64,000 bases of DNA from Roseivirga thermotolerans (GTDB lineage Bacteria > Bacteroidota > Bacteroidia > Cytophagales > Cyclobacteriaceae). The translations under genes and the position numbers were made by a program. The stretch is taken from NCBI RefSeq assembly GCF_014653175.1, contig NZ_BNAG01000001.1:992001-1056000 (forward strand), read 5' to 3'. Below are positions 1-64,000 of this stretch, in pieces (the stretch's first letter is position 1; each line of letters begins with the position of its first letter). The notes beneath the pieces are model-generated. The model did no database searches. It was not told where the DNA came from and saw nothing but the letters and a program-made list of their open reading frames with translations.

Positions 1-807
1 GGAAGTCTAAAGAAAGTAACCCAAATAGAATTTGTAGACCAAAACCCCATTGGTAAATCGTCAAGATCAAACCCGGTTACCTATGTGAAGGCCTACGATG
101 CCATTAGGCAGTTATTTACAGATCAGCCTCTGGCGAAACAAAGAAACTACAAGCCGGCTTTCTTTTCGTTCAATGTAGACGGGGGGCGTTGTGAAACCTG
201 TCAGGGTGAAGGTGTTGTGAAGATTGAAATGCAGTTTATGGCCGATATTCACCTAACCTGCGAAAGTTGCAAGGGGCAACGTTTCAAGCAAGAAATCTTA
301 GAAGTGAAGTACCACGAAAAGAGTATTGCTGAGGTGTTAGACATGACCATAGATGATGCCATGGAGTTTTTTAAGAATGAGAAATCGATCATCAATAAAC
401 TGGCTCCTTTGCAAGAGGTGGGTTTGGGTTATATAAGATTGGGGCAGTCTTCCAATTCACTGAGTGGTGGAGAAGCTCAGCGTGTAAAGCTGGCTTATTT
501 TCTGGGTAAAGGAAAGGGAGCCAGTAAAGACCATATTCTCTTCATTTTCGATGAACCCACCACCGGGCTACACTTTCACGATATCAGTAAACTCATGCAT
601 TCCATCAATGCCCTTATAGAGCAGGGCAATTCAGTATTAATTATTGAACACAACACAGAGGTGATTAAGTGTGCCGACTGGATTATTGATCTGGGGCCTG
701 AAGGGGGAGAATTGGGAGGTCGTGTTTGCTTTGCCGGCACGCCTGAAGATATGCTGGCCATAAAAGACGAAAACCACACCGCCAGGTACCTGGCCGAGGT
801 TTTGTAG
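1..807 (+). CDS. uvrA: Excinuclease ABC subunit UvrA, C-terminal part (5' end outside window)
   Basis: The reading frame is open to base 1, so only the last 268 codons are present. UvrA is the damage-sensing ATPase of nucleotide excision repair, acting as a dimer with UvrB. Visible here are the stretch DQNPIGKSSRSNP near residues 13-25, the C-terminal zinc finger with two CxxC pairs near residues 64/67 and 87/90, the ABC signature LSGGEAQ, the Walker B segment FIFDEPTTGLHF and the conserved IIEHN switch-His region. The C-terminus is complete. A hairpin with a T-run follows at 834-862. The internal GTG at 85 is not the start. Which UvrA paralogue this is cannot be told from the fragment. Confidence 0.95.
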   Translation, partial: GSLKKVTQIEFVDQNPIGKSSRSNPVTYVKAYDAIRQLFTDQPLAKQRNYKPAFFSFNVDGGRCETCQGEGVVKIEMQFMADIHLTCESCKGQRFKQEILEVKYHEKSIAEVLDMTIDDAMEFFKNEKSIINKLAPLQEVGLGYIRLGQSSNSLSGGEAQRVKLAYFLGKGKGASKDHILFIFDEPTTGLHFHDISKLMHSINALIEQGNSVLIIEHNTEVIKCADWIIDLGPEGGELGGRVCFAGTPEDMLAIKDENHTARYLAEVL

Positions 808-833
808 TTTATTTTGGGATTTTGCAGGTGTTT

Positions 834-862
834 TCTGCCTAAGTTCAGGCAGGTCTTTTTTT
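834..862 (+). terminator. Rho-independent terminator after uvrA
   Basis: The arms CTGCCT (835-840) and AGGCAG (847-852) enclose a 6-nt loop and are followed by a run of seven T. It lies between uvrA and the convergent EamA gene. Confidence 0.65.
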
Positions 863-1702
863 ACCTGACCTCCTCATAAGAACCCCAAAAATATTGGCTG
901 AAATAATGAGCCCGGCACCAATAAGCTTTGAGCTACTCATTTCTTCATTGAGAAAGAGATAACTGGTGAACATGGCAATGGGCGAGCCTAAATAAAATAT
1001 AAGGCTCGTATTGGTGGGCGGTAACATGGTAGAGGCCCTTAGCCACAAGGTGTGCGCCACTACTGTGCAGATTACACCCAGAATGGCCAAATAAACCCAA
1101 TCGATTTGGGTTAAGTTCCAGTTTGTTTTTGCAGAAAAAAGAAGAAAAACCAACATGGCAAAGGTGTACTGACCGAAGGCTCTGCTCATGGAGTCGATGT
1201 GCTGATGCCTTTGTTGTACAAAGGGAAGTATGGCAAAAAACAACGCGCTGCATAGTCCTATGAGAATGCCGGCAGTTACATCGTTTTGAAGGTCAAAGTC
1301 GGGAATAATCAAGAAAATGCCGACTACGGCAATCATTACAGCCGCAACATCGGTTAACCGTGGTTTCACCCCTTTAATTAACCAGTTAAGGTATATCATA
1401 TGTACTCCAAAAGAAGAGACACTTAAAATGGCCATCGATGGGGTCGACATTTTTACACTGATGAAATAAGTGACCCAGTGAGCACCAAACAGTAGGCCTA
1501 TCCATAACAGGGCCCTCCATTCTTTTAAGTTCAACTTCTTTAGGTTGGAGTGTCGGGCAAGGAAATAGAGAAACACAATGCCTATCGATAGTCTCACCAC
1601 CCCAATGGTAAAGGCATTGGCGCTAACCTCTTTAATAAATACCGGAGTGATGCCAAAAATGAAAACAGCGATCAGCCCTTCAACGTAGTAGCGTGGATTC
1701 AC
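845..1702 (-). CDS. EamA/DMT-superfamily membrane transporter
   Basis: A 285-residue protein with about ten hydrophobic helices in two repeats, typical of EamA (drug/metabolite transporter) proteins. The first repeat opens with GLIAVFIFGITPVFIKEV, matching the usual small-residue start of EamA helix 1. The second ends with the SPIAMFTSYLFLNEEMS pattern (helices 9-10, including the conserved 'LNE' before the last helix) and a basic tail RRSGKKR. The family exports small metabolites or amino acids across the inner membrane, and the substrate cannot be deduced here. The start is a GTG at 1702; there is no better upstream ATG. It stands alone and converges with uvrA. Confidence 0.88.
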   Translation of the reverse strand: MNPRYYVEGLIAVFIFGITPVFIKEVSANAFTIGVVRLSIGIVFLYFLARHSNLKKLNLKEWRALLWIGLLFGAHWVTYFISVKMSTPSMAILSVSSFGVHMIYLNWLIKGVKPRLTDVAAVMIAVVGIFLIIPDFDLQNDVTAGILIGLCSALFFAILPFVQQRHQHIDSMSRAFGQYTFAMLVFLLFSAKTNWNLTQIDWVYLAILGVICTVVAHTLWLRASTMLPPTNTSLIFYLGSPIAMFTSYLFLNEEMSSSKLIGAGLIISANIFGVLMRRSGKKRPA

Positions 1703-1882
1703 AGGGCGAATTTAGCGCATTGAAGCCGATAAATTTCTGCCTACTTTCTTTTAGGGCACTTAAATACCTGATGATATGAAATATTCGCCAGTGGTTAAAG
1801 CACTCTAAAGGTGGAGAAAGGGAATAAGGCTCCCGGCTTAAAAGCAGGCGGCAAGTCTCTGAAATAGAAAAGGCAGTAAGGC

Positions 1883-2359
1883 TTATTCTTTAATTAGCCC
1901 TTTTCTTTTGAGAATGGTTTCTATGAATTTAATCTCGTTTTGAGTTTTGAAGACGTTTAGTGGAAATAGCATTAATTGGGCTTTATTAACCACTAGCACA
2001 ATCTGATTTTTATCGATCCAGGCCCGCTTTATTTGCTCCCATTTCATAGGCATTCCCTGCTTGCTATTTAGTTTGATCAGAATTTGACGGCTGTCAATTT
2101 CATAAGAGAGCTTTTCGAAAAGCATTTTGCTTTGCTCTAGCTGGGTGACACCGGCAAACTGAATTACCCAGAAAAGCACATAAAGGGTGAGGGCAATAAG
2201 GGCACCAATCCACCACCAGTTAGAAGGAACCACAAAGGTCATGGCCGAAATAGCCAAGGCAATAAGTATAACCCACCACTGATCTTTGAGTACATTTTTT
2301 AGGCCAGCGCGCATATAGGCCTTTTTATCGAGCGCGTATTTCTTTGTCTTAACTATCAT
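1883..2359 (-). CDS. YcxB-like membrane protein
   Basis: A 158-residue protein of a YcxB-like type. It has a short N-terminal cytoplasmic stretch, two adjacent transmembrane helices at about residues 30-70 (WWVILIALAIS... and WWWIGALIALTLYVLFW), and a C-terminal soluble domain. That domain carries the pattern typical of YcxB C-terminal domains: 'MPMKWEQIKRAWIDKNQIVLVVNKAQLMLFPLNVF'-like alternating strands ending in a helix with KFIETILKRKG. Molecular function is unknown for the family. It is a single gene reading away from nadC's downstream end, with about 110 bases between them. Confidence 0.75.
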   Translation of the reverse strand: MIVKTKKYALDKKAYMRAGLKNVLKDQWWVILIALAISAMTFVVPSNWWWIGALIALTLYVLFWVIQFAGVTQLEQSKMLFEKLSYEIDSRQILIKLNSKQGMPMKWEQIKRAWIDKNQIVLVVNKAQLMLFPLNVFKTQNEIKFIETILKRKGLIKE

Positions 2360-2467
2360 TATTTGGTCCTTTTATACACAGTGTCGAAAAAGGAACACAA
2401 ACATAATGATCAAAACTAAGGCTTCAATCAATAGAACTAAAAAATTACGCTTACCCTTTGCCAATGC

Positions 2468-3325
2468 TTATTCTGCTTTAAGACTGATGTCTAAACTCTT
2501 TATGGAGTGTGTTAAAGCTCCAACGGAAATAAAGTCTACTCCGGTTTCTGCTACCGGGCGAATGGACGATTCAGTAATTCCACCGGATGCCTCTGTCTCT
2601 GAGCGTCCGTCAATGTATTTCACGGCCTCTGTCATTTCTTCAACCGACATATTGTCCAGCATAATTCGATCTACTCCACCAACGGCTACTGCTTCTTTCA
2701 CTTCTTGCAGGTTTCGTGTTTCCACCTCGATTTTCAGGTTGAGATTTTGGCTTTTCAGGTAGTTTTGAGTGGCACGAACGGCCTGGGTTATTCCTCCTGC
2801 AAAATCAATGTGGTTGTCTTTGAGCATAATCATGTCATACAAACCATACCTGTGGTTTACTCCTCCGCCAATGAGTACCGCCCATTTTTCCAGCATCCTC
2901 ATGTTTGGAGTTGTTTTTCTCGTGTCGAGAAGGTTAGCTCCAGTGCCCGCTATCAGCGAATTTAATTGAGCTGTTTTGGTGGCAATGCCACTCATGCGTT
3001 GCATGCAGTTTAAAAGCAGACGTTCTCCGGAGAGTATAGCCTGAACTTTTCCTTGCAAGCGCATAATTACATCGCCTTTGGCCACTTGCTGACCGTCTTT
3101 GGCCAACATTTCAATGTGCATGTTTGGGTCTAACTTTCGAAAAACAAGCGGAGCCAATTCCATACCGGCAATTACTCCGGCCTCTTTCACAAGCAGGTAG
3201 GCCGATTGTTCGCTGCTGGCAGGAATGCAAGAGAGTGTAGAATGATCACCATCTCCAAGATCTTCGCTCAGTGCGCGGGTTATAAAATCATCGAGCAGGG
3301 CATCGGTCACATAAGGAGGTCTCAT
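2468..3325 (-). CDS. nadC: Nicotinate-nucleotide pyrophosphorylase (carboxylating)
   Basis: Quinolinate phosphoribosyltransferase, 285 residues, the usual size. It converts quinolinate and PRPP to nicotinate mononucleotide, CO2 and pyrophosphate in de novo NAD synthesis. Hallmarks are ALSEDLGDGDHST near the N-terminus, the ERLLLNCMQRMSGIAT segment, LLDTRKTTPNMR (substrate-binding Arg/Lys), GGGVNHRYGLYDMIMLKDNHI, KIEVE, DRIMLDNM and the C-terminal EASGGI and VDFISVGALTHS phosphate-binding loops. The ATG at 3325 is preceded by TACCTTTG on the minus strand (3330-3337), which resembles a Bacteroidota -7 element only 4 nt from the start. The DUF4783 gene lies 23 bases upstream on the same strand. 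Confidence 0.96.
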   Translation of the reverse strand: MRPPYVTDALLDDFITRALSEDLGDGDHSTLSCIPASSEQSAYLLVKEAGVIAGMELAPLVFRKLDPNMHIEMLAKDGQQVAKGDVIMRLQGKVQAILSGERLLLNCMQRMSGIATKTAQLNSLIAGTGANLLDTRKTTPNMRMLEKWAVLIGGGVNHRYGLYDMIMLKDNHIDFAGGITQAVRATQNYLKSQNLNLKIEVETRNLQEVKEAVAVGGVDRIMLDNMSVEEMTEAVKYIDGRSETEASGGITESSIRPVAETGVDFISVGALTHSIKSLDISLKAE

Positions 3326-3348
3326 GCAACAAAGGTAGCTAAAAGCAC

Positions 3349-3753
3349 TTATCGTTCTTTGGTAAATTCCAAACGGTATACTTTGTAGATGTCTTTGAAC
3401 TTTTTGGCTCGAATAACTACTCTGTGGCTCCCTCCTGAAGAAGTATAGGTGCCAATGGCATAAATGATGCCTCCAGAAGAGTTATTACCATCGTGAATAA
3501 ACTCAAAGCCTTTTGAAGGGTATTGCTGAAAGAATTGCTTTAGCATTATTTCAGCCTGATTGACACTGTATTCTTTGCGATCACCATCCAGTTTAATTTC
3601 TACCTTCTCATGGAGGTGCTTGGTGAGTTCCTTAGAACTGCTGGCTTTTAGAGCCCCTTCTACTTTACTGATAATAGACTCTTCCTGCGCCAGAAGTGGT
3701 AGCGAAAGTGAAAGCATCAGTATTACTACAGTGTGTTTTAGATAGGTCTTCAT
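3349..3753 (-). CDS. DUF4783 family secreted protein
   Basis: A 134-residue protein with a clear signal peptide (VVILMLSLSLPLLAQ, cleavage after about residue 22). The mature part is NTF2-like in feel: an amphipathic helix (SIISKVEGALKASSSKELTKHL), strands with KVEIKLDGDRKEYSVNQAEIMLKQFF, then GGIIYAIGTYTSSGG and a terminal strand. This matches DUF4783, a Bacteroidota family typically found beside nadC, of unknown role. The conserved neighbour suggests co-transcription with nadC rather than a shared reaction. Confidence 0.82.
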   Translation of the reverse strand: MKTYLKHTVVILMLSLSLPLLAQEESIISKVEGALKASSSKELTKHLHEKVEIKLDGDRKEYSVNQAEIMLKQFFQQYPSKGFEFIHDGNNSSGGIIYAIGTYTSSGGSHRVVIRAKKFKDIYKVYRLEFTKER

Positions 3754-3880
3754 GTCTTTTGAACTTACTCCTATGATGCCAAAATAATGCCAGATATCAT
3801 AGGTTGGTTCTTTAGAACGATCAAATTAATAGAATGAGTGTGGACTTACAAACCAGGCTTTAATAATTATATTTGCCGCC

Positions 3881-5389
3881 ATGGAGAAACGCGTTTTATT
3901 GATGATTCTGGACGGCTGGGGGCTGGCACAAGACAAAACGGTATCGGCTATAGACCGAGCTAAAACCCCGGTAATGGATAAACTCTTTGAAACCTATGCC
4001 CACAGTACTCTGGAAGCTTCTGGTCTGGCAGTAGGATTACCCGAAGGACAAATGGGCAATTCGGAAGTAGGGCATATGAACATTGGGGCCGGAAGAGTAG
4101 TATATCAAGATCTGGTGAAAATCAATAAGGCTGTAGAAGAAGGCACTCTACAAGACAATGATACGTTGAAGGAGGCCTTATCTTATGCCAGAGCCAACCA
4201 TAAAAAAGTACACTTAATGGGTTTGGTGAGCGATGGAGGAGTTCATTCTCATCTTAATCACCTGAAAGGCCTCATGACCATTTGTGCGAGACATGAGCTT
4301 CAGGAGGTGTACCTGCATGCGTTTACGGATGGCCGTGATACTGATCCTAAAGGGGGAAGAGCCTATATAGCCGATATTCTTAACCATGCCAGACAAACCA
4401 CCGGGCGGTTAGCCTCTGTGGTAGGTAGGTACTATGCAATGGATAGAGACAATCGTTGGGAGCGGGTTAAGCTTGCCTATGACGCTCTGGTCCATGGTGT
4501 AGGAGAGAAAACAGATGATTTTCTGCAGGCTATTGACAGATCTTACCAAGCAGGAGTAACGGATGAGTTCATAAAACCCATTGTAACAATGGCTACAGGG
4601 GCCACCATACAAGAGGACGATGTGGTGATCTGCTTTAACTTTCGTACCGACCGTGGAAGGCAGATTACACAGGCACTCACACAAACGGACTTTCCTGAGT
4701 TTGGAATGAGTCGCATGAACTTGCACTATGTGACCATGACCAACTATGACGATTCCTTTAAAGGAGTTAAAGTCATTTTCGACAAAGACAACTTAAACAA
4801 TACTCTGGGAGAGGTTTTAGAGCGTGCCGGAAAAACGCAAATAAGAATAGCCGAAACAGAAAAATACCCTCATGTAACTTTCTTTTTTAGCGGAGGAAGA
4901 GAAAAGGAGTTTAATGGAGAGAAAAGAATTCTGTGCCCATCACCAAAAGTAGCTACTTATGATTTGCAACCTGAAATGTCGGCAAAAGCTATTACTGAGG
5001 CTATAATTCCTGAACTTGAGGCACAAACAGCCGACTTTATTTGTCTGAACTTTGCCAATGCAGATATGGTAGGCCATACCGGAGACTTTAATGCTGCGGT
5101 GAAGGCGTGCGAGACAGTCGATGCTTGTGCAGGAGATGTTTTGCAGGCTGCATTAAACAGCGGTTATACTTCCATTGTAATTGCTGACCACGGGAATTCA
5201 GACATAATGATTAACCCTGATGGTTCGCCCAATACGGCTCATACAACCAACCTGGTACCTTGTATACTCGTAGACAACAATTTAAAGCCTGCTTTAAAGG
5301 AGGGTAAGCTTGGCGACCTGGCTCCAACCATTCTCAAGCTTATGGGCATTGACATTCCGGCAGAAATGACAGGCGACTTATTGTTATGA
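3881..5389 (+). CDS. gpmI: 2,3-bisphosphoglycerate-independent phosphoglycerate mutase
   Basis: 502 residues, full length for the alkaline-phosphatase-fold mutase interconverting 3- and 2-phosphoglycerate in glycolysis/gluconeogenesis. The first metal-ligand segment is MILDGWG (Asp11). The catalytic serine is in GQMGNSEVGHMNIGAG (Ser61). The phosphate/substrate residues lie in HAFTDGRDTDP and GRYYAMDRDNRW. The C-terminal metal ligands are in ANADMVGHTGDF, IADHGNSD and NTAHTTN. The ATG at 3881 follows a TATATTTG element (3868-3875) by only five bases, which suggests a very short or absent leader. Its stop overlaps the start of the next gene by four bases (ATGA). Confidence 0.97.
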   Translation: MEKRVLLMILDGWGLAQDKTVSAIDRAKTPVMDKLFETYAHSTLEASGLAVGLPEGQMGNSEVGHMNIGAGRVVYQDLVKINKAVEEGTLQDNDTLKEALSYARANHKKVHLMGLVSDGGVHSHLNHLKGLMTICARHELQEVYLHAFTDGRDTDPKGGRAYIADILNHARQTTGRLASVVGRYYAMDRDNRWERVKLAYDALVHGVGEKTDDFLQAIDRSYQAGVTDEFIKPIVTMATGATIQEDDVVICFNFRTDRGRQITQALTQTDFPEFGMSRMNLHYVTMTNYDDSFKGVKVIFDKDNLNNTLGEVLERAGKTQIRIAETEKYPHVTFFFSGGREKEFNGEKRILCPSPKVATYDLQPEMSAKAITEAIIPELEAQTADFICLNFANADMVGHTGDFNAAVKACETVDACAGDVLQAALNSGYTSIVIADHGNSDIMINPDGSPNTAHTTNLVPCILVDNNLKPALKEGKLGDLAPTILKLMGIDIPAEMTGDLLL

Positions 5390-5955
5390 GAGTTTCTTTG
5401 GTGCTATTTCTTTGTTTTTGGGCCTTTTCGTGCAACCCAAAGCCACAACCTGTTGCTAAAGAAGAGGCTTACTTTAATATAGAACAGTTGTTGGCCGATG
5501 AAATACGACACTTACTAAGTGTGAAGGCCGGCTTGGAGAAAAAGGTAACGTCTGACGGTAACACAGACCATATAACCATTGTGCCGGCCGATGAAGACGA
5601 GTGGAAGGGGCAGTTGGGCCTTTTTCTGGCAGCGAATATTGCAATGCCGGGTAACAGGGGAGCCTACTTTAGCGAGACGTTGAGCCTTTTAGAAGGCCAT
5701 GAGAAGGTTATTTACACAGCCAAATCGGCAAAACAGGCTGTGCAAACTATGGAGTGTTTGTATGTGGACGGAGAATTAGAGCAGGTAGATATTGTGACCG
5801 GTGAGCACAACGTTATTTTCGACAGCTCAAAGCAACTTACCCTGTATCTGGACAAGAATTCGGGCCACTTGCGTGGTTTCAAAATCAAAGGGCATGAAGA
5901 AATGCACTTAAAAGATGTACTTGATTTTGAGGTAGAGGCGGTTATAACCTATTAG
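5386..5955 (+). CDS. Hypothetical lipoprotein, translationally coupled to gpmI
   Basis: 189 residues, family not recognised. The N-terminus MRVSLVLFLCFWAFSC is a short lipoprotein signal with Cys16 as the likely lipidated residue. The mature protein is acidic and mostly alternating strand-like segments (HVNVIFDSSKQLTLYLDKNSGHL region near the C-terminus), perhaps a beta-rich periplasmic domain. It starts inside the gpmI stop (ATGA), so it is probably co-expressed with gpmI, though a lipoprotein has no obvious link to glycolysis. The 3' end contributes to a hairpin (AGGCGGTT 5936-5943 with AACCGCCT 5960-5967). Confidence 0.75.
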   Translation: MRVSLVLFLCFWAFSCNPKPQPVAKEEAYFNIEQLLADEIRHLLSVKAGLEKKVTSDGNTDHITIVPADEDEWKGQLGLFLAANIAMPGNRGAYFSETLSLLEGHEKVIYTAKSAKQAVQTMECLYVDGELEQVDIVTGEHNVIFDSSKQLTLYLDKNSGHLRGFKIKGHEEMHLKDVLDFEVEAVITY

Positions 5956-5978
5956 TTCGAACCGCCTGCTAGCGCTAG

Positions 5979-6905
5979 TTATATTCTAAAAATGGCTTCC
6001 AGAAAGCTCATGTTCTCTTTACCCATTTTTATGATCATAATGGGCATGTCGTCTCCTTCTTCAACAAGTTTTTCTGCCACCGAACCAATGAGTACAGAAG
6101 CAGGTCCGGACCTTCCCTTTGAGCCAATGATAATGAGGTCTACCTTTTCCTCAAGTCCTGTTCTATATATTTTATCGGCCGGATGCGGGTCATCGTCCAG
6201 AGCAAAAGTGTGATCATAGTCTACACCCTCCAGGTTCATTTTTTTGAAGAAGCGTTCACACTCTTTTTTGGTGTTTTCAAGCATTATTTCTGCAAACTCC
6301 TCATAGCTCTTGCCTGACTTGTAGTAACCGGTGGGCACTTTATAAACATGGTTGCTCAGTAGTTTTGCTCCGGATTTTTTTTGCAGAGCAATGCCAATCT
6401 CGAAGGCCATTTTTGAGTGATCGGAGTAGTCGATAGAAACCATCACCTTGTTCATTTCTAGCGGTGGGTTTTCAGGAACAAAAATCACCGAGGCACTAAT
6501 GGACTTAGCGATTTTTTTGGCGTTGAGCCCTGAGCCTCCGAGCTTCTCTTTCCTTCCTAGTAGCACCAGGTCTACCACTTTTACTTTGGCCAGTTTTAGA
6601 ATCTCATCGGTTACCTTTCCGGCTACCACTATGTTTTTAATCTCACAGTTTTCAGGTTTTACAAAATGCTGCTCAATAACCTGATTCATTTCATGCTCCA
6701 GAGTTTCATCTATGGGTGCCATTAGGTCGCCATATTTTTCCTGAATCTCTTCCGGCAGTTCTAAACTGGTGGTTACATGCATAAAGTACACTACATCTAT
6801 GTCGAAAGTCTTTACCGCCATAGAGGCATACTTCAGTAAATAAACATCCATTTGGCTCAAATCGAGCGCCACAATCATTCGCTGAAACTTGGTGAGGTCT
6901 TGCAT
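5979..6905 (-). CDS. Universal stress protein with two UspA domains
   Basis: 308 residues made of two tandem Usp folds (about 1-145 and 150-290). The N-terminal domain opens with FQRMIVALDLSQMDVYLLKYA. The second domain opens with NKVMVSIDYSDHSKMAFE and carries the ATP-binding signature GSKGRSGPASVLIGSVAEKL, which fits G-x2-G-x9-G(S/T). The corresponding region of the first domain (LLGRKEKLGGSGLNAKKIAKS) is a degenerate version. The protein is cytoplasmic and nucleotide-binding, and usually helps survival under stress; no specific partner is evident. It converges with the gpmI operon. Confidence 0.9.
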   Translation of the reverse strand: MQDLTKFQRMIVALDLSQMDVYLLKYASMAVKTFDIDVVYFMHVTTSLELPEEIQEKYGDLMAPIDETLEHEMNQVIEQHFVKPENCEIKNIVVAGKVTDEILKLAKVKVVDLVLLGRKEKLGGSGLNAKKIAKSISASVIFVPENPPLEMNKVMVSIDYSDHSKMAFEIGIALQKKSGAKLLSNHVYKVPTGYYKSGKSYEEFAEIMLENTKKECERFFKKMNLEGVDYDHTFALDDDPHPADKIYRTGLEEKVDLIIIGSKGRSGPASVLIGSVAEKLVEEGDDMPIMIIKMGKENMSFLEAIFRI

Positions 6906-7043
6906 GGTGCAATATTAGATTAGGCTCCAATTTATTGAATTAAAGCTGGTCATTCCACCGCCTCAGGTATTTTTTTAGTCTTTTTAAAATTACGGCATGA
7001 GAAACCTTGGGGCTTTTATAAATTTGCCCTTTAAACCGAGCCA

Positions 7044-7367
7044 ATGTCGCAGAGGAGTTTCTTAGAAAAAATGCAGAATAAGTGGGGTCTCAACTCCATC
7101 TTTCAAACCGTAATGGTGCTCATCGTTTTTGCCTTCACCGGCTCAACAGTGCTTTTCCTCAAGCCATTTATCTTTGATTTGGTGGGCTTTGAGCACATTA
7201 CCGGGTTTTGGGGAGTGCTTTTATATATAGTGCTCATCTTTCCGCTTTATCAGGTATTGATTCTTATTTATGGGTTTATTTTCGGACAGTTTGCTTTTTT
7301 CTGGAACTGGGAGAAACAGTTTGTGCAGCGTATGGGGCGGCTGTTCAAAAAGCGTGACAAGAACTGA
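7044..7367 (+). CDS. Small membrane protein (DUF6787-like)
   Basis: 107 residues. After a short N-terminal 'LEKMQNKWGLNSIFQTVMVLIVFAFTGS'-type stretch there are two or three hydrophobic helices (about 18-38, 55-75, 75-90), then an aromatic/basic C-terminus (FFWNWEKQFVQRMGRLFKKR). It resembles a conserved Bacteroidota family of unknown function that I recall as DUF6787; that name is from memory. A TAAATTTG element at 7019-7026 may be its -7 box. The Fur-family gene follows 54 bases downstream in the same direction. Confidence 0.75.
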   Translation: MSQRSFLEKMQNKWGLNSIFQTVMVLIVFAFTGSTVLFLKPFIFDLVGFEHITGFWGVLLYIVLIFPLYQVLILIYGFIFGQFAFFWNWEKQFVQRMGRLFKKRDKN

Positions 7368-7421
7368 GAACCATTTTATTCAAAATAGGCTTATCTTACT
7401 GTCAATCTTTATATTTAGATC

Positions 7422-7841
7422 GTGGATAGCGAAGTAAAAAAACTGCTGAAGAGCCATTCATTAAGACTCACGCAAAGTAGAGGCGATGTTATTTCTGTTT
7501 TTCTAGATAAGCAGGTGGCTATAAGCCATAGCGATATTGAAACAGAAATTGATGGCAAGTACGACAGGGTAACCATTTACCGAACCCTAAAATCTTTTAT
7601 GGACAAGGGACTTATTCATAAAGTACTTGACGATAGTGGTGCTACCCGATATGCCTTGTGTCATGATGAATGCTCTGAAGATTCCCACAAGCACAATCAT
7701 ATCCACTTTAAATGCCAGGAGTGTGATGAAACCACCTGTTTGGAGTTGGTAGATATACCCGAGGTAAAGTTGCCTGCCGGCTTCGAGGCTCTGGAAAGCA
7801 ATTACTTGGTTTCCGGGGTTTGCAATAAATGTAATCAGTAA
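7422..7841 (+). CDS. Fur-family transcriptional regulator (Fur/Zur type)
   Basis: 139 residues, normal for Fur-family repressors. The N-terminal winged helix carries LRLTQSRGDVISVFLDKQVAISHSDIE and DRVTIYRTLKSFMDKGLIHKV, the recognition-helix signature of the family. The C-terminal dimer/metal domain has a His-rich segment (SHKHNHIHFKC) and two CxxC pairs (CQEC near residue 100, CNKC at the end) for structural zinc. The start is GTG at 7422. Whether it senses iron or zinc cannot be decided from sequence. It is the only Fur-family gene in the window, so it is the local candidate to bind the palindromes near 53.1 and 56.5 kb. It overlaps the next, opposite gene tail-to-tail by 7 bases. Confidence 0.9.
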   Translation: MDSEVKKLLKSHSLRLTQSRGDVISVFLDKQVAISHSDIETEIDGKYDRVTIYRTLKSFMDKGLIHKVLDDSGATRYALCHDECSEDSHKHNHIHFKCQECDETTCLELVDIPEVKLPAGFEALESNYLVSGVCNKCNQ

Positions 7842-8071
7842 ACCAACTCTTCTTTTTTTAGCTGCTTCTTTGGTGGTTCAGAGTCAGGAGGGCCTGTTGG
7901 CCAAACAACTCCGGGAGGTAAATCTATCTGTGGCCCCTCCTCCCAATTAATTCCTCCCTCATCACCATTAGAATCAGAACGCTTTCGTCTTCTCATAAGT
8001 GTAAAGGTTAGGTAAGTAAGCAGTACATAAGTGAGCCCGCTTAGAATAAGGTCGTAGTATAAGCTACCCAT
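7835..8071 (-). CDS. Small single-pass membrane protein, unknown
   Basis: 78 residues: one N-terminal transmembrane helix (residues 4-25), a basic stop-transfer run RRRKR, then a proline- and acid-rich cytoplasmic tail (PQIDLPPGVVWPTGPPDSEPPKK). No family recognised. The start is the ATG at 8071. The topology and composition look like a real small protein rather than a shadow, and nothing else explains this strand. Its 3' end overlaps the Fur-family gene by 7 bases. Confidence 0.6.
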   Translation of the reverse strand: MGSLYYDLILSGLTYVLLTYLTFTLMRRRKRSDSNGDEGGINWEEGPQIDLPPGVVWPTGPPDSEPPKKQLKKEELVY

Positions 8072-8162
8072 AATAATTAGTAATACTTCTTTTCGAAGCT
8101 GGTGGTTCGAAATATTTTACTTTGGCTCTTTTTAGCCAATCAGCAATGGCCGGATTGTAAAC

Positions 8163-9671
8163 TTATAGCACAAAGAAAATAAGCCAGATAACCACAAAGA
8201 TGGGGATGAGTATGGGAACGGAATACCGCAGAATATAGCCAAAGAAAGAAGGCATATGAATACCCGTCTGCTCAGCAATAGATTTTACCATAAAGTTTGG
8301 CCCGTTGCCTATATAGGTCATTGCGCCAAAGAAAACGGCTCCAACAGCTATTGCTTTTAGGTTAATTACAGAGTCCGGATAAATGCCTCCGGCAGCATAG
8401 GCCTGCACATCGGTTATTACACTAATATCTCCACCCTGCGAGGCTAGAGCGGCTGCCAGAAAGTTCAAGTACGTAGGGGCGTTGTCCAGAAAGCCCGACA
8501 AAAAGCCTGTGCCCCAGTAGAGACTATTGGCTCCAATAAGGGCTGCACCAGATTCTGACTGTGCAAACTCTGAAACAAGAGCCAGAGCAGGCATCATTGT
8601 ACCAAAAATGCCTATGAAAATGAATGCAACTTCTCTTATTGGCTCAAAATTAAACTCGTTTCCATCAATGGCCTTCTTATCCGCAAATTTGTAGGAGAAG
8701 AAACCAACGGAGAACATAATAAGCTCTCGGAGGAAAGAGAACTTTTGGCCGTCATAAACAATGGCAGGAACACCATCAATTACGTTTGGATCCAGAAATA
8801 CGGAGGCAATTACTATGGCAAGCCAAATGAAGTTCTTACCTCCCACTATACTGGTCTTTCCACTAAACTCTACATCTTCGTCCAGCTCAAGGTCGGTGTT
8901 GCGCTTATCGAACAAATAGAATATTACCGCCAGAATGGCCAGGGCTGCGGCCCATGGTAGCAGGTTGTGTTCTACAGTCCACATGAAAGGAACCCCTTTC
9001 AGGAACCCAAGAAACAGTGGAGGGTCTCCAATGGGTGTTAGCGCTCCACCAATATTACTTACTATAAAAATGAAGAAGATGATATGGTAAGGTCTTATGC
9101 GTCCCTGATTCAACCGAATGAAAGGTCTTATAAGAAGCATGGAAGCTCCTGTGGTTCCTATAAAGTTGGAGATAACGGCTCCAATTAGCAACAAAGCAAC
9201 ATTGGCCATGGGAGTAGCCTGCTTGTCTACCTTAATCATTATTCCGCCTGAGGCGATATACAAAGAAGACAGGAGGGCAATAAACTGAACATATTCAGCC
9301 AAAGCATGAACCGGTGCATGGGTGTTGTGCAGCCCAAATAAATAATATAAAACCACAATGGCAGCCAGACTTACGGCCACTATAGGATAGTTTTTGTGCC
9401 AGAAGTGCTCGTAAAAGAGCGGTCCGGTGGCAATCATACCCAGCAACAATACGAAAGGAATAACCGACCAGCCCGGAGGGGCTTCTTCATGATGTTCTTC
9501 GGAACCTATAGCATGTGCATCGGCCGATTCAATCGATTGGTCTCCATGGGAAGAATCTTGCAGGAGAACCACGCTTTCTTTGGGCGTATCACTATCTGCT
9601 CTTAACGAATGCGTAGGTACAAGAAGTCCCAGACAGATACTTAGTAAGATCAGATAGATAGTGTTTCTCAT
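8163..9671 (-). CDS. Sodium:proton antiporter of the NhaD/ArsB (ion transporter) superfamily
   Basis: 502 residues. The N-terminus is a cleavable-looking hydrophobic segment (residues 5-25) followed by a polar, His/Asp/Glu-rich stretch (about 26-65), then 11-12 membrane helices. Typical NhaD-like elements are SNFIGTTGASMLLIRPFI, SNIGGALTPIGDPPLFLGFLKG and SGFLDNAPTYLNFLAAAL, the two conserved re-entrant 'NIGG..T.IGDPP' and 'DNAPT' regions. The family exchanges Na+ (or Li+) for protons, fitting a marine habitat. Some relatives are labelled citrate transporters, so the substrate is inferred. It is a single gene; the acidic periplasmic N-terminus is a mild oddity. Confidence 0.86.
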   Translation of the reverse strand: MRNTIYLILLSICLGLLVPTHSLRADSDTPKESVVLLQDSSHGDQSIESADAHAIGSEEHHEEAPPGWSVIPFVLLLGMIATGPLFYEHFWHKNYPIVAVSLAAIVVLYYLFGLHNTHAPVHALAEYVQFIALLSSLYIASGGIMIKVDKQATPMANVALLLIGAVISNFIGTTGASMLLIRPFIRLNQGRIRPYHIIFFIFIVSNIGGALTPIGDPPLFLGFLKGVPFMWTVEHNLLPWAAALAILAVIFYLFDKRNTDLELDEDVEFSGKTSIVGGKNFIWLAIVIASVFLDPNVIDGVPAIVYDGQKFSFLRELIMFSVGFFSYKFADKKAIDGNEFNFEPIREVAFIFIGIFGTMMPALALVSEFAQSESGAALIGANSLYWGTGFLSGFLDNAPTYLNFLAAALASQGGDISVITDVQAYAAGGIYPDSVINLKAIAVGAVFFGAMTYIGNGPNFMVKSIAEQTGIHMPSFFGYILRYSVPILIPIFVVIWLIFFVL

Positions 9672-9799
9672 GAAAGTCAGTGTGAGCCGCTAAAATAATT
9701 TAGTTAGTCTAATATTCAAACCAGCGCAATGTGGCGGGTAAGATAATTCAGGAATTGATAATCCTTGTTATGAGCAGATGAAATAATTGCAAAGTCCAG

Positions 9800-10867
9800 T
9801 TAGAAACCAATTAAATCTCCGCCCAATACATCATTTCTTGCTCCCGTAACTGAGGCCAGACAGTTCGGCTGGCCCTCCACACGCAGAAGTCCCAGGTAGG
9901 CAAAAACCAAAGCCTCCTTAAACTCTATCACGGTTTTTTCCGGAATCACTATCTCGCAGTTGCTACAATATTGCTGAAGTGATTCAATGAAGTGGCGGTT
10001 GTAAGTGCCACCACCGGTTATCAATACACGTTTTTTGTCAAATTGATTCAATGCTGCTCCAATTTGTTCTACGGCATGAATTACACAAGTGGCCAGCTTG
10101 TCTTCTATGCGGACATCGGAGTGGTCCAGTTCAGGCTTCCAGAATGCCCTGTAATCTTCCAGTCCTAATGATTTTGGCCATGGCTTTTTAAGGTATTCTA
10201 TCTGGTTGAGCCTCTCCAACAAGCTGCTATTTACAGTGCCGGAGGCAGCCATTCTTCCGGCATAGTCAAACTCGTGACCCAATTGGCTCGCCAATTCGTT
10301 GAGCGCCATGTTAAAGGGGCATATATCATAAGCTATTCGCTGGCCCTGGTAATCGAAAGATATGTTGGCAATTCCTCCCAGGTTAAGAGCACTGTCGAAA
10401 TCTCCGAACAAATCCCTGTCGCCTATAGGTACGAGTGGAGCACCCTGCCCCCCGGCTTTTACATCGGCCTGCCTAAAGTTGTTGACAACGGGGAGGCCTG
10501 TAATGACCTGAATTTTTTGTGCCGACCCAATTTGCAGAGTAACCCCTTTATCCGGCTGATGAAAAATTGTGTGTCCATGAGAGGCCACAAAATCTACCGG
10601 TCCAACACCGTATTTAAACCGCTGTATTGCCATTGCCATAAACTCGCCCAACTGCCAGTCCAGACGTATGATCTGGTCAGATGAGTAGCTAATTGCATGT
10701 TTTAAAGCTTCTTTCAGCTCTTTGGAGTAAGGAACTGTTTGGGTTTTTTCAATGCTAAAGCTCCATGCACTTTCAGGATTTTCACGTTCAAAAGTGGCCA
10801 GAGCCATGTCCAGGCCATCCAAAGAAGTGCCAGACATTGTGCCAATAATGCGGTAGTAGTTTTTCAA
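9800..10867 (-). CDS. anmK: Anhydro-N-acetylmuramic acid kinase
   Basis: 355 residues of the ASKHA-fold kinase that opens and phosphorylates 1,6-anhydroMurNAc to MurNAc-6-phosphate in peptidoglycan recycling. Evidence: GTMSGTSLDGLDMALATF at the N-terminus (phosphate-1 loop with the catalytic Asp nearby), VDFVASHGHTIFHQP, NNFRQADVKAGGQGAPLVPIGD, LNLGGIANISF, YDICPFNMALN and VLITGGGTYNRHFIE. It stands as a single transcription unit on the minus strand. The start is the ATG at 10867. Confidence 0.95.
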   Translation of the reverse strand: MKNYYRIIGTMSGTSLDGLDMALATFERENPESAWSFSIEKTQTVPYSKELKEALKHAISYSSDQIIRLDWQLGEFMAMAIQRFKYGVGPVDFVASHGHTIFHQPDKGVTLQIGSAQKIQVITGLPVVNNFRQADVKAGGQGAPLVPIGDRDLFGDFDSALNLGGIANISFDYQGQRIAYDICPFNMALNELASQLGHEFDYAGRMAASGTVNSSLLERLNQIEYLKKPWPKSLGLEDYRAFWKPELDHSDVRIEDKLATCVIHAVEQIGAALNQFDKKRVLITGGGTYNRHFIESLQQYCSNCEIVIPEKTVIEFKEALVFAYLGLLRVEGQPNCLASVTGARNDVLGGDLIGF

Positions 10868-11060
10868 TAGGAATTTTGGTTGAGTCGGAAATTAAACCCC
10901 ATTAACGGTTTTTTTTTGAAAGTTGGTTCCCAAGGTAATTCGAGTGGTACGATTTTATGAAAAGCGGTGGTTGAGGAGGGGGTGAAATCGATTGCGCTTC
11001 TCAATTTTTGTTAAAAATGTTGGCAAAGAGGCTCTTATGTGGTCAGTGAATGGGAAAACA

Positions 11061-11091
11061 TTTGAATCTAATTGAAAAACCGACATCTTTG
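11061..11091 (+). promoter_or_regulatory. Promoter of the 11.1 kb outer-membrane protein gene
   Basis: TTTG (11061-11064), a 19-base spacer and CATCTTTG (11084-11091) match the Bacteroidota -33/-7 consensus TTTG ... TAnnTTTG with one mismatch. The ATG lies 18 bases beyond the -7 box. Confidence 0.5.
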
Positions 11092-11109
11092 TAACCCTCA
11101 AAATTGTGC

Positions 11110-12426
11110 ATGTTGGAATCTACTGTGATTAGGGGTGTAATATCAAAGGCCAGAAGCATATTGTTGGCCTCATTTGTTGGCTTATTTACCTGGCAATCTG
11201 CTGTGGCCCAGGTAGATCAGTCGAGCTATTCGGTCTTTGGTGTCGGAAGTCTCAACTGGTCGGGCTATGCCCACAATGCGGCCATGGGTGGTCTGGGTAT
11301 TAGTAACAACTCCAAGTTTTTCTTTAACGACCTGAACCCGGCTTTGCTGGGAACCAACGCTGAAGCGGTTTTTCAGCTTGGAACTGCTTTAGACTATAGA
11401 AGTATTACCAACGGGCAGAGCTCTTACAGCACCATGACCGGTGGGTTCAAAGATTTTGGCCTTAGCATGCCTCTTATTTATAATCGCTGGAACGTTGGCC
11501 TCTCCTTAAATCCATATTCAAGTGTGAGCTACGGCTTTGTACAGCAACAAAACGGTCCGGAGGGGGGAACAACCCTGGTAGATGTGTCGGGAGTTGGAGG
11601 TATCGATCAGATTAACCTTTCCTCTTCTGTGAGTTTGGGCAATTTCACTTTGGGCCTCAAGGCCACCTACTATTATGGTTCAATAAACAATGAAGATAGG
11701 TTTACCTTACAAAACGTAAACACCAACTTTGCCACCACTATAGTTAAGGAAAGAAGAAGCTTTAGCGAGTTAGCTCCTTCAGTAGGCTTACTTTACGACT
11801 TGCGCATTTCAGATAATTCGGGAATACATATCGGAGCTTACTACAATCCGGCAGTAGATATTAAACAAACCACACTCGTTACGTTCGAAAACGAGACCAA
11901 CAGCGGAAATCTGACCAGTTCGGATACATTGGTTTATGACAAAAACCTGAACAGAACTATTACCATTCCTGAGCGAATGGGTTTTGGTATCTCTTATGAG
12001 AAGTTCAGAAAACTAACTATCGGGCTCGATGTGCAGCTTCAGGATTGGAATGATTATCGGAATCGTGACGGATTGGCAGAGTCTTATTATGGCAAATCTA
12101 TGCGAGTGGCATTTGGTGGAGAATTCATTCCAAACTTCGATCAGCCCTCAAAATTACTGAATGTTTCCAGTTTTAGGTTTGGGTTCCATTATGAGAAAAC
12201 ACCGTTTCTTGTTAATAATGAGTCAGTTAACGATGTTGGTATAAATTTTGGAGTATCTTTGCCACTTACTTCTTTCTGGGGTTTGTCGCATGTTAACTTC
12301 GGTGCTACTCTTGGTCAGCGCGGAAATATATCAACGGTTGGACTCATAAGAGAGAATTATGTAACCTTGAACCTTGGTTTCTCCCTTCAGGATATTACCT
12401 GGTTCACGAAACAAAGATTTAACTAA
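11110..12426 (+). CDS. Outer-membrane beta-barrel protein (FadL/OmpP1-like)
   Basis: About 438 residues. The ATG at 11110 gives a good signal peptide (basic n-region, then ILLASFVGLFTWQSAVAQ); a TTG two codons upstream is less likely. The mature protein has the alternating aromatic/hydrophobic strands of an outer-membrane barrel. Features include SSYSVFGVGSLNWSGYAHNAAMGG at the N-terminus, as in Bacteroidota OmpP1/FadL-like proteins, and a terminal strand ending in F-T-K-Q-R-F-N. Substrate unknown. Together with the TPR protein, lptC, CNNM protein and PpiD-like protein it forms a gene order I know from other Bacteroidota, linking it to envelope assembly. Confidence 0.85.
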   Translation: MLESTVIRGVISKARSILLASFVGLFTWQSAVAQVDQSSYSVFGVGSLNWSGYAHNAAMGGLGISNNSKFFFNDLNPALLGTNAEAVFQLGTALDYRSITNGQSSYSTMTGGFKDFGLSMPLIYNRWNVGLSLNPYSSVSYGFVQQQNGPEGGTTLVDVSGVGGIDQINLSSSVSLGNFTLGLKATYYYGSINNEDRFTLQNVNTNFATTIVKERRSFSELAPSVGLLYDLRISDNSGIHIGAYYNPAVDIKQTTLVTFENETNSGNLTSSDTLVYDKNLNRTITIPERMGFGISYEKFRKLTIGLDVQLQDWNDYRNRDGLAESYYGKSMRVAFGGEFIPNFDQPSKLLNVSSFRFGFHYEKTPFLVNNESVNDVGINFGVSLPLTSFWGLSHVNFGATLGQRGNISTVGLIRENYVTLNLGFSLQDITWFTKQRFN

Positions 12427-12439
12427 AACTACTGATATT

Positions 12440-13765
12440 ATGAGATTAAAAGCTCTAATAATTTTCGCTGTGATAGCGCTATCCACATCAGTAAGCGCTC
12501 AATTTAACTGGCCTGAGGATCCGGCACAAAGATCTGAAGCTCAAACGCTTTGGACGCTGTTTGATGATAACTACCGTCAGGGGAGTTATGATGCCGCCAA
12601 GCCACACCTCGAAAAACTTCTCGAAAAATTCCCTAAGCTGAGTACCTCTCTTTATATAAATGGTATTAAAGTTTGGGACGAGACTTTTGAGAATTCGAAG
12701 GATGAGGCTGTAAAAGCAAAGGCAGCTGAAAAGGTGATGAAGTTGTACGACATGCGATTTGCCAACTTCGATGGTCAGGAGAAAGAAGTAATTGACCGCA
12801 AGGCTATCGATGCATTTAAGTATTACTACAGAGATGCACAGAAAACTCAAATGCTCCTTGATGTGTTTAAAAGAGCCTATGAGCTCAAAGGAGTAGATGC
12901 TTTCTATCCGCTAGGCCGCTACTACATGCAGTTGGCAGTGTTGGCCTTTGCCAGAGACAATGTGCAGATTAGCAAAGAAGAGATTCTCTCTATCTACGAT
13001 CAGTGTACTAAGCATATCGATCATGAGATTGCCCAGGCCAAAGCTTCTAATAAAAGCCCTAAACGCTACGAGCAAATAAAGGCTTTTATAGACGAGAAGT
13101 TGGCAGACATGAAGTTGATTGACTGTGATTTTATAGTGAATAAGCTTGTGCCTGAATTTAAAGCCAATCCTAACGATGCCGAGTTGGCCAACAAAATATT
13201 CGTGTTTGCCTATGATGGTGGATGTACCGATACAGAGTGGTTTGTACAGGCTGCAGAGTCTTACTTTGCCAACAGCCCTCAGTATGGAGTAGGTTATTTG
13301 TTAGGGGTTAAGTTTGGAGCAGAAAAGGAGTACGAAAAGTCTAAGGAGTACTTTAAAAAAGCGGCCGAGCTTACAGAAGACAATACAGATAAAGGTAAGG
13401 CGCTTAAACAAGTAGCAGCTACAGAACGCATTAATGGCAACTATGTAGAGGCCAGAAAATATGCTTTGGAAGCAGCAGAGGTAGATCCTACCCTCAAGCC
13501 TGAAATGATGGAGCTGATTGGTGACATGGTGATGGCCAGCACTCAGTGTGATAAAAAGGTTAGCCAGGTAGAAGACCGAGCCAGATACATTGCCGCTTAT
13601 GATTACTATGCCGCGGCAGGCAATGCTACCAAAATGGCACAAGCCAAAGCGCAATTCCCAACTATTTCGGACATCTTTACCGAGAATAAAAAAGAAGGAG
13701 ATTCTATGACTGTTGGGTGCTGGATTCAGAAAACTGTGAAACTACAGAGAAGACCAGACCAATAG
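12440..13765 (+). CDS. Secreted tetratricopeptide-repeat protein
   Basis: 441 residues from the ATG at 12440, which begins a signal peptide (LKALIIFAVIALSTSVSAQ); the frame is open further upstream into the previous gene but without a plausible start. The mature protein is helical with TPR-like pairs: the N-terminal YRQGSYDAAKPHLEKLLEKFP unit, then GYLLGVKFGAEKEYEKSKEYFKKAAELTEDN and NGNYVEARKYALEAAEVDPT. TPR domains scaffold protein contacts, so a periplasmic assembly role beside the barrel protein is plausible but inferred. It starts 13 bases after the barrel gene and ends before a strong terminator. Confidence 0.85.
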   Translation: MRLKALIIFAVIALSTSVSAQFNWPEDPAQRSEAQTLWTLFDDNYRQGSYDAAKPHLEKLLEKFPKLSTSLYINGIKVWDETFENSKDEAVKAKAAEKVMKLYDMRFANFDGQEKEVIDRKAIDAFKYYYRDAQKTQMLLDVFKRAYELKGVDAFYPLGRYYMQLAVLAFARDNVQISKEEILSIYDQCTKHIDHEIAQAKASNKSPKRYEQIKAFIDEKLADMKLIDCDFIVNKLVPEFKANPNDAELANKIFVFAYDGGCTDTEWFVQAAESYFANSPQYGVGYLLGVKFGAEKEYEKSKEYFKKAAELTEDNTDKGKALKQVAATERINGNYVEARKYALEAAEVDPTLKPEMMELIGDMVMASTQCDKKVSQVEDRARYIAAYDYYAAAGNATKMAQAKAQFPTISDIFTENKKEGDSMTVGCWIQKTVKLQRRPDQ

Positions 13766-13783
13766 TAAAATATTAAACCTACT

Positions 13784-13817
13784 AAAACGGTCTTTTTCTA
13801 TTGGAGAAGACCGTTTT
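13784..13817 (+). terminator. Rho-independent terminator after the TPR gene
   Basis: AAAACGGTCTT (13784-13794) pairs with AAGACCGTTTT (13807-13817). It ends in T-rich sequence only five bases before the lptC start, so lptC probably depends on partial read-through or its own promoter. Confidence 0.7.
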
Positions 13818-13822
13818 TATTT

Positions 13823-14368
13823 ATGATAACAAAAGCTCACATACCAGCAATCTTCTTATTACTTCTGTGTGTTTCGGCTTGTACTGCCGACCAGAAAAAA
13901 CTGTCCGAAATGGAGGTCTATGATGGACCTATGTTCGAGTCGGAAGATGTATTCATTCAGTTTTCTGACTCTACCGTGGTAAAAGTGGTAATAACCGGCA
14001 AGAAGCAATTGCAGCATCAAAACGGAGATATAGAATTCCCTGAAGGAATAAAGGTTACCTTTTATGACAAAACCGGAAATCAAACATCTGAGCTTACGGC
14101 CGACAGAGGCTACAAAGAAAACAACAGTAATATATATAGGGCCAATGGCGATGTTTTTGTCAATAACTTGCAGCAAAAACAAACTTTAAGAACGGAGGAG
14201 CTGTTTTGGAATCCGGAGACCGAAAAGATTTTTACCGAAAAATTCGTGATTGTGGAGACTGAAACGGAGGTGATTCAGGCCGAGGGTATGACCGCCCCAC
14301 AAGATTTTTCCTCATATGAGTTTGTAAACCCCAGAGATGGTAAAATTATAATCGAAGAGAAGTTTTGA
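13823..14368 (+). CDS. lptC: LPS export ABC transporter periplasmic protein LptC
   Basis: 181 residues. The N-terminus is lipoprotein-like ([10 protein letters not shown], Cys20), as in Bacteroidota LptC, instead of the single membrane anchor of the enterobacterial protein. The body shows the beta-jellyroll pattern of LptC/OstA domains: [41 protein letters not shown] and [16 protein letters not shown], followed by [21 protein letters not shown]. LptC bridges LptB2FG to LptA and carries lipopolysaccharide across the periplasm. The next gene starts in its stop codon. Confidence 0.85.
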
Positions 14369-14583
14369 AGAATTTAGGAGATACTATTCTTTTTTCGTTG
14401 AGCGTGGTGTTGTTTGTTATAGGAGTTCACCAAACCATGACTTTCGGCATGGCTGCTTCCTACTTCATTTTCATGCTATCATTGGGTTTGTTATTTTTAG
14501 TGAGGTATAGGAGAGCCAAAAGAAAAGAAAACGAAAAACAACAAACTACTCCTTCAACCAAAAAGAAAAAGCCCCGAGCATAA
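14365..14583 (+). CDS. Small two-helix membrane protein between lptC and the CNNM gene
   Basis: 72 residues from a TTG at 14365 that overlaps the lptC stop (TTGA). Two hydrophobic helices (about 6-24 and 30-47) are followed by a strongly basic Lys/Arg-rich tail. No family recognised. The unusual start is favoured because an internal ATG would remove the first helix, and because the overlap with both neighbours (four bases upstream, one base downstream, TAATG) is typical of translational coupling. Probably an accessory of the envelope operon; function unknown. Confidence 0.65.
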
Positions 14584-15866
14584 TGGATACTTACCAACTG
14601 ACCATGATTTTGGTCTGTCTTATTTTTTCAGCATTCTTCTCCGGAACAGAGATCGCTTTTGTAAGTGCCAGCAAGCTACAAATTGAGCTACAAAATCAGC
14701 AGGGCAAGTTGGCTGGTAGAATACTCTCTTTCTTTACACAGAAGCCTTCAAGACTTATTAATACCGCTTTAGTAGGCAATACCATAGCTTTGGTTATTTA
14801 TGGGTTTTTTATGGCCAGCGTGCTGGAGCCTATTATTGCAGCGCAATTGCCCGATTCACTCAGTTCCGGTAGCCTGGTAATTGTGCTCCAGACCATTGCT
14901 TCTACCATCATTGTTTTATTTACTGCCGAGTTTACCCCCAAAAGTATTTTCTTGCTCAATCCCAACAACCTGCTCAACCTGTTGGCTGTGCCCATGTTGG
15001 TCATCTTTTTCATTATGTTTCCAGTGGTGTGGCTAATTGAGCAAATGTCTAAGTTCATCATCATATTTGTACTAAGACAGCCCTACTCGGAAGATCGGCA
15101 GGTGTTTGGTCTTACGGACCTGAGTAATTATATCAAGCAAAACACCCGAGACGATATTAAGAAGACCAAGGTTGAACTCGATACTAAAATCTTTAACAAC
15201 GCCCTGGAGTTTAAGACGGTACGCGTGAGAGAGTGCATGATTCCACGCACAGAAATTTCGGCTATAGACATTGCCGATTCGGTAGAAGAGCTCAAAGAAG
15301 TTTTTATTGAAAGTGGCCATACCAAGATACTCGTCTATCGAGAAAGCATTGACGATGTGATAGGCTATTGTCATGTGCTGGATCTCTTCAAAAAACCAAA
15401 AGACATTGAGAGCATGCTCACCCCCATCATCATTGTGCCTGAAACTATGTTGGCCAATGAGCTGATGATACAGTTTATTCAAGAGCGAAAAAGCCTGGCT
15501 TTGGTGGTCGATGAGTTTGGAGGCACCTCTGGAATTGTGAGTTTGGAAGATGTGATTGAAGAAATATTTGGGGAGATTCAGGACGAACACGATGAAGATG
15601 AAGACTGGGTGGAGCAGCGCATCGATGAAAACAAATATATACTGAGCGCCCGTCACGAAATTGACTACCTGAACGAGAAGTTTAAGTGGGACATCCCTGA
15701 GGGAGACTATGATACCCTGGGAGGCTTTATTCTGTCCATTACAGAGAGTATTCCCGAGGTTCACGACATTATCCGGTTCGGCCGATTTGAGATAAAGATT
15801 GTCTCAATGGAAGATGCGCGTATAGACAACGTTTTGTTTATCCGTCATTTAGACGAAGAAGACTGA
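14583..15866 (+). CDS. CNNM/CBS-domain membrane protein (hemolysin family, CorC-like)
   Basis: 427 residues in the classic order. A CNNM transmembrane domain (DUF21) occupies residues 1-190, with SAFFSGTEIAFVSASKLQIELQ and NTIALVIYGFF. A CBS pair follows (about 205-330), with VRECMIPRTEISAID, KILVYRESIDDVIGYCHVLDLF and ALVVDEFGGTSGIVSLEDVIEEIFGEI. The C-terminal CorC_HlyC domain ends in LFIRHLDEED. The family handles Mg2+/Co2+ or acts in envelope functions; 'hemolysin' is historical. It begins in the stop of the small membrane gene, in the lptC operon. Confidence 0.92.
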   Translation: MDTYQLTMILVCLIFSAFFSGTEIAFVSASKLQIELQNQQGKLAGRILSFFTQKPSRLINTALVGNTIALVIYGFFMASVLEPIIAAQLPDSLSSGSLVIVLQTIASTIIVLFTAEFTPKSIFLLNPNNLLNLLAVPMLVIFFIMFPVVWLIEQMSKFIIIFVLRQPYSEDRQVFGLTDLSNYIKQNTRDDIKKTKVELDTKIFNNALEFKTVRVRECMIPRTEISAIDIADSVEELKEVFIESGHTKILVYRESIDDVIGYCHVLDLFKKPKDIESMLTPIIIVPETMLANELMIQFIQERKSLALVVDEFGGTSGIVSLEDVIEEIFGEIQDEHDEDEDWVEQRIDENKYILSARHEIDYLNEKFKWDIPEGDYDTLGGFILSITESIPEVHDIIRFGRFEIKIVSMEDARIDNVLFIRHLDEED

Positions 15867-15894
15867 TTCTTAGGGTGTTTTAGCCCATTTTTCC

Positions 15895-15926
15895 TTTGAC
15901 TTTCGGGCATAATTCAATTATGTTTG
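15895..15926 (+). promoter_or_regulatory. Promoter of the PpiD-like gene
   Basis: TTTG (15895-15898), a 20-base spacer and TATGTTTG (15919-15926) match the Bacteroidota -33/-7 pattern almost exactly. The ATG at 15948 is 21 bases past the -7 box, followed by an A/T-rich leader typical of the phylum. Confidence 0.65.
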
Positions 15927-15947
15927 CGCCTATTTAAATTTTAACTG

Positions 15948-18050
15948 ATGGCAATAATCAATACGCTTCGCGAGAAGATGGGACGACTACTGGTAGTCGT
16001 AGTGGGAATTTCGATTTTAGCTTTTGTATTAACGGATTTAGCAAGTAATCAAAATCTTTTTGGAGGAGCCCGCATCGTTGGTGAAATTGATGGGGAAGAA
16101 ATTACCCAGGAAGAGTTCTCCGCTATGGTAGAGAACGCCTTGCGTAGTTCGGGCTATCCTACCGGTAACCCTCAGTTGACTCAATACATGAGAGACCAGG
16201 TTTGGCAAAACCTGATTGCTCAAACAGGATATGCCAACAAACTGGAAGAATTGGGGCTGGAAATTGGAACCAACGAACGAGTGGACATGGTGCAGGGAAA
16301 TAACCTTTCGCCAACCATGCAGCAGTTCTTCAATCAGGTTTTGGGTAGCACCGATGTAAATTCTATCAAAGACTTTTTAGGCAATATCAATATGTATGGC
16401 CCGGAGGCTCAGTTTTATTTTGCCAATGCCGAGCAACAAGCCATTGCCAATCGTAGAGTAGAGAAGTTTCAGAACTTACTATTCAAAACACAATATGTAA
16501 CGCTGGCCGAAGCGCAGAGAGCCTACAGATCTCAGTTTGGTTTTGCTGAGGCAGACTATTTGAATGTACCATTCAGCAGTGTTTCTGACGATCAGATTGC
16601 AGCCGTAACCGACAGTGAAATCCGATCATATTTGAACGAACACGAAGAAGACTTTACGGTAGAAGAGTCGAGAGATGTGGAATACGTGTCCATTAGAGTT
16701 GTGCCTTCGGCTAAAGATTCAGCCATGTTCCAGGCTCAAATGCAAGAAATTAAGGCGGCTTTCGAAGATCCACAAACCAATGACTCTACCTATGCCATTA
16801 GCATGACAGAGCAAGGAATTGGCTTTACTACTTACGATCCAAGTGCATTGCCAATCGCTGTGGCCAACAACCTTGGAGCTTTAAACAAAGGAGATGTTAT
16901 TGGCCCGGAACTTCAGAATGGTATTTACTCAATACACAAAGTATCTGACATTGTACCGACAAACGACCAGTTTGCAAGAGCAAGCCAGATTGTGTTCTAT
17001 CTGCAGGGTAAAACACCATCAGAACAGTCTAACGTAAGACAAACCGCCAGAGAAGTATTGAGAAGAGTAAACTCAGGGGAGTCGTTTGAGCAACTTGCCA
17101 GAGAATATAGCGATGGCCCCTTTAGCACCAGCGGTGGAGACATTGGCTGGATTAAAAAAGGGGATTCAAGAATTGCCGATATCGAGAGCAATATATTTGG
17201 TGCCAGAAGAACAGGCGTAATCAACCAGCTGATTGAGAAAAACAATAAGATATACATTGTTAATGTAACGCAAACGCCTATTAGCAATCGCTATAAAGTG
17301 GCTACCGTCATAGTAGAAATGGTGCCAACGTATGAAACCAACAATGCAGCCTATCAGCGAATAGGAGAAATTTTGGCCAATGCCGACAATGCAGAAGAGT
17401 TGAGAGAGTATGCAGCCAACAATGGCTTATCTGTATTCCAGGGATCTAAAATTGGCAAAAATGCTACTTCAATTGGTCAGCTTACCAACGCTCGCAATAT
17501 TGTAACCTGGCTTTATGGCGAAGCTTCAATGGGCGACATAAAAGATTTTGAGCTAGACAACGAGTATGTTGTGGCAGCCTACACCGGTAAAACTGAAGAA
17601 GGAGTGCAAGCTCTTGAGGCGGTTAGAGGTCAAATTACTACAATACTTAAAAATAAGAAGAAGGCAGAGTTCATTAAGTCTAAACTGAATAGCCTTTCAG
17701 GTAGTGTAAGCGAAATGGCCACAGCCTATGGTCCGGAGGCACAGCTTTACGCCAAACAATCTATAAGACTAGAAGACATTTCGCTCGGCACTTTAGGAGC
17801 AGCTCCGGAGGCCATTGGTGCCCTGTTCGCGCTTCAGAATGCTGGTCAGAAAACAGCTCCTTACGTGGTAGAAGGACAAGGCGTGGTAGTGTTGGAACTA
17901 AAATCAAAATCTGAGGCTTCAGAGATTGGCGATTACACACAATATGAAAACGAACTGTTAAGGCAGGCCTTATTTAACCTGGAGCAAAATTTGCGAAGAG
18001 CCATTACCGAAAAACTAGAGGTAAAAGACGAACGATATAAGTTCTTCTAA
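15948..18050 (+). CDS. ppiD: Peptidyl-prolyl isomerase/chaperone, PpiD/SurA type
   Basis: 700 residues. A single N-terminal membrane anchor (about 11-31, GRLLVVVVGISILAFVLTDLAS) is followed by a SurA_N-like chaperone region opening with GEIDGEEITQEEFSAMVE. A parvulin PPIase domain lies near residues 340-440 (ARASQIVFYLQGKTP... SFEQLAREYSDGPFSTSGGDIGWIKKG). A long C-terminal region contains a second, degenerate parvulin-like part (EAVRGQITTILKNKKKAEFI). PpiD assists newly exported proteins at the periplasmic side of the Sec channel. Gene order (lptC, CNNM, ppiD) supports an envelope role. A strong terminator follows. Confidence 0.92.
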   Translation: MAIINTLREKMGRLLVVVVGISILAFVLTDLASNQNLFGGARIVGEIDGEEITQEEFSAMVENALRSSGYPTGNPQLTQYMRDQVWQNLIAQTGYANKLEELGLEIGTNERVDMVQGNNLSPTMQQFFNQVLGSTDVNSIKDFLGNINMYGPEAQFYFANAEQQAIANRRVEKFQNLLFKTQYVTLAEAQRAYRSQFGFAEADYLNVPFSSVSDDQIAAVTDSEIRSYLNEHEEDFTVEESRDVEYVSIRVVPSAKDSAMFQAQMQEIKAAFEDPQTNDSTYAISMTEQGIGFTTYDPSALPIAVANNLGALNKGDVIGPELQNGIYSIHKVSDIVPTNDQFARASQIVFYLQGKTPSEQSNVRQTAREVLRRVNSGESFEQLAREYSDGPFSTSGGDIGWIKKGDSRIADIESNIFGARRTGVINQLIEKNNKIYIVNVTQTPISNRYKVATVIVEMVPTYETNNAAYQRIGEILANADNAEELREYAANNGLSVFQGSKIGKNATSIGQLTNARNIVTWLYGEASMGDIKDFELDNEYVVAAYTGKTEEGVQALEAVRGQITTILKNKKKAEFIKSKLNSLSGSVSEMATAYGPEAQLYAKQSIRLEDISLGTLGAAPEAIGALFALQNAGQKTAPYVVEGQGVVVLELKSKSEASEIGDYTQYENELLRQALFNLEQNLRRAITEKLEVKDERYKFF

Positions 18051-18074
18051 GCTCGGAATCAAACGCTATGATAT

Positions 18075-18105
18075 AAAGAGGCTTTTTGAAAGAGCCTCTT
18101 TTTTT
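18075..18105 (+). terminator. Rho-independent terminator after ppiD
   Basis: AAAGAGGCT (18075-18083) pairs with AGCCTCTTT (18093-18101), followed by a T-run. It closes the envelope block. Confidence 0.8.
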
Positions 18106-18131
18106 ATTTAACTTTTAGAGGAATAAAGACT

Positions 18132-18401
18132 ATGGACACTCAAAAATTTACGACAAAGGAGTTTAAGGAAAAGCTGGAAGCTACCCACGATTTTCCCACT
18201 CTGTACATGTTTAAGTTTATAGTGCTGGAAGAAAAGAAAGAAGAAGTAAAAGCCTTATTCCCGCTCAACGATGTGGTATACAAACCTTCCAGTAAGGGTA
18301 AATACATGAGTGTTACTGCCAAAGTTATGGCACCATCCAGCGATTTCGTCATAGGGATCTATCAAAAGGCACATCAGATTCAGGGTATTATAGCACTCTA
18401 A
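18132..18401 (+). CDS. DUF493 family protein (YbeD-like)
   Basis: 89 residues with the small alpha/beta DUF493 pattern: FKEKLEATHDFPTLYMFKFIV, then YKPSSKGKYMSVTAKVMAPSSDFVIGIYQKAHQIQGIIAL, where the SxxGKYxS(V/L)T strand and the 'VxxIYxxxxxxxGVxxxL' end are characteristic. Function is not established for the family; relatives have an ACT-like fold. The next gene starts in its stop (TAATG), so the two are coupled. Confidence 0.85.
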   Translation: MDTQKFTTKEFKEKLEATHDFPTLYMFKFIVLEEKKEEVKALFPLNDVVYKPSSKGKYMSVTAKVMAPSSDFVIGIYQKAHQIQGIIAL

Positions 18402-19096
18402 TGAAACACAAGGCTTTTTTACTAGGGCTCATGGTAGGTATTGTGGCCTGTTCCGGCTCCAAGAAAGAGCAACCTAAAGAGGCAAGCCCCCGGCCTGGGC
18501 AAGAGCAACTAGTATTAAAAAGCCTTGAACGCGAGTACATTGAGCCGGTATTTCCTGAAGACATGGCCCAAGAAAGAACCAACTGGCAAAACCCTGATAT
18601 TGTCTTAAAGAGCTTCAGCAACCTGAGCGAAAAGACAGTGGCGGATGTTGGAGCAGGAGCAGGCTATTTTAGTTTTAAACTAGCTCAGGTAGCCCAAAAA
18701 GTGATTGCACTCGATATTGACCCAAAGGCGCTAGACTACATTCGGGAGCAAAAACAAATAGTGGGCAACTGGGCCGATAATATTGAACCCCGCCTTACCC
18801 CTCCCGATGTACCCAACCTTTTGGTAAACGAAGCCGATGCGGTATTGGTGGTAAATACCTTTTGCTTTATCCCCAACCAGCAACAGTACTTTGAGCGATT
18901 GCGCAATGGACTTAAGCCGGAGGGCGAGTTGGTAATTGTAGATTTTAAAAAGGGAAACATTCCTGTGGGGCCGGCTGATGAAATGAAGATGGATGCCCGT
19001 ACGGTTCGTTCCATTCTTAGAAAGGCCGGTTATAAAAGAATTTCAATCGATGAGAGGAGTTTGGAATACCAGTACATTATAAAAGCCAATAACTGA
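18401..19096 (+). CDS. Class I SAM-dependent methyltransferase with a lipoprotein signal
   Basis: 231 residues. The N-terminus MKHKAFLLGLMVGIVAC is a lipoprotein signal with Cys17 as the lipidation site. The remainder is a Rossmann-type methyltransferase: motif I VADVGAGAGYFSFKLA (near residue 78), IALDID at the end of strand 2, EADAVLVVNTFCFIPNQ and GELVIVDFKKG. A secreted SAM enzyme is odd because SAM is cytoplasmic; an internal start is not obvious (Met46 of the precursor would remove the linker). Target unknown. Coupled to the DUF493 gene upstream and followed by the pterin dehydratase gene. Confidence 0.82.
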   Translation: MKHKAFLLGLMVGIVACSGSKKEQPKEASPRPGQEQLVLKSLEREYIEPVFPEDMAQERTNWQNPDIVLKSFSNLSEKTVADVGAGAGYFSFKLAQVAQKVIALDIDPKALDYIREQKQIVGNWADNIEPRLTPPDVPNLLVNEADAVLVVNTFCFIPNQQQYFERLRNGLKPEGELVIVDFKKGNIPVGPADEMKMDARTVRSILRKAGYKRISIDERSLEYQYIIKANN

Positions 19097-19138
19097 GCCG
19101 TTGTTTAAACGGCCATGAACCTAAAGAATAGAAAGACT

Positions 19139-19369
19139 ATGTGGACCGAGAAAGATAATAAGCTGACCAAAACTTTTGAGTTTGAGAACTTTACTCAAGC
19201 CTTTGGTTTTATGTGCAAAGTGGCCATAGAAGCAGAAAAAATGAACCACCATCCCAATTGGTCGAACGTGTGGAATAAAGTGAGTTTTGAACTCACTACC
19301 CACGATGCCGGTAATACGGTAACGGAGAAAGATCGTAAATTGGCTGAAATCATAGACCAACTGGCCTAA
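19139..19369 (+). CDS. 4a-hydroxytetrahydrobiopterin dehydratase
   Basis: Pterin-4a-carbinolamine dehydratase, 76 residues from the ATG at 19139 (MWTEKDN, the usual family start); an ATG at 19115 adds eight residues and cannot be excluded. It recycles the pterin cofactor after aromatic amino-acid hydroxylation. Signature residues: [44 protein letters not shown]-type sequence, where the His-His-Pro and the later His-Asp form the active site. No aromatic hydroxylase is in the window, so the cofactor user is elsewhere. It is followed directly by rsmI (TAATG overlap). Confidence 0.92.
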
Positions 19370-20046
19370 TGCCCGAGAAAATCAGCCTTTATCTTGTGCC
19401 CACTCCCATTGGTAATCTTGAAGATATTACCCTAAGGGCTATTAGGGTATTGAACGATGTGGATGTGATTTTGGCCGAAGATACCAGAACATCAGGGAAG
19501 CTTCTAAAGCACCACAACATTAGCAAGCCACTGCAGAGTTATCATATTTTTAATGAGCACCAGGCAGTAGCCCGGTTAGTTGAGCGAATGAATGCCGGAG
19601 AAACCTTTGCGCTTATTTCCGATGCAGGTACTCCCTCCATCTCCGATCCCGGGTTTTTGCTGGTTAGAGAGGCAATAGCCGCTGGCTTAGAAGTAAACTG
19701 CCTACCGGGAGCCACGGCCTTTGTGCCGGCACTGGTAAACTCCGGTTTACCTTCCGATAAGTTTGTGTTTGAAGGCTTTCTGCCCCATAAAAAAGGGCGT
19801 CAGACACGGTTAAAAGCATTGGCGGGGGAAGAAAGAACCATTATTCTTTATGAGTCGCCACATCGATTAGTTAAGTCGTTAGAACAACTCAAAGAGTTTT
19901 TGGGAGATCGTAAAGCCTCCGTTTCCAGAGAAATATCTAAAATGTTTGAAGAAACCGTGAGAGGCACCTTGTCTGAGCTTATTGAGCACTTTAATAAAAA
20001 CGGAGTAAAAGGAGAATTTGTGGTGGTGATTGAAGGCTGTCACTAG
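19369..20046 (+). CDS. rsmI: 16S rRNA (cytidine(1402)-2'-O)-methyltransferase
   Basis: 225 residues of the tetrapyrrole-methylase-fold enzyme that 2'-O-methylates C1402 in the 16S decoding centre using SAM. Seen: LYLVPTPIGNLEDITLRAIRVL at the N-terminus, AEDTRTSGKLLKHHNI, ALISDAGTPSISDPGFLLVREA, PGATAFVPALVNSGLPSDKFVFEGFLPHKKGRQ and IILYESPHRLVKSL, all family hallmarks. The protein is shorter than the E. coli form because the C-terminal extension is missing, as is usual in Bacteroidota. Its end overlaps the convergent sigma-factor gene by four bases. Confidence 0.95.
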   Translation: MPEKISLYLVPTPIGNLEDITLRAIRVLNDVDVILAEDTRTSGKLLKHHNISKPLQSYHIFNEHQAVARLVERMNAGETFALISDAGTPSISDPGFLLVREAIAAGLEVNCLPGATAFVPALVNSGLPSDKFVFEGFLPHKKGRQTRLKALAGEERTIILYESPHRLVKSLEQLKEFLGDRKASVSREISKMFEETVRGTLSELIEHFNKNGVKGEFVVVIEGCH

Positions 20047-20636
20047 CGGCCAGAGCCAATCTGCTTCTCATACAGTTTATTAATTTTTTCTTTGGCTCTC
20101 AGTAGCCTCATTTTGGCTGCACTTTCCGAAATATTTAGTGTAGTAATTATGGTTTGCAAAGGCTGTTTTTCCTTGTACTTCAGCAAAAGCAGCAGTTTTT
20201 CTTCAGGAGTTATTTGTTCGAGCAGTAGCTCCAGAGCATTGTGCAACGACTCCTTATCTACCTCTTCAGCCTCAATTACATCCTCCAGCTCGGTCGAAAG
20301 CTTATCGGATATCACCTGGTGCATATTCTTTTTCTTCTTGCGGAGGTAGTCGACACAGGTATGGTAAATAATGGTATAAAGCCAAGTCTTGAATTTAGCC
20401 TCCGAACGAAAGCTCTTTAACTGCATAAATACCTTAATGAACACCTCTTGGCTTAGATCTTCGGCTTCGTCATCGCTCTTCACATAACTACGGCATTTTT
20501 TCACCACATAATCATGGTACCTATCGGCCAAAATGGAGAAATACCGCTGAGGCCCACCTTCTTGGAGAAACCTTACCAGTTCCTCATCGGTAAAGGCCGG
20601 TTTGATATTTCCTTTGAAAATTTTTTCCGATGACAT
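20043..20636 (-). CDS. ECF-type RNA polymerase sigma factor
   Basis: 197 residues from the ATG at 20636 (MSSEKIFKGN); a TTG ten codons upstream is possible but less likely. Region 2 is clear: LADRYHDYVVKKCRSYV... DDEAEDLSQEVFIKVFMQLKSFRSEAKFKTWLYTIIYHTCVDYLRKKKK. A linker rich in acidic residues follows, then region 4 with ITPEEKLLLLLKYKEKQPLQTIITTLNISESAAKMRLLRAKEKI. No anti-sigma gene is adjacent, so its signal is unknown. It is divergent from the peptide-ligase cassette, separated by only 49 bases, so it could share regulation with that cassette. Confidence 0.9.
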   Translation of the reverse strand: MSSEKIFKGNIKPAFTDEELVRFLQEGGPQRYFSILADRYHDYVVKKCRSYVKSDDEAEDLSQEVFIKVFMQLKSFRSEAKFKTWLYTIIYHTCVDYLRKKKKNMHQVISDKLSTELEDVIEAEEVDKESLHNALELLLEQITPEEKLLLLLKYKEKQPLQTIITTLNISESAAKMRLLRAKEKINKLYEKQIGSGR

Positions 20637-20685
20637 GTGACTTTGACTTTGGCGCGCGTCTAACAAACACTAAAGTATAAAGAAG

Positions 20686-21408
20686 ATGCTGCTTTTTGAA
20701 AAAGCCATGTTGGATATTAACATGCTTCCGCAACCCAATGATGTAACCTGCGGGCCCACCAGCTTGCAGGCTGTCTATCAGTTTTACGGAGACAACATCT
20801 CGCTAAGCCAGGTAATATCGCAGGTAAAGCAGTTGAAATCAGGAGGTACCCTGGCCGTGAATCTTGGTAATCATGCCCTTAAAAGAGGCTATGAGGCCAC
20901 CATTTATACCTACAATTTGCAAATCTTTGACCCCTCGTGGTTCAATGGAGAGGAAGAAGTAGACCTGGTGAATAAGCTGGCTATGCAATGCCATTATAAA
21001 CCCCAGCGAAAAATTCGGTTTGCTTCTTCTGCCTATCAGAAATTTTTGCGACTTGGAGGTAAAATTAAGTTTCAAGACCTTACACCAGACCTGATCAAAT
21101 CCTATCTTTTTCAGAACCAGCCCATTCTCACTGGCCTTAGTGCCACTTATTTGTACCAAAGCCCCAGAGAAATAGGCGATTTTAAAATAGAATATGATGA
21201 CCTCAGGGGCCTACCCACCGGACACTTTGTGGTGGTGAGTGGTATTACCCCCGATGAAAACATTGTGTCTATTGCCGATCCGTTAAAGAATAACCCATTG
21301 GCCAACGGACATTATTACGAAGTAGATATTCACCGATTAATCAACTCAATTATGCTGGGTATGGTAACCTACGATGCCAACCTACTGATTATTAGACCTA
21401 AACAATGA
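20686..21408 (+). CDS. C39-like cysteine peptidase of the ATP-grasp/GCS2 cassette
   Basis: 240 residues, no signal peptide, so cytosolic. The papain-type core begins MLPQPNDVTCGPTSLQAVYQFYGDN, with Cys near residue 22 of the long form as nucleophile. The later PTGHFVVVSGI and DPLKNNPLANGHYYEVDIHRLI supply the catalytic His and Asp/Asn. This is the 'peptidase C39-like' family that repeatedly accompanies RLAN/RimK ligases. Unlike bacteriocin C39 domains it is not fused to an ABC transporter. The start may be the ATG at 20686 or the one at 20707; the A-rich AAAGAAG before 20686 favours the longer form. The next gene overlaps its end by four bases. Probable role, inferred: processing or release of an isopeptide or small peptide. 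Confidence 0.85.
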   Translation: MLLFEKAMLDINMLPQPNDVTCGPTSLQAVYQFYGDNISLSQVISQVKQLKSGGTLAVNLGNHALKRGYEATIYTYNLQIFDPSWFNGEEEVDLVNKLAMQCHYKPQRKIRFASSAYQKFLRLGGKIKFQDLTPDLIKSYLFQNQPILTGLSATYLYQSPREIGDFKIEYDDLRGLPTGHFVVVSGITPDENIVSIADPLKNNPLANGHYYEVDIHRLINSIMLGMVTYDANLLIIRPKQ

Positions 21409-22856
21409 ACAAACTAATTGTTATTGAAAAACCACATAAGTGGCAGTTGGATATTCCCAACGTTGACCTTGTTTCTGCGCAAGACTACCTCTCTGATGCA
21501 GCCGGTCAAATGGGAAAAAATACAAAAGTAATCAACCTATGTAAGTCCTATCAATACCAAAGCGTTGGCTATTACGTATCGCTTTTGGCCGAAGCCAGAG
21601 GACATAAGGTACTGCCGGAGGTTTCTACCATACAGGACTTTCGCTTTCCTTCAATGATAAAAGACGATGCTCAGGATTTTGATGCCGTCATTCAGAAATG
21701 TTTGGGCAGCAGTTCAGAAACCAAGCTGGAATTCAAAATATATTTTGGATATACCGAGGAATTGGCCAACTCCAGCTTGGGCATGCTGCTGTTCAACCTA
21801 TTTCAATCACCCATATTAAAAGCCTCTTTTATAAAGCGGGATAAGTGGACCCTGGAAAGCCTTAAACCGCTGAACATATACGACCTGAGCAACGATGAAC
21901 GTATAAAACTGCAGTCGTTTCTAGGGCTGTTCATGAGCAATAAAAAGGTGGTAAGAAAGAACCACCAACGCAGAAAGTTCGACCTGGCCATACTTGTGAA
22001 CCCGGACGACCCTAACCCTCCTTCCAACCCAAAGGCACTTCAAAAATTTGTGAAAGCAGCCGAAGAAGTGGGCTTTAACACAGAAATTATTACCAAAAAC
22101 GACTATGGTAAGATTACACAGTTCGATGCCCTCTTTATTCGGGAAACAACCAATGTAAACAACCACACTTTTCGGTTGGCTAAGAAAGCCCAGTCTGAGG
22201 GGCTGGTGGTTATTGACGATCCACAGTCTATTATGCGATGTACCAACAAGGTATACCTCAATGAACTCATGAGAAGCTACGGCATTAACACTCCCAAAGC
22301 AGCCATAGTATCTAAAGAAAATCCTTTTGCTGCGGTAGAGCGAATAGGCTTTCCCTTTATTCTAAAAGAACCGGATGGTGCTTTTTCTAAGGGAGTAAAA
22401 AAAGTGCAGAGCGAAGAAGAGCTCAACGAGTTGCTCAAGGGTTTCTTTAAAGGCTCTGAGTTGCTCATTGCCCAGGAGTTTATGCCCACACCGTTCGACT
22501 GGCGTGTGGGAGTGTTCAACGGACAGGCCTTGTATGTATGTAAATACTTTATGGCTCGCAACCATTGGCAAATCATCGATTGGAAGAAAAGCGGAAAAGC
22601 ACAAGAGGGCAAATCGGAGACCTACGCCATTGCAGATGTGCCCAAAGCACTGATTAGCACGGCCCTTAAAGCCACAAAGCTGATTGGCAACGGGCTCTAT
22701 GGGGTAGATATTAAGGAAGTAAATAAAAAATTCTATGTAATTGAGGTGAATGATAACCCTAACCTCGATGCGGGAATTGAAGATAAGATATTAAAAAACA
22801 GACTCTACGAAACCATTATGGAGACCATGATGGACAGGGTCAAAATAAAACAATAA
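21405..22856 (+). CDS. RLAN-RimK family ATP-grasp ligase
   Basis: 483 residues. The N-terminal RLAN (RimK-like ATP-grasp N-terminal) domain covers about 1-185, recognisable from NLCKSYQYQSVGYYVSLLAEARGHKVLP. A RimK-type ATP-grasp domain follows (about 195-480): FDLAILVNPDDPNPPSNPKAL, DALFIRETTNVNNHTFRLAKKA, VVIDDPQSIMRCTNKVYLNELM, FPFILKEPDGAFSKGVKKV, LIAQEFMPTPFDWRVGVFNG, and the Mg-binding end GLYGVDIKEVNKKFYVIEVNDNPNLDAGIED. Such enzymes form amide bonds between a carboxylate and an amine via acyl phosphate. The substrate is not known. The protein is cytosolic, coupled to the peptidase gene (ATGA overlap), and the GCS2 gene follows two bases later. Confidence 0.92.
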   Translation: MNKLIVIEKPHKWQLDIPNVDLVSAQDYLSDAAGQMGKNTKVINLCKSYQYQSVGYYVSLLAEARGHKVLPEVSTIQDFRFPSMIKDDAQDFDAVIQKCLGSSSETKLEFKIYFGYTEELANSSLGMLLFNLFQSPILKASFIKRDKWTLESLKPLNIYDLSNDERIKLQSFLGLFMSNKKVVRKNHQRRKFDLAILVNPDDPNPPSNPKALQKFVKAAEEVGFNTEIITKNDYGKITQFDALFIRETTNVNNHTFRLAKKAQSEGLVVIDDPQSIMRCTNKVYLNELMRSYGINTPKAAIVSKENPFAAVERIGFPFILKEPDGAFSKGVKKVQSEEELNELLKGFFKGSELLIAQEFMPTPFDWRVGVFNGQALYVCKYFMARNHWQIIDWKKSGKAQEGKSETYAIADVPKALISTALKATKLIGNGLYGVDIKEVNKKFYVIEVNDNPNLDAGIEDKILKNRLYETIMETMMDRVKIKQ

Positions 22857-22857
22857 T

Positions 22858-24120
22858 ATGGAAGACAATCGCCTCCATTTGTTCCAGGCTTTTGGTATTG
22901 AGCTGGAATACATGATTGTAGACATTGAGACGCTCGATGTAAAACCAATTGCCGATGAGGTGCTTAAATCGTTGGCCGGTGAAATTACCAATGAAATCAC
23001 ATTTGGAAGCGTAACCTGGTCTAACGAGCTGGCACTACACGTTATTGAGCTTAAATGCTCGGCTCCAACAGGCAATTTGCAGCAACTGGCGGTCGATTTC
23101 GAAGAAGCCGTTCAGCAAATGAATAGTGCTCTGGCACAATTCAATGCTCAGTTAATGCCCTCTGCCGCGCACCCATGGATGAACCCTGAGACAGAAACCG
23201 TTCGTTGGCCACACGATAATGCAGAAATTTACGCTACCTACGATCGCATATTTAACTGTAAGGGGCACGGATGGAGCAACCTGCAAAGCATGCACATAAA
23301 CCTTCCTTTTGCTAATGACGAAGAGTTTGGCAGACTGCACGCGGCCATACGCACACTGTTGCCAATAATGCCCGCCCTGTCGGCTAGTTCGCCCATTTTG
23401 GATGGTAAAGACACCGGTTTTTGGGACAAGCGATTGGATTATTATCGCAAAAATCAAAAGGCAGTGCCTGTGCTTACAGGACAGGTAATTCCTGAACCGG
23501 TTTTTACACAGAGTGAATACCAAGCACAGATTTTTGATCGCATAGCGCGTGATATTAAAATACATGATCAGGAAGGAATTTTAGAGCCTATTTGGCTGAA
23601 CTCCAGGGGTGCTATTGCACGGTTCGACAGGGGAGCTATAGAAATTAGAATACTCGATGTGCAAGAGTGCCCCAAAGCCGATTTGGCCATTGCCTCCCTC
23701 ATTATTCATGCCCTCAAACTACTTACCGAAGAGCACCTGATGAGCCTGGAACAACAACAGAAATTTAAGACCGAAGCACTGGCCACCCTGTTCAACCAGG
23801 TGATTAAACATGGAGAACACAGTCTTATACAAGATGCTGCCTACCTCAAGGCCTTTGGTCTTAATGCCGTTACGGAAATGACGGCCACTGAACTATGGCA
23901 ATACATTAAGCGAAAGGTGGATAGGAGGTATCCTGAAGCACTGAGTTATTGGCAGTCCGAAATTGAATTGCTATTTGATGAGGGTACCCTCTCTACTCGT
24001 GTACTCAATGCACTAGAGGCCAACCTGGAGCACGATAACCTTAAAATGGTGTACTCGGAGTTGTGTGATTGTTTGGAAAGTAATCAAATGCTAAGGGAAT
24101 GTCTGGAAGAAGCTTTTTAA
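22858..24120 (+). CDS. GCS2-family carboxylate-amine ligase
   Basis: 420 residues of the glutamate-cysteine ligase family 2 (glutamine-synthetase-like fold). It starts with LFQAFGIELEYMIVDIETLDVKPIADEVL, the metal-binding GIELEYMIV strand, and has AMP/metal-site elements SAAHPWMNPETETVRWPH, HGWSNLQSMHINLPFANDEEFGRLHAAIR, PVLTGQVIPEPVFTQSEY and RFDRGAIEIRILDVQECPKADLAIA. Glutathione-type enzymes join Glu and Cys, but stand-alone GCS2 proteins in ATP-grasp cassettes probably use another amino-acid pair. No glutathione synthetase is present here. It lies two bases after the ATP-grasp gene and overlaps the following hydrolase by 22 bases. Confidence 0.92.
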   Translation: MEDNRLHLFQAFGIELEYMIVDIETLDVKPIADEVLKSLAGEITNEITFGSVTWSNELALHVIELKCSAPTGNLQQLAVDFEEAVQQMNSALAQFNAQLMPSAAHPWMNPETETVRWPHDNAEIYATYDRIFNCKGHGWSNLQSMHINLPFANDEEFGRLHAAIRTLLPIMPALSASSPILDGKDTGFWDKRLDYYRKNQKAVPVLTGQVIPEPVFTQSEYQAQIFDRIARDIKIHDQEGILEPIWLNSRGAIARFDRGAIEIRILDVQECPKADLAIASLIIHALKLLTEEHLMSLEQQQKFKTEALATLFNQVIKHGEHSLIQDAAYLKAFGLNAVTEMTATELWQYIKRKVDRRYPEALSYWQSEIELLFDEGTLSTRVLNALEANLEHDNLKMVYSELCDCLESNQMLRECLEEAF

Positions 24121-24812
24121 TGACCTGCGAACATGCAGGCAACTATGTGCCGGCAAATTATCGCTACTTGTTTTTAGGCCATGAGGCCATTTTAGAAACA
24201 CACAGAGGGTATGACCTGGGAGCGGGGCCCCTGGCCGAATATTTGGCCGATACATTAAAGCTACCTCTCTACGTGAACATGATCACCCGGTTGTTGGTAG
24301 ACTCCAATCGTTCCAAGTTCAATCCGGAGCTGTATTCGGAGTTTAGTCGTAGTCTAGACCCCGTGGTAAAGAAGTTTTTACTCAAAAAGTACTATACCGC
24401 TTACCGACAGCAGGTGTATGATTGGATTAAAGAGCACGCCCGAAAAACCGATTCGGTAGTTCATATTTCCATGCACTCATTTACCCCCGTTCTTAAAGGA
24501 GAAACCCGTAAGGCCGATATTGGTATTCTATACGATGATAACAGAGAACCGGAGGCTCGCATAGCTCGCCAGTTGGTGGCCGATCTGCAGCTTAATGCTC
24601 CACAGTTTGTAACCATGCACAACTATCCGTATTTGGGCACAGCCGATGGGTTTACCACCTACCTGCGCAAAGAGTTTAGACCTAAAAACTATTCGGGAAT
24701 AGAAATTGAGGTGAACCAAAAATACCACAACCGACCGGAAATGGAAGATATAAAAAAGGCTCTACAAGGAGCTCTGAGGTCGGTTATGAGCGAAGAAACC
24801 GCCCTGTGTTAG
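24099..24812 (+). CDS. N-formylglutamate amidohydrolase-like hydrolase
   Basis: 237 residues, FGase family. Motifs: SFLMTCEHAGNYVPANYRYLF (zinc-binding first strand with the Glu-His pair), HRGYDLGAGPLAEYLAD, NMITRLLVDSNRSKFNPELYSEFSR, VVHISMHSFTPVL (second metal His) and NYSGIEIEVNQKYHNRPE. Characterised relatives hydrolyse N-formylglutamate in histidine breakdown, but no hut genes are near. The tight overlap with GCS2 suggests an amide- or peptide-cleaving step in this cassette. The ATG at 24099 is used because a second ATG at 24120 (TTTTTAATGA) would cut into the first strand. Confidence 0.88.
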   Translation: MSGRSFLMTCEHAGNYVPANYRYLFLGHEAILETHRGYDLGAGPLAEYLADTLKLPLYVNMITRLLVDSNRSKFNPELYSEFSRSLDPVVKKFLLKKYYTAYRQQVYDWIKEHARKTDSVVHISMHSFTPVLKGETRKADIGILYDDNREPEARIARQLVADLQLNAPQFVTMHNYPYLGTADGFTTYLRKEFRPKNYSGIEIEVNQKYHNRPEMEDIKKALQGALRSVMSEETALC

Positions 24813-25051
24813 TAGTTAGCAGGGGTCAGTCGGGCTAAGTAAAATATTCAGCCATAGCATTATTGGCGGGGTAAGAGTAGAGGCTTAGGTGCACTTGTAT
24901 TTCTTAGGAGCAGCCTTTTTACATAGACATCAATTGTTTAGAAAGAGAAGGATTTGGTTTTATTGCTTAGGGGGCAGGCCTCATCATATTATCAAAAGTC
25001 CTTCTTTTCCGGAATAGGCAAGCCCTATATTTGTGTATTAATCGCCTACCT

Positions 25052-25834
25052 ATGCAGAGACTACTTCAAGACGTAATTGTTTTGGTGAAGGACACCGGAG
25101 ACTTTATTCGCGAAGAATCGCACAAGTTCGATCATTCAAAAATTGAATATAAAGGCACAAACGATCTTGTATCTTATGTAGATAAAGAGGCAGAAATGCG
25201 ATTGGTAAAGGGTCTGTCAGAAATATTGCCGGGCAGTGGATTTATTGCCGAAGAGGGTACTTCTTCTAGAAGATCGGATAGTTACAACTGGATTATAGAC
25301 CCGCTAGACGGAACTACAAATTTTGCCCACGGTTTGCCGGTGTATGCCATTTCTGTGGCTCTAGTGAAGCGGGGAGAGCTGGCTCTGGGAGTGGTGTATG
25401 AACTGAATAGAGATGAGTGTTTCCATGCTTCTAAAGGCGAAGGTGCTTTTTTAAATCATATGCCCATTAGGGTTTCACCGGTAAAAACACTCGACAAGTC
25501 TCTGCTAGCCACAGGTTTTCCTTACTACGACTTCGAAAAAATGAGTAGTTACCTCTCCATTCTCAACGAGTTTATGCAAACTACCCATGGTTTAAGGCGT
25601 ATGGGAAGTGCGGCAGTAGACCTTGCCTATACCGCTTGCGGACGCTTTGAAGGGTTCTTTGAATACAACCTCAACGCCTGGGATGTAGCCGCAGGAGCTT
25701 TGTTGGTGCAGGAGGCCGGAGGAACAGTAACGGACTTTAAAGGGGGGAATAACTTTTTGATGGGTCGGGAAATTGTGGCTGGTAATGCAACCCAACAAGA
25801 AATGCTGAGACTTATTCAGAAACACTGGAAGTGA
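25052..25834 (+). CDS. suhB: Inositol monophosphatase family protein
   Basis: 260 residues from the ATG at 25052; a TTG seven codons upstream is unlikely. Family motifs: GFIAEEGTSS (metal-binding Glu), NWIIDPLDGTTNFAHGLPVYAISVAL (the D-P-L-D-G-T-x-N-F core with two metal Asp residues) and NAWDVAAGALLVQEAGGTVTDF (third metal Asp). It hydrolyses inositol-1-phosphate or related sugar phosphates with Mg2+; SuhB proteins can also act in rRNA transcription. A TATATTTG element (25026-25033) 18 bases upstream is a likely -7 box. About 240 bases of apparently empty sequence separate it from the amidoligase cassette. Confidence 0.9.
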   Translation: MQRLLQDVIVLVKDTGDFIREESHKFDHSKIEYKGTNDLVSYVDKEAEMRLVKGLSEILPGSGFIAEEGTSSRRSDSYNWIIDPLDGTTNFAHGLPVYAISVALVKRGELALGVVYELNRDECFHASKGEGAFLNHMPIRVSPVKTLDKSLLATGFPYYDFEKMSSYLSILNEFMQTTHGLRRMGSAAVDLAYTACGRFEGFFEYNLNAWDVAAGALLVQEAGGTVTDFKGGNNFLMGREIVAGNATQQEMLRLIQKHWK

Positions 25835-26060
25835 TCCACAACCTAATAAAAATAGTAATACGGAAAATTGTTAGAAGCCTTCACCAACCTTTGCCGGTAC
25901 AGGTAGCAGGGAGCAATCTAACACCGGTTGCTTTACGCAAACTTTGCCGAAGGGCAATTGATTAGAAAACGCATTGAATAGAGCTACTTAATCAACTATA
26001 ACTTTTCAGCTTTCAGACCGATTCGCGAACTTTGTCTCCGCAATCGCAGTTCACTAAGCA

Positions 26061-26225
26061 ATGCAGGAAATTATTATTGGCATATTATTCTTAGCGGCTC
26101 TTTTCTTCATGGGCAGAAAGGTGTACAGGCAATATAAGGCCAAAGATAGCTGTGCTACAGGCTGCGAAAAATGCTCTCCATCTTCCAATAAAGACTTTAA
26201 GCTACCCGAGCATCTAAAAAACTAG
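26061..26225 (+). CDS. FeoB-associated-type Cys-rich small membrane protein
   Basis: A 54-codon gene. It begins MQEIIIGILFLAALFFMGRK, one transmembrane helix with the cytoplasmic side basic (RKVYRQYK), and continues with a Cys cluster CATGCEKC and a lysine-containing tail. The architecture (one helix, then C-x3-C-x2-C) matches the FeoB-associated Cys-rich membrane protein family (PF12669). Members usually sit beside feoB for ferrous iron uptake, but no feoAB is in the window, so it is an orphan here. Cysteines may bind a metal or pair oxidatively; the role is unproven. It lies 82 bases before the convergent radical SAM gene. Confidence 0.7.
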   Translation: MQEIIIGILFLAALFFMGRKVYRQYKAKDSCATGCEKCSPSSNKDFKLPEHLKN

Positions 26226-26307
26226 TTTGCTTGTGGGTACAAAATTCAAATTTAATCGATAGAGTAATCTATGGATGAAGCACGGAAGGCCGGCTTTAAC
26301 CGTTTCA

Positions 26308-27330
26308 TCAAGCCCATACTTTAGTTCCTTCAGAACAATTACGGCACATTTCAATTTCACTTCTGGACCTAATGAGCTTTTGCCTGAAAGACCTGTAAGC
26401 CTCGCTTCTCCAGACTTCTTTGAACGGTTGTTCTTTCGTTGCGCCCAACTGATAGTGCGCATCTTTATCGAAGCAACAAGGCACTACCTTACCGTCCCAG
26501 GTAATCACGCAAGAGTGCCACATTTTCCAGCAATGATTAACCAGCTTATTTTTAATGGCCCATTTTCCGTCTGGGAGCTGTTGGTAGCGACTATACTTTT
26601 CTTGTGTGGGAATGAGTTCAGAGCCATTTTCATAATCGTAAATCTGAGCGGTTTTAAAGGCCACTTCGTTTACCCCAAGTTTGTCGGCCAGAGCTTTTAC
26701 TTCGTTCAGTTGGTGCTCGTTAGGCTTTACCACCAGGTATTGAAAGATGATATGTGGACTTCTTGATTTGAGCTTCTTTTTCCACTGCACAACGTTTTTG
26801 GTGCCATCAATTACCTTTTGCAGTTTGCCTCCAACGCGGTATTGTTCGTAGGTCTCCTGCGTAGTACCATCAATCGAGATAATTAGCCGATCCAGGCCGG
26901 AGGCCACGGTTTCCCTGGCCACTGGGTCGGTCAGATAATGAGCGTTGGTAGAGGTGGCCGTGTATATACCCTTTTTACGGGCATATTTTACTTGATCCAG
27001 AAAATTAGGATTCAGGTAGGGTTCACCCTGAAAATAGAATATGAGATAACTGAGCCTTGGAGCCAACTCATCAATAACTGATTGGTAGGTTTCATTGGCC
27101 AGCATACCGGTGGGGCGCGTAAAATTTCTTAAGCCACTAGGACACTCCGGACACCGAAGGTTACACGATGTGGTTGGCTCCAGGGCAATACTGGTGGGCA
27201 TGCCCCAATGAATAGGTTTTTTGAAAAGTTTAGATACAAAGTAGCTACTCACCAACTGCACCATGTTCCAAACCCTCAGTGGTGTGAGTTTGGAAAAATA
27301 GTTGAGCCCATCGTGCCAGTTACGATTCAT
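26308..27330 (-). CDS. Radical SAM/SPASM domain enzyme
   Basis: 340 residues. The radical SAM cluster CNLRCPEC (C-x3-C-x2-C) lies after SIALEPTTS near residues 50-62. The barrel continues with RLSYLIFYFQGEPYLNPNFLDQVKYARKKGIYTATSTNAH (SAM-binding 'GEP' loop) and LDRLIISIDGTTQETYEQYRVGG. The C-terminal SPASM-like segment has CWKMWHSCVITWDGKVVPCCFDKD...MCRNCSEG, with cysteines for auxiliary iron-sulfur clusters. Such enzymes modify peptides or act in cofactor or lipid pathways; the substrate is unknown and no precursor peptide is visible. A divergent DUF4105 gene starts 87 bases away. Confidence 0.9.
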   Translation of the reverse strand: MNRNWHDGLNYFSKLTPLRVWNMVQLVSSYFVSKLFKKPIHWGMPTSIALEPTTSCNLRCPECPSGLRNFTRPTGMLANETYQSVIDELAPRLSYLIFYFQGEPYLNPNFLDQVKYARKKGIYTATSTNAHYLTDPVARETVASGLDRLIISIDGTTQETYEQYRVGGKLQKVIDGTKNVVQWKKKLKSRSPHIIFQYLVVKPNEHQLNEVKALADKLGVNEVAFKTAQIYDYENGSELIPTQEKYSRYQQLPDGKWAIKNKLVNHCWKMWHSCVITWDGKVVPCCFDKDAHYQLGATKEQPFKEVWRSEAYRSFRQKLIRSRSEIEMCRNCSEGTKVWA

Positions 27331-27416
27331 GTGTTCAAGTTAGGGGGCCAGGTAAACGGAACAAAATTACTGACGATATTTGCCGTATTAATGGTGAAAA
27401 GAAATAGTTTTAATCT

Positions 27417-28607
27417 ATGAAGCTCAACCTGGTACTCTGTGGTCTGCTTGTTTGTTTCTCCCTTGCGGCACAATATCCTACACTGTCGCAAGAATCTGAG
27501 GTAAGTCTTATTACCATTGGCCCCGGACCTAACTTGGTAGACTGTTTTGGCCATAGTGCCTTTAGGGTGCAAGACCCCGCACTCAATATGGATAGAGCCT
27601 ATAACTACGGTGTGTACGATTCGGACGAAGACCAGTTCATTATGAAATTCGTTACCGGTTCGGCCGATTATATGGTGGATGCCCGGCCGTTCGATCAGTT
27701 TTTTAGAAGTTACAAGGCGCAAAATCGTTGGGTAACTGAGCAAGTACTCAACCTTACCCTGGAAGAAAAGCAGGCTATTTTTGAGTACCTTGAGAACAAC
27801 AGCTTGCCTCAAAACAAATACTACCGATACGATCAGTTTTATGATAATTGTGCCACCAAGCTGCGCGATATTCCCAAGGAGGTGTTGGGCGACAAACTGG
27901 TGTTTAGTGGAGCGCATATAAAAGGAAAGGTTACCCTGCGCGATTTGGTTGATGAGAATGCGTATAACCACCCCTGGTGGGATTTGGGGATAGACATAGC
28001 TCTGGGAAATCTTATTGACAGAGAGTCTACTGTTGAAGACTTAATGTATCAGCCAGACTATGTCCTTTCGGCTTATGCCCATGCTACTATTGAGCGCGAA
28101 GGGCAAAGTGTTCCGGCTATTAAAGCTACTAATGAACTGTTTACCTCCGATTTTCACGAAAAACCCAAAGAAGTACTCAGCCCAACGCTTACCCTTTCGG
28201 TTGTGGCCCTAATCTTCATGATCTTTACGGTACGCGATTACATGACCAAAAGGCGTTCCCGGTGGATTGACTTTGTTCTCTTTTTTGTAACCGGATTGGT
28301 AGGCTTAATGCTGGTATTGCTTTGGGTAGCCACACACCATACTACCACCGTGAACAACCTGAATATTCTCTGGGCTTTTGCGCCCAACCTGGTAGTGGCC
28401 TTTCTTCTGCTTAAGGCCAAGCCCAAACCTTGGCTAATGGTGTATGTTCGCTTTTTGGTAATACTGCTCATTGCCATGACTATGGTGTGGATTACCAGGT
28501 TGCAGGTATACAACACCGCCATGATTCCCCTGGTGTTAATGCTCGGGTTTCGCTATGTATTCCTTTGGCAAAAAGGGCTTGGAGGCACAAGAAAAAGGGC
28601 TTTTTAA
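27417..28607 (+). CDS. DUF4105 domain membrane protein
   Basis: 396 residues. A signal peptide (residues 1-18, CGLLVCFSLAA) precedes a DUF4105 (Lnb N-terminal periplasmic) domain of about 25-170, with GPGPNLVDCFGHSAFRVQDPALNMDRAYNYGVYD, FMVDARPFDQFF and QFYDNCATKLRDIP; the His and the later Asp-Asn-Cys are the conserved active-site-like residues. The C-terminal part carries four or five membrane helices (from about residue 255). Its role is unknown; by homology it may act on lipids or glycans at the periplasmic face. It ends four bases inside the convergent GH97 gene. Confidence 0.87.
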   Translation: MKLNLVLCGLLVCFSLAAQYPTLSQESEVSLITIGPGPNLVDCFGHSAFRVQDPALNMDRAYNYGVYDSDEDQFIMKFVTGSADYMVDARPFDQFFRSYKAQNRWVTEQVLNLTLEEKQAIFEYLENNSLPQNKYYRYDQFYDNCATKLRDIPKEVLGDKLVFSGAHIKGKVTLRDLVDENAYNHPWWDLGIDIALGNLIDRESTVEDLMYQPDYVLSAYAHATIEREGQSVPAIKATNELFTSDFHEKPKEVLSPTLTLSVVALIFMIFTVRDYMTKRRSRWIDFVLFFVTGLVGLMLVLLWVATHHTTTVNNLNILWAFAPNLVVAFLLLKAKPKPWLMVYVRFLVILLIAMTMVWITRLQVYNTAMIPLVLMLGFRYVFLWQKGLGGTRKRAF

Positions 28608-30661
28608 AGTGCCTTAAATCGAATGGCTACACCACCGCCACGGGCCATTTTAAGCAATAGCGTATCTCCTTTTTGCATCTTTTGAGTTTCAATGGTATAG
28701 GCCGATGGATTGGTTTCAAAATCCGCATTGTCAGCATCGCGGTAAATTTGGGCTTCATAGTGCACTCCATTCTGCAAAAAACTCAGGGGTATATTCAGCT
28801 CACGGGCATTTTCATCGGTAATACCTCCTAAGTACCAGTCGTAGCTATTTTTACCCAGTCGGGCAATTACTACATACTCCCCTATTTCGGCCGCCACAAC
28901 TTTACTGGCATCCCAGTCTGTAGGAACATCTTTAATAAACTGAAAAGCGGGGTGTCCTTCATAGTGTTCAATAAGGTCGGAAGCCATTTGTACCGGGCTA
29001 TAAACCACCACATATTCAGCCAGTTGGTAGGCCAGGGTTGTAGGCACAGAGGCCCCTTCCTTGTACTCGTTTAAATTGAGTTTAAAGAGGCCGGGCGTAT
29101 AGTCTATGGGGCCACCAAGCATACGGGTAAAAGGTACTATGGTGAGATGCTCAGGAGGGTTGCCGCCACCCCAGGGAGAGTTAAATTCTGAACCTCTCAG
29201 GCCTTCCCGGGCTACCATATTAGGGTAGGTTCTTCGGATGCCCGTGGCTTTTATGGGTTCATGGGCAATAATCATAACTTCCGATTGAGCTGCTTTGGCC
29301 AAAACTTTCCGATAGTGATTGACCATCCACTGGCCATGGTGGTATTCTCCTTCAGGAATTATAGGCCCAACGTAGCCGGTTTTCACGGCATGGATACCAA
29401 GCTCTTTCATTAGAGAATAGGCGGTGTCTAGCTGTTGTTCGTAAGTTCTTGGGGCTGCTGAGGTTTCATGATGCATTATGAGACTCACTCCTTTCTGTTG
29501 TGCATAGTTTGCCACTTCGCGCAGGTCATAATCGGGATAAGGCGTTACAAAATCGAATACTCCTTCCCGATCAGGAAAGCTAATCCAACGTTCCCAGCCA
29601 GTGTTCCAGCCTTCAACCAATACCCCATCAAAGCCGTGTTTGGCGGCAAAGTCTATGTATTTCTTCGCTTTGGCCGTAGTAGCCCCATGCTTACCGCTGG
29701 CATAGTCCCAGCTGGAAGTTTGCAGGTGCATTTCCCACCATATTCCAATATACTTGCCGGGTTTAATCCAGTCCGTTTGGCTCAACTTGTTTGGCTCGTT
29801 AAGGTTTAAAATGAGCTTTGACTCTAACAGATCCCCGGCCGTTTGGCCCACCTGAATGGTTCGCCAGGGGGTTCTAAATGGGGTTGTCACCCGGGCCTTC
29901 CAGCCATTGAGAGTAGAGGGCACCAATGAGCTGGTTAGGGTTCGCTTATCTTCCTCTATCCGTAGTGTCATGTCGGGGTAGTTGGTAAGTGCAGCTTCGT
30001 GAATGCTGATGTGCAAGCCTTTCTCTGTTTTCATGGTGAAAGGTGTATTTACAGCATGTTTTTCCATTATGGTTGTTGCGGCCAACAGGCTTCCATCTAC
30101 CAATGAAGAGTCTATTTCGCTTACTCGTGTGGTTTGGTATAGGTATTCGTAGCTGTCATAGTCGGCCGGAATCCACCAGGCCGTATGATCTCCGGTTAAA
30201 CGAAACTGACTGTATTCATTGTCTACAATAAGTTCTTCGGTGCCCGGTTGGTTTGGGAATTCGTAGCGAAAGCCAATACCATCATCGAACAATCGAAACT
30301 GAATATTAAGCAGTAGGCCATCGGTGTGTTGCAAGTGAAGAGTATAGCTGCGGTGGCGGTCATGTACCACACCGTCTTCTCCCCAAAGAGGGTACCAAAG
30401 CTCGTTCTTGCCTGTGCTGTCTATAGAAAGAAGTTTGAGCCCCTTGCCTATGAATCCGTGTTCTCGCAGCTCCAAACCAAGGGTAGACTCAAGAATAACC
30501 GGTTGGCCGTTGAAGTTCATGGTATAGGCCAATTGGTTACTATCCGTTTCAAAAACTCTGACTTTAACTTTGCCATCGGGTGAGGAAAACGTTTGGTTGA
30601 TTTTTTCGGACTGGCAAGAAACCATCAACAGCCCTAATAGTGTATAAGCCAGGTACTTCAT
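28604..30661 (-). CDS. Glycoside hydrolase family 97 lipoprotein (alpha-glucosidase type)
   Basis: 685 residues, standard for GH97 (SusB-like). The N-terminus MKYLAYTLLGLLMVSC is a lipoprotein signal with Cys16. It is followed by the N-terminal beta-sandwich (about 20-280, GFRYEFPNQ), a TIM barrel (about 285-575, with GFDGVLVEGWNTGWE and PYPDYDLREVANYAQQKGVS) and a C-terminal sandwich. Carboxylates in HHETS, IIAHEPIKATG and AREGLRGSEFNSP correspond to the inverting alpha-glucosidase subgroup, which uses Glu and calcium. Assignment to that subgroup is from memory of SusB, so the exact substrate is inferred. No susCD pair is nearby. Confidence 0.93.
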   Translation of the reverse strand: MKYLAYTLLGLLMVSCQSEKINQTFSSPDGKVKVRVFETDSNQLAYTMNFNGQPVILESTLGLELREHGFIGKGLKLLSIDSTGKNELWYPLWGEDGVVHDRHRSYTLHLQHTDGLLLNIQFRLFDDGIGFRYEFPNQPGTEELIVDNEYSQFRLTGDHTAWWIPADYDSYEYLYQTTRVSEIDSSLVDGSLLAATTIMEKHAVNTPFTMKTEKGLHISIHEAALTNYPDMTLRIEEDKRTLTSSLVPSTLNGWKARVTTPFRTPWRTIQVGQTAGDLLESKLILNLNEPNKLSQTDWIKPGKYIGIWWEMHLQTSSWDYASGKHGATTAKAKKYIDFAAKHGFDGVLVEGWNTGWERWISFPDREGVFDFVTPYPDYDLREVANYAQQKGVSLIMHHETSAAPRTYEQQLDTAYSLMKELGIHAVKTGYVGPIIPEGEYHHGQWMVNHYRKVLAKAAQSEVMIIAHEPIKATGIRRTYPNMVAREGLRGSEFNSPWGGGNPPEHLTIVPFTRMLGGPIDYTPGLFKLNLNEYKEGASVPTTLAYQLAEYVVVYSPVQMASDLIEHYEGHPAFQFIKDVPTDWDASKVVAAEIGEYVVIARLGKNSYDWYLGGITDENARELNIPLSFLQNGVHYEAQIYRDADNADFETNPSAYTIETQKMQKGDTLLLKMARGGGVAIRFKAL

Positions 30662-30715
30662 AACTCAACTTTTGCCGAAAGTTAAGAAGCAGATGGGTTG
30701 AAAACACGCTCCTAA

Positions 30716-31210
30716 TTAATCCTTAACAATTTGATCAACCGCCTCGCGGATCAGATCCGATTCAAAGCCCCGACCATAAAGATACTGTGATAGTTTGCCC
30801 TTTTTTATATACTCCGAATGGCCTGAAAGCTGCTGATATTTCTTTTGGGCCTGGCCGATTAGGGCTTGCCAGTACTCCTCGGGGTCTATCTCCTCCAATC
30901 CTTTTTTTATGCAGTAGTCAGATAGTTTATGTGGTTTAAGTTGCTGAAGAATTTTTTGTCGCCCCCATTTTTTCATACGGAATTTGCCTCCAATAAAGGC
31001 TTTGGCAAAGCGCTCTTCATTAATAAACCCTTCCACAATGAGCTCTGTGAGCACTTCTTCTACATCTTGCTGGTGTAAACCATAGCTGTATAGTTTGTCT
31101 CTGACTTCTTGTTGCGAACGCTCCTGATAGGCACAAAAGTCGGCAGCCTTTAGTTTGGCTGTTTTTCGATCATATGTTTTGCCTGGTTTGGAGTTTTCGT
31201 AATCAAGCAT
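30716..31210 (-). CDS. recX: RecX family recombination regulator
   Basis: 164 residues composed of three-helix RecX repeats: CAYQERSQQEVRDKLYSYGLHQQDVEEVLTELIVEGFINEERFAKAFIGGKFRMKKWGRQKI, then LKPHKLSDYCIKKGLEEIDPEEYWQALI and a final KGKLSQYLYGRGFESDLIREAVDQI. RecX binds RecA filaments and limits recombinase activity. recA is not in the window. The start is the ATG at 31210. GH97 lies about 55 bases downstream on the same strand. Confidence 0.88.
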   Translation of the reverse strand: MLDYENSKPGKTYDRKTAKLKAADFCAYQERSQQEVRDKLYSYGLHQQDVEEVLTELIVEGFINEERFAKAFIGGKFRMKKWGRQKILQQLKPHKLSDYCIKKGLEEIDPEEYWQALIGQAQKKYQQLSGHSEYIKKGKLSQYLYGRGFESDLIREAVDQIVKD

Positions 31211-31241
31211 ATTCTAAATGACAGTACAGAAGGATGCAAAT

Positions 31242-31287
31242 TAAAAAGCACCGCGAAATAGCCAAGAGGGCGTTTGCTTCGCGGTGC
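31242..31287 (-). terminator. Terminator after the aldehyde dehydrogenase gene
   Basis: GCACCGCGAA (31248-31257) and TTCGCGGTGC (31278-31287) form a perfect 10-bp stem with a 20-nt loop. Read on the minus strand it ends in TTTTTAA, and it lies just downstream of the aldehyde dehydrogenase stop. Confidence 0.65.
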
Positions 31288-31306
31288 CTGATATGGATTT
31301 GGTCAA

Positions 31307-32851
31307 TTAACCCAAATCGAATTTTATACCCTGAGCAAGCGGCAGTTTATCCGTGTAGTTAATGGTATTGGTTTGTCTGCGCATGTATCCTTTCCAGGCA
31401 TCTGAACCGGACTCGCGACCACCGCCAGTTTCTTTCTCACCTCCAAAGGCTCCTCCAATTTCTGCTCCTGAAGTACCAATGTTCACATTGGCGATGCCAC
31501 AATCGGAACCTGAGGCCGACAGGAATTGATAGGCTTCTCTTACACTGTTGGTCATAATGGCCGAAGAGAGCCCTTGTTTTACACCGTTTTGTATAGCCAG
31601 GGCATCGTTTACATCGCCTGAATACTTAATGAGATAAAGTATAGGGGCGAAGGTTTCTTCCTGAACAGTAGCGTAGTGGTTTTCCGCCTCCACAATGCAT
31701 GGTTTTACATAACATCCGCTTTCATATCCAGAACCTTGCAGTACTCCTCCTTCAACCAATATGCGACCTCCTTCTTTTTGAACGGCCTCAATGGCATTGG
31801 TATAGTTCTTCACTGCATCAGTGTCTATGAGTGGCCCCACATGGTTGTTTTCATCTAATGGATTGCCAATTTTAAGTTGCTTGTAGGCATTTACGAGAGC
31901 GTCTTTCACCTTGTCGTAGATTGACTCGTGAATAATGAGCCTTCGGGTTGAAGTACAGCGCTGCCCGGCTGTGCCCACCGCGCCAAATACACTACCGATA
32001 ATGGTCATCTTCAGGTCGGCTTCAGGGGTTACAATGATGGCGTTGTTTCCTCCCAACTCGAGAATGGATTTGCCCAATCGGGCAGCCACTGTCTGACCCA
32101 CAATTTTCCCCATACGAATAGAGCCAGTGGCCGAAACAAGTGGAACTCTTTCGTCTTTGGTCATGTATTCACCTACCTGATAATCGCCATTAATCATGCA
32201 CGAGATACCCTCAGGCATTTGGTTGTCTTTAAGTACTTCGGCAATCAGGTTTTGACAGGCCACGGCACAAAGCGGAGTTTTTTCAGAGGGTTTCCAGATA
32301 CACACATCGCCACAAACCCAGGCCAGGGCAGTGTTCCAGGACCAAACAGCCACCGGGAAGTTAAATGCAGAAATAATACCCACTACTCCAAGTGGGTGCC
32401 ATTGCTCTTGCATGTGGTGTCCCGGACGCTCAGATTTAATGGTAAGGCCATGTAACTGTCGGGAAAGACCCACGGCAAAATCACAAATATCTATCATTTC
32501 CTGAACCTCACCCAAGCCCTCTTGGTAAGACTTGCCCATTTCGTAAGAAACCAGCTTGCCCAAATCGGCTTTGTGTTTTCTCAACTTTTCACCAAACTGT
32601 CTTACTATTTCTCCACGAGCCGGTGCGGTTACTTCTCTCCAGTCTAAAAAGGCTTTTTGAGCGGTGGCAACTACCTGGTCATATTCTTCGCGGGTGGTAG
32701 TACTTACCGATCCTATATACTGCCCGTTTACCGGTGAGAAAGATTTGAGTTCTCCACCTTTGCCCGAGCTTTTAGATCCTGTAGAAGTACCATTATTATT
32801 AGTGCTTACGCCAAGGTTTTTCAATGCGCTATCAATACCAAAATTCTCCAT
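31307..32851 (-). CDS. Aldehyde dehydrogenase, ALDH7 (alpha-aminoadipic semialdehyde dehydrogenase) type
   Basis: 514 residues, typical of ALDH7/antiquitin-like enzymes oxidising L-2-aminoadipate 6-semialdehyde (lysine catabolism) with NAD(P)+. Seen: GIISAFNFPVAVWSWNTALAWVCGDVCIWKPSEKTPL (NAD site with the Asn and Lys), LELGGNNAIIV (catalytic Glu), GTAGQRCTSTRRLIIH (nucleophilic Cys) and ETFAPILYLIKY. The extended N-terminus with a Ser/Thr/Asn/Gly-rich stretch (residues 15-30) is a linker-like oddity. It is a single gene bounded by two hairpins. ALDH7 assignment rests on overall pattern; other aldehydes are possible. Confidence 0.88.
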   Translation of the reverse strand: MENFGIDSALKNLGVSTNNNGTSTGSKSSGKGGELKSFSPVNGQYIGSVSTTTREEYDQVVATAQKAFLDWREVTAPARGEIVRQFGEKLRKHKADLGKLVSYEMGKSYQEGLGEVQEMIDICDFAVGLSRQLHGLTIKSERPGHHMQEQWHPLGVVGIISAFNFPVAVWSWNTALAWVCGDVCIWKPSEKTPLCAVACQNLIAEVLKDNQMPEGISCMINGDYQVGEYMTKDERVPLVSATGSIRMGKIVGQTVAARLGKSILELGGNNAIIVTPEADLKMTIIGSVFGAVGTAGQRCTSTRRLIIHESIYDKVKDALVNAYKQLKIGNPLDENNHVGPLIDTDAVKNYTNAIEAVQKEGGRILVEGGVLQGSGYESGCYVKPCIVEAENHYATVQEETFAPILYLIKYSGDVNDALAIQNGVKQGLSSAIMTNSVREAYQFLSASGSDCGIANVNIGTSGAEIGGAFGGEKETGGGRESGSDAWKGYMRRQTNTINYTDKLPLAQGIKFDLG

Positions 32852-33015
32852 TTCTGTTTCTCTCTATTGGTTACTAGCCCATAATTACAAGTATTTTCAG
32901 AGGCCTCCAAAATTTTGAGGCTTGGAATGGGACACTTCTATTTGAACTTTGGTATTACAGAAAAGGCTGAGAGAGTTTACAGTAAGAAAGGCATGTTCAA
33001 AAGAGACAGAAATAG

Positions 33016-33085
33016 AAGGGCTGCTCCAGAAAAACACTGAGTCTGCCCGTAATGCGCAGGCCCGTGAGCTTCTAAAGCAGCCCTT
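33016..33085. other. Structured intergenic element between aldehyde dehydrogenase and HtrA genes
   Basis: Perfect 10-bp arms AAGGGCTGCT (33016-33025) and AGCAGCCCTT (33076-33085) enclose 50 bases that hold further short complementarity (GCCCGTAATGCGCAGGC). It sits 15 bases past the HtrA stop on the minus strand, so it may terminate that gene, but its loop is long for a plain terminator and there is only a short T-run. A small structured RNA is another reading; no promoter was identified. Confidence 0.4.
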
Positions 33086-33100
33086 TATGGAAGTACTTAT

Positions 33101-34549
33101 TTACCAGTTAATTCTGTAGTAGTCTTTGTATCCGTTGGGGTATTTGCCCATTACGTAGAAGTCTCGGGTTTTTGCATCGAGCAGTTCCTGAAAATCCGAG
33201 AGGCCTTTAATGTCTACATCGCCTACCTTAGTAATTACAAAGCCTTCTTTTATTCCGGCTTCTTTCCAGGCTCCTTCTCCCATTTCTACCAACTGTACTC
33301 CTCCTTCAATTTTGAGTCGTGTTTTTATGTTTTCGTTGATATCGATAAATGTGGAACCCTCGATTTTGTAGCTAAGGGTAACTTCTTCGGGCACCCCGGC
33401 AATAAACTCATCTTTCTTTCTGAGTTTGAGCTTCGTTTCTTTAAGCTTACCGTCTCGTTTGTACTTGACAAGAATCTCATCTCCTGGTCTTTTTCTGGCT
33501 ACCAACTCCTGAAGCTCGCTGGTTGTTCTTACCGTTCGGTCGTCAATGCCCACTATTACATCATCAATTTTAATACCTGCTCGCTCGGCTGCGCCTCCGG
33601 GACTCACCCCGCTAATGAGTACTCCGGACAATTCGTTGGTAAAGCGACCATCGGCATCAGTTATTTGAACACCTAGCAGGCCTCTTTGCACTTTGCCAAA
33701 TTCAAGCAAATCGTCCATTACTTTTTTTACCAGAATGGAAGGCACGGCAAAAGAATACCCATTAAAGGTGCCGGTATTAGTAGCAATAGCTGTATTGATG
33801 CCAATTAGCTCCCCATCTAAATTAACCAAAGCTCCGCCACTATTGCCTCTGTTTACCACAGCATCGGTTTGAATAAAAGACTCAATGCCGTAGTTGTTTA
33901 CTTGTCCACTTTGAATAAGGTTAATATTTCTGGCTTTAGCACTCACAATTCCTGCGGTTACGGTATTGTTTAGGTCGAAGGGGTTTCCTACAGCCAAAAC
34001 CCATTCACCAATTTCTACCTGGTCGGAATTGCCAAATTCTACATGAGGAAGATTTTTGGCATCTATTTTTATAAGTGCGAGGTCAGTGTCAGGGTCTACG
34101 CCTATAAGTTCTGCGTCAATTCTTCTGTTGTCGTCCAGGCGAACTTCCAGCTCATCGGCATCTTCAACCACATGGTAGTTGGTGGCTATGTAGCCATCGG
34201 CCGAAATAAGTACTCCGGAACCGGTAGATTGTCTTGCTCGTCTTTCTCTTCCAAATAACCTGGACCATGAACTTGAGTTTCTCGAAGAAATAGAGGTATT
34301 GGTAATGTGAACTACGGCCGGTACAGCTTTACGCGAGGCTTTAATGAAGTTGATGCCTTCAGGCACCACATAGTCTTTTCTAACCGGATTTATTTCGCCC
34401 AAAGAGGTAGAAACGGCAGCGCTACCGGAAATGGAGGTCTCGCTACTGCCGTCAGAGCCGTTAAACAAACTGAGGCCTAAGAGTACAATTAACCCTCCCA
34501 AAAGAGAGGAGGCCAGAATACCCAGAAAAAACTGTCGCTTCGAAATCAT
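33101..34549 (-). CDS. Deg/HtrA-type periplasmic serine protease with two PDZ domains
   Basis: 482 residues from the ATG at 34549 (a TTG three codons upstream opens the same frame). An N-terminal membrane anchor or signal (FFLGILASSLLGGLIVLLGLSLF) precedes the trypsin-like domain. Its catalytic triad lies in IATNYHVVEDADELEV (His), DTDLALIKIDA (Asp) and NRGNSGGALVNLDGELIGINTAIA (Ser). Two PDZ domains follow: RGLLGVQITDADGRF... and a second ending with GFVITKVGDVDIKGLSDFQELL. It degrades or refolds misfolded envelope proteins. It is a single gene with the Hsp20 gene upstream on the same strand, separated by a terminator. Confidence 0.93.
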   Translation of the reverse strand: MISKRQFFLGILASSLLGGLIVLLGLSLFNGSDGSSETSISGSAAVSTSLGEINPVRKDYVVPEGINFIKASRKAVPAVVHITNTSISSRNSSSWSRLFGRERRARQSTGSGVLISADGYIATNYHVVEDADELEVRLDDNRRIDAELIGVDPDTDLALIKIDAKNLPHVEFGNSDQVEIGEWVLAVGNPFDLNNTVTAGIVSAKARNINLIQSGQVNNYGIESFIQTDAVVNRGNSGGALVNLDGELIGINTAIATNTGTFNGYSFAVPSILVKKVMDDLLEFGKVQRGLLGVQITDADGRFTNELSGVLISGVSPGGAAERAGIKIDDVIVGIDDRTVRTTSELQELVARKRPGDEILVKYKRDGKLKETKLKLRKKDEFIAGVPEEVTLSYKIEGSTFIDINENIKTRLKIEGGVQLVEMGEGAWKEAGIKEGFVITKVGDVDIKGLSDFQELLDAKTRDFYVMGKYPNGYKDYYRINW

Positions 34550-34652
34550 GATTGCCAAATATCGGTTGTCACATCTAAACGTGATTCAAAAACCTAGTGT
34601 TTTAATTTATTCAAAATTAAGCGGTTATTAACCGGATTTAACAACTATCAAC

Positions 34653-34678
34653 AAAAAGAGGCCACCAAATTGGTGGCC
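34653..34678 (-). terminator. Rho-independent terminator after hsp20
   Basis: GGCCACCAA (34660-34668) pairs with TTGGTGGCC (34670-34678). On the minus strand the stem is followed by CTCTTTTTGTTG. It separates hsp20 from the HtrA gene. Confidence 0.75.
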
Positions 34679-34702
34679 CCTAATCAACCTCAACAACACA
34701 AA

Positions 34703-35128
34703 CTACTTCACACTAATTTTGCTGGCTAGTTTTTTGGTCTCATCCTTTGGGATAATGAGGCTCAAAATGCCATTTTCATAAGTTGCTTCTATTTTGTCGC
34801 TCTGAATATTGTCCGGTAACTGGAAAGACTTCTTAAATGTGCCATACTCTGTTTGTATGGAATAGAAGTTTTTCTCGCTTTGCTTCTTCTCAAACTTGCG
34901 CTCACCGCTTATGGTAAGCAGTCCGTCATTCAGGTCGATGTTGAAATCTTTCTTGTCGAAACCCGGAACGGCTACTTCTATTTCGAAGGCCTTTTCGGTT
35001 TCGGCAATATCAGTTCGCGGATTAAATGTAGTTGCTACATTGTCAAAAGATTCATTAAAGAATCTGTCGAAAAACTTGTCCATTGTGCTGGGCACAAACC
35101 AATCGGAGTTTCTTCTTACTAGGTTCAT
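34703..35128 (-). CDS. Hsp20/alpha-crystallin family small heat-shock protein
   Basis: About 141 residues. The ATG at 35128 (MNLVRRNSDWFVPS) is chosen because Bacteroidota Hsp20 proteins usually begin this way and an A-rich stretch precedes it; an ATG at 35152 would add eight residues. The alpha-crystallin domain is clear: RTDIAETEKAFEIEVAVPGFDKKDFNIDLNDGLLTISGERKFE and SFQLPDNIQSDKIEATYENGILSLIIPK. It is an ATP-independent holdase for unfolding proteins. It is divergent from the Nramp-like gene across a 204-base spacer holding two near-identical palindromic sites. Confidence 0.92.
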   Translation of the reverse strand: MNLVRRNSDWFVPSTMDKFFDRFFNESFDNVATTFNPRTDIAETEKAFEIEVAVPGFDKKDFNIDLNDGLLTISGERKFEKKQSEKNFYSIQTEYGTFKKSFQLPDNIQSDKIEATYENGILSLIIPKDETKKLASKISVK

Positions 35129-35210
35129 ATCTTCAGTTTTTTTTGTTTTCATAATCATTTGCCCTGCTATATGTGAAAATTGTACCAAGGCAAGTTTTTG
35201 AATATTTTTA

Positions 35211-35265
35211 AGACATTATGTCTGTTTTTTGTTTAATCGAAGCATAATTGAAGACATAATGACAG
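35211..35265. promoter_or_regulatory. Paired palindromic sites between hsp20 and the Nramp-like gene
   Basis: AGACATTATGTCT (35211-35223) is a palindrome with 6-bp arms around one base. A second site, AGACATAATGACAG (35252-35265), matches the reverse complement of the first at 11 of 13 positions. They lie 41 bases apart in the divergent spacer, so a repressor or activator could act on either gene. DtxR/MntR-type or heat-shock control is possible; no direct evidence for either. Confidence 0.4.
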
Positions 35266-35332
35266 TGTTTGGTCGAATAAATCAACTATGAGATGAGTAA
35301 TTGATTGCATATTTTAGGCATTTTAACTCCCT

Positions 35333-36592
35333 ATGGAATCGAACAGAAAACAGCTGCTAAGAGCGCTTGGACCGGGCATTTTGTTTGCCAGCACCTGTAT
35401 AGGTGTTTCTCATTTGGTGCAGTCTACCCGGGCCGGAGCCGATTACGGCTTTCAACTACTTATTTTTATTGTACTTGCCAATTTGTTTAAATATCCCTTC
35501 TTTGAATTTGGCAGTCGATATGCAGGGGCCACAAAAAAAAGTATTCTGGAAGGGTACAAACAAGAGGGGAGTTGGGTGTTGTGGGTTTATTTCTTGCTGA
35601 GTCTGGCTTCAATGTTTACGGTTACGGCTGCCGTTACATTTGTTACGGCAGGAATGCTTAACAACCTAATGGGTTGGAGGTTAGATCCTACCTTGGTTTC
35701 GGGCCTTATTTTGGTTTTTTGTACGCTGGTGTTGGCTATAGGAAGATATAGTTTGCTGGACAGCCTGCTCAAGGTTATTGGTTCTGTGCTGCTTATTTCT
35801 ACTCTTACAGCCTTTTTTGGGGTGTTGTTCAAAGGCCCTATAGAACCTGTAGCAGGCTTCGTTCCTAAGGAGCTTATGGAACGGGAAGGTGTCATTTTCC
35901 TCATTGCCCTAATGGGGTGGATGCCCACGGCTGTGGATCTTTCTACCTGGAATAGCCTTTGGGCCGTAGAGCGAATGAAGCAAACCGGCTACCAAACCAA
36001 AATGCGCGAAGTACTTTTCGATTTTAACTTTGGTTACATTGTCACGGCCGTGCTGGCTCTTTGTTTTCTAACTCTGGGAGCATTTGTTATGTATGGGTCA
36101 GGTACTGAGCTATCTAGCAATAGCACCGTGTTTTCCGATCAGGTAGTGAAGTTATATACGAACGCATTGGGTGGTTGGGCTTACCTTATAATTGCTATAG
36201 CCGCGTTTTCAACCATGTTTAGTACTACTATTACCGTGGTCGATGGCTTCGGAAGAGCTATGGGAGAGACTCTTCGGCTGCTTTTCTTTAAAACTACAGC
36301 CATTAGAACCCTTTACACAATTATGATGGTATTGGTGGCAGCTATTTCATTCTTGTTCATTCTTGTACTCTCCTCCAACCTAAAGGATCTGGTAGATTTG
36401 GCCACTACACTATCGTTTGTCATCGCGCCTGTATTTGCTTTTATCAACTATAAGGTGATCATGTCCGATCAGATTGAACAAGCCTACAAACCCAAAGGGT
36501 GGCTCAAAGTGCTGGCAATTTGCGGCCTGATTTTCCTTACTCTTTTCGCAATTATCTATCTGGCTGTATATTTTGAGCTGATTTCCCTCTGA
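35333..36592 (+). CDS. Divergent Nramp-family transporter
   Basis: 419 residues, 11 or so membrane helices with the LeuT-like Nramp layout. The first helix aligns as LGPGILFASTCIGVSHLVQSTRAGADYGF, so the metal-site DPGN of classical Nramp proteins reads GVSH here. Helix 6 reads ALMGWMPTAVDLSTWNSLW, keeping the Met but replacing the MPHN His and Asn. Both metal-coordinating motifs are therefore changed and Mn/Fe transport should not be assumed; related lineages with altered motifs transport Mg2+ or other substrates. The start is the ATG at 35333. Divergent from hsp20; tRNA-Asn follows. Confidence 0.82.
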   Translation: MESNRKQLLRALGPGILFASTCIGVSHLVQSTRAGADYGFQLLIFIVLANLFKYPFFEFGSRYAGATKKSILEGYKQEGSWVLWVYFLLSLASMFTVTAAVTFVTAGMLNNLMGWRLDPTLVSGLILVFCTLVLAIGRYSLLDSLLKVIGSVLLISTLTAFFGVLFKGPIEPVAGFVPKELMEREGVIFLIALMGWMPTAVDLSTWNSLWAVERMKQTGYQTKMREVLFDFNFGYIVTAVLALCFLTLGAFVMYGSGTELSSNSTVFSDQVVKLYTNALGGWAYLIIAIAAFSTMFSTTITVVDGFGRAMGETLRLLFFKTTAIRTLYTIMMVLVAAISFLFILVLSSNLKDLVDLATTLSFVIAPVFAFINYKVIMSDQIEQAYKPKGWLKVLAICGLIFLTLFAIIYLAVYFELISL

Positions 36593-36687
36593 TTTTTTTG
36601 AAAATCTGCTCAAAGCTTTTGGTTTATATTTTCGCATCTGCTAATATTGCACACCCATTCGCAAGATGAGCGAATGAAATACAAAAT

Positions 36688-36761
36688 TCCTCCTTAGCTC
36701 AGTTGGTTAGAGCATCTGACTGTTAATCAGAGGGTCCTTGGTTCGAGCCCAAGAGGAGGAG
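36688..36761 (+). tRNA. tRNA-Asn (GTT)
   Basis: A 74-nt cloverleaf. The acceptor arm TCCTCCT (36688-36694) pairs with AGGAGGA (36754-36760), followed by discriminator G. The D arm is GCTC/GAGC, the anticodon stem TCTGA/TCAGA with loop CTGTTAA (anticodon GTT), and the T arm CTTGG/CCAAG with TTCGAGC. CCA is not encoded. A hairpin terminator follows at once, and part of the tRNA is repeated at 37089-37139. Confidence 0.97.
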
Positions 36762-36771
36762 CTCAAAGAGT

Positions 36772-36798
36772 AAGGCTGGCAAATTTGCCGGCCTTTTT
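36772..36798 (+). terminator. Rho-independent terminator after tRNA-Asn
   Basis: AAGGCTGGC and GCCGGCCTT (one G-T pair) form a stem with loop AAATTT, then TTTTT. The only possible start codon of the next gene, a TTG at 36785, lies in this hairpin. Confidence 0.75.
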
Positions 36799-37093
36799 CG
36801 TTTACATAAAACACACCACCTACATACTGTATTCTCCTGGAATAGACCGATACGATATTGGCTACACCTCATCATTTTCAGACCGACTGAGTTTTCATAA
36901 CGATGGTGCCCGGAACAAGATATGGACAAAGCGAGGTATTCCCTGGGAGGTTTATCTGACTGTTGAAGGACTGGAAAAGTCAACGGCCCGCAAGCTAGAG
37001 CTGCACCTGAAAAAGATGAAATCGAGGAACTATTTAAAGGAGCTAAAGCAAAACCCGAAGAAGCTGGAAGAGCTTCTGTTAAAATTGAGTTAG
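36785..37093 (+). CDS. GIY-YIG nuclease-family small protein
   Basis: 102 residues of a GIY-YIG domain. The first strand pair reads TYILYSPGIDRYDIGYTSSFSDRLSFHN (the 'GIY' position is TYIL and the 'YIG' position is YDIG). Then come WTKRGIPWEVYLTVEGLEKSTARKLELHLKKMKSRNYLKEL with the catalytic-type Arg near 34 and Glu in the helix AxxLExxLK. Such small proteins resemble the URI/UvrC nuclease domain. No ATG or GTG exists at the expected start; the TTG at 36785, inside the tRNA terminator, is the only candidate, so expression is uncertain. Its stop codon TAG (37091-37093) lies within the tRNA remnant. Confidence 0.7.
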   Translation: MPAFFVYIKHTTYILYSPGIDRYDIGYTSSFSDRLSFHNDGARNKIWTKRGIPWEVYLTVEGLEKSTARKLELHLKKMKSRNYLKELKQNPKKLEELLLKLS

Positions 37094-37139
37094 AGCTTCT
37101 GATCCCGATTTATCGGGAAGGGTCCTTGGTTCGAGCCCA
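37089..37139 (+). repeat. tRNA-Asn remnant (partial direct repeat)
   Basis: GTTAGAGCTTCTGA (37089-37102) copies tRNA bases 36706-36719 with one mismatch, and 37119-37139 is identical over 21 bases to 36731-36751 (T-arm region). Between them the anticodon arm is replaced by a perfect hairpin, TCCCGAT-TT-ATCGGGA (37103-37118). The copy is too incomplete to be a tRNA and marks the far end of the GIY-YIG cassette. Confidence 0.85.
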
Positions 37140-37221
37140 TGCCAACGAGTGTTCCCCCTTGGCTTTTGCCTGATTTCGAATATTATACTAGAGCAAAACC
37201 GATAATCGTTATCTTCACGTC

Positions 37222-38061
37222 ATGCTAAAGAAGCTATTGCTTTTAGGTTTAATTGCTGCTGTTTCGGCTTGCGGAGGGATCAATCAGGTGTTGGCTCCGG
37301 CTAAAGAGGAGGTAGATCCTGATAAGCCCAATATTACTTTGGAAGATGAAAAGTCTGCTAAGGAAGACTCCATTCCCGATGCTGAACTTAAAGTGAAGAA
37401 GAACTTCTTCTTTGGAGAGAAAACAAAAAAGGCATTTACTGCCTATCGCGACCGAAACACAGAGGACTACAGGCTATTCAATGTATTACCAGAACCTATA
37501 CAGGTTGATCGTTATGTTCAGGAAATCTTCTATCACAACACTGAGAGAGACGCAGTTACTAAAGTGCAAGGTAGAGGCCAAACGCTGGCGCGGGTATTGC
37601 ACGGTCCTTATGAACGGCTTGTGAATGACGTGGTGGTAGAGAAAGGCCAATTTATTTATGGAATGAAACATGGCACTTGGCTTTATCAGAGAAAAGACTC
37701 AACCCTTTATGACAAAGAACACTATGTAAAAGGGTGGCTTAGAGATGCCAAGATCACCTATTATGATGAAGACACCAAAACCAAAGTCAAAGAGGTAATT
37801 CCTTATCAATACGGAAAAAAGGAAGGGTTCTATTATCTGTTTTTTGAGAGTGGAAATATAGCCGTTAAAGGGCAATATGTGTTCGATCAAAAGGTGGGTG
37901 TCTGGGAAGAGTTCCACAATATACCAGGGGTAGTGGTTCAGAAACGTCAAATCCAATATCCATCCAACTTCTACGACTGGGATTTTGAGCCCTACATTAT
38001 GAGAGAATGGAACAGAAATTCTCAGACCGTATACGTTTCGCCCAAGATCAGGCCTCAATAG
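37222..38061 (+). CDS. Lipoprotein with MORN/YwqK-like repeats
   Basis: 279 residues. A lipoprotein signal (LLLLGLIAAVSAC, Cys17) is followed by an acidic linker and then repeats of the 'GxxxGxWxxY' type: GPYERLVNDVVVEKGQFIYGMKHGTWLYQRKDST, YVKGWLRDAKITYYDE, QYGKKEGFYYLFFESGNIAVKGQYVFDQKVGVWEEF. These beta-hairpin repeats occur in MORN and YwqK-type proteins; the function of secreted Bacteroidota forms is unknown. It ends overlapping the convergent yraN gene by 7 bases. Confidence 0.78.
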   Translation: MLKKLLLLGLIAAVSACGGINQVLAPAKEEVDPDKPNITLEDEKSAKEDSIPDAELKVKKNFFFGEKTKKAFTAYRDRNTEDYRLFNVLPEPIQVDRYVQEIFYHNTERDAVTKVQGRGQTLARVLHGPYERLVNDVVVEKGQFIYGMKHGTWLYQRKDSTLYDKEHYVKGWLRDAKITYYDEDTKTKVKEVIPYQYGKKEGFYYLFFESGNIAVKGQYVFDQKVGVWEEFHNIPGVVVQKRQIQYPSNFYDWDFEPYIMREWNRNSQTVYVSPKIRPQ

Positions 38062-38399
38062 AATGCGTCTTTAAGATGTTCAATATCTGTGGTCTCTTTA
38101 TTGATAAGTACGGCTACAATATCGAAGCGAATGTCTCCCTTCCAGGCATGCTCAATTACATAATTTTCGGCAGCTCTGATAATGGCTTTTTGCTGGTTTT
38201 GAGAAACAAACTCTTCGGGAAAACCAAATTCAACCGATCGTCTGGTTTTAACTTCAACAAAAACCAAAAGATTATCTTTCCGGCAGATCACATCAATTTC
38301 TGACTTTTTATGCCTGAAATTTCGCACAACAATTTCATAGCCATGGCTTTGTAGAAAGCTGCAGGCTAAATCTTCTCCTTTTTTGCCAAACGTTTGCAT
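38055..38399 (-). CDS. yraN: YraN family endonuclease-fold protein (UPF0102)
   Basis: 114 residues with the restriction-endonuclease-like UPF0102 core: GKKGEDLACSFLQSHGYEIVVRNFRHKKSEIDVICRKDNLLVFVEVKTRR (the E-I-D ... E-V-K active-site pattern) and INKETTDIEHLKDAF at the end. Members may act on Holliday-type DNA structures, but the role is not settled. Full length for the family. The start is the ATG at 38399; pgi diverges. Confidence 0.9.
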   Translation of the reverse strand: MQTFGKKGEDLACSFLQSHGYEIVVRNFRHKKSEIDVICRKDNLLVFVEVKTRRSVEFGFPEEFVSQNQQKAIIRAAENYVIEHAWKGDIRFDIVAVLINKETTDIEHLKDAFY

Positions 38400-38470
38400 G
38401 GATAAGACATTCGTGGAACTTAATTTAGGTAAATATTTGAACTAACTTCATCGCTCAAACCTGTGAAACC

Positions 38471-40126
38471 ATGCTTGAGAATATAAACCCAACTACAACT
38501 GCAGCCTGGCAAAAGCTTTCGGAACATGCGCAGGAAATGAAAGAGGTCCACATGAAAGAACTCTTCCGGGCCGATCGTAATCGTTTTGAAAGGTTTTCTT
38601 ACAGACTCGGAGATATTTATATAGACTATTCAAAGAACCTGTTAACAGAAAAAACACTTCAGTTACTTCTGGAATTAGCAGAGGAGTGCAAGGTTAGAGA
38701 GGCTGCTCAAGCTATGTTTAAGGGGGAGAAAATCAATGTTACGGAAGACCGGTCAGTACTCCATATTGCACTCAGAAACCGCAGCAACCGCCCCATAAAA
38801 GTAGCTGACACCGATGTAATGCCGGAAGTTAATGCGGCATTAGAAAAGATGCGTCTGTTTGCAGATAAAATAACAGGGGGCAAGTGGTTGGGCTATACGG
38901 GCAAGCCTATTAAGAACATTGTAAATATTGGTATTGGAGGGTCTGATTTGGGGCCAGTTATGGTTACAGAGGCCCTAAAACCCTATGCTACCTTTGGCAT
39001 CAAACCCTACTTTGTTTCAAATGTAGATGGAACCCACCTTGCCGAAGTGTTGAAGCAGGTAGAGGCAGAAGAAACTCTTTTTATGATTGCCTCCAAAACC
39101 TTTACTACTCAAGAAACAATGACTAACGCCCAGTCGGCCAAAGACTGGTTTATTGCACAAGGAGGAAGTGCTTCTGACGTGGCCAAGCACTTTGTGGCTC
39201 TTTCTACCAATGCCGGTGCTGTAGCCGACTTTGGTATTGATACCCAAAATATGTTTGAGTTTTGGGACTGGGTAGGTGGCCGTTACTCGCTTTGGTCTTC
39301 CATTGGCCTTTCTATAGCATGCACTATTGGTTTCCGAAACTTTGAAGAGCTCCTGAGCGGTGCACACTCCATGGACGAACACTTTTTAAATGCATCGCCA
39401 AGCGCGAATATTCCGCTGATTCTGGCACTGATTGGAATTTGGTATGGTAATTTTTTCGGGAGCGAGTCTGAAGCCATTCTCCCCTATGACCAATACATGC
39501 ATCGATTTGCCGCTTACTTTCAGCAAGGTAATATGGAGAGCAACGGCAAGTCGGTTGATCGAAATGGAAATAAAGTTAGCTACCAAACAGGCCCCATTGT
39601 TTGGGGAGAACCTGGAACCAACGGTCAGCATGCCTTTTACCAACTCATTCACCAAGGCACTAAGTTAATCCCTTGCGATTTTCTGGCTCCGGTCGTGAGC
39701 CATAACCCAATTGGAGACCATCATTTAAAACTGCTTTCCAATTTTTTTGCTCAAACTGAGGCCCTCATGAATGGCAAGTCTTTGCAAGAAGTAGAAGCAG
39801 AACTAAAAGCTCAGGGCAAAACACCAAAAGAAATAGAACAGCTTGCCCCTTTTAAAGTCTTTGAGGGGAACAAGCCCACCAACAGTATTCTTTATAAAAA
39901 ACTTACTCCGTTCGTTTTAGGAAGTCTCATTGCTATGTACGAACATAAGATTTTTGTGCAGGGTGTAATCTGGAACATCTATAGTTTCGACCAATGGGGG
40001 GTAGAGTTAGGCAAGGTGTTGGCCAAAAAAATTCTACCCGAGCTTAAGTCACATAGGCAGGTCTACAGCCACGATTCATCGACCAACGGTTTAATTAATG
40101 TCTTCAAAAGCTATAGAAATTCATGA
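38471..40126 (+). CDS. pgi: Glucose-6-phosphate isomerase
   Basis: 551 residues, full length for the long PGI type. It interconverts glucose-6-phosphate and fructose-6-phosphate. Seen: [87 protein letters not shown] and [26 protein letters not shown], with the catalytic Glu, His and Lys (final [14 protein letters not shown]). The stop overlaps the manA start (ATGA), so the two hexose-phosphate isomerases form an operon. Confidence 0.97.
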
Positions 40127-41109
40127 GCAAGAGATACCTGTACCCATTAAAATTTGAAACCATTTTTAAAGAGAAAATTTGGGGTGGAACAAAAATAAGG
40201 GATGTTCTGGGTAAGGATTTTTCTCCACTGAAAAACTGCGGTGAGACCTGGGAAATCTCAGGAGTGAAAGGTAATCTATCCAAAGTAGCCGAAGGAGTGT
40301 TGGCCGGAAGCACCTTGCCGGAGTTGATAGAGGAGTTTAAAGGCGATTTGGTGGGAGACAAGGTGTATGAAGCTTTTGGTAATGAATTTCCATTACTGGT
40401 CAAATTTATCGATGCCGCACAAGACCTGTCCATTCAGGTACACCCCGATGACAAGCTGGCCAAAGAGCGCCACAACTCATTAGGCAAGTCAGAAATGTGG
40501 TATGTTTTTCAGGCCGATCCCGGGTCAAGCCTTATAAGTGGCTTTAAGAGAGAAACCAACCGCGAAGAGTATTTGCAATACCTGAACAGTGGCAAACTCA
40601 CCGAGTTATTAAACCGGGAACAGGTGCACCCTGGAGATTGTTTCTACCTGCCCGCAGGCAGGGTGCATACCATAGGAAAAGGGCTTTTGTTGGCCGAAAT
40701 ACAACAATCTTCAGACATTACCTACCGTATATATGACTTCGATCGAGTAGACGATGAAGGGAACAAAAGAGAATTACATACCGACCAAGCCCTCGATGCC
40801 CTCGATTACAACGCCTACTCAGATTACAAAACTCCATATAAGAAGCGCCTCAATGAGGTAGTTCCACTGGTCGATTCCCAGTACTTTCAAACCAATTTAT
40901 TAGAGTTTACAACCGGTATAATTCGTGAGCATTATGAGCGCGATTCCTTTGTTATTTACACCTGTTTTGAGGGTGAGGCTGAATTGCAGACAGAGGGATT
41001 AACTACAAATATTTGTATGGGAGATGCAGTTTTATTGCCACGAAAGTTCAAAGAAGTGCATATTAGGGCCAAATCGGGTTTCAAAATGTTGGAAACTTTC
41101 ATGCCTTAG
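40123..41109 (+). CDS. manA: Mannose-6-phosphate isomerase, class I
   Basis: 328 residues, the short class I (cupin) form. It interconverts fructose-6-phosphate and mannose-6-phosphate, feeding GDP-mannose. Motifs: [46 protein letters not shown] (zinc Gln-His), KSEMWYV (zinc Glu), [40 protein letters not shown] (zinc His and catalytic Arg). Start coupled to pgi by ATGA. Confidence 0.95.
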
Positions 41110-41123
41110 TCTATTTTTGGAAC

Positions 41124-41312
41124 ATGGCTGGTAAGAAGAATATGAAAAAGTTCTCGGCCACGTTCCTTAATTTGAAAGACAATAGCGTGGTCAAGACAGA
41201 GTTTCTTGCGCGAAATCAAACTTCTGCCCTGAGGAAAGCCAACAGACAAGTGACGAAAAACGTTCGTGTATTATCTGTAGAGCTTATTGGAGAGGGACAG
41301 AATGAGGCCTAA
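41124..41312 (+). CDS. Small basic protein, unknown
   Basis: 62 residues, strongly basic in the first half (MAGKKNMKKFSATFLNLKDNSV) with a helix rich in Ala, Arg and Gln (RNQTSALRKANRQV) and a hydrophobic final strand (VRVLSVELIG). No signal peptide and no family recognised. It starts 14 bases after manA and is followed by lipB 35 bases later, all on one strand. The beta-alpha-beta pattern may indicate a small nucleic-acid-binding fold, which is a guess. The position and regular composition make a true gene likely. Confidence 0.55.
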   Translation: MAGKKNMKKFSATFLNLKDNSVVKTEFLARNQTSALRKANRQVTKNVRVLSVELIGEGQNEA

Positions 41313-41347
41313 ATTAGCGTGCATATGTGGCCGATGACGCGTGAATC

Positions 41348-42073
41348 ATGAGTATTCTTCAGAATAAGAGAGTTGAGGTAATTAACCTGGGTAAGGAAGA
41401 TTACCAAAAAGTATGGGATTATCAGGAGTCGATCTTTAAACAAACTATTGATCGCAAAATTGCTAATCGCAAGCAGGAAGACTATACCCTTTTGCTACCT
41501 ACAGAAAACTATCTCATATTCTGTGAGCATCCTCATGTATACACTCTAGGGAAAAGTGGTTCGTTGGATAATCTGCTTCTTGATGAAGCAGGGTTGAGAG
41601 AACATCATGCCCAATTTTATAAGATTAACAGAGGCGGTGATATCACATATCACGGTCCGGGGCAGCTTGTTGCCTATCCGATTCTGGATTTAGAAAATTT
41701 CTTTACCGATATCCACAAGTATTTAAGGTTTTTAGAAGAAGCTGTAATTCTTACTATGGCCGATTTTGGCATTAGTGCCGGACGAATAGACGGGCTTACC
41801 GGAGTATGGGTAGATTTTGAAGAAGGGGCAGAAAACCCCAGGAAGATTTGTGCCATGGGAGTAAAGTCGAGCCGCTGGGTAACAATGCACGGACTAGCCC
41901 TTAATGTAAATACCGATCTCTCCTACTTCGGCCATATCATACCCTGCGGCATAGACGACAAAGCCGTAACCTCAATGCAGGCTGAGATTGGACAGGAGAT
42001 AGATATGGCTGAAGTTCAGAACAGTCTCCAAAACCACATTATAGCCACTTTTGGTATGGAGCTTGGGCAATGA
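41348..42073 (+). CDS. lipB: Octanoyl-[acyl-carrier-protein]:protein N-octanoyltransferase
   Basis: 241 residues of LipB, which moves octanoate from ACP to lipoyl-domain lysines, the first step of lipoate attachment. Seen: LIFCEHPHVYTLGKSGS, INRGGDITYHGPGQLVAYPILDL (active-site GGDITYHGPGQ), ICAMGVKSSRWVTMHGLALNVNTDL (catalytic Lys) and IIPCGIDDKAVTSM (catalytic Cys). lipA is not in the window. The stop overlaps the next gene's start (ATGA). Confidence 0.96.
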   Translation: MSILQNKRVEVINLGKEDYQKVWDYQESIFKQTIDRKIANRKQEDYTLLLPTENYLIFCEHPHVYTLGKSGSLDNLLLDEAGLREHHAQFYKINRGGDITYHGPGQLVAYPILDLENFFTDIHKYLRFLEEAVILTMADFGISAGRIDGLTGVWVDFEEGAENPRKICAMGVKSSRWVTMHGLALNVNTDLSYFGHIIPCGIDDKAVTSMQAEIGQEIDMAEVQNSLQNHIIATFGMELGQ

Positions 42074-43191
42074 GAACCAATCGAACATACCTCTTAGTGC
42101 TTACGCTACTTTTCACTTTGGTGGTATGCGGAATAGCTCTTCAAAAAAAGAAATCCACCACCCCGCACATTGCCACCGCAGATAAGCACAGGGGAGTTTG
42201 TTGGGTTGCAGGCCCCTATCCAATCGATTCGGCCAGCATAGCAGAATTGGTGCAAAACAATGTGAACTGGATTTCTCAAACGCCATTTGGCTGGCAGCGA
42301 GAGCACAACTCTCCGGATATTGGAACACAGATTGGAAGTCAAACCGGTTGGTGGGGAGAAAGAGACGAAGGCCTTAGGCAAACCACCCGACTGGCCAGGG
42401 AGCAGGGCATTAAGACTATACTCAAACCGCATATTTGGCTTCGCGATAGCCAGGGCAAGTGGCGTGGTGAAATAAGCATGCAGTCAGAAGAAGACTGGCA
42501 GAAGTGGTTTGCCAATTACGAGCAATTCATTTTGCACTACGCTCAATTGGCCCAGGAAGAAGGCATAGAAATGTTGTGCATTGGCACAGAACTGCACAGA
42601 ACCTGTGTAGAACGGGAAAATGATTGGCGACAGCTGATCGAAAAGATTAGAAACGTATATACAGGAGAGCTTACCTATGCTGCCAATTTTGCCGATGAAT
42701 ATCAAGACGTGGCCTTTTGGGATTTGTTGGATTATATTGGCGTGCAAGGATACTTTCCTGTAGCACAAAACGAAAACCCCACCATTCAGGAAGTGGAAGA
42801 AGGATGGCAAAAGCACCTCTCTCAACTAAAGGCTGTTTCTGCAAAGTATCAGAAGCCGATTCTCTTTACCGAGATTGGGTATAAGAGCACCAAAGATGCT
42901 GGCATTGAGCCTTGGCAGTGGCCACAACGGATGCCTTTTGAAAATAGAGAAGCCATACATTCTGAAGAAGCCCAGGCCAACTTATATACAGGAATGTTTC
43001 GTGCTCTAATGGATCAACCCTTTATAGCAGGCTTTCACCTTTGGAAATGGTACCCTAAAGTGTCTCAATTGGAAGAACGCAGCCGAAGCAGACGTAATCC
43101 TGACGATGGTCGCTTCAACATTGATTTTACTCCCCAACATAAAAAGGCCCAGCAAGTGATGAAACACTTTTATGGGCAGATGAACCAATAG
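42070..43191 (+). CDS. Glycoside hydrolase, GH113-like TIM-barrel
   Basis: 373 residues. An N-terminal hydrophobic segment (YLLVLTLLFTLVVCGIAL, residues 6-24) acts as signal or anchor. The barrel resembles GH113 and related beta-mannanase-type enzymes: HRGVCWVAGPYPIDSASIAELVQNNVNWISQTPFGWQ, EGIEMLCIGTELHRTCVERENDW (acid/base Glu) and KPILFTEIGYKS (nucleophile Glu). It therefore probably hydrolyses beta-linked sugars outside the cytoplasm; the substrate is inferred only. It starts in the lipB stop, an odd partner for lipoate synthesis. Confidence 0.8.
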   Translation: MRTNRTYLLVLTLLFTLVVCGIALQKKKSTTPHIATADKHRGVCWVAGPYPIDSASIAELVQNNVNWISQTPFGWQREHNSPDIGTQIGSQTGWWGERDEGLRQTTRLAREQGIKTILKPHIWLRDSQGKWRGEISMQSEEDWQKWFANYEQFILHYAQLAQEEGIEMLCIGTELHRTCVERENDWRQLIEKIRNVYTGELTYAANFADEYQDVAFWDLLDYIGVQGYFPVAQNENPTIQEVEEGWQKHLSQLKAVSAKYQKPILFTEIGYKSTKDAGIEPWQWPQRMPFENREAIHSEEAQANLYTGMFRALMDQPFIAGFHLWKWYPKVSQLEERSRSRRNPDDGRFNIDFTPQHKKAQQVMKHFYGQMNQ

Positions 43192-43210
43192 CCTTTACTA
43201 TTTTTGTGGC

Positions 43211-43609
43211 ATGCGCAAAGACATAAAAATGCCTGAGGTTACAGGAGTAAAGGTTTGTATAGCCAAGTCGGTGAACAATTTAGGTGAGAGCGAATGGCAC
43301 GTATACCTTATTAACCAAAACCTAATAGAGCTGAACAACGTGATGGTGGTCTCTAAGGGTTTTGAGTCAAAGTCGGCAGATGCACGCAAAACCTCTACTC
43401 TCAGACACATGATTGAAAAAGTTCAAGAGCAATCGGTAGCCAAAATAGAAAGCATTTCTCCTGAAGTGTTTGGCTTTTTCAATGAGTTTTGGGTTAGTTA
43501 CTATATCATGAATCAGGTGTTCGATAAGAAATTCGTGATTCAGCCCTTTCATGAATTTGAACTAGAGCAAATTCAAGAGTTAGATCTGCCAGGTAAATAC
43601 GCCACTTGA
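43211..43609 (+). CDS. Conserved Bacteroidota protein of unknown function
   Basis: 132 residues, no signal peptide or membrane segment. Start at the ATG 43211 (MRKDIKMPEVTGVKVCIAKSV). The pattern DWNVYLINxxxIxLxxVMVVSKGF and TSTLRHMIEKV resembles a conserved family often mislabelled in this phylum as a PheRS alpha subunit; nothing in the 132 residues supports a synthetase. The sequence has strand-rich halves split by a basic stretch. Function unknown. It lies 19 bases after the GH113-like gene and 34 bases before the exonuclease gene. Confidence 0.75.
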   Translation: MRKDIKMPEVTGVKVCIAKSVNNLGESEWHVYLINQNLIELNNVMVVSKGFESKSADARKTSTLRHMIEKVQEQSVAKIESISPEVFGFFNEFWVSYYIMNQVFDKKFVIQPFHEFELEQIQELDLPGKYAT

Positions 43610-43643
43610 TATTGCCTCGATTATTTCTAAATTAATCGACTCT

Positions 43644-44360
43644 ATGAAGGTTAATGATCTTAAACACATACTTTTTCTGGATATTGAAACCGTAGCCGAG
43701 AAGGCTTCTTTCCATGATTTAGACCAGAGAAAACAAGAGCTTTGGGCAAAAAAGTCTTCTTTTTTTCGTGAGGCAGAACACCACAGCCCTGAAGAACTTT
43801 ATAACAAGGCCGGTATATATGCCGAATTTGGAAAGGTTGTGGTTATTTCGGTTGGTTACTTCTCGCAACTAGAGCCACAACCGGAGTTTCGGATTACCGC
43901 TTTTGCCGATCACGATGAAAAGAAAGTGTTACAGCAAACGGCCGATTTACTCAACGGCCATTTCAATCACAAAGAAACAAGGCTTTGTGCTCATAACGGC
44001 AAGGAGTTCGATTTTCCCTACATGGCCAGGCGTATGCTCATTCATGGTATAGCCTTGCCCAATGCATTGCAACTATCAGGTAAAAAGCCTTGGGAAATAA
44101 ACCATCTGGATACCCTGGAGTTGTGGAAGTTTGGAGACTACAAGCACTTCACCTCACTCGACCTTCTGGCTGCTATATTTGAAATAGAAAGCAGTAAAGA
44201 CGATATTGACGGTAGTCAGGTAAACGAAGTTTACTACAAAGCCAGCGACTTAGAGCGTATTACAGAATATTGCAAACGCGATGTTTCAGTGCTTGTGCAA
44301 GTCTTTTTAAAGCTCAATCAGTTGCCGCTACTCAAAGAAGAAAATATCATTATGGTTTAA
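43644..44360 (+). CDS. DEDD-type 3'-5' exonuclease family protein
   Basis: 238 residues with an RNase H-like DEDD fold: HILFLDIETVAEK (first Asp and Glu), LCAHNGKEFDFPYMARRMLIHGI (second Asp), HLDTLELWKFGDYKHFTSLDLLAAIF and ITEYCKRDVSVLVQVFLKL (final Asp in the Y/C-x3-D motif). This family is often called 'predicted 3'-5' exonuclease related to PolB' and degrades DNA or RNA ends; the substrate is unknown. It reads in the same direction as rnr, 64 bases upstream. Confidence 0.85.
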   Translation: MKVNDLKHILFLDIETVAEKASFHDLDQRKQELWAKKSSFFREAEHHSPEELYNKAGIYAEFGKVVVISVGYFSQLEPQPEFRITAFADHDEKKVLQQTADLLNGHFNHKETRLCAHNGKEFDFPYMARRMLIHGIALPNALQLSGKKPWEINHLDTLELWKFGDYKHFTSLDLLAAIFEIESSKDDIDGSQVNEVYYKASDLERITEYCKRDVSVLVQVFLKLNQLPLLKEENIIMV

Positions 44361-44424
44361 GTACGGTAACAACCATAATTAGCATTATTAAAACTAACTT
44401 TAAACTGCACCATAACAATCATTC

Positions 44425-46593
44425 ATGGGCCGAAAAAGAAAAGGAATACCACCTCAGGATTCTTCAGTTACAAAACGAGCTGCCAAGCAAATTGAGCCTA
44501 TTGTTTTAGAGTTTCTTAACCGTACGCCCGGAAGAGGCTATCAGATAAAACAAATTCTCAAAGGGCTAAATATTAGAGACGCCAAATCAAAAGGCATAGT
44601 TACCGAGGTAATTTTCAGGCTGGAAGATTCGGGCAAAATTAAAAAACTGAGAAATGGCTCCTATGCTGCTGCCGGAGAAATGACCACCATTACCGGAGTA
44701 GTAGACTACGTAAATGCACGTTTTGCTTACGTAGTGCCTGATGATGGAGAAGAAGATAACGATGTATGGATAGCCAGAGAGGATCTGTTGGGAGCCTTAG
44801 ATGACGATAAAGTAAAAGTAGTGCTTAAGCCCACGCGGCATGGAAAAAGTAGGGAAGGAAAAGTAGTAGAAATCCTAAGTCGTCATCGCAATCAGTTTGT
44901 CGGACGCATAGAAATGTCTACCCGATATGCCTTTGTAATTCCTGACTTTAAAAAGATGTTTCACGACATCTACATTAAGTATGAAGACCTCAACGGAGCT
45001 AAGCACAATGATAAAGTGCTGGTTGAAATTACTGAATGGCCCGAGCGCGACAAAAAGCCTGAAGGGGTTGTAAAGCGTGTTTTAGGAAAGGCAGGAGAGC
45101 ATAATGCAGAGATTCATTCCATTATAGCCGAATTTGGGTTGCCCCTGGAGTTTCCCGATGCTGTAGAAGCCGAAGCAGAGGCCATATCCGATAAAATTAC
45201 TAAAGCAGAATTGACCAAAAGAAAGGACTTTCGTCAGGTTACAACCTTTACCATAGACCCTGAAGACGCCAAAGATTTTGACGATGCCCTTTCATTACGA
45301 ATGTTAGATAATGGCAACTATGAGGTAGGCGTACATATTGCCGATGTAACCCATTATGTGGCCCCAAAATCTAAACTGGAAGATGAGGCCATTGAGCGTG
45401 CCACCTCTGTTTATCTGGTAGACCGTACCATACCCATGCTGCCCGAAAGGCTCTCTAACGGACTTTGCTCCCTCAGACCCAATGAGGAGAAGCTTACCTT
45501 TAGTGCTGTTTTTGAGCTCGATGCTAATGCCGAAATTAAGAAGCAATGGTTCGGCCGAACCATTATATATTCCGACAGGCGCTTTACTTACGAAGAAGCC
45601 CAGGAAAGAATAGAAAAACAAGAAGGCGACTTTCAAGAAGAAATAAATCTGCTGAATAAGCTCGCCAGAATTCTCCGGAAGAAACGATTTCAGAGCGGTG
45701 CAGTCAATTTCGAAACCGTAGAAGTAAAGTTTCAACTAGACGAAAAGGGCACCCCGCTAGGCATTATTCCTAAAGAAAGAAAAGAGGCTCATATGCTCAT
45801 TGAGGAGTTTATGCTCTTGGCCAACAAAAAAGTTGCAGAGTTTGTCTACAACAAGGGGAAGTCAGGAAACCCGCTCACCTTTGTTTATCGAACCCACGAC
45901 AATCCCGATCCGGAAAAACTAGATACATTCGCCAACTTTGCCAGAAGGTTTGGTCATACACTCGATTTTGAGAAAGGCGGTATTTCCAAGTCGCTTAATG
46001 GTCTGATGGACAACATTACCGGAAAACCCGAGCAAAACGTACTGGAGCAGCTGGCTATTCGCAGCATGGCCAAGGCCAAATATACTACAACCGAAAAAGG
46101 ACACTTTGGCTTGGCATTTCCACACTACACCCACTTTACCTCACCCATTCGAAGATACCCCGATATGATGGTGCATAGGCTATTGCAGCACTATCTGGAC
46201 GGGGGGAAATCGGCCGATAAAGAAGCCTATGAAGAGCTTTGTGTTCATTCTTCCGAACGTGAAAAGCGCGCGGCCGATGCTGAAAGAGCCTCCATTAAGT
46301 ACAAGCAGGTAGAGTACATGTCTATTGTAGAAAAGAAAGACTTTGCCGGTATAGTGAGCGGTGTTACCGAATGGGGTATTTATGTAGAAATTACAGAAAC
46401 AAAATGCGAGGGAATGGTTCGTATTTCCGATATGTCAGACGATTTTTACGAGTTCGATGAACAAAACTATCGTGTGGTGGGTAGAAGAAACAAGCGAATG
46501 ATAAGCCTGGGCGATAAGGTGACCGTACGAGTAAAGGCAACAGATATTGATCGCAGGACTATCGACTTAATTTTTGTAGATGATGACAAATGA
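44425..46593 (+). CDS. rnr: Ribonuclease R
   Basis: 722 residues. N-terminal winged-helix and cold-shock-like OB domains (about 20-215) lead to the catalytic RNB domain: TTFTIDPEDAKDFDDALSLRMLDNGNYEVGVHIADVTHYV, containing the Asp cluster, then YLVDRTIPMLPERLSNGLCSL and HFGLAFPHYTHFTSPIRRYPDMMVHRLL. An S1 domain closes the protein (FAGIVSGVTEWGIYVEITETKCEGMVRISDM). It is a processive 3'-5' exoribonuclease acting on structured RNA. The lysine-rich C-terminal tail of the E. coli enzyme is missing. The stop overlaps the next gene by 14 bases. Confidence 0.96.
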   Translation: MGRKRKGIPPQDSSVTKRAAKQIEPIVLEFLNRTPGRGYQIKQILKGLNIRDAKSKGIVTEVIFRLEDSGKIKKLRNGSYAAAGEMTTITGVVDYVNARFAYVVPDDGEEDNDVWIAREDLLGALDDDKVKVVLKPTRHGKSREGKVVEILSRHRNQFVGRIEMSTRYAFVIPDFKKMFHDIYIKYEDLNGAKHNDKVLVEITEWPERDKKPEGVVKRVLGKAGEHNAEIHSIIAEFGLPLEFPDAVEAEAEAISDKITKAELTKRKDFRQVTTFTIDPEDAKDFDDALSLRMLDNGNYEVGVHIADVTHYVAPKSKLEDEAIERATSVYLVDRTIPMLPERLSNGLCSLRPNEEKLTFSAVFELDANAEIKKQWFGRTIIYSDRRFTYEEAQERIEKQEGDFQEEINLLNKLARILRKKRFQSGAVNFETVEVKFQLDEKGTPLGIIPKERKEAHMLIEEFMLLANKKVAEFVYNKGKSGNPLTFVYRTHDNPDPEKLDTFANFARRFGHTLDFEKGGISKSLNGLMDNITGKPEQNVLEQLAIRSMAKAKYTTTEKGHFGLAFPHYTHFTSPIRRYPDMMVHRLLQHYLDGGKSADKEAYEELCVHSSEREKRAADAERASIKYKQVEYMSIVEKKDFAGIVSGVTEWGIYVEITETKCEGMVRISDMSDDFYEFDEQNYRVVGRRNKRMISLGDKVTVRVKATDIDRRTIDLIFVDDDK

Positions 46594-47557
46594 TTTTAAG
46601 GCCCTTGCAGGCCTGATCAATAATAGGCTAAGCCAGATGTCCTATGGCAACCAGCCTATAGAACTTTACGAACCCATTCGGTATATCATGTCTTTAGGAG
46701 GTAAGCGCCTACGTCCGTTGTTGGTGCTCATGTCTTATCAACTGTTTAAAGACAACCCCGAAGAAGTGCTCGATCAAGCCTTGGCTGTAGAGGTTTTTCA
46801 CAACTTTACCCTCATGCACGATGATATAATGGACGATGCCCCTCTGCGCAGAGGCCAGCAAACCGTGCATGAGAAATGGAATAGCAACACAGCCATACTT
46901 TCGGGCGATGTAATGCTGGTTAAAGCCTATGATCTTTTGATGGATTCGCCAGGCAACTTAAAAGATATTATTAGAGCCTTTAATGCTTGTGCTGCAGGTG
47001 TGTGCGAAGGCCAGCAATTCGATATGAATTTTGAGCACCTACCACAGGTAACCGAAGCCGACTACCTTAATATGATCAGGTTAAAAACAGCGGTCTTGTT
47101 AGGTTTTAGCCTGGAATTGGGCGCTATGCTCGCAGGGGCAAAGCCTTCGGAGAGCAAAGCCTTGTATGATTTTGGTGTTGATGTGGGCATAGGCTTCCAG
47201 CTTAAAGATGATCTGCTAGACGTATATGGCGACCAGAAAAAGTTCGGAAAACAAGTAGGTGGAGATATTCTTTCTAATAAGAAGACTTTTCTGCTGTTGA
47301 AGGCTCTGGAGTTGGCCAATCCTACCCAATTACAAGTGTTGAGTCACTGGTTAAGTCAAACAAGTTTTGATGCCAACCAAAAGGTAAAAGAAGTTACGGC
47401 CATCTATGATCAAATAGGCATAAAAGAACTCACCCTTGCAAAAATGAACGAGTACTTTGCCAAGGGTTTTGAGAGGCTCGGTGCCATAGATGCAGCTCCT
47501 GAGCGAAAAGAAGTGTTGCGCACCTTTACCCAGTATCTAATCGATAGAGAGAAATAA
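46580..47557 (+). CDS. Polyprenyl synthetase family protein
   Basis: 325 residues of a trans-isoprenyl diphosphate synthase. The first aspartate-rich motif is LMHDDIMDDAPLRRGQQTVHEKW; the second is GIGFQLKDDLLDVYGD; the isopentenyl-binding LRPLLVLMSY region is also present. It condenses IPP with an allylic diphosphate, giving farnesyl, geranylgeranyl or longer products; the residue before the first motif is Met-His-bulky enough to suggest a short or medium chain, which is inferred. It overlaps rnr upstream and shares a base with the rhomboid gene (TAATG). Confidence 0.93.
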   Translation: MMTNDFKALAGLINNRLSQMSYGNQPIELYEPIRYIMSLGGKRLRPLLVLMSYQLFKDNPEEVLDQALAVEVFHNFTLMHDDIMDDAPLRRGQQTVHEKWNSNTAILSGDVMLVKAYDLLMDSPGNLKDIIRAFNACAAGVCEGQQFDMNFEHLPQVTEADYLNMIRLKTAVLLGFSLELGAMLAGAKPSESKALYDFGVDVGIGFQLKDDLLDVYGDQKKFGKQVGGDILSNKKTFLLLKALELANPTQLQVLSHWLSQTSFDANQKVKEVTAIYDQIGIKELTLAKMNEYFAKGFERLGAIDAAPERKEVLRTFTQYLIDREK

Positions 47558-48168
47558 TGCAGGTTACGTATGGTTTAATGGTGGTTATAGGTTTGGTTTC
47601 TTACCTAGCCTGGAAGCGCTCCGAGCTTCAGTCCAGGCTACTACTCAATCCTTATGAAACCTATTATCAAAAGCAATACTGGAGGTTGCTTACTTCCGGC
47701 TTTGTACATAATGGTCCGCTGCACTTGTTTCTCAACCTGTTCACGCTGTACTTTTTTGGAGCAGCCATAGAGCAAATATTTACAATATTCTTTCAGGAAC
47801 AAGGTATACTGCTTTACCTTGTGCTATTCTTCACGGCAATAATAGTGGCCAATGTGCCAACTATGCTTAAGCACAAAAACAACCCGAGATACAACTCCCT
47901 GGGAGCTTCAGGAGGTGTTTCTGCGTTGGTGTTGGCCTTTATTCTTTTCGATCCGCTGCGTCAGTTGTGCCTGTACCTGTTCATTTGTCTTCCCGGCTAT
48001 ATTCTGGGGGCTATTTTCATTGCCTACTCCATTATAATGGGGCGCAGGGGCAGAGATAACATTAACCACGATGCCCACCTTTGGGGGGCTGTTTTTGGAG
48101 TTATTTTCGTGCTGCTTCTCAGGCCTTCTACCGTAATTGCCTTTCTGGATCAGGTGTTTTTGAAATAG
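47557..48168 (+). CDS. Rhomboid-family intramembrane serine protease
   Basis: 203 residues, about six membrane helices. The rhomboid signs are YWRLLTSGFVHNGPLHLFLNLFTLYFFG (WR motif and HxxxxHxxxN-type ligands), YNSLGASGGVSALVLAFILF (catalytic Ser in GASG) and NHDAHLWGAVFGVIF (catalytic His). The protein is short for the family, with no cytosolic extension. It cleaves substrates within the membrane; the substrate is unknown. It starts in the polyprenyl synthase stop (TAATG). Confidence 0.92.
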   Translation: MQVTYGLMVVIGLVSYLAWKRSELQSRLLLNPYETYYQKQYWRLLTSGFVHNGPLHLFLNLFTLYFFGAAIEQIFTIFFQEQGILLYLVLFFTAIIVANVPTMLKHKNNPRYNSLGASGGVSALVLAFILFDPLRQLCLYLFICLPGYILGAIFIAYSIIMGRRGRDNINHDAHLWGAVFGVIFVLLLRPSTVIAFLDQVFLK

Positions 48169-48241
48169 AGGCAACAACCTAATCGCATTCAGGGGGCTGG
48201 GTTGTAAAGTAAGCAAGGGAGCTGCCAGCGGGCAATAAAAA

Positions 48242-48267
48242 ACCCTGACTTCTTTCGAAATCAGGGT
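48242..48267 (-). terminator. Terminator after rpmA
   Basis: ACCCTGA (48242-48248) and TCAGGGT (48261-48267) form a stem. On the minus strand the run GGTTTTTTATT follows, so it serves the rplU-rpmA operon. Confidence 0.7.
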
Positions 48268-48290
48268 CTAAAAAATCTATCAACCTAACC

Positions 48291-48566
48291 TTATGCTTCT
48301 CCGCCTTCTCCTTCGAAAGGAAGCACAGAAACATAAGATCTGTCTTTTCTGCCTTTTCTAAACTCCACAACACCGTCTGTCAGGGCAAATAAGGTGTGGT
48401 CTTTACCAATACCTACGTTTTTACCCGGGTGATGCTGAGTACCTCTTTGTCTTACAATGATGTTGCCGGCTACTGCAGCCTGACCACCATATATTTTAAC
48501 GCCAAGTCGTTTACTTTCCGACTCTCTACCGTTTTTCGAACTACCGACTCCTTTTTTATGTGCCAT
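48291..48566 (-). CDS. rpmA: 50S ribosomal protein L27
   Basis: 91 residues, beginning [24 protein letters not shown], the conserved L27 N-terminus that reaches the peptidyl-transferase centre, then [34 protein letters not shown]. There is no N-terminal cleavage extension of the Firmicutes type. It follows rplU by nine bases, the standard L21-L27 operon. Confidence 0.97.
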
Positions 48567-48575
48567 GGTATTCTC

Positions 48576-48887
48576 TTATTTTGAAATTTTTTCGATCAAT
48601 ACTTTCGTGAAATTCTGACGGTGACCATTCTTCACCTTGTAACCTTTTCTTCTTTTCTTTTTGAAGACGATTACTTTGTCACCCTTTACATGTCCGATGA
48701 TCTTACCGGAAACTTTGGCACCCTTTACTACCGGGGCACCCACTTCTACTTTACCTTCATTGTCGAGCAATAATACTTTCTCGAACTCTACGGAAGCGCC
48801 TTCTTCGCCCTCCATCAATGGAGCATACACGAATTGGTCTTGCGTTACTTTGAACTGCTTTCCTGCTATGTCTACAATTGCGTACAT
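48576..48887 (-). CDS. rplU: 50S ribosomal protein L21
   Basis: 103 residues from the ATG at 48887 (MYAIVDIAGKQFKV); the frame runs further upstream but those residues do not fit L21. The C-terminal end KKRRKGYKVKNGHRQNFTKVLIEKI is the typical RNA-binding tail. Part of the large subunit. A promoter matching the phylum consensus lies at 48916-48946. Confidence 0.97.
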   Translation of the reverse strand: MYAIVDIAGKQFKVTQDQFVYAPLMEGEEGASVEFEKVLLLDNEGKVEVGAPVVKGAKVSGKIIGHVKGDKVIVFKKKRRKGYKVKNGHRQNFTKVLIEKISK

Positions 48888-49358
48888 TATAAATGTATTT
48901 TTCAAAAACGGACTGCAAAGGTAACGGAATAATCGCGAATAACAAACCAAATAGCGATGATATATGCAAGCGATTTTCCAATATTAAATTTTCATTTTTT
49001 TTCGCCTTTGCATACGTCAAAAAAAGGAATAAGTCTTACTCCAATCATAGGAGTTTAACTCTCTTTTGTACAATCAGTTATATCAACGTATGAAACAGCT
49101 TTCATGCGTAAAATGACTAAAGTTTTCGCATTGATTTTTCAGCCCCTTTTTGTAATATTTGTTTCAGGTTACGACCCCAATAAACAACCTATTATCTGGC
49201 TGGGCTCCTACTCCAAAGAGTATCAAGGAATTAGCCAGAAACCCTGAAAATTAAATAGGATTTGCTGCTAATCTTAGGATAAGTAGCACTTGTTTTTTGA
49301 AGAACATGAGTTCTTCAACGTGACCTTTTTTATTTCAACCCCAAATAAAAGAAGTAAC
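48888..49358. other. Intergenic region between rplU and nrdB
   Basis: 471 bases. It holds the rplU promoter near its left end, a short hairpin ACTCC/GGAGT (49038-49054) and A/T-rich sequence. No match to a cobalamin riboswitch was noticed. No NrdR-type box pair was recognised. The nrdB promoter could not be placed with confidence; a degenerate TTTG (49261) ... TAGCACTTG (49284) is the best candidate. Confidence 0.45.
48916..48946 (-). promoter_or_regulatory. Promoter of rplU-rpmA
   Basis: On the minus strand, TTTG (48943-48946), a 19-base spacer and TACCTTTG (48916-48923) match the TTTG/TAnnTTTG promoter exactly. The rplU ATG is 28 bases beyond. Confidence 0.65.
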
Positions 49359-50360
49359 ATGAGCGAATTGACTACCGCAGTAGAGGAACCGTTATTGAAG
49401 GAGAACAAAGACCGCTTTGTACTATTTCCTATTCAGCACGATGACATTTGGCAGTTCTACAAAAAAGCTGAAGCCAGCTTTTGGACAGCAGAAGAGATAG
49501 ACCTTCATCAGGATTTGTCTGACTGGAACGATAAGCTCAATGACGATGAGCGTTACTTTATTAAACACGTGCTGGCCTTCTTTGCCGCGTCTGATGGTAT
49601 TGTGAACGAAAACCTGGCCGAGAACTTTGTGAATGAAGTACAGTATACGGAGGCCAAATTCTTCTATGGTTTCCAGATTATGATGGAAAACATTCACTCA
49701 GAAACCTACTCGCTGCTTATCGATACATATATCAAAGATCCGGTTGAGTCTGATAAGCTGTTTCATGCCATTGAAACTTTCGATGCCATTAAGAAAAAAG
49801 CCGACTGGGCTCTGAAGTGGATAGAGTCTCCTTCTTTTGCGGAGCGACTCATTGCCTTTGCAGCAGTTGAAGGTATTTTCTTTTCCGGAAGCTTCTGCTC
49901 TATCTTTTGGCTCAAGAAACGTGGCCTAATGCCGGGCCTTACTTTCTCTAACGAACTTATTTCGAGAGATGAAGGCCTGCACTGTGACTTTGCCTGTCAC
50001 CTGCACAACAACCACCTCATTAACAAGGTGCCTGAAGAAAGAATTAAGGAAATTATAATTGATGCTTTAGATATAGAAAGAGAATTCATTACAGAGTCAC
50101 TTCCTGTTAGACTTATTGGTATGAATGCCGACCTAATGGCTCAATACCTGGAGTTTGTTACCGACAGACTGCTGGTAGAGCTGGGATGCAGCAAAGTATA
50201 TAACTCTACCAATCCGTTCGACTTTATGGAAATGATTTCACTGCAAGGCAAAACCAACTTCTTTGAAAAACGAGTTGGTGAATACCAAAAAGCAGGTGTA
50301 ATGAAAGACAAGGATGATTCGGGTAATTCGCGAACCCTTTCATTCGATGACGATTTCTAG
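49359..50360 (+). CDS. nrdB: Ribonucleoside-diphosphate reductase, beta subunit (class Ia)
   Basis: 333 residues from the ATG at 49359 ([13 protein letters not shown]); the frame is open for 23 codons upstream without family match. Iron ligands and radical tyrosine are in the stretch [35 protein letters not shown] (E-x2-H ... Tyr, as in eukaryote-type R2), then [26 protein letters not shown] and [12 protein letters not shown]. The C-terminus ends FDDDF, the tail that docks to the alpha subunit. It generates the radical for deoxynucleotide synthesis. nrdA follows 34 bases later. Confidence 0.97.
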
Positions 50361-50394
50361 AATTTTTTAAAATCACCCCCAAACCCCAATAAAT

Positions 50395-52764
50395 ATGTTA
50401 GTAGTAAAAAGAGATGGTAGACGAGAGTCTGTCAAATTCGACAAAATTACCGCTCGGATAGAAAAACTATCCTACGGCCTGGACCCCAGCTTTGTTGAAC
50501 CTATCGATGTAGCTAAAAAAGTAATCGAAGGACTTTATGATGGTGTGAGCACCCAGGACCTGGACAACCTGGCGGCCGAAATAGCTGCCACCATGACGGT
50601 GAAGCACCCTGACTATGCAAAACTTGCGGCCAGAATAGCCATTTCTAATCTGCATAAAACCACGAGTAAGTCATTCTCCAATACCATGAAGAGGCTCTAC
50701 ACCTATGTGGACCCTAAAACAGGAGAAAATGCACCGCTTATCTCAAAAGAAACCTATGGCGTTATAAAGAAAAATGCCGCCCTGCTAGACTCTACCATTA
50801 TTTATGACAGAGACTTTAGCTACGACTACTTCGGGTTTAAAACCCTGGAGCGTTCGTACCTCATGAAGCTCGATGGAAAGATTGTGGAAAGACCACAGCA
50901 CATGCTCATGAGAGTTTCGGTAGGTATTCATGGAGAAGACATGGAAAAGGTAGTAGAAACCTATCACCTGCTTTCAGAAAAATGGTTTACCCATGCCACT
51001 CCAACGCTCTTCAATGCCGGTACACCAAAACCTCAGCTTTCGTCTTGTTTCTTGCTTACCATGAAAGACGATAGCATAGATGGCATATATGATACCCTTA
51101 AGCAATGCGCTAAAATTTCGCAGTCTGCCGGAGGCATCGGCCTTTCTATTCACAATGTAAGAGCCAAGGGGTCGTACATTAAAGGTACAGGAGGGGTTTC
51201 TAATGGTATTGTACCAATGTTGAGAAACTTCGACATGACAGCCCGGTATGTTGACCAAGGGGGTGGAAAAAGAAAAGGGTCGTTTGCCATTTATCTCGAG
51301 CCATGGCATGCCGATATTTTCGATTTCTTGGATTTGAAAAAGAACCATGGAAAAGAAGAGCTAAGAGCAAGAGATTTATTCTACGCCCTTTGGATTCCCG
51401 ATTTGTTTATGAAGCGTGTAGAAGCCAATGAGGAGTGGACATTACTTTGTCCGAATGAGTGCCCCGGTTTGGCCGATACCTATGGCGAAGAGTTTGAAAA
51501 GCTTTATGAGAAGTACGAAAGAGAAGGCAAAGGCCGCCAGACTATAAAGGCACAAGACCTTTGGTTTGAGATCTTAGAGTCTCAGATAGAGACCGGTACA
51601 CCTTATATGCTCTTTAAAGACGCTGCTAACAAAAAATCTAACCAGAAAAACCTGGGAACCATTAAGTCGTCTAACCTCTGTACCGAAATTATTGAATACA
51701 CCGCACCAGACGAAGTGGCGGTTTGTAACCTGGCCTCTATTGCTCTGCCTAAGTTTGTAGACGAAGAAACCAATACCTACGACTTCCAGAAGCTATATGA
51801 TGTAACCTACGTGGCCACCAAAAACCTGAACAAGGTAATTGATGTAAACTACTACCCGGTAGAAGAGGCGCGCAACTCCAATATGCGTCACCGACCCATT
51901 GGCTTGGGGGTGCAGGGATTGGCCGATGCCTTTATTCTGATGGGTTATCCTTTTGAGTCTGAAGAAGCCCGAAAGCTGAACAGACACATCTTTGAAACCA
52001 TCTACTTTGCGGCCATGACAGCTTCTAAAGACCTGGCTAAAGTAGAGGGGCCATATGAGACCTTTAAAGGTTCGCCAGTATCTAAAGGAATATTCCAATA
52101 CGATATGTGGGGCGTAACACCTGATTCCGGCCTTTGGGATTGGGACGGTCTTAAAAAGGAAGTAAAGAAGCACGGAGTAAGAAACTCTCTTTTGGTAGCC
52201 CCAATGCCAACTGCCTCTACTTCTCAAATATTAGGAAACAACGAGTGCTTTGAGCCATATACCTCAAACATTTACACCCGAAGAACCCTTTCGGGAGAGT
52301 TTGTGGTGGTGAACAAACACCTGATGAGAGACCTTATTAAACTAGGCCTCTGGAATTCCGATATGAAAAACAAGCTTATTGCCGCTAAGGGGTCGGTTCA
52401 GGCTATTCCGGAAATTCCGCAAAACATAAAAGACCTGTACAAAACAGTTTGGGAAATCTCTCAAAAGGCCATCATCGACATGTCGGCCGACAGGGGAGCA
52501 TATATCTGTCAGTCGCAGAGTCTTAACATACATATCCAAGACCCGAACTTTGGTAAAATGACTTCTATGCACTTCTATGCTTGGAAGAAAGGGTTGAAGA
52601 CAGGTATGTATTACTTAAGATCCAGAGCAGCAGCCGATGCTATTCAGTTTACTGTAGATAAGCAGGCGGCCTCCGCACCAACAGCCGAACAAATGGCCAA
52701 GAATGCAGCCGACATGGCTTGCTCGCTCGACAATCCGGATGCATGCGAAGCATGCGGTAGTTAG
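50395..52764 (+). CDS. nrdA: Ribonucleoside-diphosphate reductase, alpha subunit (class Ia)
   Basis: 789 residues. An N-terminal ATP-cone ([27 protein letters not shown]) allows dATP control. The catalytic barrel has [20 protein letters not shown] (redox Cys), [30 protein letters not shown] and [11 protein letters not shown] (finger-loop Asn, Cys, Glu) and [31 protein letters not shown]. The end [10 protein letters not shown] carries the CxxC that re-reduces the site. It makes dNDPs with nrdB. A terminator follows. Confidence 0.97.
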
Positions 52765-52794
52765 TATGTATGGGGTTGATTACTACTAACCTAG

Positions 52795-52824
52795 AACCCT
52801 GACGGCAACGTCAGGGTTTTTTTA
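52795..52824 (+). terminator. Rho-independent terminator after nrdA
   Basis: AACCCTGACG (52795-52804) and CGTCAGGGTT (52809-52818) form a perfect 10-bp stem with loop GCAA, then a T-run to 52823. Confidence 0.88.
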
Positions 52825-52883
52825 TACCTTCCTATTGATGGTGACATGGCCCAATAGGACTACCTTATTTATTTATTTTTCGA

Positions 52884-53130
52884 CTATCCAACCGCAACTT
52901 CAATGGGTGTATGATCTTCAGCCCAACCTTCCGTTACAACATCTCCTATATTTCCACCAAGGCAGACCGTCTCAACTATTTCGGATTCGTTAGTGTGCTT
53001 TTATACCGTAGCATAAGCCTTATAAATATCAGGGCCACATCCATCTGAGTGAGTGCCTCATTGGCTGCACCGATACACTTTTTAAATACAGGTTCATGAC
53101 AAGGCAGTCGATGATTGATAACCGGGATTT
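52884..53130 (-). pseudogene. Decayed coding remnant, unrecognised family
   Basis: Read on the minus strand, one frame gives EPVFKKCIGAANEALTQMDV. After a one-base shift the text continues as PDIYKAYATV, a TAA stop, then KHTNESEIVETVCLGGNIG and a natural-looking end DHTPIEVAVG plus TAG (52884-52886). The amino-acid composition is protein-like in both parts, so it may be the C-terminal stub of a gene lost by decay. It has no start or promoter. A chance pair of frames is the alternative. Confidence 0.3.
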
Positions 53131-53143
53131 AAATTAGTATTTG
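53115..53143 (+). promoter_or_regulatory. Promoter of the MerC/COG0523 operon
   Basis: TTG (53115-53117), a 17-base spacer and TAGTATTTG (53135-53143), a -7 element with one extra spacer base. The palindromic operator starts at its last two bases, fitting repression by steric block. Confidence 0.4.
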
Positions 53144-53156
53144 CAACAATGTTGCA
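53142..53156. promoter_or_regulatory. Zur-like operator 1 (TGCAAC-N3-GTTGCA palindrome)
   Basis: TGCAACAATGTTGCA has perfect 6-bp arms around AAT. It lies 29 bases before the MerC ATG at 53186. The same pattern occurs twice more at 56.5 kb and was not noticed elsewhere in the window. Confidence 0.6.
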
Positions 53157-53185
53157 TTTAATTAAAAATGCAGCTAACATTGTGC

Positions 53186-53569
53186 ATGAATAAAACGGTT
53201 AAGACGTCTTCTTTTCTGGACAATTGGGGCATTGGTATTTCGTTCATGTGTTCTTTGCACTGCGCGGCCATGCCCCTTGTTTTTCTTACACCCCTATGGG
53301 CCGGACTCAGTACCTCCTGGCTTGAGCAGGGTGAGCTGTGGCTTTTTGTAGTTGCCGCTCTGGTAGGTACCGTATCTATAGGGCATACTTACAGTAAGTG
53401 TAAAGATGTGATGCCCGGGGTCTTGCTCCTCATGGGTCTTTCTTTTGTAGTTGCAGGAAGTGCTTTTGAAGCAATATGGACGGAGTCTGTGTTCCGCGTT
53501 TTGGGTTCACTTTTACTAATAGGCGCACATGTGAGTAACAAACGGGTACAGAAATCGGTGGGCCAATGA
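53186..53569 (+). CDS. MerC-domain membrane protein
   Basis: 127 residues from the ATG at 53186 (MNKTVKTSSFLDNWGIG); an ATG at 53168 adds six residues but would sit too close to the operator. Four membrane helices follow the MerC layout. The first helix carries FMCSLHCAAMPLVF, a C-x3-H-C-like metal motif seen in MerC and related transporters. Mercury uptake is not implied; in Bacteroidota such proteins are often found with zinc- or other metal-related genes. It is the first gene of the operon and ends overlapping the next by four bases. Confidence 0.8.
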   Translation: MNKTVKTSSFLDNWGIGISFMCSLHCAAMPLVFLTPLWAGLSTSWLEQGELWLFVVAALVGTVSIGHTYSKCKDVMPGVLLLMGLSFVVAGSAFEAIWTESVFRVLGSLLLIGAHVSNKRVQKSVGQ

Positions 53570-53982
53570 GATTTATCTTATTGCTGATTCTGGTGGTAAT
53601 GGCAGGCCCCAAGCCGGAGGGTTGGCAACTATTCGAGAAGGTTACCTTCAAGCCAAAATACTTTGAAAGCGAGGAGGCTTATTTTGAGGTACCCACCTTT
53701 GACAAAAAACTCAAAAGCCTCGAAAATACAGAGATAACGCTCTCGGGTTACTACATACCCCTCGATCTGGACTCGGCCATAGTCATTTCATCATTGCCCT
53801 TTAGCACTTGCTTCTTCTGTGGCGGAGCAGGCCCCGAAACGGTGGCAGAAGTTCAGTTAAAGACAAGACCAAAAGCCCTGCTTCCCGACCAGATTGTTAA
53901 GGTGAAGGGCAAGCTAAAGTTGAATGATTCTGATGTCACACACATGAACTTTATTTTAAAGGAGGCCACACTGATCAAGTAA
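53566..53982 (+). CDS. Secreted Cys-motif protein of a metal operon (DUF3299-like)
   Basis: 138 residues with a short N-terminal hydrophobic signal (FILLLILVVMAG). The body is strand-rich and OB-fold-like: ITLSGYYIPLDLDSAIVISSLPFSTCFFCGGAGPETVAEV, then IVKVKGKLKLND and HMNFILKEATLI. The GYYIPLD strand followed by a Cys cluster recalls DUF3299, where the Cys segment reads differently. The C-x2-C in STCFFCGG could bind zinc. Function unknown. It overlaps the MerC gene (ATGA) and is followed by the His-rich lipoprotein after one base. Confidence 0.7.
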   Translation: MRFILLLILVVMAGPKPEGWQLFEKVTFKPKYFESEEAYFEVPTFDKKLKSLENTEITLSGYYIPLDLDSAIVISSLPFSTCFFCGGAGPETVAEVQLKTRPKALLPDQIVKVKGKLKLNDSDVTHMNFILKEATLIK

Positions 53983-53983
53983 T

Positions 53984-54349
53984 ATGAGAAACCTGTTTGT
54001 CCTTTATTTAGCTCTTATTCTCAGCACGTCCTGCTCAAGAACCTCTCAAGATCAGGACCTGCTCAACAAAGCCTACCAGAAGCAGCAAGAAGTTATTGTG
54101 CTCATAGGTTCGCTCAAAGAAAAGCTTAAGGCTGTCAACTATGCGGAAAAAGACAGCCTGCTTCAGGTAGTTCATAACCTGGAAGAAACCCTGTTCGAAA
54201 TACCCGGTTATTCGCTCAAGCTTCCCGGCCACGAGGGCCACAGTCATAATCATAGACCCCTAAACCTGAGCCACAAAGAAATCTATCAGGTGCAGGTAGA
54301 AATGTATAATCAGCTCAACCACATAGAACAACTGGTAACCATCCGATGA
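53984..54349 (+). CDS. Histidine-rich lipoprotein
   Basis: 121 residues. A lipoprotein signal ([11 protein letters not shown], Cys17) precedes a helical domain (about 22-72) and a histidine motif GHEGHSHNH (His 83, 86, 88, 90), then a second helix ([21 protein letters not shown]). Clustered histidines in a periplasmic lipoprotein suggest a Zn/Ni/Cu-binding site. No known family recognised. It sits in the COG0523 operon and overlaps that gene by four bases (ATGA). Confidence 0.72.
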
Positions 54350-55542
54350 ATAAATTACCCGTAACCGTATTGTCAGGCTTTTTAGGAGCCGGCAAAACCA
54401 CCTTGCTCAATCATGTGCTACACAACAAAGAAGGCCTGCGCGTGGCCGTAATTGTCAATGACATGAGCGAAGTAAACATTGATGCTGAATTGGTAAAACA
54501 GGGCAACACCTTGAGCAGAACTGATGAAAAGCTTGTGGAAATGAGCAACGGCTGCATTTGTTGTACCTTGAGGGAAGACCTTATAGAAGAAGTAGCCAAA
54601 CTGGCACTCGAAGGCAAATATGACTACCTGCTTATTGAGAGTACCGGAATTTCCGAGCCGCTTCCCGTAGCGCAAACCTTTTGGTTCGAGAGTGATGAGC
54701 TGGATGTAAACCTCTCAGACATTTGCACTCTAGATACCATGGTTACCGTGGTAGATGCCTTTAACTTTTTAAAAGACTTTGGTTCGTCAGATACTATTGC
54801 CGGCAGAGAAATGAACGATGACGAAGACCAAAGGACCATAGTAAACCTACTCACCGACCAGGTAGAGTTTGCCGATGTAATCTTGATAAACAAGGTCGAT
54901 TTGGTGAGTAAAGACCAGCTTAAGCTCCTCAAAGGCCTAATGAAAAAGCTAAACCCCAAAGCTAAAATTATTGAAACGGAGTTTGGGAGAGTACCACTGC
55001 CAACCATTATGGGAACCAAGCAGTTCGACTACGAAACCACCTCTCAGTCGGCTGGCTGGATACAGGAGCTTGAAAATGAACACAAGCCAGAAACGGAAGA
55101 ATACGGAATCAGCTCCTTTGTTTTTAGGGATAAAAGGCCGTTTCATCCCCAACGATTTTGGAATTACGTTTCCATGTTCTGGCCAGCGAACATCGTCCGT
55201 AGCAAAGGACTCTTTTGGCTGGCCTCCCGGCCAGACGAAGCACTGACCTGGAGTCAGGCCGGAGGTTCGCTTCGGGCCGATTTTGCCGGGGTTTGGTGGT
55301 GTTCCATGCCCTTTGAGCAAAGAGTTCGCTACGAGGCATTTGTAGAAAATAAAGCCCGCATAGAGGCTGGCTGGAACAAGCTCTATGGCGACAGAAAGAA
55401 CGAATTGGTAATCATTGGTCAAAACCTCGACTCTGAGCAAATTAATTCAGAGCTACGGAACTGCCTTTGTACTCCAGACGAGATAGAAGCTTGGCAAAGT
55501 AAGAAACCATTTGTGGATCCGTGGCCAATACATGTAGACTAA
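54346..55542 (+). CDS. COG0523/CobW-family metallochaperone GTPase (ZigA-like)
   Basis: 398 residues of the G3E GTPase family. The P-loop is [16 protein letters not shown], the metal-binding CxCC motif is [12 protein letters not shown] (Cys 70, 72, 73), the switch region includes [18 protein letters not shown], and the nucleotide specificity motif is ILINKVDL. The C-terminal CobW_C domain contains [12 protein letters not shown]. Zinc-responsive members (ZigA, YeiR, ZNG1 types) deliver zinc to client enzymes when zinc is scarce. It lies fourth in the operon behind a Zur-like operator. CobW (cobalt) function is an alternative, but no cobalamin genes are near. Confidence 0.93.
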
Positions 55543-55546
55543 CGCT

Positions 55547-56419
55547 ATGAAAAGACTCTTTATACACAGCTGCCTTATACTCGTGCTGGCCTCCTGTGCC
55601 GGTACGCAACGGCTAAACCTTGCTTCTAAATCGGATTTGTGGAATATGTCCCATCTCTCCGAAGCCGAGTATCGGATGGCCAATGAGCTGCTCAGTTTTG
55701 GGCTTGAACATGAGGCGCTTTACACCCTGCTGGATACACTCAAACCAATCAGTAGCCTGGGATTTCCCCTTTCTTACCCATTGGCCAAAAGTGGTGAGCA
55801 GCACGATGGAGATGAGGACGTGGTAGACCTGATGTCTGACTCAACCCAAATGGCCTTTGCCGAACTTACACAATGGAATAAGGTGTTGAGTAGCCTTTCA
55901 AATGAGTACTTTTCCTTCCACTTAATTCCCTTTAAAAACACCTACCGGGGCAAGCGGAACCTTCAATTGTTGGTTTGCCGCAGAGACTTAATGGTCAAAC
56001 TGCTTAGCGAAAAGGCAGAGTTTTTTGGCCAGTGGGGTTTTACAAGCAATTCAGATCCGGCTACAGTGCTTACCACCATTGAATATGAAAGCCGGAATGA
56101 CCGCTACCGTGCCTACGGTTATCTTTTTGGTTATCCGGACCATGCCGTAGACTTTTTTGTTGAAGCCTCCATTAGTCAGGAGCAAACAGGAAACTTTGTG
56201 GAACGTAACTTCTTCCACATGCCCGTTGCTGTGATGCAAGACGGATATTTTACATATGCCTTACCCAAAGACTACACGCCAAGCCGGTCCGATTCTGCGA
56301 TATATCGTGCGGCTTTGAGCACCTTGCAGCGCTATGAAATGCTCAAGCCAAGATATATCGATTCTACAGGTCGTTTAGAGGCAATTCGTTTATTGTCTGA
56401 TAGTTGGAACAAACTCTAA
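55547..56419 (+). CDS. Hypothetical lipoprotein, last gene of the metal operon
   Basis: 290 residues. A lipoprotein signal (IHSCLILVLASC, Cys17 region) precedes a mature protein with no family I recognise. It holds helix-rich stretches (SEAEYRMANELLSFGLEHEALYTLLDTLKP), an acidic loop (HDGDEDVVDLM) that could bind a cation, and a strand-rich part (RYRAYGYLFGYPDHAVDFFVEASI). It starts four bases after the COG0523 stop, so it is probably co-transcribed. No paralogue in the window. Function unknown; a surface or periplasmic metal-related role is inferred from position only. Confidence 0.72.
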   Translation: MKRLFIHSCLILVLASCAGTQRLNLASKSDLWNMSHLSEAEYRMANELLSFGLEHEALYTLLDTLKPISSLGFPLSYPLAKSGEQHDGDEDVVDLMSDSTQMAFAELTQWNKVLSSLSNEYFSFHLIPFKNTYRGKRNLQLLVCRRDLMVKLLSEKAEFFGQWGFTSNSDPATVLTTIEYESRNDRYRAYGYLFGYPDHAVDFFVEASISQEQTGNFVERNFFHMPVAVMQDGYFTYALPKDYTPSRSDSAIYRAALSTLQRYEMLKPRYIDSTGRLEAIRLLSDSWNKL

Positions 56420-56470
56420 TATGCCCGATGGTATAGCCATGCAGCCACTCCTCAATTAAGGCGAAATCAT

Positions 56471-56491
56471 TTTTGCATCGTTGTTGCAAAA
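56471..56491. promoter_or_regulatory. Zur-like operator 2
   Basis: TTTTGCATC-GTT-GTTGCAAAA, a near-perfect palindrome with 9-bp arms and one mismatch (core 56474-56488). It covers the TTG at 56484-56486, a likely -33 element. Confidence 0.6.
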
Positions 56492-56513
56492 ACAAAATAA
56501 GTTTTCATACTTG
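56484..56513 (+). promoter_or_regulatory. Promoter of the ABC/DUF5916 operon
   Basis: TTG (56484-56486), a 19-base spacer and CATACTTG (56506-56513) fit the phylum promoter with mismatches. The -33 element falls in operator 2 and the -7 element runs into operator 3. Confidence 0.4.
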
Positions 56514-56527
56514 CATCATTGTTGCAA
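56511..56527. promoter_or_regulatory. Zur-like operator 3
   Basis: TTGCATC-ATT-GTTGCAA, centre 38 bases after operator 2, ending two bases before the ABC ATPase start codon. The core is 56512-56526 with one arm mismatch. Confidence 0.6.
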
Positions 56528-56529
56528 AA

Positions 56530-57240
56530 ATGAAAGACATGCTGCACGCAGTAAATCTCACAAAAAAGTATCAGGAGCATTTGGCTTTAGACGACCTCAA
56601 CTTATCCATTGAGCCGGGAGATATCTATTGCCTTTTAGGCGCCAATGGAGCCGGAAAATCGACCACAATTAATCTCTTTCTCAATTTTATTGCACCAACC
56701 AGCGGCAAAGCGGTAATCGATAAGTTTGAAGTAACGGAAAACCCTCAGGCCACCAGAAAGCTGATAGCTTATATTCCTGAAAACCTGGTTCTATACAATG
56801 AACTAAGTGGCTTGGAAAACCTTGAATATTTTGTAGGTCTGGCAGGCATGAAGTACCACCAGGAGCAACTGGTGGGCTTTCTAAAAGAGGCCGGCCTTCA
56901 GGTTGAGGCTTATAAAAAAAGAGTAAAGGCATATTCTAAAGGAATGCGCCAAAAGGTGGGAGTGGCCATGGCCATAGCCAAGAGAGCAAAGGTGCTCTTG
57001 CTCGATGAACCAACCTCCGGACTAGACCCAAAGGCCAGCAACGAATTTTCGGAGTTGCTACTTCGCCTAAGCAAGCAAAACGTAGCCACTCTAATGGCTA
57101 CCCACGATCTGTTCAGGGCCAAAGAGACAGGTACCAACATTGGCATTATGAAGTCGGGTAAGCTGGTTGAACAACTCTCTACCGAAGAAATTAACCATAG
57201 CGATCTGGAAAAACTGTATCTCAACCACATGAGTAATTGA
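56530..57240 (+). CDS. ABC transporter ATP-binding protein
   Basis: 236 residues from the ATG at 56530 (MKDMLHAVNLTKKY); the frame is open 19 codons further upstream, but that part is operator sequence. Walker A GANGAGKSTT, Q-loop region LIAYIPENLVLY, signature AYSKGMRQKVGVAMAIAK, Walker B VLLLDEPTSGLDP and the switch His ATHDLF are all intact, so it is a functional ABC ATPase of the ABC-2 exporter class (CcmA-like). The two permease genes follow by three bases and then one base. It opens an operon preceded by two Zur-like operators. Confidence 0.93.
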   Translation: MKDMLHAVNLTKKYQEHLALDDLNLSIEPGDIYCLLGANGAGKSTTINLFLNFIAPTSGKAVIDKFEVTENPQATRKLIAYIPENLVLYNELSGLENLEYFVGLAGMKYHQEQLVGFLKEAGLQVEAYKKRVKAYSKGMRQKVGVAMAIAKRAKVLLLDEPTSGLDPKASNEFSELLLRLSKQNVATLMATHDLFRAKETGTNIGIMKSGKLVEQLSTEEINHSDLEKLYLNHMSN

Positions 57241-57243
57241 AAG

Positions 57244-58632
57244 ATGGTATTTCTGGTTGCAGCTAAAGAAATCAAAGAGATCGTAAGGTCGGGGCAGTTT
57301 AAATGGATGCTGGGCATAGTGGTATTGCTCAGCATGGTGGCCACATACATTAGCCACGTGCACTGGCAAGAAAAAAATCGGCAGCGCATTGAGGCTGCAA
57401 ATCAGGCCAGAGAACTATGGTTGGCTCAAGGCTCTACCAACCCGCACAATGCGGCTCATTATGGCACCTTTGCTTTCAAACCTCAGTTTCCGCTGGCGCT
57501 AATAGACCCCGGGGTAGAGAAGTATACCGGAGTGTCTATTTTTCTGGAAGCCCACTCCAGAAATGAGGCTGACCATGTAGCTGCGGCCGATCAAACCGGG
57601 CTCTCACGCTTTGGAGACCTGACCCCCGATTTTGTTTTACTCTTTATTGTACCCCTAATGATTATTGCCCTGGGGCACCAGTCGGTTACCAAAGAAAAGG
57701 AACAGGGAACGCTGAAAATCATTAAGACTCAGGGAATAAGCAACAGGCAACTTATAGCCGGCAAATGGCTGGGCAACTACCTGCCCGTGGCCATGCTCAC
57801 TACCTGCCTGTTTGTGGTGGCGGCTTTATTTATCGGAGAATTTGACTGGAAGTTTCTGGCCACTCTATGGTTGGTTTATCTGGCCTATTTTGCCATAGTC
57901 AACAGTATTACCCTTGTTGTTTCCTCATTAACAAATAGCTCGGGTATTTCATTGGTTACATTACTAGCAATTTGGATTTGTAGCTGTCTGGCGGTTCCAA
58001 AAATCGCCAGCAGCTACACCAATGAAAAACATCCCTATCCTACCCGGCAAGAGTTCGAGGCGGCTATTGCCGAAGACAAGAAAAAAGGCCTGGATGGACA
58101 CGACCCCTGGAGTGAAGCATCTAAAAAATTGGAACGAGAGACCTTGGAGGCCTATCAGGTAAATAAACTGGAAGACCTGCCTTTCAATTTCGATGCTTTT
58201 CGAATGCAAAAGGGAGAAGAGCATGAGGCCGAAATTTACTTTAAGCACAACGAGAGACTAAAGGAGGTTCATAAAGAGCAAACCACGGTATATCAAAAGC
58301 TGGCCGTTCTTTCTCCCTTTCTGCCTACCCGCTTCATGTCCATGTCTTTGGCCCACACCGACTACTCCACCCATTGGCACTTTGCCGATGAAGCCGAAAA
58401 GCATCGCATAAAAATGCAGGAGATTTTGAATACCAACTTTGCTGAAAACTCCAGGCTAGGAGAGTGGGGATATAAGGCCGATGCTTCGTTGCTCTCCGAG
58501 ATACCTGAGTTCCATTTTGAGGCGCTCGATTTTAACGAAGTGATGAGTGCCAATAGCAGCAATCTCGGCATTCTCACTGCCTGGCTGCTGGCATCATTTG
58601 GTCTGTTAATTTTTGCTTCAACCCGCATTTAA
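57244..58632 (+). CDS. ABC-2 type permease, DUF3526 family (first subunit)
   Basis: 462 residues. An N-terminal anchor helix (MLGIVVLLSMVATYISHVHW) is followed by a long extracytoplasmic region and a membrane domain with LLFIVPLMIIALGHQSVTKEKEQGTLKIIKTQGISNRQLIAGKWLGNYLPV, the ABC-2 permease hallmark. A large soluble loop (about 255-430) contains His residues (KHPYPTRQE, HDPWSEA, HEAEIYFKHNE). A final helix ends FGLLIFASTRI. It pairs with the next gene as a heteromeric exporter. Exported substrate unknown; position suggests metal stress. Confidence 0.85.
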   Translation: MVFLVAAKEIKEIVRSGQFKWMLGIVVLLSMVATYISHVHWQEKNRQRIEAANQARELWLAQGSTNPHNAAHYGTFAFKPQFPLALIDPGVEKYTGVSIFLEAHSRNEADHVAAADQTGLSRFGDLTPDFVLLFIVPLMIIALGHQSVTKEKEQGTLKIIKTQGISNRQLIAGKWLGNYLPVAMLTTCLFVVAALFIGEFDWKFLATLWLVYLAYFAIVNSITLVVSSLTNSSGISLVTLLAIWICSCLAVPKIASSYTNEKHPYPTRQEFEAAIAEDKKKGLDGHDPWSEASKKLERETLEAYQVNKLEDLPFNFDAFRMQKGEEHEAEIYFKHNERLKEVHKEQTTVYQKLAVLSPFLPTRFMSMSLAHTDYSTHWHFADEAEKHRIKMQEILNTNFAENSRLGEWGYKADASLLSEIPEFHFEALDFNEVMSANSSNLGILTAWLLASFGLLIFASTRI

Positions 58633-58633
58633 T

Positions 58634-60034
58634 ATGGTCAACCTGAACATTCGTCATGAATTAAAACTTTTGAGCCGAAACTTCTGGTTTGTTTCACTCA
58701 GTCTTGTGCTGGTGTTACTTTGTCTCTATGCCGGTCACAATGGGTTAAAGCATTATGAAAGAAGGACGGCCGATCAGCAAGAAGCCCTGGCTGCTCAGCA
58801 GGCCAAAGAGCAGCTCATCAAAGAGGTGGCCCTAACCCTAAGTAAGGGAGAAGAGCATCCCAATGCCTACAGGCTTTCACCAATGAACCTGGCCATTTCC
58901 ACCGGACGCCTGGGTACCATGCCGGCCACCCAAATGAGCAAGCTAGCCATAGGGCAAAGCGACCTATACACTCACCAACTGAAAATTGCTCTCAACGAAG
59001 ATTTGGCTACTCTGAGCTTCAATGAACTTAACAATCCGGTGCAATTGCTCTTTGGAAACTTCGATTTGGCCTTTGTGCTAACCTACCTTGTACCTCTTAT
59101 AATTATTGCGTTCACCTACAACTTGCGTACCCGGGAGTTAGAATCCGGTCGGTTAAAACTGTTGGCTTCGAATCCTATCAAAATAAATCTATGGTTGTTG
59201 CAGCGGTTCATTATCCGTTATTTCTTCCTGTTACTCATACTCACTGCGATTCTCCTGGCCACGGTTCTTATCGCCCGCACAGGTTTTAGTATGCAGTTGT
59301 TAGTTTTCTTTCTACTCACTTATGCCTATCTGGCTTTTTGGTTTGCCATCTCTTACTTGGCGAACCTCTTGGGGAGATCTTCGGCCAGAAATGCCGTTTC
59401 TATGCTCTCTCTATGGATTCTACTGGTACTGGTTGTACCCACTGTGATCAATCAGGCTGCTAATACGGTGTATCCCATGCCTTCCAGAGTAAAGTTGCTC
59501 AATGAGATTCGGCAGACTAAAAAGGAGCTAAGTAAGGAGCAGAATAAAGTGCTGGATGAGTACCTACGAAACCATCCGGAACTGATAAGCAACAAAGGAG
59601 AGAATGCTTATGGTTATTGGCAAGGCTATTTTGCCAGCCAGGAACTTACAGAAAAACGGCTCGCCCCGCTTATTGAAAGGTTCGATGCACAGCTAGCCAA
59701 ACAGCAAAGATGGGTAAATGCCTGGGGGATTCTAAGCCCGGCTGTCATGTTTCACGATGGAGCCACTCGGCTGGCCGGCACCTCTTCTGCACATTACGAA
59801 CAGTTCAAAGATTATGTAAGGTCTTTTAGCTTGAACTGGAGAGCCCATTTTATGCCCTTCGTGTTCAAAAATGAAATGCTCGGATTGCAAGAGCTCGACA
59901 ACCTGCCGGAGTTTCAGTTCCGATCGAGGAGCCGTACAGCTGGCGTATTTATGAATATATCTGTTTTACTAGTTTTTTCTGCTTTGACGGTGATTTGGGG
60001 GCTTGCATTAGAGGGTAAACGTCAGCTTATATGA
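58634..60034 (+). CDS. ABC-2 type permease, DUF3526 family (second subunit)
   Basis: 466 residues from the ATG at 58634, one base after the previous stop; a TTG seven codons upstream is unlikely. It has the same layout as its neighbour: anchor helix (FWFVSLSLVLVLLCLYAGHNG), VLTYLVPLIIIAFTYNLRTRELESGRLKLLASNPIKINLWLLQRF, four or five further helices, and a large soluble loop with SKEQNKVLDEYLRNHPELI. The two permeases probably arose by duplication. The next gene, a barrel protein, starts 11 bases downstream. Confidence 0.83.
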   Translation: MVNLNIRHELKLLSRNFWFVSLSLVLVLLCLYAGHNGLKHYERRTADQQEALAAQQAKEQLIKEVALTLSKGEEHPNAYRLSPMNLAISTGRLGTMPATQMSKLAIGQSDLYTHQLKIALNEDLATLSFNELNNPVQLLFGNFDLAFVLTYLVPLIIIAFTYNLRTRELESGRLKLLASNPIKINLWLLQRFIIRYFFLLLILTAILLATVLIARTGFSMQLLVFFLLTYAYLAFWFAISYLANLLGRSSARNAVSMLSLWILLVLVVPTVINQAANTVYPMPSRVKLLNEIRQTKKELSKEQNKVLDEYLRNHPELISNKGENAYGYWQGYFASQELTEKRLAPLIERFDAQLAKQQRWVNAWGILSPAVMFHDGATRLAGTSSAHYEQFKDYVRSFSLNWRAHFMPFVFKNEMLGLQELDNLPEFQFRSRSRTAGVFMNISVLLVFSALTVIWGLALEGKRQLI

Positions 60035-60044
60035 ACCCAACCCA

Positions 60045-62252
60045 ATGAAACTTTATTCCCTGTTTTTTCTCTTTCTCTTTTGGTCAACCGCCTTGACTGC
60101 GCAGCAAGCAGACGGAAACTTTTCGCCTCCAAAAGAAAAAGAGGTTGTTCGGGCAATTCGGGCAAAAGGAGCCATTAAAATTGATGGCAAGCTAAACGAA
60201 AGCGATTGGCAAAGGGCTGTACCCATTGCTGATTTCTTTAGAATGGAGCCAAGGCAGGGAGGAGCGTATCGGTACAAAACGCAAGTGCGAGTACTTTTTG
60301 ATGATAAATACCTGTATGTAGGGGCATTTTGTGCCGATAGCTTAGGCAAACGAGGCATTCGCGTTCAGGATTTAAGGCGTGATTTCAGCTGGGGAGAAAA
60401 TGATATTTTCGGCATACAACTAGACCCACAAAACCTAAAGCAATATGCCGTTGCCTTCCAGACCACACCTTATGGCAATCAGCGAGACCTGCAGAACTTT
60501 AATGACCAGAGCACAGACAACGACTGGAATGCTCTTTGGACGGTGCGAACCTTTCAGGCCGATGAGGGCTACTATACCGAATTTGCCATTCCTTTTAAGT
60601 CGCTACGGTACGATTTGCCCATAAAAGGTGAGGAGGTAATCTGGGGTATTACGTTTACCCGTCTGGCCAGAAGGGACTATGAACAAACCGTTTTTCCGGC
60701 CATTCCACAGTCGTTTAGTCCATACCGAATGACTTACGCAGCGCAGTTGAAAGGATTGGAGCTGCCGGAGCCAAGCGCTAATGTGCGTGTGGAACCCTAT
60801 GCTTTGTTTCAATATGAAAACCAAACGGAGGACGGTGCAAAAACTACCGAGAGTAGTTTTAAACTGGGTGGAGACGCTAAGTGGGCTGTGAACCCCAATA
60901 CGGTAGTAGACCTTACCTTCAATACAGACTTTGCTCAGGCCGATGTAGACAGGGCCGTAAACAATCTGGAGAGGTTCAATATCTTCTTTCCTGAGCGAAG
61001 GCAATTTTTTCTGGAAAACTCAGGGATATGGTCTGGCAGTTATCAGTTTGCCATTAGGCCTTTTTTTAGTCGAAAAATTGGTTTGGCCGGTGATTTCAAT
61101 GCGCAGCCGGCCCCCATTGATGTGGGTGTAAGGTATACTCAACGAGACGAGAAACAGACACTGGCCGGCATGTATATTCATCAGGCCGCTACAGACATTT
61201 CGCAGGCCGCCAACTTTGGTGTACTGAGATATGCCCATAACTACGGCAAGGAGAACAACGTGGGCTTTATGTTTACACACCGACTCAATGAAAGCTCAGA
61301 GTCGCTAAATAGAGAAACCCAAAACAATTCCACATGGACCATAGACGGGCTCATTAGACCTTCCGATCAGTGGACGGTAAATTACCTTGCTTCTGTTTCT
61401 ACCGATTATGAAAAGGGTGATCTGGGTTTTGCCGGAAGGTTCTTTGCCGGAAGACAGGCTAATAAGTCTTACTGGGGCTGGGTAACCGAGTACATAGACC
61501 AATCCTACAACCCGGCCATGGGATTTATAAGCCAGAGCAATGTAATCAGGCATAACCCCGGAGGCTACTGGATTGTGAGACCCAAAAAACTGAAGTGGAT
61601 AAGAAGGTGGGATCCGGGGCTGTTTGTGAATTATTATCACGATGCCAACGATCCGGGCAGTTTTCAGCAAGCCAGTCTTTACCTCTTTCCCATATATGTG
61701 TTTTTTACTGATGGAAGCTTTGTGGAATACGCCATTACACCCACCTGGCAGAACATCAACTTTAGCTTTGCCCCATTGGGTATTGCTATTCCGCAAGAGG
61801 AGTTCTTTTATGTGAGGCACGATATCAATATTAGAACCGATCAGTCTAAGAAGTGGTCGCTTAGCGGAAGCTATGAGTGGGGTGAATTTTACAATGGAAG
61901 ACAGAAAAAGGTAGTAGGAGGAGCAAGAGTAGCCCCTTCTCCTCACTTTGCCTTAAACGTTGACTATGAATACATTCTACTTGAAGAACTGGGTATTCTA
62001 CAACAAAATATGGAAACGCACTTAACCACTTTAGGTGCAAGACTGGCTGTGAACCCACGCATTCAAATGTCTTCTTTTTATCAGTACAATTCTTTCGATG
62101 ATCAGGGCAGATGGAATGTGCGTTTCAGTTGGGAGTATCAGCCCCTTTCATTTTTATACTTGGTTTTTAACAGCAACACCATTAGCACCCACGAGAGAGA
62201 CTTTCAGCAGCAACAAACCATTGCCAAACTCACTTTCTTAAAGCAGTTTTAG
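60045..62252 (+). CDS. DUF5916/CBM9-like outer-membrane barrel protein
   Basis: 735 residues, full length for DUF5916. A signal peptide (residues 1-19, LFFLFLFWSTALTA) precedes a CBM9-like domain (about 30-220: IKIDGKLNESDWQRAVPI and DDKYLYVGAFCADS). A DUF5916 barrel follows, with FNTDFAQADVDRAVNNLERFNIFFPERRQFFLENSGIWS as the hallmark, and ends in strand TIAKLTFLKQF. The last strand and the stop codon lie within a 28-bp direct repeat (62232-62259). It reads with the ABC genes behind the Zur-like operators. Substrate unknown. Confidence 0.88.
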   Translation: MKLYSLFFLFLFWSTALTAQQADGNFSPPKEKEVVRAIRAKGAIKIDGKLNESDWQRAVPIADFFRMEPRQGGAYRYKTQVRVLFDDKYLYVGAFCADSLGKRGIRVQDLRRDFSWGENDIFGIQLDPQNLKQYAVAFQTTPYGNQRDLQNFNDQSTDNDWNALWTVRTFQADEGYYTEFAIPFKSLRYDLPIKGEEVIWGITFTRLARRDYEQTVFPAIPQSFSPYRMTYAAQLKGLELPEPSANVRVEPYALFQYENQTEDGAKTTESSFKLGGDAKWAVNPNTVVDLTFNTDFAQADVDRAVNNLERFNIFFPERRQFFLENSGIWSGSYQFAIRPFFSRKIGLAGDFNAQPAPIDVGVRYTQRDEKQTLAGMYIHQAATDISQAANFGVLRYAHNYGKENNVGFMFTHRLNESSESLNRETQNNSTWTIDGLIRPSDQWTVNYLASVSTDYEKGDLGFAGRFFAGRQANKSYWGWVTEYIDQSYNPAMGFISQSNVIRHNPGGYWIVRPKKLKWIRRWDPGLFVNYYHDANDPGSFQQASLYLFPIYVFFTDGSFVEYAITPTWQNINFSFAPLGIAIPQEEFFYVRHDINIRTDQSKKWSLSGSYEWGEFYNGRQKKVVGGARVAPSPHFALNVDYEYILLEELGILQQNMETHLTTLGARLAVNPRIQMSSFYQYNSFDDQGRWNVRFSWEYQPLSFLYLVFNSNTISTHERDFQQQQTIAKLTFLKQF

Positions 62253-62259
62253 TTTAACA
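62232..62259 (+). repeat. 28-bp direct repeat, left copy
   Basis: Starts ACTTTCTTAAAGCAG and is identical over 28 bases to 62719-62746. It covers the last codons and stop of the DUF5916 gene. The two copies are 487 bases apart. Confidence 0.9.
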
Positions 62260-62277
62260 ACGGCCGCCATGAATCTT

Positions 62278-62303
62278 TTAAAACACAAACCAGAGTGTTT
62301 TAA
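62278..62303. terminator. Hairpin after the DUF5916 gene
   Basis: TTAAAACAC (62278-62286) and GTGTTTTAA (62295-62303) form a 9-bp stem with an 8-base loop, with T-rich sequence some bases later. Terminator function is plausible but the T-run is not adjacent. Confidence 0.4.
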
Positions 62304-62359
62304 GTAAGTAGTTTTTTTAACCGGCTTCTTACTATTTTCAGGAATAAAATAGAGCAGCT

Positions 62360-62668
62360 ATGGATTTATCAAAGGTTCGGCATTTACGGTCGAAAGATCT
62401 GTTAACACTGGTTTTGTATAGCTTTGCGGGGCTTTTTATACCTATAACATTATTCGTCTTCGTGCTGCTACTTTTAGGAGTTCCTCTTAACATAAACAAT
62501 CAAGAGTATATGGGAACAGATGCTATTTTATTCTCTATTCTATTTTTACCAATATCCACTCTATTCGGGGCTATTGTGTTTTGGGTTTATCTGGCCGTTG
62601 GGTGGAAGCTGATTCGCATAATCATTCCCTATTTAGGTTTTGGGTTTTCGGGGAAGCGCGCCAAATAG
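62360..62668 (+). CDS. Small membrane protein inside the repeat-flanked segment
   Basis: 102 residues with three hydrophobic segments (about 18-40, 52-74, 78-92) and a basic C-terminus (GKRAK). Start at the ATG 62360. No family recognised. It is the only gene between the two 28-bp repeats, so it was probably brought in by the insertion. Its T-rich composition resembles its flanks only partly. Confidence 0.6.
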   Translation: MDLSKVRHLRSKDLLTLVLYSFAGLFIPITLFVFVLLLLGVPLNINNQEYMGTDAILFSILFLPISTLFGAIVFWVYLAVGWKLIRIIIPYLGFGFSGKRAK

Positions 62669-62718
62669 GTTAGCAAAACTCTGCTTTAACGCGAATTGGC
62701 TCACTTCTAAGACTAGTT

Positions 62719-62746
62719 ACTTTCTTAAAGCAGTTTTAGTTTAACA
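62719..62746 (+). repeat. 28-bp direct repeat, right copy
   Basis: Identical to 62232-62259. It covers the stop codon of the convergent CDF gene (TAA at 62741-62743 on the minus strand). Confidence 0.9.
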
Positions 62747-63625
62747 GTCTTTGCAGTGTTCGTCCTTGAGTTCAAACTCAAGCGTAGAATGCTCAATGCC
62801 TAATTCGTGAAGCAGATATTTCGCTCGTTTTTTAATGGCCGCTTGCAGGCGTAGGTCGTACGACTTGTCGAGTACCAGGTGTGCCGAGAGTACATGGTAT
62901 TCTCCATCCATAGACCAAACGTGGCAGTCATGAACCTCAATGACCTCGGGGATGGTTCTCAGGCGTTTATGCACCTTTTCCAGATCTATTTCTTCAGGTG
63001 TGGCCTGAAGAATAATGCTGAAGCTTTTTTTGATGTTTACAAACACGTTGTAGATAATAAATAAGGCGATAAGCACAGAGAGCAGAGGGTCTATGAAATA
63101 CCAATCGAAGTACATGATGAGCAAACTGCCCACCAAAACGGCTATCCAACCCAACACATCTTCCAACAAATGAAGGCTAATAACCCGTTCGTTAATAGAG
63201 CTTCCCTTTCTAAGTCTTAGTACCGCTACCCCATTTACCAATACACCGAAAATGGCTATGTAGAGCATGCCTTTTTCATTCACCTCGGTAGGGTTAAGTA
63301 CCTGAGGCACTGCACGGCTGATGATTATGACCGAACCCACAAGCAGCACCACGGCATTAATAATGGCACCTAATAACGAAAAGCGTTTGTAGCCATACGA
63401 AAATGTATTATTCCGCTTCTTTTCCGATAGGTTTTGAAAGTACCAGCTCAGGCCTATACTCACACTGTCGCCCAGATCGTGCAGCGCATCCGATAGAATG
63501 GCCAGACTGCCCGTAAACAAGCCTCCAATAAATTCAATACAGGTAAAACCCAGGTTCAGGAAAAAGGCCACCTTCAAGTTTTTCGTGCTCGCGTGGCCAT
63601 GATGATGATGGTGATGATGCCCCAT
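62741..63625 (-). CDS. Cation diffusion facilitator (zinc-type CDF) transporter
   Basis: 294 residues from the ATG at 63625 (a TTG two codons upstream is possible). The N-terminus MGHHHHHHHGHAS is a striking His stretch (seven in a row), a cytosolic metal-binding tail seen in zinc CDFs. Six helices follow with the tetrahedral site in LHDLGDSVSIGL (H-x3-D) and HLLEDVLGW (H-x3-D). The C-terminal cytoplasmic domain ends in HCKDC. It exports Zn2+ (possibly Co2+/Cd2+) using protons. The ZIP-like gene lies upstream in the same direction. Confidence 0.94.
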   Translation of the reverse strand: MGHHHHHHHGHASTKNLKVAFFLNLGFTCIEFIGGLFTGSLAILSDALHDLGDSVSIGLSWYFQNLSEKKRNNTFSYGYKRFSLLGAIINAVVLLVGSVIIISRAVPQVLNPTEVNEKGMLYIAIFGVLVNGVAVLRLRKGSSINERVISLHLLEDVLGWIAVLVGSLLIMYFDWYFIDPLLSVLIALFIIYNVFVNIKKSFSIILQATPEEIDLEKVHKRLRTIPEVIEVHDCHVWSMDGEYHVLSAHLVLDKSYDLRLQAAIKKRAKYLLHELGIEHSTLEFELKDEHCKDC

Positions 63626-63661
63626 GTCCAAATGTATTAAGAAAAGCTACGCAACAAGGTT

Positions 63662-64000
63662 TCAGATAACCAGCTGTGCCAATACGGCACACAAGGCTCC
63701 AAAAACCGAAACCCCAAACCGCAACCAATTGAGCTTATGATTAGGGTCTGTCTCAAAAAATATGGTTGTAGAAATTTGTAAAAAGCTACCCGCCACAATG
63801 GCAAAGAAAATGATCATGTACTTTTCGGGTAATAAGTTGCCATGGCTCATAAACTCGCTTACAAACAGGCCTAAGGGAGAGGCCAGGGCAAATATGAGCA
63901 AGGCTGAGTAGGCCTGAAATTTTAGTTTGAATCTGTTGAGCAATAGAGCCATTAGAGCTACTGCAGCCGGTATTTTATGCATTACTATACCCAACAATAT
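63662..64000 (-). CDS. ZIP-family metal transporter, C-terminal part (5' end outside window)
   Basis: Open to the window edge; 112 residues visible, about four helices. ZIP features: GIVMHKIPAAVALMALLLNRF (the H-K-I-P-x-A motif of the metal-site helix; the usual Glu after Pro is Ala here), then SPLGLFVSEF and VAGSFLQISTTIFFETDPNHK. ZIP proteins move Zn2+ or other divalent ions into the cytoplasm. It lies 36 bases upstream of the CDF gene. The full family and the missing Glu can only be judged with the rest of the gene. Confidence 0.75.
   Translation of the reverse strand: MLLGIVMHKIPAAVALMALLLNRFKLKFQAYSALLIFALASPLGLFVSEFMSHGNLLPEKYMIIFFAIVAGSFLQISTTIFFETDPNHKLNWLRFGVSVFGALCAVLAQLVI

Follow-up and report, generated by a model that had tools for sequence, protein, structure and literature searches.

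A TTGCAAC-N3-GTTGCAA palindrome as the very probable Zur operator of two metal-linked operons and other zinc genes in Roseivirga thermotolerans

Known Zur boxes of other phyla are of the GTTATA or ATTATCA type. In E. coli, as described in excerpts of PMC4219657, Zur is a repressor of the Fur family that has a Cys4 site and a sensor site containing Cys, and according to excerpts of PMC2770081 many genomes have COG0523 genes behind Zur sites. The operons ZrgABCDE (Vibrio) and PA4063-PA4066 (Pseudomonas), which are either induced when zinc is limiting or counted among the Zur-regulated operons, encode an ABC ATPase, a permease and either a DUF3299 protein (zrgE) or periplasmic PA4066 (PMC9817125, PMC8561739, both as excerpted). 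The Streptomyces box of Nur, the nickel regulator of the Fur family, is built on the same kind of half-site as the operator described here and is given the consensus tTGCaa-N5-ttGCAA in an excerpt of PMC3919588.

In the stretch of R. thermotolerans DNA analysed here (64,000 nucleotides, hereafter the window), the palindrome TGCA(A/T)C-N3-GTTGCA occurs without mismatch at only three places, 53142-53156, 56474-56488 and 56512-56526, exactly as the initial annotation had reported. The first copy is a perfect 15-bp palindrome, while the other two have a single asymmetric position each (TGCATC...GTTGCA). Reasoning from sequence, we consider these palindromes very probably to be Zur boxes of the Fur-family protein encoded at 7422, which would repress both window operons, and other zinc genes, in a zinc-dependent manner. 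The features concerned are the following.

7422..7841, + strand: predicted Zur, Fur-family regulator of 139 aa, without an operator of its own
53132..53144, + strand: TTAGTATTTG, a possible promoter element of the -7 type that extends into operator 1 (promoter role predicted)
53141..53157, no strand: operator 1, 17 bp, TTGCAACAATGTTGCAT, preceding the MerC/ZigA-like operon
53168..53569, + strand: membrane protein of the MerC family, encoded at the head of operon 1 (66.5 bits against Pfam MerC, cut-off 27.6)
53566..53982, + strand: DUF3299-like protein of the ZrgE/PA4066 type, exported and bearing a CFFCGG motif, below the Pfam cut-off, its homologue in L148 above it
53984..54349, + strand: small protein resembling a lipoprotein and including a His-rich stretch, from sequence, no family match
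54346..55542, + strand: COG0523 GTPase, called ZigA-like because its 567.5 bits against ZigA model NF038288 fall below the cut-off of 600
55547..56419, + strand: lipoprotein-like protein, no family assigned, a conserved neighbour of the ZigA-like gene
56473..56489, no strand: operator 2, 17 bp, TTGCATCGTTGTTGCAA, 38 bp upstream of operator 3
56511..56527, no strand: operator 3, 17 bp, TTGCATCATTGTTGCAA
56530..57240, + strand: ATPase of an ABC transporter, encoded at the head of operon 2 (family match)
57244..58632, + strand: ABC-2 permease with DUF3526 (family match)
58613..60034, + strand: second ABC-2 permease with DUF3526 (family match)
60045..62252, + strand: DUF5916 protein with a CBM9-like domain (family match)
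62741..63631, - strand: CDF-like transporter gene behind the ZIP gene, named from sequence rather than by a family call
63662..64000, - strand: ZIP zinc transporter, its gene continuing to 64408 and its operator at 64424-64440, past the window end

The likeness to the Zur regulons of E. coli, Vibrio, Pseudomonas and others lies in a Cys4/sensor-Cys repressor and in COG0523 proteins, zinc importers and TonB receptors as targets, whereas the operator sequence differs. The 17-bp operator matches the half-site TTGCAA and N5 spacing of the Nur box as excerpted, but the targets here are of zinc type. As far as the cited excerpts describe Zrg and PA4063-PA4066, they have a counterpart in locus L148, in which the operator is followed by an ABC ATPase gene together with genes for a permease of MacB/FtsX type and a DUF3299-family protein; the window differs in having ABC-2/DUF3526 permeases and in placing its sub-cut-off DUF3299-like gene with MerC and the ZigA-like gene. 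Against PF11736 (DUF3299) that protein scored 13.4 bits (cut-off 22, not reached) and its homologues scored 29.3 bits (L148:11-472) and 15.5 bits (L147), with two others giving no match; a profile of its family matched 4hsp, the structure of PA4066, without significance (E 0.23). This type of switch, a zinc-sensing repressor, is already well known; judging from the literature looked at, its DNA signature and some of the controlled genes appear undescribed. We found no paper giving a Zur box for Bacteroidota in the open-library literature, where searching for the operator letters led to unrelated work. As far as that literature shows, the operator sequence, the 38-bp operator pairs and the presence of an ABC-2/DUF3526 operon in a zinc regulon are new.

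The exact core gave four strand-wise matches in the window, a count reached by none of 100 dinucleotide shuffles (mean 0.04, maximum 2). With two mismatches allowed, the window held 9 matches against a chance mean of 10.8, and because this is no more than chance, the weight of evidence lies with the exact core. The genome-wide search proposed in the initial annotation revealed a frequency that was not random: the 17-bp form TTGCAACNNNGTTGCAA was found with at most one mismatch at 8 places, versus 1 for the reversed pattern. A looser A/T pattern with two mismatches was noisy (47 versus 22 reversed). Sites C7:37469 (one mismatch to the A/T pattern) and C1:412538 (two mismatches) were chance-like in appearance, and C1:1068958 and C1:1068975 carry two mismatches each.

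Targets of the motif in this genome comprise the ZIP transporter, a ZnuD-like TonB receptor, an AztD-like gene, the two window operons and others. Control of nine genes by one repressor had been proposed; both window operons belong, but the regulon is larger than that, because the ZIP-CDF operon (62741-64408) has a site at 64424 and four more promoters elsewhere carry sites. The CDF-like gene, whose arrangement recurs in L096, probably lies in the same operon as the ZIP gene. The names AztD-like and ZnuD-like denote similarity below the model cut-offs (L019:4561-5814 against NF038015, 93.1 bits, cut-off 400; L021:5532-7907 against NF038289, 93.2 bits, cut-off 950), and for the latter protein heme-receptor models outscored the ZnuD model, likewise below their cut-offs. 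ZnuABC was not found under the operator; the only ABC-3 transporter locus, used as a negative control, lies beside a DtxR-type regulator and has no operator. The site at C3:265019 belongs not to ATP-grasp and carbamoyltransferase genes but to an oxidoreductase gene (L018:5087-5980), which it precedes; homologues of this gene in L057 and L078 likewise have a site in front.

The overlap of operators with promoters described in the initial annotation is plausible but was confirmed in part only. TAGTATTTG extends into operator 1, and operator 3 is likewise entered by TACTTG. On the coding strand, TA stood immediately 5' of the motif at 34 of 64 oriented sites, compared with 12 of 64 on the other strand (Fisher p 9e-5). 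The full TAnnTTTG at the 5' edge of the motif is not strand-specific, since it was present at 7 of 64 sites on either strand, and the general claim that the operator carries this complete -7 element was dropped. The promoter type of operator 1 was also found in L070, L109 and other relatives' loci. Between the end of operator 3 and an in-frame ATG there are 2 bp (ATG at 56530) or 11 bp (ATG at 56539).

The protein encoded at 7422 contains the Fur-family domain PF01475 (45.5 bits, cut-off 23.1). When aligned with E. coli Zur, using the ligands given in an excerpt of PMC4219657, its C98, C101, C134 and C137 fall on the structural Cys4 residues C103, C106, C143 and C146 (positions counted by hand), and its C80 and H66 fall on the sensor residues C88, a cysteine typical of Zur, and H77, the equivalents of which are missing from the Fur protein of contig C5. 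H66, C80, H93, H95, C98, C101, C106, C134 and C137 were identical in 19 of 19 orthologue rows. Of the other two sensor ligands of E. coli, H96 aligns with H91, a residue that, unlike the invariant H93 and H95, is replaced by D in 1 of the 19 rows, and E111 has no conserved partner. None of eight listed NCBIfam models matched the protein at cut-off, the Zur equivalog NF008646 giving 38.8 bits, far under its cut-off of 167.

Across the order (148 genomes), the exact core was present in 78 of the 106 genomes with a clear zur orthologue and absent from 28, versus 3 of 38 without a match, kinship being ignored; G039, G052, G072 and G143, whose zur matches were weak, were excluded from both groups here and in the 17-bp comparison below. 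Exact-core sites numbered 243 (control 13) in the zur genomes and 3 (control 5) in those without a match, one in each of three genomes. We turned to the exact core once five genomes with a weak zur match or none had been seen to break it in 18 of 18 hits; a looser 17-bp pattern in genomes of at least 2.5 Mb gave weak co-occurrence (92/105 versus 11/18, p 0.011). Beyond the order, 7 of 19 chosen loci from other orders of the class have a zur orthologue (36-49% identical) beside the operator.

In relatives, the operator precedes the gene types of the R. thermotolerans regulon. The 17-bp search gave at least 75 places, grouped as 71 stretches, of which 60 were retrieved; the 20 order-level and 19 class-level stretches were picked by hand rather than at random. 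Pooling 86 loci gave 106 distinct sites, of which 70 precede regulon homologues and 36 have no recognised target, whereas none of 17 reversed-pattern control sites precedes such a homologue. Gene labels here and in the class-level loci are the best BLAST hits within a set of only 29 proteins of R. thermotolerans, picked for lying near its own sites. Control sites lay inside reading frames in 14 of 17 cases, compared with 11 of 96 true sites. Operator pairs are often exactly 38 bp apart. In a separate collection of loci around ZigA-like genes of named Bacteroidota, the motif was found in 24 of 54 (every one of the 29 sites lying upstream of the gene, with none for the reversed control) and was absent within the flanks of the other 30.

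That the palindromes arose by chance or are a repeated element without regulatory role has a negligible probability: the window count equals chance at two mismatches, but no shuffle reached the exact-core count, the genome-wide ratio is 8 to 1, and the same gene types stand behind the motif in relatives. A different binder, either a regulator outside the Fur family or the other Fur-family protein (that of contig C5), is very unlikely. Co-occurrence with zur is no proof of binding, the 7422 gene is unlinked to an operator in its own genome (the nearest sequence has 5 mismatches), and the three genomes without a zur match each hold one exact core; set against this, the motif tracks zur across the order and adjoins it in other orders, and zur-less genomes keep a C5-like Fur (11 of 11 examined have at least one Fur-family gene) yet have few or no exact cores.

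Also very unlikely is a nickel-type, Nur-like member of the Fur family, for which the sites would be Nur boxes. A NicO-family gene does lie behind the operator in a distant genome (L208), but the targets that could be named (ZIP, ZigA-like, AztD-like and ZnuD-like) are zinc genes, and the best solved relatives of the 7422 protein are the zinc regulators 4mtd and 2o03, with 3eyy, which we take to be Nur, ranking lower (E 0.0017). A Fur-family Zur as the single repressor, as initially proposed, is supported by the zinc-type targets, the metal sites of the 7422 protein, the co-occurrence with zur and the adjacency in other orders. Under zinc sufficiency, a Zur dimer held by its structural Cys4 site and switched by its sensor site would bind TTGCAAC-N3-GTTGCAA where it covers or adjoins the core promoter, blocking the MerC/DUF3299-like/ZigA-like operon and the ABC-2/DUF3526-DUF5916 operon. 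At low zinc the sensor site would empty and Zur would release its operators, so that both operons would be expressed together with the ZIP importer, the ZnuD-like TonB receptor, the AztD-like chaperone and others.

An operator that tracks zur across an order and lies upstream of ZigA-like genes in named Bacteroidota could make zinc-starvation regulons readable from genomes, and it points to ABC-2/DUF3526, DUF5916, MerC, DUF3299-like and small lipoprotein genes as candidate zinc genes. If the Zur reading is true, a single layout of Fur-family box is used for nickel in one phylum and for zinc in another. More tentatively, and with rather less than even likelihood, this may be a Zur box of the whole phylum, built like that of a nickel regulator and controlling an undescribed ABC-2/DUF3526 zinc-acquisition module (with DUF5916 in the genus itself) as well as second Fur-family genes of relatives, whose products might be starvation-induced modulators acting in mixed dimers with Zur. 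Among the second Fur-family genes of relatives that carry the operator, in a count omitting Zur_L126 and FurFam_L158 (wrong reading frames), 5 of 6 have lost the sensor cysteine and kept the structural Cys4 site.

The three palindromes of the form TGCA(A/T)C-N3-GTTGCA reported in the initial annotation were all found where it had placed them, and the window held no further exact matches. The exact pattern gave four strand-wise matches in the window against a shuffle mean of 0.04, with none of 100 shuffles reaching four, while no excess was seen in the window count when two mismatches were permitted. The genome-wide motif search that the annotation had proposed supported its reading: TTGCAACNNNGTTGCAA occurred within one mismatch at eight places in the 4.2-Mb genome, compared with one for the same pattern read backwards (the reversed pattern), which served as the control.

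Proposed operator sites of R. thermotolerans and the genes behind them (C, contig)
53142-53156 (window): operator 1, before operon 1 (five genes: MerC, DUF3299-like, small protein with His-rich stretch, ZigA-like GTPase of COG0523, lipoprotein-like)
56474-56488 and 56512-56526 (window): operators 2 and 3, before operon 2 (four genes: ABC ATPase, ABC-2/DUF3526 permease twice, DUF5916 protein)
C1:1056424 (position 64424, past the window end): upstream of a ZIP zinc transporter gene, then a CDF-like gene
C1:1311495: upstream of a TonB receptor gene, ZnuD-similar but far under the ZnuD model cut-off
C1:363280 and 363316: paired sites upstream of an AztD-like lipoprotein gene
C3:265019: upstream of a FAD-dependent oxidoreductase gene
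C2:704752: upstream of a gene for a 336-residue protein with no Pfam family

An extra one-mismatch site of the A/T form, C7:37469, had no gene of regulon type behind it. The genome's only ABC-3 metal transporter locus (C4:254500-263500) had no operator, with at least four mismatches to the pattern; a DtxR-type regulator gene lies nearby, and the transporter is probably a manganese system that serves as a negative control. The CDF-like gene (window 62741-63631, minus strand) forms an apparent single operon with the ZIP uptake gene ahead of it, a pair also present at locus L096 among those fetched; the CDF family is usually associated with metal export.

Among members of the genus and of neighbouring families, the operator precedes the same gene types. 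With 86 loci pooled, a homologue of the R. thermotolerans regulon lay downstream at 70 of 106 distinct sites, the targets being TonB receptor (14 sites), small lipoprotein (11), AztD-like (9), ABC ATPase (8), ZIP (6), Fur-family (6), 336-residue protein (5), MerC (4), oxidoreductase (3), DUF3299-like (3) and ZigA-like (1). Because the query proteins had been picked from near the genome's own sites, a reversed-pattern control was run on the same 39 genomes; none of its 17 sites preceded any query homologue, and 14 of the 17 fell inside reading frames versus 11 of 96 true sites. Gene order differs between relatives. One (G018) has the small-protein, ZigA-like and lipoprotein-like genes, then the operator and the ABC genes; a second (G002) has this arrangement plus the DUF5916 gene, with a Fur-family gene in the place of MerC, and a third (G004) has MerC, lacks the ZigA-like gene there and carries another ABC set, downstream of a TonB receptor gene. 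In a genome from another order (G282) an operator is followed by genes for an ABC ATPase and two permeases and by zur; beyond zur comes a second operator, then a NicO-family gene, a small gene and a COG0523 gene. This arrangement links the ABC-2/DUF3526 genes to operator and zur independently of the window.

Among 148 genomes of the order, 106 had a clear orthologue of the Fur-family gene at window 7422-7841 (plus strand; zur) at E 3.7e-19 or better, 4 had a weak match and 38 had none. With kinship ignored throughout these counts, the exact 15-bp core occurred in 78 of the 106 genomes with a clear orthologue, at 243 sites against 13 for the control, and in 3 of those 38 without a match, at 3 sites against 5; for genomes of at least 2.5 Mb the figures were 77/105 and 3/18. 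The looser 17-bp pattern was found in 93/106 versus 12/38 genomes, or 92/105 versus 11/18 at that size, kinship again ignored. In 115 genomes of the same class but of different orders, matches to the looser pattern numbered 215, versus 54 for the control. Of these places 19 were chosen by hand, and zur orthologues of 36-49% identity adjoined an operator in 7 of them (L200, L203, L204, L205, L206, L208 and L211); at L200 and L203, zur and a divergent MerC gene flank a perfect operator. G039, whose zur match is only weak, has five identical copies of the near-match TTTCAACCATGTTGCAA (C4, C5, C12, C19 and C43), two of them less than 100 bp from a contig start, and this is probably a repeated element. 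G161, with no zur match and a second, weak Fur-family gene (L173), has TTGCGACAATGTTGCAA at C57:5527 and C131:2576, possibly a shifted box.

Two genes of R. thermotolerans score above the Fur-family cut-off. The 7422 protein has E. coli Zur as its best match among solved structures (4mtd, E 1.3e-5); in that alignment it has the structural Cys4 site, and H77 and C88 of the E. coli sensor site correspond to its H66 and C80. C88 is described in PMC4219657 as the most conserved sensor-site residue among Zurs. The Cys4 residues, H66 and C80 were invariant in 19 of 19 orthologue rows, and the other Fur-family protein, on C5, lacks C80. The set of genes behind the operators works like a Zur regulon and very probably is one, as the initial annotation had proposed for nine of the genes, despite a score for the 7422 protein (38.8 bits) far under the 167 of the NCBIfam Zur model. 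The zur gene itself has no operator. Relatives carry a second, divergent Fur-family gene that R. thermotolerans lacks (L137:586-963, L140:1564-1983, L138:3237-3632, L138:9330-9767, L154:2615-2986 and L106:2509-2916); the operator is directly upstream in five of the six, and the sixth follows a small lipoprotein gene with a two-mismatch site. The sensor cysteine is missing in five of these six and the structural Cys4 residues are kept in all.

Of 64 sites, 34 have TA directly before the motif on the coding strand and 12 have it there on the opposite strand, so that TA-n-TTG, which resembles the -7 element of the phylum, often extends into the first half-site. Zinc-loaded Zur most likely sits on the operators, and bound Zur would block the promoter, with zinc as the presumed signal for repression. 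Nine of 22 close operator pairs, including operators 2 and 3, are spaced exactly 38 bp; some of the nine are homologous promoters rather than independent cases.

Half-site and spacing equal those published for the Streptomyces Nur box (PMC3919588), and the words Bacteroid and TTGCAA are absent from the searched text of the Zur review PMC6103462. The DUF3299-like gene of operon 1 recalls Vibrio zrgE, a DUF3299 gene 76-fold up in low zinc, and Pseudomonas PA4066 (PMC9817125 and PMC8561739), but the protein scores under the Pfam cut-off and its profile match to the PA4066 structure was not significant.

When relatives of the ZigA-like protein were sought in a separate collection of named genomes, the best 80 of more than 589 loci were kept, the closest being from Roseivirga sp. 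UBA6052 (81% identity). Among these best 80, the motif (at most one mismatch) occurred in 24 of 54 Bacteroidota loci, in the sole one from Balneolales and in 2 of the 25 from elsewhere (Fisher p 0.0016, Bacteroidota versus these 25), and the flanks of the remaining 30 Bacteroidota loci had none; all 29 Bacteroidota sites were upstream of the ZigA-like gene, with 0 for the reversed control. A 6.3-kb contig labelled Nostoc, entered as non-Bacteroidota, has a 68%-identical ZigA-like gene and no motif, and looks like contamination from Bacteroidota. The two motif-bearing loci from elsewhere are those of the betaproteobacterial Methylotenera (L293:2960) and Methylophilus (L295:2928), where the same operator lies 41 and 73 bp, respectively, upstream of ZigA-like genes.
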